This document shows positions 1 to 18,359 of a DNA stretch of 18,359 bases, piece by piece. This stretch comes from Cymbomonas tetramitiformis (Eukaryota > Chlorophyta > Pyramimonadophyceae > Pyramimonadales > Pyramimonadaceae): contig LGRX02013989.1 in the NCBI GenBank assembly GCA_001247695.2, positions 1 to 18,359 of the forward strand, read 5' to 3'. Numbering within the stretch: the stretch's first letter is position 1; each line of letters starts with the position of its first letter. Made by a program: the position numbers and the translations under genes. Under the pieces are notes generated by a model. It did no database searches. It was given only the letters and a program-made list of their open reading frames with translations, and was not told the DNA's origin.

Positions 1-1522
1 TCATCTTCTGATCCAGGAAATGCAATTAAGCATGGTATCAGGTTGTATGTTATGTATATAGTTCAGCATTTCAAACTTACTCGAGAATGTAAATGCTGAG
101 CAAAAGTCAACTTATAGTTATTGGGATATAATTTCCCATCCGAGTTTACACTTTATTAGTGATGGTGGATTCAACGTTGTACAGATTTCAACGTTATTTG
201 TGGATGCAGTGATTTTATCAAAAGCAATCCATCAGAAATTACCAGATCGGAATATAAAATGGATGTATGTGTAATCCTATCCACCTTCTTTCCCCCTTGA
301 GGAAGTGTAAACTCATAGGCAGTCAGCTGCTTATATATTCCATAGCATATAGCTTATAGCTTATAGCTTACAGTTTTAGGGTTGTTGCCCAACAGTTCTT
401 GGGTTGTTGCCCGATACATAATCATGTTTGTGTCAAAAACAGCATGATATGTTAATGCTAAATACGAAGTTTTACGAAATAAAACTGGTATTTTAGAGCA
501 TATATCGTTACAGTGGCCCTGTTACTCAATACATTGTTTAGGGTGTTACTTGGTATCAGTAACCCTAATACAGGTAAAAAATAAGCAGCATAACGTTTTT
601 GCAAAGATTTTTAAGCAAAACTGCATTTAATACCCATATAAACGTAAAGTGTTTTTTAGGAGGTAGGTTACACCCCTGTTACACACATTTAATTTTAGGG
701 TTGTTACAGGGTGTTACACATGCTGCATAAATCAGGGATTGACATTTGATATATAAACATTCATTTTATCGAAAAAAATCAATCCGAAATTTTCAAAATG
801 TGTTTTACGTACAGCATTTTGAGAGATTTATTGCCATAGCAATAGTGTTACCCATATATATTCAACACCTAATATCTAGGGTGTTACATGAGATATGACA
901 TGTGTCATTATGATTTCCTGATACCTTAATAGGTATAAAATCATAATCTCACATAAAATGGGCACACATTTTTCGTTTTGAAATCATGCGTGGAGCATTT
1001 TTACCTATTTTACAGCTTTTTCAGCCGTATATATATATATATCACATCTCAGTGTGTGTGTGAGTTGCAAGCTAAACAAATGCTGCAACTTTCTTCACTT
1101 TTGCACATGATATTTTTCATGGCACAATAGTGAATATCTCAAAATTCAACATGTATGGTGAACATGAAATATGGGTTTTTCTGATTGAAACCCATACAGG
1201 CTATTGCACTCTCTGGTGACATAAAGATAAATCAACTGCAAGTGGATTCACAGTTGTGTCAGATCCTAAGATATATTTGAATGTACACAACGAGTATATC
1301 AAATGATATCTTTGTGTTCAAATACATCTGGACACTGCTAGATATAATCTGAGCAGTATTTACACAACACCATGTTTGTGTGTGTATGTCCATAACCTTT
1401 GTCAGTTCATTTATGGTTGCTGATCTGAGTTGGTACATGCATGTGAGTGATCAGTTCTGCATCAACTGTCATATGCAATGTAGATTTTGATGTTGCTCCA
1501 GCGATAGTGAATATGGCATGGG

Positions 1523-1598
1523 CAGTGCTCAGCAGTTACCAGCTGCATATTGAGCACTGATACTGCCTTCGGGGCTGGAGATATTCTCCATCCAGCCC
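1523..1598. repeat. pair of adjacent inverted repeats
   Basis: CAGTGCTCA at 1523-1531 is the exact reverse complement of TGAGCACTG at 1551-1559. Just downstream, GGGCTGGA at 1572-1579 pairs with TCCAGCCC at 1591-1598. The two hairpins lie 12 bases apart in otherwise AT-rich DNA. They could be the remains of a foldback element or chance. No coding or RNA family is recognised. Confidence 0.5.
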
Positions 1599-2664
1599 TA
1601 CAGCATGTTGTTTAATCCTGTTACCATTACTATCGCCATCGCTGACATCCAGTACGCACATGTGTTTACTGGATGTTATCCACATTATTGTATACATTGT
1701 TATTGATATATTCACTCTGAGTCAGTGAATGTCAATGTATAATGAATGATAGTGTTTGTGCAGTGTATAGTACTGCTGATTAGTACTAGTGTGTGTGTGT
1801 GTGTATTTGTTTGCACACACTTTGCAGTATCTTTATGGATATCACAATATCCTAACAATCATGCAGACAGTCAGTATACCACGTACTGTTTACATCTAAC
1901 ATGATATATATAGTTTAGGGATTGTTGTAATTCCATGATAATCTCATTATGAGTTGCTGATAAATTTTTACATGAAGCTCAGGTGAGCATTCCTTCAAAT
2001 AATCCACCATAGAATGTACGTATTACCTGGAGAGCATCTCGGCTCCACCAGGGTACGACAAAGTAATTATGGTGTTGTGATTATTGTCAGGCACCCTTTG
2101 CAACATGAATTCTAATATATACTAGCATTCACTGCAATATGCTTGTGTTCTATGTAATACAGCTGTTATCGTGTTCAAGCTGTAAGGTATAATAAGTATG
2201 TACTATTTACAACATTGCAATCATTCAGTCATAAGATGCGTGCATGATATAGAAGTGCATGCACTGTATATTGATGATTGCTGCATGTGGAATAATTGTA
2301 TGTGTGTGTGTGCTGATCTGCACACACATGTTGTACATAGATCATTGTGCTGTCACTTAGTATAATGCTGATGATCAAAAGTATTGTGTGGTCATCAGAA
2401 CATTGGAATCTGCTGCAGTATAATGATAATGCATTCACAGCAGTATGTATGCTGACAGGCCATAAATTATTGCACGCAGTGATTGTAAACAGTGCGTAGA
2501 GATGATTTGCAATAATAGCTGATGTATGTTGTATACTGATGCGAGTGCGCTGTTGATGACAAGTATGAATTGTCGTCGCCATTCATTAGCATATGATACA
2601 GCATATTTTTCAAGCGTGATTCATGCGGGCACACGCATGCTGCAATCAACTTCTGCAAAATATG

Positions 2665-2789
2665 TGACCATCGCGCAGTATGCGACCACCGCGCATGCTG
2701 CCACCTGCAATTTAGTAACAATCGCGCAATATGCGAACATAGCGCATGCTGCCATATGCAATTTAGTGACAATCGCGCAGTATGCGTGT
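2665..2789. repeat. 51-bp tandem repeat, about 2.4 copies
   Basis: Copies begin at 2665, 2716 and 2767 (the last is partial), each opening with TGACCATCGCGCAGTATGCG or a near variant and carrying GCGCATGCTGCCA and TGCAATTTAG further on. The period of 51 is a multiple of three, so the plus strand reads through as a 17-residue repeat inside a 99-codon open frame (2526-2825). I do not call that a gene: it has no recognisable flanking domain and the open frame follows from the period. Confidence 0.75.
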
Positions 2790-3190
2790 ATGATGCCATA
2801 TAAAAGCAATTCAGTGCAATCATAAAAATTGCGATACTGCGCTGATGATTCTACCGCGCGGAAACGATTCCGCCAACAATTCATCGCATCCGCGAACATG
2901 CATATATCCGTGAACCGTTTATCGTATACATTTCATTGTTGCGCCGATATATGCCATATGCACACCTTATCGCGTATATGTGCGATCAGCTGTTGTGCAA
3001 GTGAGCTGCGGAAAATCTCCTCGCACAATTATGCGCTGTCGATATGCGAACTATTATTCGGGCTGCAGATATTCAATATTTGCGAACGCTGTCGTATATG
3101 CGCCCTCCTGCAAACCTGCAAACAATATTAAATATACTACGCGTATATCACTGCACCCACTTGAGTTCTCGAGTGTCGCGCCTTGACGAC

Positions 3191-3699
3191 TTTTAGAATA
3201 CCACTGATAAGGGCTGAGCTATGCAAGCCCTGTTATAATATTCAATATTATCAATAATCACTGTGCAGTTGAACAGCATACACAAGTGAACGTATGTGCG
3301 GGTTTGTGAGTGCAGTCTATGAATCTAGAGCTGCTGAAGCACAACGCTTCCTCACTTAAGTACCTACGTCTCCCATCATCTTAGATGGTACCGCCATTGG
3401 GTTGTGAACCCGAGACGTAGGTTGAACGACCAGCATTGTATAAACGACTAGTTCTTTCGTGCTGCGCATGCATGTTCCGTGCATGCTAAAGCGAAAGATG
3501 GTTCTTGAAGAATCGACAAGATGTATCTTTGCTTTGTCATCTTCGAGTTCGGAGTACGAACTCTCGATGACAGGGATGCTTGATGATGTGACATAATCAT
3601 CTGGCGACATGTACAGTCATCGTCGACCGTACTGACGACTGTCATAAATGTATGACGCGACTCGACCTGTACAGTCATGATCGACCATACTGTCGACTG
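3191..3699. repeat. hairpins and direct repeats beside the DIRS element
   Basis: No gene is seen. ACCTACGTCTC (3362-3372) pairs with GAGACGTAGGT (3412-3422). GAGTTCG (3545-3551) pairs with CGAACTC (3557-3563). A block beginning TGTACAGTCAT at 3610 recurs at 3668, about 47 bp long with a period of 58 bp. The region lies just past the 3' end of the minus-strand recombinase. It may contain the complex terminal repeats typical of DIRS-type elements, but the matching repeat on the other side was lost with the element's 5' end, so this is inference. Confidence 0.5.
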
Positions 3700-4258
3700 T
3701 CATAATAATTTATGACATGACATGACATGACATGGTATGACATGTATGACAGGTATGACACGTATGACATGTATGACACATATGTCATCGGTCATAACCC
3801 TGACAGAGGTTGGTAGCCCGTTGTAGGTGGCCGCAGCCGCCGACGAGCTCCAGCCTCCGTACTGATTGAACTCGAAATCAGTAACCTGGTCAGCCGCAGC
3901 CACCGCCGTGGCCCCACCAGACCGCAGGGACTGGGTCCCATACAGCTGCCTCAGAGCCTCGGGGTCCAGCCCAGAGGCCTCACCAAGCATCCTGAACAAG
4001 TACCTCCTCAGCTGAGGATAATCCAGCCTCTTCCCCGTCAGGCAGTCAGCCGACGGGTCCCGCTGAAACCGCCTGCCATCAATCTGCTGAAACAGTGGCT
4101 CATCGGGTTGCACTCCCCGTGCAATCTGGGTGTCAACCCACCTCTGACTGACCTCCACTGGGTACATAGGCTGCCCCTCCGCCGCCCGGGCAACCTCCAC
4201 CAGCTGACTATAACTGTACTTGTCCGTCTTCCGCTTCTCCAAGAAGGTGGTCATGTGG
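3700..4258 (-). pseudogene. tyrosine recombinase, C-terminal half (DIRS)
   Basis: This is the catalytic half of a phage-integrase-fold recombinase that would join the circular DIRS cDNA to the genome. Counting from the ATG at 4254, it contains FLEKRKTDKYSYS (residues 4-16, the usual beta-strand after the first catalytic Arg), GTQSLRSGGATAV (106-118, the HxxR box), QYGGWSS (131-137) and TYNG, whose Y144 would be the nucleophile. The box normally reads H-S-L-R; here the His is Gln (Q108), which would weaken or abolish catalysis unless the family tolerates it. The last 30 or so residues come from the adjacent repeat. It is cut from its N-terminal half (4899-5422) by a 640-bp insertion, and the frame is continuous if one copy of the target duplication and the insert are ignored. 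Confidence 0.88.
3718..3790. repeat. short-period TGACAT / GTATGACA tandem repeat
   Basis: Four TGACA-containing 5-mers pass into 10-bp units of the type GTATGACATG or GTATGACACG. On the minus strand these supply the last, low-complexity residues of the recombinase frame (the VIHVIRVIPVIH-like tail), so the frame runs past the real protein end into repeat DNA. The same motif, reverse-complemented, makes up the array at 15516-15584. Confidence 0.8.
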
Positions 4259-4898
4259 CTATTACCCTTCGGGTGGCTTAAGCCACCCTAACAGCGATAT
4301 AGGGTGGCTTAAGCCACCTTAACGTTTTCAATTATTACGGGAGCTATCGGTACCGGAAGCTAGATTTTTTAAGCTCAAAATGACGGCGGCATTGTCTTCT
4401 TTTAGACACTATGTGCACTATTAGGCGAGCCCAAGTTCCCGGTGAGCAATTTTGGGAAGTATCCAAGAGGGTGCAACATTTAGTAAAATTTGAGCGATTT
4501 TCCCGGTTTTTGCATACCCATGCTACTTCAACCGAGATTTTGAGGGTCAAGATGACCTCGGATCAAACTTTTGGCAAGACACTGCAGAAAGAGCAGCTCG
4601 AGATCTTGACAACATGGGTCTCCAAATTTTGAAAGCGTCTTAGAGGAAGCCCCCGGTGAGCTAATTAGCTTAAGGTGGCTTAAGCCATCTTAAGGAAAAT
4701 TGGGAAATACCCACCCTACTTCAACCGAGATTTTGAGGGTCAAGATGAACTCAGATCAAACTTTTGATTAGACACTGCAGAAAGAGCAGCTCAAGAACTT
4801 GACGACATAGGTCTCCAAATTTTGAAAGCACCGCCGAAGAAGCCCCCATGAGCCCTTTAAGTTAAGGTGGCTTAAGCCACCTTAAGCTGCGGGTAATA
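4259..4898. mobile_element. 640-bp non-autonomous DNA element with 6-bp target duplication
   Basis: The insert is flanked by direct repeats ATGTGG at 4253-4258 and 4899-4904. Its ends are inverted: TATTACCC at 4260-4267 and GGGTAATA at 4891-4898. Inside are four copies of the 16-bp palindrome GGTGGCTTAAGCCACC (4272-4287, 4303-4318, 4674-4689 with one mismatch, and 4866-4881), two near the left end and one near the right end. A block of about 142 bp starting at 4523 is repeated at 4716. There is no transposase. Removing the insert and one target copy restores the recombinase frame exactly between its two halves. The superfamily is not recognised; a 6-bp duplication fits only a few eukaryotic groups. 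Confidence 0.85.
4523..4881. repeat. 193-bp direct duplication inside the 640-bp insert
   Basis: The segment starting CTACTTCAACCGAGATTTTG at 4523 recurs at 4716. Similarity continues through GACACTGCAGAAAGAGCAGC and GTCTCCAAATTTTGAAAGC to the palindrome GGTGGCTTAAGCCACC that closes each copy. The two copies differ at a modest number of positions. The short open frames here carry no recognisable domain. Confidence 0.85.
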
Positions 4899-5422
4899 AT
4901 GTGGGTCTCACAGAACTTCATATCCCGCAGCCTCACCTTCTCCGCACAGTCATACCGCCAAAAGCCTGTCCACACGTCCAAACCCAGTGTAGCAAACATC
5001 TGCCGAGTGACCCCTCCCAGCATCAACCAGCAACGGGCACCACTCTGCACGAATGCAAACTCCAGCGGCTCCTTCCTGTTCAGCCGCCTGTCCCCCAGCC
5101 TCCTGTGAGCCGCCTCCCGTACCGCGGCCACCAGCCGATGAGAAGTGGGATTCCGGTCCGCCGGGACCAGAGCCAAGTCATGAGCAGTGAAGACCATAGC
5201 CGAAGCCGTCTTCACCACAGAGAACGTCCTGGCCGCATTGGCTATGTACTGCAAGTACATAGCCACCGTGACCGGGTCGGCAGGAACAGGCACTTTGGGC
5301 GGGTCACGGTCCTGACAGAAGGCCTGGTACCGCACGAACACCCGAGAGTAGCCCCGCATGGTGCTACCCTCCCGGGTGCCAGACACCGCCAACAGCATGT
5401 CCGCCCCAGGGCTCTTCATGAA
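4899..5422 (-). pseudogene. tyrosine recombinase, N-terminal half (DIRS)
   Basis: This encodes the helical core-binding domain and the start of the catalytic domain. From the ATG at 5419, residues 1-110 match the SAM-like DNA-binding part (STMRGYSRVFVRYQAFCQ at 19-36; ADPVTVAMYLQYIAN at 47-61). Residues 140-172 are the first catalytic block, with WTGFWRYD carrying R155, the expected first catalytic arginine, and RDMKFCETH just before the break. The chain then runs into the 640-bp insertion at 4898. That ATG may not be a true start: with the 579-bp insert removed, the frame continues upstream without a stop into the methyltransferase domain, so the recombinase was probably the C-terminal part of the pol polyprotein. 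Confidence 0.86.
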
Positions 5423-6001
5423 TACTTTGATTAGATTTGATTAGTTTTAAAATGCTTAAATCATAATTTGATTAGTACGGCGAAGGTCCGAATCATGACT
5501 TGACTAGTACTGCGATCGCCCAACTCATGACTTAATTAGTACGGGGTTGGTCCAAATCATGACTTGATTTTTAGGAAATAAGGCCTAATCAAATCAAAAA
5601 TCATGATTACTAGTGTGATTAGTACCCATATTGGTGAACGTTTTAAGTTCAATTCACATTGCATTCATTTCCCGCGATAGGCCGCGCGCAAGCACGTGGG
5701 AGGCTTCTCATCTCCGGAATAAATTGCGGGCTGTCGAACAGACCTGACGCAACGAATAGATGGCTAGAACTGGAACTGCGTCAGTCCGTCGGGCGAGATC
5801 GGTCGGGTGGCGCGGGAAAATCGTGCATAGTAATCACGTTTCGAATCAAGTCATGATTTATAGGTTCGCGACGAAATCATGACTTGATTCATAGGAAAGG
5901 GTCCAAATCATGACTTGATTAGTACGGTAGGGGTCCAAATCATGACTTCATTAATAGGAAATAAGGCCTAATCAAATCAAAAATCATGATTACTAATCCT
6001 A
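5423..6001. mobile_element. 579-bp non-autonomous element with 8-bp target duplication
   Basis: Direct repeats TTCATGAA flank it at 5415-5422 and 6002-6009. Without the insert, the methyltransferase and recombinase frames join in phase. Both ends are packed with copies of TCATGACTTGATTAGTACGG or variants (near 5492, 5523, 5556, 5848 inverted, 5876, 5913 and 5941), which look like subterminal transposase-binding sites. The middle (about 5650-5840) is GC-richer and has no such copies. A 42-bp stretch with AAGGCCTAATCAAATC occurs at 5572-5613 and again at 5955-5996. True terminal inverted repeats are weak (TACTTTGATTAG against TAGGATTAG). An 8-bp duplication would fit hAT-type elements, but this is only inference. 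Confidence 0.75.
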
Positions 6002-6868
6002 TTCATGAAGAGCCCTGGTCTGCCCGCAGCTGCATCTCCAGCGGGTCCGTCAACGGAGAACTGCAGCCCAGCCCACTGCTCCCCAGTGCCTACGATGCCT
6101 GCATGAAAGGCGTCACAAGCCCTGCAACCTCCCAAGGTACAGCGGGGACCGGGGCCCGCAGGCTCCCTCTCATCGAAGGAGACCCGCAAGAGGAGGACCC
6201 GAAAATCCGGCAGGCCCACCCCCCCCTCATTGTCCTTCCCGAGGCCAGGGAGGAAGGTGTCTGCAGAAGGCTGGAGCTCCGCCCACTGCACCACACAGTC
6301 TGCCAAGTGAACCCCGTCGGGACACAGCAAGACCCACCACGGCTGGAAAGTCCAGACCGGGGTCACAATGGAGGCCGCAGCCCTCTCAACCTGCAGAAAC
6401 AGCAGGAGCCTCCCGATCATCCGAAAAGGCGGGTTGCACCAGTTGACGTGCTCCCGCCAATCCGTCTGACTGAAGGTGTCAACCCCAGACGTACCTGGAC
6501 AGTGCCAAGCACTGTTGAAAGACGGGGCACCTGCACTGTCAAAAACAAGACAATTCTTATCAATTGCAAACCTGTCCCTCCACCCCCCGGCAATCCACGG
6601 ATCAGCCCACCGAAAGATTGCCGGGTTGACCATCCAGTCATCATGGTCTCTGATCTTGGAGAGGGCAGCAGCCCGGGTCTCAAACTCCCTGGGCATCCAA
6701 AGGGAGGACAAAACCACCCCGTGGTCAGCACAGAAACCATGCACCGCTAATGCCAGCTCCTGGAGCTCCTGATGCCTACTACCAGACTCCATGACAAAAT
6801 GCACAGGCTGGTTGTCACAAATGACAAGCACCCTCTTCCCTCTCAGCCTGCCAGCAACATCAAATGCC
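6002..6868 (-). pseudogene. RNase H C-terminal part plus Dam-like DNA methyltransferase domain (DIRS)
   Basis: The frame opens inside RNase H. VLVICDNQ (around 6831-6810) carries the third catalytic Asp, and LWMPREF...ALSKIRDHDDW (residues 44-66) carries the final acidic site and is highly typical of DIRS elements. It continues into the DIRS methyltransferase domain, with FNSAWHCPGTSGVDTF (105-120) and WCNPPF (131-136). NPPF is the D/N-PP-Y/F motif of N6-adenine methyltransferases, which bind S-adenosylmethionine and flip out adenine. The motif looks intact. The role of this domain in DIRS elements is not settled. It follows the reverse transcriptase after a one-base frame break near 6868 and leads directly into the recombinase, interrupted only by the 579-bp insertion. 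Confidence 0.87.
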
Positions 6869-8246
6869 CGGAGAGTGGGAGAGAGTCAAAAATGCCCCGG
6901 AGCTCCCTGAGAGTGGATGACTTCAGTCTGTCTGACATGGTCAGATAACTGTGGCCAAGCAGCTCAGGTCCCCCTAAAGACTGCTCCAGCCAGGAGCCCC
7001 ATGCCACCTCAGAGGTGTCCGCATGGACCGTATCCAGCTGGAGCCCCGCCCCCCTGGGCTCCCAAATGCCTCTCTGGTGCCTACGGAAGCCGTCAGTCAG
7101 CCAAAACTCAAGCTCTGCCCGGAGAGCATCAGAGCCCGGGACGTGAGAAGCCCACGAGCCCCAAGTCAAGGTGTCAGCAATGAGCACCGCAGCCGCCCTA
7201 GCAAACAGCCTAGTGACACCCCCTAGCACAAACCACTGGGCATTGACCAAGCCTGCAAACTTGGCTACAAGCCTCAGAGGCAGCCTATGAAACAGCCTCA
7301 ACAAGTCTGACACACAAACACGGATCTTGTTCAGAGCCTTCTCAGGCACGAACAGGACCCCCCCCTCCAGGTCTATGCCTATGCCAATATGCACAAGGGT
7401 ACGTGTGAAATACAGCTGAGACTTGGCTTCGGCTACGAGCCAGCCAGCCTCCCGCACATCCTGCATAATACGGGTCAGTACAGCCAAAGCCGCGGGGTCC
7501 GTGAGAGTGGGAGCCCTCACTGCAAACGCAAAATCATCCACGTAGGGGTGCACACGGAATCCGAGACCCCGCCACTTACCTACGAGCTCCTTGTTGATCT
7601 TCGTGAACACCCAGCAAGCTGGGGCTAGACCAAAAGGCAATACACAAAACTCAAAGAATCTACCCAGCCACTCCACAGCAACATAGGTACGAGACATCTC
7701 GTGAAGGTCAACGTGGTAGTACCCCGACTTATAATCGAAGTAAAACAACCCATCATCCTTCCTAAGCACGTCTATGAAAGGTTGGAGGTGCTCATACTTG
7801 AACTTAGGAAAGATTAAGAAAGCATTGAGCCACTTACCGTTGAAGATCAGCCGTAATTTGTCCCGAGAGTCGTCCACCATTAAAGGTAGGACAACCCGCG
7901 GCTTCCCCGAGACTTCTCTCATCAAGGCGCCCATAAGCACACACTCCTGCACAGCCTTAGTGACAAAGGCAGTATGCCTAACAGCAGACACGTGATTAGG
8001 CAGGTGCACTCGAGGCGGAACCCTGCCATCCTTAAACTTCAATTTAAAACCGTTCTCGATCCAAGACATAACGTACGAAGAGCGCACGAAAGTCCGCCAA
8101 AAAGAAGCTCGCTCCCTAAGTCTACCCGCAACGTGAGGCACAGGCACGTCCTGCTCACACAAGGGGACGGCCTCGCCAATCTCTTCCACAGACAATTCAA
8201 GACCTGAAACACAAGGAAAACAACAGCCCGCAGGCCAAAAGTTCAT
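6843..8246 (-). pseudogene. DIRS reverse transcriptase with RNase H N-terminal part
   Basis: This 467-codon frame is the polymerase that copies the element's RNA into DNA. Motif A is FDYKSGYYHVD (170-180, catalytic D171), motif B is LPFGLAPACWVFTKI (203-217) and motif C is HPYVDDFAF (233-241, with Asp pair 237-238). Thumb and connection follow, then the RNase H start: HADTSEVAWGSW (409-419, D410) and STLRELRG (444-451, E448). The last residues, after about 460, are out of phase: the expected continuation lies one frame over in the next entry, so the gene is broken by what looks like a single-base deletion near 6868. The ATG at 8246 is the first in frame, but a pyrimidine-rich tract ending in CAG (about 8199-8218) suggests the coding exon might begin a little later. 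Confidence 0.93.
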
Positions 8247-8362
8247 TACAATTTAGGGTTTCGTCCCCAAGAGTTACATTAAGGTTGGGCATTCCACCAC
8301 AACCGCAAAGCATTCCGCTAAGCACATTGTTCTAGCCATCGTGGCTCTACATTCTCACAATT
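8247..8362 (-). other. gag-pol spacer of the DIRS element
   Basis: About 116 bases separate the gag stop (8363-8365) from the first in-frame ATG of the reverse transcriptase. No domain is encoded in it. Just inside the pol frame, the minus strand reads TTTTCCTTGTGTTTCAG, which resembles a eukaryotic 3' splice site, so gag and pol may be joined or separated by splicing. No matching donor was fixed. Confidence 0.4.
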
Positions 8363-8987
8363 TTAACGGTCAGTGCCTCTGCCACGGCCTCTGCCGGCTG
8401 AGCGCGGCTGTGAGCATTGGTTCTGGTGGTGACCCCACTCGTTACAATTCCAGCATTGGAGCTGGCTGCCACGTCCTGCCTGAACAGGCGGTGGTGGCGG
8501 AGGCCCTTAGTTCGCCCCTTGGCAGCCGCAGCTTGCGCGGCGTGGAGCTTCTCAGCTTTCACTTCCTTTTCAGCTTTACGCATACAGTAATCACTCACCT
8601 TTAAGAAAACCGGAGATTTGGGGTCAGCCAGCTAATTCCACCAACTTGCGTACCCCCCCCCGCCAGCGCCAGCGTCCTATGGAATCGGTAAGAATTAGCA
8701 AGTATTTTCTTTCGATCAGCCAGCAATTCTCTTAAAAGTCCAATGATACACACTTAAAAAAGGCGACATTTTCAAAATTTTCAGCCTGCGGCGCCAGCAC
8801 CCATATTTCTTATTTTCGAGGATTCCATAGCTCAAAAAAACCAGCCAGCTTTTCTCGACAACTTCGGTACCCCCCCCCCTCCCAAAAGCTGGCTGGTTTC
8901 TTATCGCCGGGTTTTCTTAAAGGTGAGTGATTACTGTATCCCCCACAAACTTGTGAGGCGTTGCAAGATGCCATTGCCTCTGCCCTA
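8363..8987 (-). pseudogene. gag C-terminal part with CCHC zinc knuckle (DIRS), truncated and interrupted
   Basis: On the minus strand, CWNCNEWGHHQNQC is encoded at 8455-8414, a textbook C-x2-C-x4-H-x4-C nucleic-acid-binding knuckle. An arginine/glycine-rich tail (AGRGRGRGTDR) follows, then a stop at 8363-8365. Upstream, a lysine- and alanine-rich helix (AEKEVKAEKLHAAQAAAAKG) lies in another frame, so gag has a frame break near 8500. Further upstream the coding frame is interrupted by the MITE at 8585-8936. If that insert and one TA are ignored, the frame stays open through 8940-8987 (HLATPHKFVGDM-like residues). It is then cut by the satellite array, so the capsid part is missing. Gag would package the element's RNA. 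Confidence 0.75.
8585..8936. mobile_element. mariner-like MITE, 352 bp, TA target duplication
   Basis: The ends are near-perfect inverted repeats of about 30 bp that start CAGTAATCACTCACC (8585-8599) and end GGTGAGTGATTACTG (8922-8936). TA flanks both sides (8583-8584 and 8937-8938). CAGT-type ends with a TA duplication fit Tc1/mariner-derived MITEs. A strong internal hairpin pairs AACCAGCCAGCTTTT (8839-8853) with AAAAGCTGGCTGGTT (8884-8898), and two runs of nine to ten C are present. There is no transposase. It sits in the gag frame of the DIRS element, which becomes continuous when the insert is discounted. Confidence 0.85.
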
Positions 8988-10276
8988 CGAATACAAACTC
9001 AAACACATCCCCATGGATGTATATTACCACCCACGACCCCATCCCGCCATTCCCGCTCATCCCTAACCCACCCGCCCCACGCCACCCTCCCACTCAGCGC
9101 TCACCCTTAAATCCCACACCCCCCTGTGGCCAACCCCTCAGGCCACCCCACCTCCACAGCAGGAGTTCGATGCCAACCGACCCATGGCGTTAATACAATC
9201 TCAAACACACCCCCGTGGATGTATGTTACCACCCACGACCCCATCCCGCCATTCCCGCTCATCCCTAACCCAACCGCCCCACGCCACCCTCCCACTCAGC
9301 GCTCAGCCTTAAATCCCACGCCCCCCTGTGGGCAACCCCTCAGGCCACCCCACCTCCACAGCGGAAGTTCGATGCCAACCGACCCATGGCGTTAATACAA
9401 ACTCAAACACACCCCCGTGGATGTATATTACCACCCACGACCCCATCCCGCCATTCCCGCTCATCCCTAACCCAACCGCCCCACGCCACCCTCCCACTCA
9501 GCGCTCACCCTTAAATCCCACACCCCCCTGTGGCCAACCCCTCAGGCCACCCCACCTCCACAGCAGGAGTTCGATGCCAACCGACCCATGGCGTTAATAC
9601 AAACTCAAACACACCCCCGTGGATGTATATTACCACCCACGGCCCCATCCCGCCATTCCCGCTCATCCCTAACCCAACCGCCCCACGCCACCCTCCCACT
9701 CAGCGCTCAGCCTTAAATCCCACACCCCCCTGTGGCCAACCCTCAGGCCACCCCACCTCCACAGCAGGAGTTCGATGCCAACCGACCCATGGCGTTAATA
9801 CAAACTCAAACACACCCCCGTGGATGTATATTACCACCCACGACCCCATCCCGCCATTCCCGCTCATCCCTAACCCAGCCGCCCCACGCCACCCTCCCAC
9901 TCAGCGCTCAACCTTAAATCCCACACCCCCCTGTGGCCAACCCCTCAGGCCACCCCACCTCCACAGCAGGAGTTCGATGCCAATCGACCCATGGCGTTAA
10001 TACAAACTCAAACACACCCCCGTGGATGTATATTACCACCCACGACCCCATCCCGCCATTCCCGCTCATCCCTAACCCAACCGCCCCACGCCACCCTCCC
10101 ACTCAGCGCTCAGCCTTAAATACCACACCCCCCTGTGGGCAACCCCTCAGGCCACCCCACCTCCACAGCGGAAGTTCGATGCCAACCGACCCACGGCGTT
10201 AATACAAACTCAAACACATCCCCATGGATGTATATTACCACCCACGACCCCATCCCGCCATTCCCGCTCATCCCCT
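8988..10276. repeat. 202-bp satellite array, about 6.4 copies
   Basis: The marker CCCATGGCGTTAATACAA recurs at 9181, 9383, 9585, 9786 and 9988, and as CCCACGGCG at 10190, giving a monomer of 202 bp (one of 201). Monomers are over 90 percent alike by eye and fall into variants: GCAGGAG or GCGGAAG before TTCGATGCC, and TGTGGCC or TGTGGGC. The partial monomers at the two edges share CATCCCCATGG where all internal ones read CACCCCCGTGG. Open frames on both strands (62 to 156 codons) are repetition products: 202 is not a multiple of three, so they shift frame at every copy. The array replaces the missing 5' parts of the elements on both sides. Confidence 0.95.
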
Positions 10277-10660
10277 TCGATGTTGACGCGTGTTGTGACC
10301 TGGGTGGACGAACCGTCAAGTAGACGCATATTGGACTGATTGTCTGCGACAGCAGTGGAGGGGAAAGCACGTCTGGTGTAATCCCCCACACTCCAGCAGT
10401 CATATCTCCATCGAGGCAGTGTTGCGCAAGTATGTGGATGAATGGCGGCAAGACCCTGCGCATACCTCGGCAGTGTTCCTTCTACCGGACATCCAGGTTC
10501 GCATGCCTCAATGGAGGCGACTCTTCAGGATGGCTGGTATGAGGCTGGTGGAAGTGATACCTACTCATGACGAACGAGGAGTACCCACCCAGCTGTTCGA
10601 GACTCCTGACGGTGTACTCCACGACCTTCCGTGGCCCGTGCTGGTGGTGCATGCTCCCCC
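10277..10660 (+). pseudogene. Dam-like N6-adenine methyltransferase domain of the Ty3-like element
   Basis: FDVDACCD is encoded from 10276 in one frame. Then, from about 10305 in the next frame back, comes a continuous run with AYWTDCLRQQWRGKHVWCNPPH, split here as AYWTDCLRQQW (10326-10358) and GKHVWCNPPH (10362-10391). This matches the phage/retroelement Dam-like family (FDxDxC followed by WCNPPY). The downstream part FLLPDIQVRMPQWRRLF and LPWPVLVVHAPP also fits that fold. The motif reads NPPH, with His where Tyr or Phe normally stacks on the flipped adenine, so activity is doubtful. The frame break lies between 10299 and 10320. Its position just ahead of integrase is where RNase H usually ends in Ty3-like pol. 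Confidence 0.74.
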
Positions 10661-12150
10661 TACCCGACAGCTAGCGCCAAGAGTGCGGCATCCCCGAGTG
10701 GCGCCTCCGATAGTGCGACAGGGTAAGGCTGCTAAGACCCGCGATGCTTCGAGCCTCCCCACGGACGTTACATTCCTGGAGTCCCTGCACGATGAGTACG
10801 CACGTGCCGGCCCTCTTCAACAACTGCGGGATGACATCCTTGCGGCCCCGCACCATGCCACGAGGGACTTCCGCATCGTCGGGAACCTACTGTGGCGTGT
10901 AGCCGCGGGACGGTACCAGTTGGTCCTCGGCGAAGACTCTCCTTTGCGAGAGGTAGTCTTCAAGGATTCCCACGACTCCACCACTGCAGGTCACACTGGC
11001 CGGGAGAAGACGCTGGAACGAGTTCCACGCAGGTTCTGGTGGGAAAATGCCTCCGAGGACGTGGCAGGATGGGTGGCCTCATGCCCTACGTGTCAAGCGG
11101 TTCGTCCCCGGGCATCCTACCCCGATGGATTGTTGAATCCGCACGCTATTCCTCAACGTAACTGGCAAGATGTGAGCGTGGACTTCGTTACAGGGTTGCC
11201 GCTCACCGCCCAGGGGAATGACGCCTTCGTCACCTTTACGTGCAAGCTGAGCAAAATGGTACACCTTGTGCCCATGGAATTTTGGGGACAGCTCTGCGCA
11301 GACGGTAGCCCGCATCTACTTCGACGTGGTCTGGAGGCAGCATGGAGCCCCCATGAAGATTGTATGTGACCGTGACCCCAGGTTCCAAGACTCGTTCTGG
11401 CGTGAGCTAATGAGACTTATGGGGGTGCGGGTGGCTTCTACCACTCCGTACAACCCTCGTTCAGACGGGCAGGCGGAACACACCAACAGGGTGGTCGAGG
11501 ACATGTTGCGCTCCTTCGTGGGTGCCAATCCGGATGACTGGGACCTGTACATGACAAACGTGGAGTTTGCTATCAACGACTCGCGCAGTGACGTCACAGG
11601 ATTCACTCCCTTTGAGCTGTGCTACGGGGTGTCTCCAATGTCTCAGCTGGACCTGTTCCTGGAGGCTGCGACTCTCCCTGGCTCTGCGCGACGAAAATGG
11701 GGGGTGGGTACCGCCCATGAGATGGCTGTGAAGTTTTCGTCGCAGTTGCGGGACGCGCGTGGCCGCCTTGAGTTGGCTCAGCAGCGCCAGCGGGAGCAGT
11801 TCGACCGGCGTCACAAGCAGCATAGGTACGCAGTGGGGGATCTGGTATGGATCGAGGCTCGTCACCTGACGGAGAAGGTGATGGACCGTGCGCTGTGCCG
11901 GAAGCTCGGCAAGCGTTGGCACGGACCTGTAACTGTCGTGGAGTGCTTCTACAGCGATTTGCAGGCGGAGCTGGCAGAGGCGGACCGCGGGGCATCGGTG
12001 GCTTATCGGTTGGCTCTACCACTGCATTGGCGCATTCACGACGTGTTTGCACAGCGCCGCCTGAAACCATACGTTTTCGGCATGGATGAGTTTGCATCTC
12101 GAGCACAACTGCCTATACCTGACCCGGTAATGGTAGATGGGCAAGCGGAA
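10661..12150 (+). pseudogene. Ty3-like integrase (HHCC zinc finger and DD35E core), frameshifted
   Basis: This would insert the element's DNA into chromosomes. The zinc finger has HDSTTAGH (first His codon 10971) and CPTC (Cys codons 11082 and 11091), spaced as in Ty3 elements. The catalytic triad is intact at codon level: D in DVSVDFVTG (11181), D in CDRDPRF (11368) and E in GQAEHTNR (11476), the last two separated by 35 residues. HGPVTVVE and the LHWRIHDVFAQRRLKPY block (about 11917-12072) form the GPY/F-type C-terminal module. Between the first and second Asp the reading frame shifts by one base near 11270-11282, so the upstream frame (open to 11369) and the downstream frame (11266-13212) each hold part of the protein. 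An inserted base is the simplest explanation. Confidence 0.92.
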
Positions 12151-12340
12151 GCTCACGTGGACAAAATTCTGGCGTATTGTGTACGCATGGTCAAGGGTAA
12201 ATCAGTGGAGGAATGGAAGGTACGCTGGACGGGCTACTCGGCAGCTCACGACCAGTGGCGCTCCAGAGACAAGATGGACAGAGGCGGGGAGAATCAGCAG
12301 CTCAAGGAGTTCGAGGCACGGCGGTTGGGCATGCAGGCGG
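12151..12340 (+). other. chromodomain-like segment of the integrase
   Basis: VDKILAYCVRMVKGKSVEEW (starting 12157), then KVRWTGYSAAHDQWRSRDKM, then QQLKEFEARR reproduces the beta-sheet-plus-helix pattern of integrase chromodomains (IL..R, W-K/R-W-x-GY, a second conserved Trp, LKEFE). Such domains steer integration by binding chromatin marks. One or more aromatic cage positions appear to be replaced (VRMV in place of an aromatic), as in some Ty3-like chromodomains, so histone-mark binding is uncertain. It is fused directly ahead of the cytosine methyltransferase-like domain. Confidence 0.7.
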
Positions 12341-12539
12341 ACATGCTGAAGTCCGTTGAGCATGGCCGACGTCAACGTCAACAGCGACAGCCCGTTCACC
12401 TTGGTGTCACTTTATCCCAGCTAATGGAACACCAATGTGACGTCCCGGAAGTGGATTCTCCACCGGAAGACTTCTGTCTGCCGTGGGAGCGGGTGGAAAT
12501 CTTGGAGAATGGAGAGCTAGTGGTGATCACCGACCTTGA

Positions 12540-13212
12540 AGAGCGAAAGACCCGGCCAGTGAGAATCTTGGTGTTGTTCAGCGGAACCGGATCGGTGGAA
12601 AGAGAGTTTGCAAAGTGCTTTCCGTCTGCCTCGGTGGTTACGCTCGACAACGACCCACGATGGCAACCCGACCATCTCGCATCAATGGAGGACTGGGACC
12701 CCACTCAGTACCCACCGGGATTCTTTGATGTCATCTGGGCCAGCCCTCCATGTACCCAGTACAGTCAGGCGCGCACTACGGGAGGACCTCCTGATCTGGA
12801 AGGAGCAGACAAGAGTGTGAAATGCACCCTGGATGCTATTGAGTACTTGAAGCCCAAGCACTGGTTTCTTGAAAATCCTGAAGGAAGATACCCGAATGCA
12901 CTGCGGTTGCGGTCAGTGGTTCGTGAACTGCCACAACCTCTTTTTTGCACCTACTGTAAGTATGGGGAGCGATATCGTAAACCAACGTGTATCTGGACTA
13001 GCTCACCTCCACCAACGCCATTGCTGGAGTGCACCTCGCGGACACCTTGCGCATGCAAATGGGCCACCGGAGGGCACCCTGAAACTGCTCAGCTTGGACC
13101 ATCGTCTTCACAGCAACCAGGAGCGCGAGATGCTCACGCCGTGTACCCAGTACCGGCTCCGCTGTTGCGTCATCTCTTCCACCATCTTCAGTTCGGGGAG
13201 TTTGATACCTGA
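12540..13212 (+). CDS. C5-cytosine methyltransferase-like C-terminal domain of the Ty3-like polyprotein
   Basis: This is the last 220 or so residues of the 648-codon frame 11266-13212. Motif I (SAM binding) is VLFSGTGSVEREF (FSG from 12577). An acidic residue follows the second strand (VVTLDND). Motif IV is WASPPCTQYS, with the nucleophilic Cys codon at 12751 in a PCT form of the PCQ motif. Motif VI is FLENPEG (Glu codon 12871). CKYGERYRKPTCIWTS (from 12951) and HPETAQLGPSS close the domain as in the short C5-methyltransferase-like proteins of phages and algal elements. It is shorter than cellular DNMTs and has no clear target-recognition insert. No stops or frame breaks occur in it. It ends 50 bases before the probable 3' LTR, so it is inside the element and not a neighbouring gene. 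Confidence 0.87.
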
Positions 13213-13248
13213 CGACACCGGGAGCGGCATCAGGAGATAGGCCGCTCT

Positions 13249-13263
13249 TGAGGGGGGAGGAGT
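13249..13263 (+). promoter_or_regulatory. polypurine tract of the Ty3-like element
   Basis: The G-rich run GAGGGGGGAGGAG lies 37 bases after the polyprotein stop and directly ahead of TTGTACCGGG. The layout is the same as in the TRIM at 16588-16601, where a G-rich tract is followed by TTGTGCTAGG and the LTR is proven. It would prime plus-strand DNA synthesis. Confidence 0.7.
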
Positions 13264-13284
13264 TGTACCGGGAGGCACGGGCAG
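13264..13284 (+). other. probable start of the 3' LTR of the Ty3-like element
   Basis: TGTACCGGGAGGCACGG begins with TG immediately after the polypurine tract, as an LTR should. Its 3' end cannot be placed, because no second copy exists in the window and the sequence runs at once into the minisatellite. The LTR may include the minisatellite and part of 13640-14256. Confidence 0.5.
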
Positions 13285-13628
13285 CCCATGGCTATGCCCC
13301 AAGGCGTATGCCCCAGGGGTATGCCCCGAGGCGTATGCCCCATGGGTATGTCCCGAGGCGTATGCCCCATGGGTATGCCCCAAGGCGTGTGCCCCAGGGG
13401 TATACCCCAAGGCGTATGCCCCAGGGGTATGCCCCAAGGCGTATGCCCCATGGGTATGCCCCATGGGTATGCCCCGAGGCGTATGCCCCAAGGCGCATGT
13501 CCCAGGGGCAAGGCATGTCCCATGCCCCATGCCCCATGCCCCGAGCGTGCATGCCCCGAGGCGTATGCCCCAAGGCGCATGCCCCAGGGGCAAGGCATGC
13601 CCCATGCCCCATGCCCCGAGCGTGCATG
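13285..13628. repeat. TATGCCCC minisatellite (13-14 bp units)
   Basis: Units such as GGTATGCCCCAAGGC, GCGTATGCCCCATGG and CATGCCCCATGCCCC are repeated about 25 times. A longer duplication is visible where GCATGTCCCAGGGGCAAGGC (13495) recurs as GCATGCCCCAGGGGCAAGGC (13578), 83 bp on. At least five reading frames stay open across the array, giving repetitive peptides rich in Gly, Pro, Met and His. These are repeat artefacts and not genes. Confidence 0.92.
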
Positions 13629-13684
13629 CCCCACTCGCGAATAATGGGGAGTTATCGGATATTCACATAAGTGAGCGAGTGGGG
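13629..13684. repeat. 10-bp inverted repeat closing the minisatellite
   Basis: CCCCACTCGC (13629-13638) is the exact reverse complement of GCGAGTGGGG (13675-13684), with 36 bases between. It marks the change from the GC-rich minisatellite to AT-rich DNA and could be an LTR or element edge. Confidence 0.6.
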
Positions 13685-14256
13685 AAAATAATCGATGACA
13701 AAGCAGATTTCAGGAGAAGATCTGTAATGAAATGATTCATGGTAGATTCCAAGAGAACATCTGCAATGGCAATACAAGTATCATGATCTGCCTGATGATT
13801 GGTGGAGGAGTAACAGAATCAGGCATGGGCTGCTGGTAATTGGCCGATGACATGTCAATCTAGGAATCCTGCTAGTGAGTTAAAGAGCAACATGTTGAAA
13901 GGGGAAGCTTGGGAAAAGTGAACCTCAATTAGTGTTGATCAAGAGAAATTAAGAACAAGTTGTACATGTTAGTGTTAGACTGTATGCAAAGACTGAGCAT
14001 AAGGATATAGATGTTATAGGTTTGCGACCATGCATTATATCGAAAAGTGATAGTATTGCTCGGCTGTGTAGCCAGTATATGTCATGCAAATAAACAGTGG
14101 AATATAAGGCTAGAAGCCTATGTGATACACCAAAAACAATAGAAAACATAAAAAGAAAAGAAAAGAAAGAAGATAAAAGAAAAGAAAGAAGATAAAAGAA
14201 AAGAAAGAAAAATAAAGAGATAAATATGTATAAGTTATTAGAAGTGTGCCTGGTAC
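13685..14256. other. AT-rich stretch with purine-rich microsatellite, no gene
   Basis: I recognise no coding region. At 14139-14224 almost every plus-strand base is A or G in an imperfect 21-bp-type repeat built on GATAAAAGAAAAGAAAGAA. The 116-codon minus-strand frame over it is Phe/Leu/Ser-rich because of that tract and is not a membrane protein gene. Part of this stretch may be the 3' LTR of the Ty3-like element. Confidence 0.55.
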
Positions 14257-14747
14257 AAAACGGGCGAAAACGAAGGGCCAAAAATCGCGATTTTTTCATA
14301 ATTCCAAGCTTGGGAAAAGATTTTTTTCATGATCCAAAAACGCGGCGAAACCTTAGAATTGTCGCGGCAAGGTGCGGCGAACTTCTAAACTCGCTTATTA
14401 CATCCCCCTAGTCACCCCACACGCTCACGCGCACTCAAAACGGGCGAAAACGAAGGGCCAAAAATCGCGATTTTTTCATAATTCCAAGTTGGGAAAAGAT
14501 TTTTCCATGATCCAAAAACGCGGCGAACCTTAGAATTGTCGCGGCAAGGTGCGGCGAACTTCTAAACTCGCTTATTACATCCCCCTAGTCACCCCACACG
14601 CTCACGCGCACTCAAAACGGGCGAAAAAGGGCGAAAAAGGGCGAAAATCGCGATTTTTTCGCCATACGAGCAGATTTTTTCTTTTGGCAACCAAAAAATC
14701 CATACACATTAGTGTTGTCGCGGCGAGGTGCGGCGAAATGCGGTGAA
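14257..14747. repeat. 176-180-bp tandem repeat, about 2.7 copies
   Basis: AAAACGGGCG begins units at 14257, 14437 and 14613. Each continues with AAAATCGCGATTTTTTC, a variable middle containing CCAAAAA, then GTCGCGGC(A/G)AGGTGCGGCGAA. The first two copies are nearly identical except for small indels in their T and A runs. The third is shorter, with three GGGCGAAAA words in a row, and ends near 14747. No protein is supported. Confidence 0.9.
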
Positions 14748-14808
14748 ATCAAAATCCGAACTTACTTTCGATTATGCAAATCATGCCTCGAGATTTTGCG
14801 ACAGCTCT

Positions 14809-15259
14809 TTTCAATTCATTATCTAGATGTCGATGTCGCATCGCGTTGCTTGACAGTGTCACAGTCGACAGTGTCCACTCATGACTCACGACTGTAGTAG
14901 ACTAAAAAAGAAATCCCAACTTGCTTGATCCCCGGGCTCAAGCAAGTTGGGATTTCTTTTTCAATTTATTATCTAGATGTCGATGTCGCATCGCGTTGCT
15001 TGAGACGTGATACGACCGCGACCGTGACGCGCGTCTTGCGCCAGACGATACAGTGACACAGTCATGAGTCAACAGTGTCCACTGTCGATGTCGACTGTGT
15101 CCACAGTGTCACTGTAGAGTGTGACACAGTGTCACAGTAGGAGTAGTAGATTCAAGACTGAAAAAGGAATCCCAACTTGCTTGAGCCCGGGGCTCAAGCA
15201 AGTTGAGATTTCTTTTTCAATTTATTATCTAGATGTCGATGTCGTGCATCGCATTGCTT
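14809..15259. repeat. repeated block with two long hairpins
   Basis: TTATCTAGATGTCGATGTCG recurs three times (about 14818, 14968 and 15224), each followed by CATCGC(G/A)TTGCTTGA. Between them lie two long foldbacks. The first pairs AAAAAGAAATCCCAACTTGC...TTGA (14905-14928) perfectly over 24 bp with 14938-14961, around a 9-base loop. The second (15161-15217) has 28-bp arms with about three mismatches around GAGCCCGGGGCTC. Spacer DNA is full of short palindromes built on GTGTCAC and GTCGAC (14850-14890, 15050-15140). No gene is visible. It may be a family of foldback or MITE-type elements. Confidence 0.85.
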
Positions 15260-15515
15260 GACAGTGTCACAGTCGAGTGTCCACTCGACTAGGGGAATAA
15301 TCTTGCCCACCCCACGCTCCCACCCAACGCATGTGTCAACCTATTCAGGACCGAGTCAATGCATGGCAGGTACACACCACCGTACTACAACACGAGCCAA
15401 AATATACAAACACGTTGCACGATTTAAACCCACCGAATCTACATCGTGCGACTACGTTTAACGCGCGGGGCTCAACATTCTTTTTGACTGAGTTCCACGA
15501 TGACACCCCCCACAG
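15260..15515. other. spacer without recognisable gene
   Basis: The stretch continues the CAGTGTCACAGTCGAG words for some 25 bases and then becomes unique. Two overlapping plus-strand frames of 67 codons exist, but they have no recognisable domain and share no codon pattern with the retroelement genes. I see nothing else in it. Confidence 0.45.
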
Positions 15516-15584
15516 TACTGTCATACTACTATAGTGTCATACTGTCATACTGTCATAGTGTCATAGTGTCATACTGTCATACCC
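15516..15584. repeat. TGTCATA(C/G) microsatellite
   Basis: Ten-base units of the type AC(TGTCAT) or AG(TGTCAT) are repeated about seven times. The motif is the reverse complement of the GTATGACA array at 3733-3785, and it also appears three times at the start of the TRIM LTR. Confidence 0.85.
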
Positions 15585-15712
15585 CGGACATCTGGTATTC
15601 ATTCTCATCGTAGACCCGAAGGCTGTATACAGTGTTCACAATGCAGTTGGTAACTGCTGAACATTGTCCATACCTTTTCACTATCGCTGGAGCAACACCA
15701 TCGTCTACATTG

Positions 15713-15717
15713 CATTC
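15713..15717. repeat. target site duplication of the TRIM, left copy
   Basis: CATTC lies immediately before the LTR start and is repeated exactly after the second LTR at 17122-17126. The 5-bp length is standard for LTR retrotransposon integration. Confidence 0.93.
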
Positions 15718-16238
15718 TGTGCTAGGACAACGCACGGTGTCATGCGCAGATGACTCAGCAATGTCATACATGCCAGAAGTGTCATACGCGCCTTACAGCA
15801 TTAGCGCCCGAGACCCCTGTTGAGGAAGAGACCCCCCTTATATGGGAGTACACAATACCACTGTACTGTGTAATAATGTGACATGTGGAATACTGGCACA
15901 TCATACTGCATGATAATGTAGTACAAGCATATGATAGGTTGATGAGACTTGGCCATGCTGACTAGGATTACCTCAGAGAGCTGAGTGAATAAGTAATGGC
16001 CAAGGCCAAAGAAACAGTTGAGATTTCTAGAGTAAAAACAGCCGCATGGCAAAAGTCAATATAATACCTAATTCTTACTGCAAATATATGCAATGAGTCT
16101 GGACATAGTTCCTAAGAATCGACATAGCTTGATTAGTCTTATACAGTATAGTGCATAATATAGAGCCCTGCACTATATATGATCCACCAGTAGTTTCACA
16201 GTCACTGTCAAGTAGAAGGTTTAGTACTGCCTCCTACA
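15718..16238 (+). repeat. 5' LTR of the TRIM
   Basis: It starts TGTGCTAGGACAACGCACGG and ends GCCTCCTACA, giving canonical TG...CA ends over 521 bp. A TATA-like CTTATATGG (about 15838-15846) could serve transcription. TGTCAT words recur near its start (15739, 15765, 15781). It differs from the 3' LTR by single bases such as GCAGATG against GCGGATG, and carries ATACAGTATAGTGC where the other has ATATAGTGC. Confidence 0.95.
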
Positions 16239-16240
16239 AA

Positions 16241-16546
16241 ATGGTATCAGTGTGCTACGCACCACCATGGCACGTGTATGGCATCCCCGCAGCCTTGCTT
16301 AAACAATTATTCAGCTCTCTACCGGTGGAACAACCCGTGGGGGCAATCGCAGCGGTGTGTGAATACCTAGCGGGGCTGCTCTGGAGAGATGAAAATGAGA
16401 CAGATCTCAACGATGAAAGAGTCTGCGCTAATCCGGAAGAAGCTGACGAGGAGCCTGTGACCTTGATGCCGGAGTACAGCCCTACGCCGCCACCAGTGAT
16501 GTCCGACGACAGCGAGTGGGACACCATGGGCTCCGAATCAGCCTAA
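16241..16546 (+). CDS. short ORF of the TRIM, 101 codons, unknown function
   Basis: The ATG at 16241 overlaps the primer-binding site by all but its first base. The stop is TAA at 16544-16546, 42 bases before the polypurine tract. The first 50 residues form a mildly hydrophobic, helix-prone part (IPAALLKQLFSSLPVEQ, then AIAAVCEYLAGLLWRD). The remainder is strongly acidic and proline-rich (PEEADEEPV, YSPTPPPVMSDDSEWD). I do not recognise the family. A gag remnant is possible because it is the only internal ORF, but it has no zinc knuckle. The frame is also open upstream through part of the LTR (to 16151), so transcription from the LTR could give a longer product. Confidence 0.55.
   Translation: MVSVCYAPPWHVYGIPAALLKQLFSSLPVEQPVGAIAAVCEYLAGLLWRDENETDLNDERVCANPEEADEEPVTLMPEYSPTPPPVMSDDSEWDTMGSESA
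16242..16250 (+). promoter_or_regulatory. primer-binding site for initiator tRNA-Met
   Basis: TGGTATCAG follows the 5' LTR after three bases and complements the 3' end of eukaryotic initiator methionine tRNA (the usual site in many elements begins TGGTATCAGAGC). The match runs nine bases and then departs. It would prime minus-strand synthesis. Confidence 0.88.
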
Positions 16547-16587
16547 CGACTGTGCATCTAAGCACAAGCGAGGACGCTTCCCACCTG

Positions 16588-16601
16588 AAGGGGGGGGGAG
16601 T
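16588..16601 (+). promoter_or_regulatory. polypurine tract of the TRIM
   Basis: AAGGGGGGGGGAG lies directly before the 3' LTR, with one T between it and TGTGCTAGG. It would prime plus-strand DNA synthesis. It is very like the tract at 13249-13263, which suggests related elements or a shared partner. Confidence 0.9.
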
Positions 16602-17121
16602 TGTGCTAGGACAACGCACGGTGTCATGCGCGGATGACTCAGCAATGTCATACATGCCAGAAGTGTCATACGCGCCTTACAGCATTAGCGCCCGAGACCC
16701 CTGTTGAGGAAGAGACCCCCCTTATATGGGAGTACACAGTACCACTGTACTGTGTAATATTGTGACATGTAGAATACTGGCACATCATACTGCATGATAA
16801 TGTAGTACAAGCATATATATGATAGGTTGATGAGACTTGGCCATGCTGACTAGGATTACCTCAGAGAGTTGAGTGAATAAGTAATGGCCAAGGCCAAAGA
16901 AACAGTTGAGATTTCTAGAGTAAAAACAGCCGCATGGCAAAAGTCAATATAATACCTAATTCTTACTGCAAATATATGCAATGAGTCTGGACATAGTTCC
17001 TAAGAATCGACATAGCTTGATTAGTCTTATATAGTGCATAATATAGAACCCTGCACTATATATGATCCACCAGTAGTTTCACAGTCACTGTCAAGTAGAA
17101 GGTTTAGTACTGCCTCCTACA
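16602..17121 (+). repeat. 3' LTR of the TRIM
   Basis: This is the 520-bp partner of the 5' LTR, with the same TG...CA ends. It contains a perfect 8-bp inverted repeat ACACAGTA...TACTGTGT (about 16733-16756) that is spoiled by one base in the 5' copy. A frame of 63 codons shared by both LTRs (16516-16707 and 15632-15823) is an LTR read-through and not a gene. Confidence 0.95.
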
Positions 17122-17126
17122 CATTC
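17122..17126. repeat. target site duplication of the TRIM, right copy
   Basis: CATTC directly follows the CA that ends the 3' LTR and matches 15713-15717. Confidence 0.93.
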
Positions 17127-17672
17127 TGACAGTTGATACATTTCTGATCACTCCAAATGCATGTAACAAATCTCACAGATCAATATTCATCTTGACAGCT
17201 GATAGAGGTTATCACAGACACTACTCTGATTCATTATTCGAGCTTTGTTCTGATTTACTTGGAATCTGAAGATATCATTTTGATACTCTTTCAGTGCACC
17301 GCCATATGCCCAAGTAGATGGTAGATTACTATGAGCATTTGCTCAAGTTACTTAGTATCTGGATGGTAATGCCATCCAGAGTATTGTCATGCATCCAAAG
17401 AGATAAAGCAGACCTCCAGCACACCCATTCGTGGGTGGGCAACGTGATCGACAGCCACTGACAGGCGACTGAACCGAGGAGTAATCTCGCCTTAAGCTTT
17501 TGGCTAAGGTTATCTGAGGAGTTGGCAGTCCTAAGTAAATAATAAATCAACTGATAAGTTATCACTTAAGTGACTGCACTTAACTGTTGATACACCTACA
17601 TATTCACATTAGGGTTTGGTCTATTTGTCATGGGTTTCAATCAGTAAAACCCAATGTAACAAATATTGACCA
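17127..17672. other. unique AT-rich spacer, no gene
   Basis: I see no supported gene, repeat array or RNA. The longest frame (minus strand, 78 codons, 17329-17565) has no recognisable domain. Confidence 0.5.
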
Positions 17673-18359
17673 CTCGGTGGCCCTAAGGGGAGGTCGCGGG
17701 TGAGCACCTCAGTGTGCTCACCTCGTGGCGACACGCATGCAAGGGTGGGCCTCCTTGCACGCGCGTGACGATGCGTTGAGGCTCGCCGGCCTCATCAGCA
17801 CCCCGAGTGTGCCTGGCGGGGCAGCGGCGCGCGTCACGCAGCCCGAGACAGCGCAGCGAGAGCTGCTGCCTCATGGCGGTGCGCCTGGCGCGCTCGCGGT
17901 GGCTGCCATCTGCCACTCGCGGCGCGCTCTCTCCCCCCCAAAAGAAAAGCGGTCCGCTCCCGGACGCTACTCTCTCGGTGGCCCTAAGGGGAGGCGCGGG
18001 TGAGCACCTCGGTGTGCTCACCTCGTGGCGACACGCATGCAAGGGTGGGCCTCCTTGCAGGCGCGTGGCGATGCGTCCCGTCGAGACGGGTGCACTCGCC
18101 CGGAGCTTGGGGCTCGCCGGCCTCATCAGCACCCCGAGTGTGGGTGCCGCGCTCCGCGCTCGGCGGCGGAGCATGCGTGCGCGGTGTGCTGCTCCCAGGC
18201 ACGCGCATCAACCTCTGCAAGGAGACCCGATGCGCCTGGACGCGGTGCACACGCTGCGCGCTACCCCAGGCACCATGCGTCTGGTGTGCCTGGCGGGGCA
18301 GCGGCGCGTCACGCAGCCCGAGACAACGCAGCGAGAGCTGCTGCCTCATGGCGGTGCGC
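17673..18359. repeat. GC-rich imperfect tandem duplication, truncated by the window end
   Basis: CTCGGTGGCCCTAAGGGGAG starts copies at 17673 and 17974. Both continue through GGTGAGCAC...GTGCTCACC (a hairpin at 17699-17722), GGCGACACGCATGCAAGGGT, CTCGCCGGCCTCATCAGCAC and GAGAGCTGCTGCCTCATGGC. The second copy has two extra stretches: about 35 bases after GATGCGT (near 18077-18111) and about 140 bases after CACCCCGAGTGTG (near 18143-18285). Frames on both strands are Arg/Ala/Pro-rich because of composition. Those of 163 and 121 codons on the minus strand share repeated blocks and are not supported as genes. Confidence 0.8.

Follow-up and report, generated by a model that had tools for sequence, protein, structure and literature searches.

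Predicted Dam-like and C5-cytosine methyltransferase domains on either side of the integrase in a Ty3-type LTR retrotransposon from the marine green alga Cymbomonas tetramitiformis

The analysed window of 18,359 nucleotides comprises the entire contig C10867 within the 851.7-Mb assembly of Cymbomonas tetramitiformis and carries, at positions 10,277–13,212 of the plus strand, a defective copy of a Ty3-type LTR retrotransposon that is both 5′-truncated and frameshifted. The copy starts at approximately position 10,276, where a 202-bp tandem repeat (about seven copies) stops; upstream of this point gag, protease, RT, and RNase H are absent, with the tandem repeat in their place. The coding region falls into three pieces because of frame breaks at about 10.3 kb and 11.28 kb. 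The first residues of a Dam-like domain (PFDVDACCDLGGR, 10,273–10,311) are read in another frame than the rest (family Dam HMM match in ORF 10,120–10,320, E = 7e-5), and the remainder of this PF05869-type domain (10,308–10,724) was matched by the family Dam HMM in residues 4–142 of ORF 10,299–11,366 (E = 3.6e-72). Further downstream on the same strand follow an integrase H2C2 zinc-binding domain (10,938–11,111; PF17921, E = 9.7e-20, above cut-off), the integrase catalytic core (11,169–11,457), which is split by the frame break near 11.28 kb (rve in the second frame, E = 8.3e-4, 20.0 bits, below the cut-off of 32.6), the SH3-like Tf2-1 integrase domain SH3_Tf2-1 (11,992–12,075; PF24626, E = 3.3e-7, above cut-off), and a chromodomain (12,154–12,321; PF00385 (Chromo), E = 3.5e-6, 27.3 bits versus a cut-off of 25.1). 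The coding region ends with a C5-cytosine-methyltransferase-like domain (12,541–13,209), in which the SGTG, SPPC, and ENP motifs are all intact and after which the pol stop is located. A plus-strand polypurine tract (13,250–13,262) adjoins a 3′ LTR with TGTACC...GGTACA ends (13,264–14,257, plus strand), the only LTR of this copy. The preliminary description had assigned four domains to one plus-strand region; all four were recovered in place, but in three pieces rather than one frame, and of the Pfam models applied to the window H2C2, Chromo, and SH3_Tf2-1 passed their cut-offs whereas PF05869, rve, and PF00145 did not. GATC was found six times in 3 kb versus 11 expected, an uninformative count.

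Since the window copy is broken and its 5′ part is missing, the full architecture was taken from copies in the same genome. Matched regions of Dam and RT in one of them, L012, showed 98% (P0001) and 100% (P0047) identity to proteins annotated as Cymbomonas tetramitiformis. Of 16,416 candidates in a genome search with the 653-aa integrase-chromodomain-C5 frame of the window, 68 were scored as hits (window included), all with at least 96% identity and all reaching the C5 end or stopping at most two residues short of it. The match was stop-free in 64 of the 68 hits, and for nine hits the surrounding open frame has 2,776 aa or more. In the window's family, the stretch from Dam to C5 was stop-free in each of the 14 copies compared and gap-free in 11 of them, so the claim that intact members retain both domains held. 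A family consisting of pseudogenes only was rejected on account of the intact, stop-free frames in several copies. The intact pol frames are approximately 2,860 aa long with the order AP-RT-RH-Dam-integrase-chromodomain-C5. Since C5, RT, integrase, and chromodomain are encoded in a single frame, C5 belongs to the element, as had been assumed, and a separate C5 gene beside the element was rejected. Pfam matches above cut-off were obtained in intact pol for AP, RT, RNase H, Dam, integrase H2C2, SH3_Tf2-1, and Chromo; the integrase core stayed below it (rve E = 1.4e-5, 25.7 bits, cut-off 32.6), and its DD35E signature was read by eye. In the C1868 copy, pol is open over at least 2,858 aa and is overlapped by ORF1 in a different frame; the CCHC zinc knuckle of the gag ORF1 (CFACGSLEHLVANC) was likewise read by eye.

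The C366 copy spans 16.4 kb and is flanked by direct LTRs of 1,192 and 1,179 bp, to which the LTR of the window copy is approximately 88% identical. The two differ by two mismatches and 13 gap positions, and their near identity points to a recent insertion of this one copy examined; the element was likely active recently. TGTACC...GGTACA ends of the TG..CA type, a polypurine tract, and a 5-bp target-site duplication (CAAAC) complete the LTR features of Ty3/Gypsy elements in this copy. Together with the AP-RT-RNase H-integrase order of intact pol, they bear out the earlier classification as Ty3-like. The chromodomain C-terminal to the integrase, with PF00385 above cut-off in window and intact copy alike, is a chromovirus trait. 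A recombinase as in DIRS elements was not matched in intact pol, where the H2C2 integrase and DDE core are present. Beyond the window's family, a second family was found with frames of 2,724–2,729 aa on three contigs. A search with protein P0028 scored 20 contigs, namely its own and 19 at 72–80% identity, with frames of 2,515–2,753 aa and stop-free matches throughout; the matched parts span both methyltransferase domains, and a domain search confirmed both in one of the 19 (L042).

The Dam-like assignment near 10,277–10,660 in the preliminary description was confirmed by the family HMM and, on the intact copy, by PF05869 itself (E = 3.2e-13, 50.1 bits, cut-off 28.1); the broken window copy scored below this cut-off (E = 2.3e-4, 21.3 bits). 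Adenine methyltransferases carry a catalytic motif of the [DNS]PP[YFW] type, and the motif reads NPPY in intact copies and NPPH in the window. The predicted fold resembles phage N6-adenine enzymes and also PCIF1. A Foldseek search with the model gave only two PDB matches at E ≤ 0.001 (best 3.3e-4), the VIA list for this fold leaves other families possible, and a PDB sequence search with the Dam profile gave no significant match (best E = 0.63). HMM and structure prediction both place the region in the N6-methyltransferase fold, in line with the original proposal; the Dam call stands as one of N6-adenine-methyltransferase type, with methyl transfer to adenine as the predicted reaction. An alternative is that the domain modifies RNA, for example the cap-adjacent adenosine of the element transcript, and not DNA, which we regard as quite improbable. 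A chance occurrence of the motif was rejected on the profile and fold matches. Acquisition from the neighbouring DIRS-like element is disfavored; that element matches the Dam profile weakly (E = 6e-4).

In the window's family, the C5 domain scored below the PF00145 cut-off of 22 bits (18.1 for the window frame, 19.8 for the intact domain), which was passed by the relatives P0045 (24.4 bits) and P0068 (28.3 bits). Comparison with PHROG DNA methyltransferase families gave E values of 2.3e-16 and 5.9e-11, and the predicted fold matches M.HaeIII/DNMT. The PPC motif with the catalytic Cys and the ENP motif with its Glu are invariant in all 22 C5 rows of alignment A2, and the SAM-binding motif I is present. 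The domain is short, and its conserved C-terminal motifs, YCxYGxxYxKxT and HxxTAQxGP, are presumably unlike the canonical C5-methyltransferase motifs VIII–X. The C5 call stands as a phage-like cytosine-C5 methyltransferase domain whose activity is predicted from profile and fold.

The distribution of the two domains was followed by three protein searches with 38, 25, and 121 hits, the first two of which select for Dam or C5 and the third for RT alone; at least 139 distinct proteins (P0001–P0139) were among the matches listed. In a tree of 109 RT-RNase H rows, computed by a quick method without bootstrap after eight proteins had been dropped by hand and short-RT rows by rule, 39 rows fell into one clade (SH-aLRT 100). 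The Dam-C5 pair marks this well-supported RT clade, the members of which derive from Cymbomonas and metagenomic assemblies. Dam was present in 33 of the 39 rows, with P0070 matching no better than E = 3e-4. Of the remaining six rows, five stop before the Dam site, and in P0105 a long spacer gave no match. The C5 HMM matched 22 of the 26 clade rows whose frame extends at least 400 aa beyond the integrase, the exceptions being P0060, P0063, P0065, and P0070. Hence, absence of either domain, which would have spoken against the proposed architecture, was not observed in the window's family but occurs in the wider RT clade, with four rows lacking a C5 HMM match and P0105 lacking Dam. Three of the four (P0060, P0063, P0070; P0065 was left out) were aligned with P0061 and P0062, and their C-termini matched the C5 profile (hhalign 97.5%, E = 6.7e-12); P0060–P0063 and P0070 thus retain a C5-like C-terminal relic in which PPC and ENP are lost. 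Chromovirus rows from Haematococcus, pine, and Fusarium contained neither Dam nor C5 by these profiles.

Other domain orders were found in further proteins. P0067, which branches near the clade, has Dam before and C5 after the integrase, P0068 carries C5 first, then the integrase, and Dam last, along with a NUDIX domain, and P0045 has Dam and C5 ahead of RT-integrase, both above the Pfam cut-off. Dam comes first in P0038, P0078, and P0097, and C5 comes first in P0044, which is without Dam. A tentative, broader reading, which we consider possible but hold with less than even confidence, is that of an ancient Ty3 lineage in Cymbomonas and other hosts whose integrase would be a double modifier, writing 6mA and 5mC at insertion, with the pair assembled repeatedly. 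The coexistence of Dam-integrase-C5, C5...integrase-Dam (P0068), and Dam-C5-RT-integrase (P0045) would then indicate that the paired marks themselves are under selection.

Conservation of the catalytic motifs bears on an alternative in which both folds would chiefly bind DNA or provide structure for the integrase, in intasome architecture or in target and end recognition, and catalysis would be of minor weight or lost. Among the 54 Dam hits whose motif could be read, within the clade and beyond it, 37 keep NPPY/NPPF, the window's family retains both motifs, and the invariance of PPC and ENP in the 22 rows of A2 also argues for catalysis. On the other hand, 17 of the 54 Dam domains persist without NPPY/F and with altered motifs in several families (SPPH, SLSS, SPPC, HGLF, NFPF, and others), the C5-like relic is retained at the C-terminus of P0060–P0063 and P0070, and P0105, which lies outside A2, reads SPGC and ESP. 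We consider a mainly structural role unlikely. Because P0105 deviates, the relics tested have no catalytic motif, and the Dam motif is often lost, catalysis is not required everywhere. The fold outlasts repeated loss of the catalytic motif, which suggests an additional role of the domains in DNA binding or in shaping the intasome.

Selection was assessed by counting synonymous and nonsynonymous differences. Between L012 and L004, which represent two sub-lineages of the window's family, these amounted to 10 and 0 in Dam, 18 and 4 in the integrase, 2 and 0 in C5, and 40 and 8 over the whole stretch (Fisher p = 3e-18). Two further within-family pairs, which share sub-lineages with the L012-L004 pair, gave 11/1 and 8/0 for Dam and 4/0 and 3/0 for C5; the within-family Fisher p values for C5 were 0.057, 0.0032, and 0.014 at small counts. 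Between families, synonymous sites were saturated or nearly so, with dN values of 0.19 for Dam and 0.18 for C5. One unsaturated pair from the second family gave dN/dS values of 0.10 for Dam (Fisher p = 3e-8), 0.35 for the integrase, and 0.34 for the chromodomain; C5 is incomplete in this pair and was outside the comparison. These substitution patterns show strong purifying selection on Dam, and C5 points the same way with few differences within the family.

Protein distances among 20 complete members were correlated between RT and Dam (r = 0.85), RT and C5 (r = 0.88), and RT and integrase (0.85), with lower values for Dam-integrase (0.74) and Dam-C5 (0.76); the observed correlations were reached in 0 of 2,000 permutations. 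As judged from these distances, Dam and C5 have been handed down together with the element, diverging in step with RT and integrase. Cytosine-context transitions among family copies affected 3.3% of CG, 4.6% of CHG, and 1.8% of CHH sites; we claim no methylation signature from these values because polarity was set by majority and the 21 loci mix two sub-lineages and contain the same insertion twice.

The spacing of the domains was compared among members. The distance from C5 to the integrase had a median of 253 residues (SD 14, 21 members) and that from C5 to the chromodomain one of 73 residues (SD 10, 15 members), while Dam lies a median of 76 residues from the integrase zinc domain (SD 32) and 162 residues from RNase H (SD 40, 21 members). 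From this steady spacing and closer position to the integrase, we take Dam and C5 as integrase-side parts of pol. The reading that we favor, with somewhat better than even confidence, takes the window copy as the damaged 3′ portion of a Ty3-type element whose Dam and C5 domains probably travel with the integrase; their predicted targets are the cDNA of the element or the neighborhood of its insertion.

In the likeliest working model, cleavage by the protease would leave a Dam-integrase-chromodomain-C5 protein with both enzymes active on DNA; holding the cDNA, it would methylate the cDNA or the insertion neighborhood, the marks being placed either inside the particle or at the stage of the pre-integration complex, and the chromodomain would guide it to chosen chromatin. 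The pair would thus likely let the element mark its own DNA during insertion. The benefit may be epigenetic self-marking, by which new copies would be distinguished, cDNA protected, shelter from host attack gained, or a chromatin state set at the new site.

A different use of the same activities would be that of counter-weapons or defense, shielding cDNA from host or viral nucleases or attacking competing DNA elements, and not setting chromatin. In its accessible text, a review (PMC6338049) proposes antiviral roles for retrotransposon-borne methylases, many endogenous viruses are described for Cymbomonas in the available part of PMC10675990, and both Dam and C5 resemble phage enzymes; however, the two domains are fused to integrase and chromodomain, which suggests that they act during integration, and we consider a defensive function very unlikely. 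Retrotransposons are targets of host DNA methylation, and a lineage with two base-modifying enzymes flanking the integrase would write the type of mark with which hosts act against them.

Among the matches listed from the open-license PubMed Central literature, with Repbase outside this scope, no LTR element was found for which both enzymes are reported, and a prior description is possible; in its accessible text, the review (PMC6338049) speaks jointly of Ty3/Gypsy and DIRS elements that encode DAM and DCM. For Klebsormidium and Symbiodinium, the available text of de Mendoza et al. 2018 (PMC5890265) describes DNMT3-type enzymes in Gypsy and DIRS elements, along with other cytosine enzymes in Symbiodinium LINEs. 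Among these, KnitGypsy-Dnmt3 of Klebsormidium nitens is similar in its Gypsy-type pol with a cytosine methyltransferase, in purifying selection, and in its green-lineage algal host; it differs by a DNMT3-type enzyme and DIRS-style repeats, and that text mentions no adenine enzyme for it, whereas the Cymbomonas element has a phage-like C5, ordinary LTRs with a target-site duplication, and the added Dam domain. SymbioDIRS-Dnmt3 and SymbioLINE-Dnmt are also retrotransposons carrying cytosine methyltransferases but belong to other classes, with one methyltransferase type each as described there (PMC5890265). DIRS1-like retrotransposons share a pol with the series RT-RNase H-methyltransferase, but a tyrosine recombinase replaces the DDE integrase and one methyltransferase domain is described in the accessible part of the source (PMC3266345). 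The ParB-methyltransferase system of the Ectocarpus Sola transposon, as far as the available text describes it, resembles the present case in that the transposon encodes a prokaryote-like base methyltransferase, for which a function in modifying the transposon DNA itself has been proposed, but it is a DNA transposon with a separate gene and a ParB partner instead of integrase and chromodomain (PMC12477816).

From the same species, a Chlamyvir-related chromovirus with a Ty3/Gypsy pol and chromodomain is described among the Cymbomonas viral elements in the accessible parts of PMC10675990, and these are possibly the same elements; the Chlamyvir link comes from that paper, not from our RT tree. 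The main text of this genome paper, which mentions chromodomain Ty3 elements, contains 0 occurrences of "methyltransferase", and the published long-read assembly amounts to 914.3 Mb (PMC10675990).

With a young, high-copy, and conserved system in an alga for which nanopore sequencing has been published, what transposon-borne methyltransferases do becomes directly askable, namely which of the two marks, 6mA and 5mC, new copies carry, if not both together, and what the sequence context of the marks is. Repeated loss of the catalytic motif with retention of the fold offers a natural test of structural versus enzymatic roles.

Phage-like enzymes appear here as long-term components of eukaryotic retroelements. 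Relatives of the C5 domain were found at 13 IMG/VR loci (27–38% identity, flanks without other element domains) and at three loci in a search of prokaryote genomes, at two of which the C5 frame has no further element domains within the flanking sequence retrieved. The third (L058), on a contig binned as Verrucomicrobiaceae, encodes RNase H-Dam-integrase-chromodomain-C5 in one frame with 41% C5 identity and is a retroelement of the same kind, very likely misbinned.

The truncated Ty3-type pol is preceded by a head-to-tail array of approximately seven copies of a 202-bp unit (window 8918-10274), which stops at the start of the pol. Within the 3' LTR, a 27-bp tandem repeat (ATGCCCC...) was located at 13285-13554, and an array of the same kind was also present in the LTR of the C366 copy from the same genome. 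Further downstream, a block of approximately 520 bp occurs in two copies 884 bp apart (15718-17121). This region probably represents the 3' end from another family of such methyltransferase-bearing elements, because an ORF at 16133-16543 is similar to the C-terminal tail of the cytosine-type methyltransferase (C5) domain (E = 0.0018).

Remains of a DIRS-like element were identified on the minus strand (3700-8252), comprising a reverse transcriptase (RT; PF00078, E = 1.5e-9), a WCNPPF segment with weak likeness to the profile of the adenine-type methyltransferase (Dam) domain (E = 6e-4) and, downstream, a pair of ORFs. These two ORFs gave no Pfam match; their appearance suggests a tyrosine recombinase.

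Among the relatives, the precomputed domains of the P0036 and P0041 polyproteins included a PHD finger (PF00628), with a chromodomain given in P0041 and not in P0036. The P0068 polyprotein showed the order NUDIX and C5, then protease-RT-integrase, followed by a Dam-like domain. The predicted Cymbomonas protein P0046 (CYMTET_8168) combines ankyrin-type Pfam domains with a fragment of the C5 domain and may be a gene model extending across an insertion. On contig L058, an 852-aa open frame (4109-6664) lies 3' of a pol that shares the architecture of the window's family.
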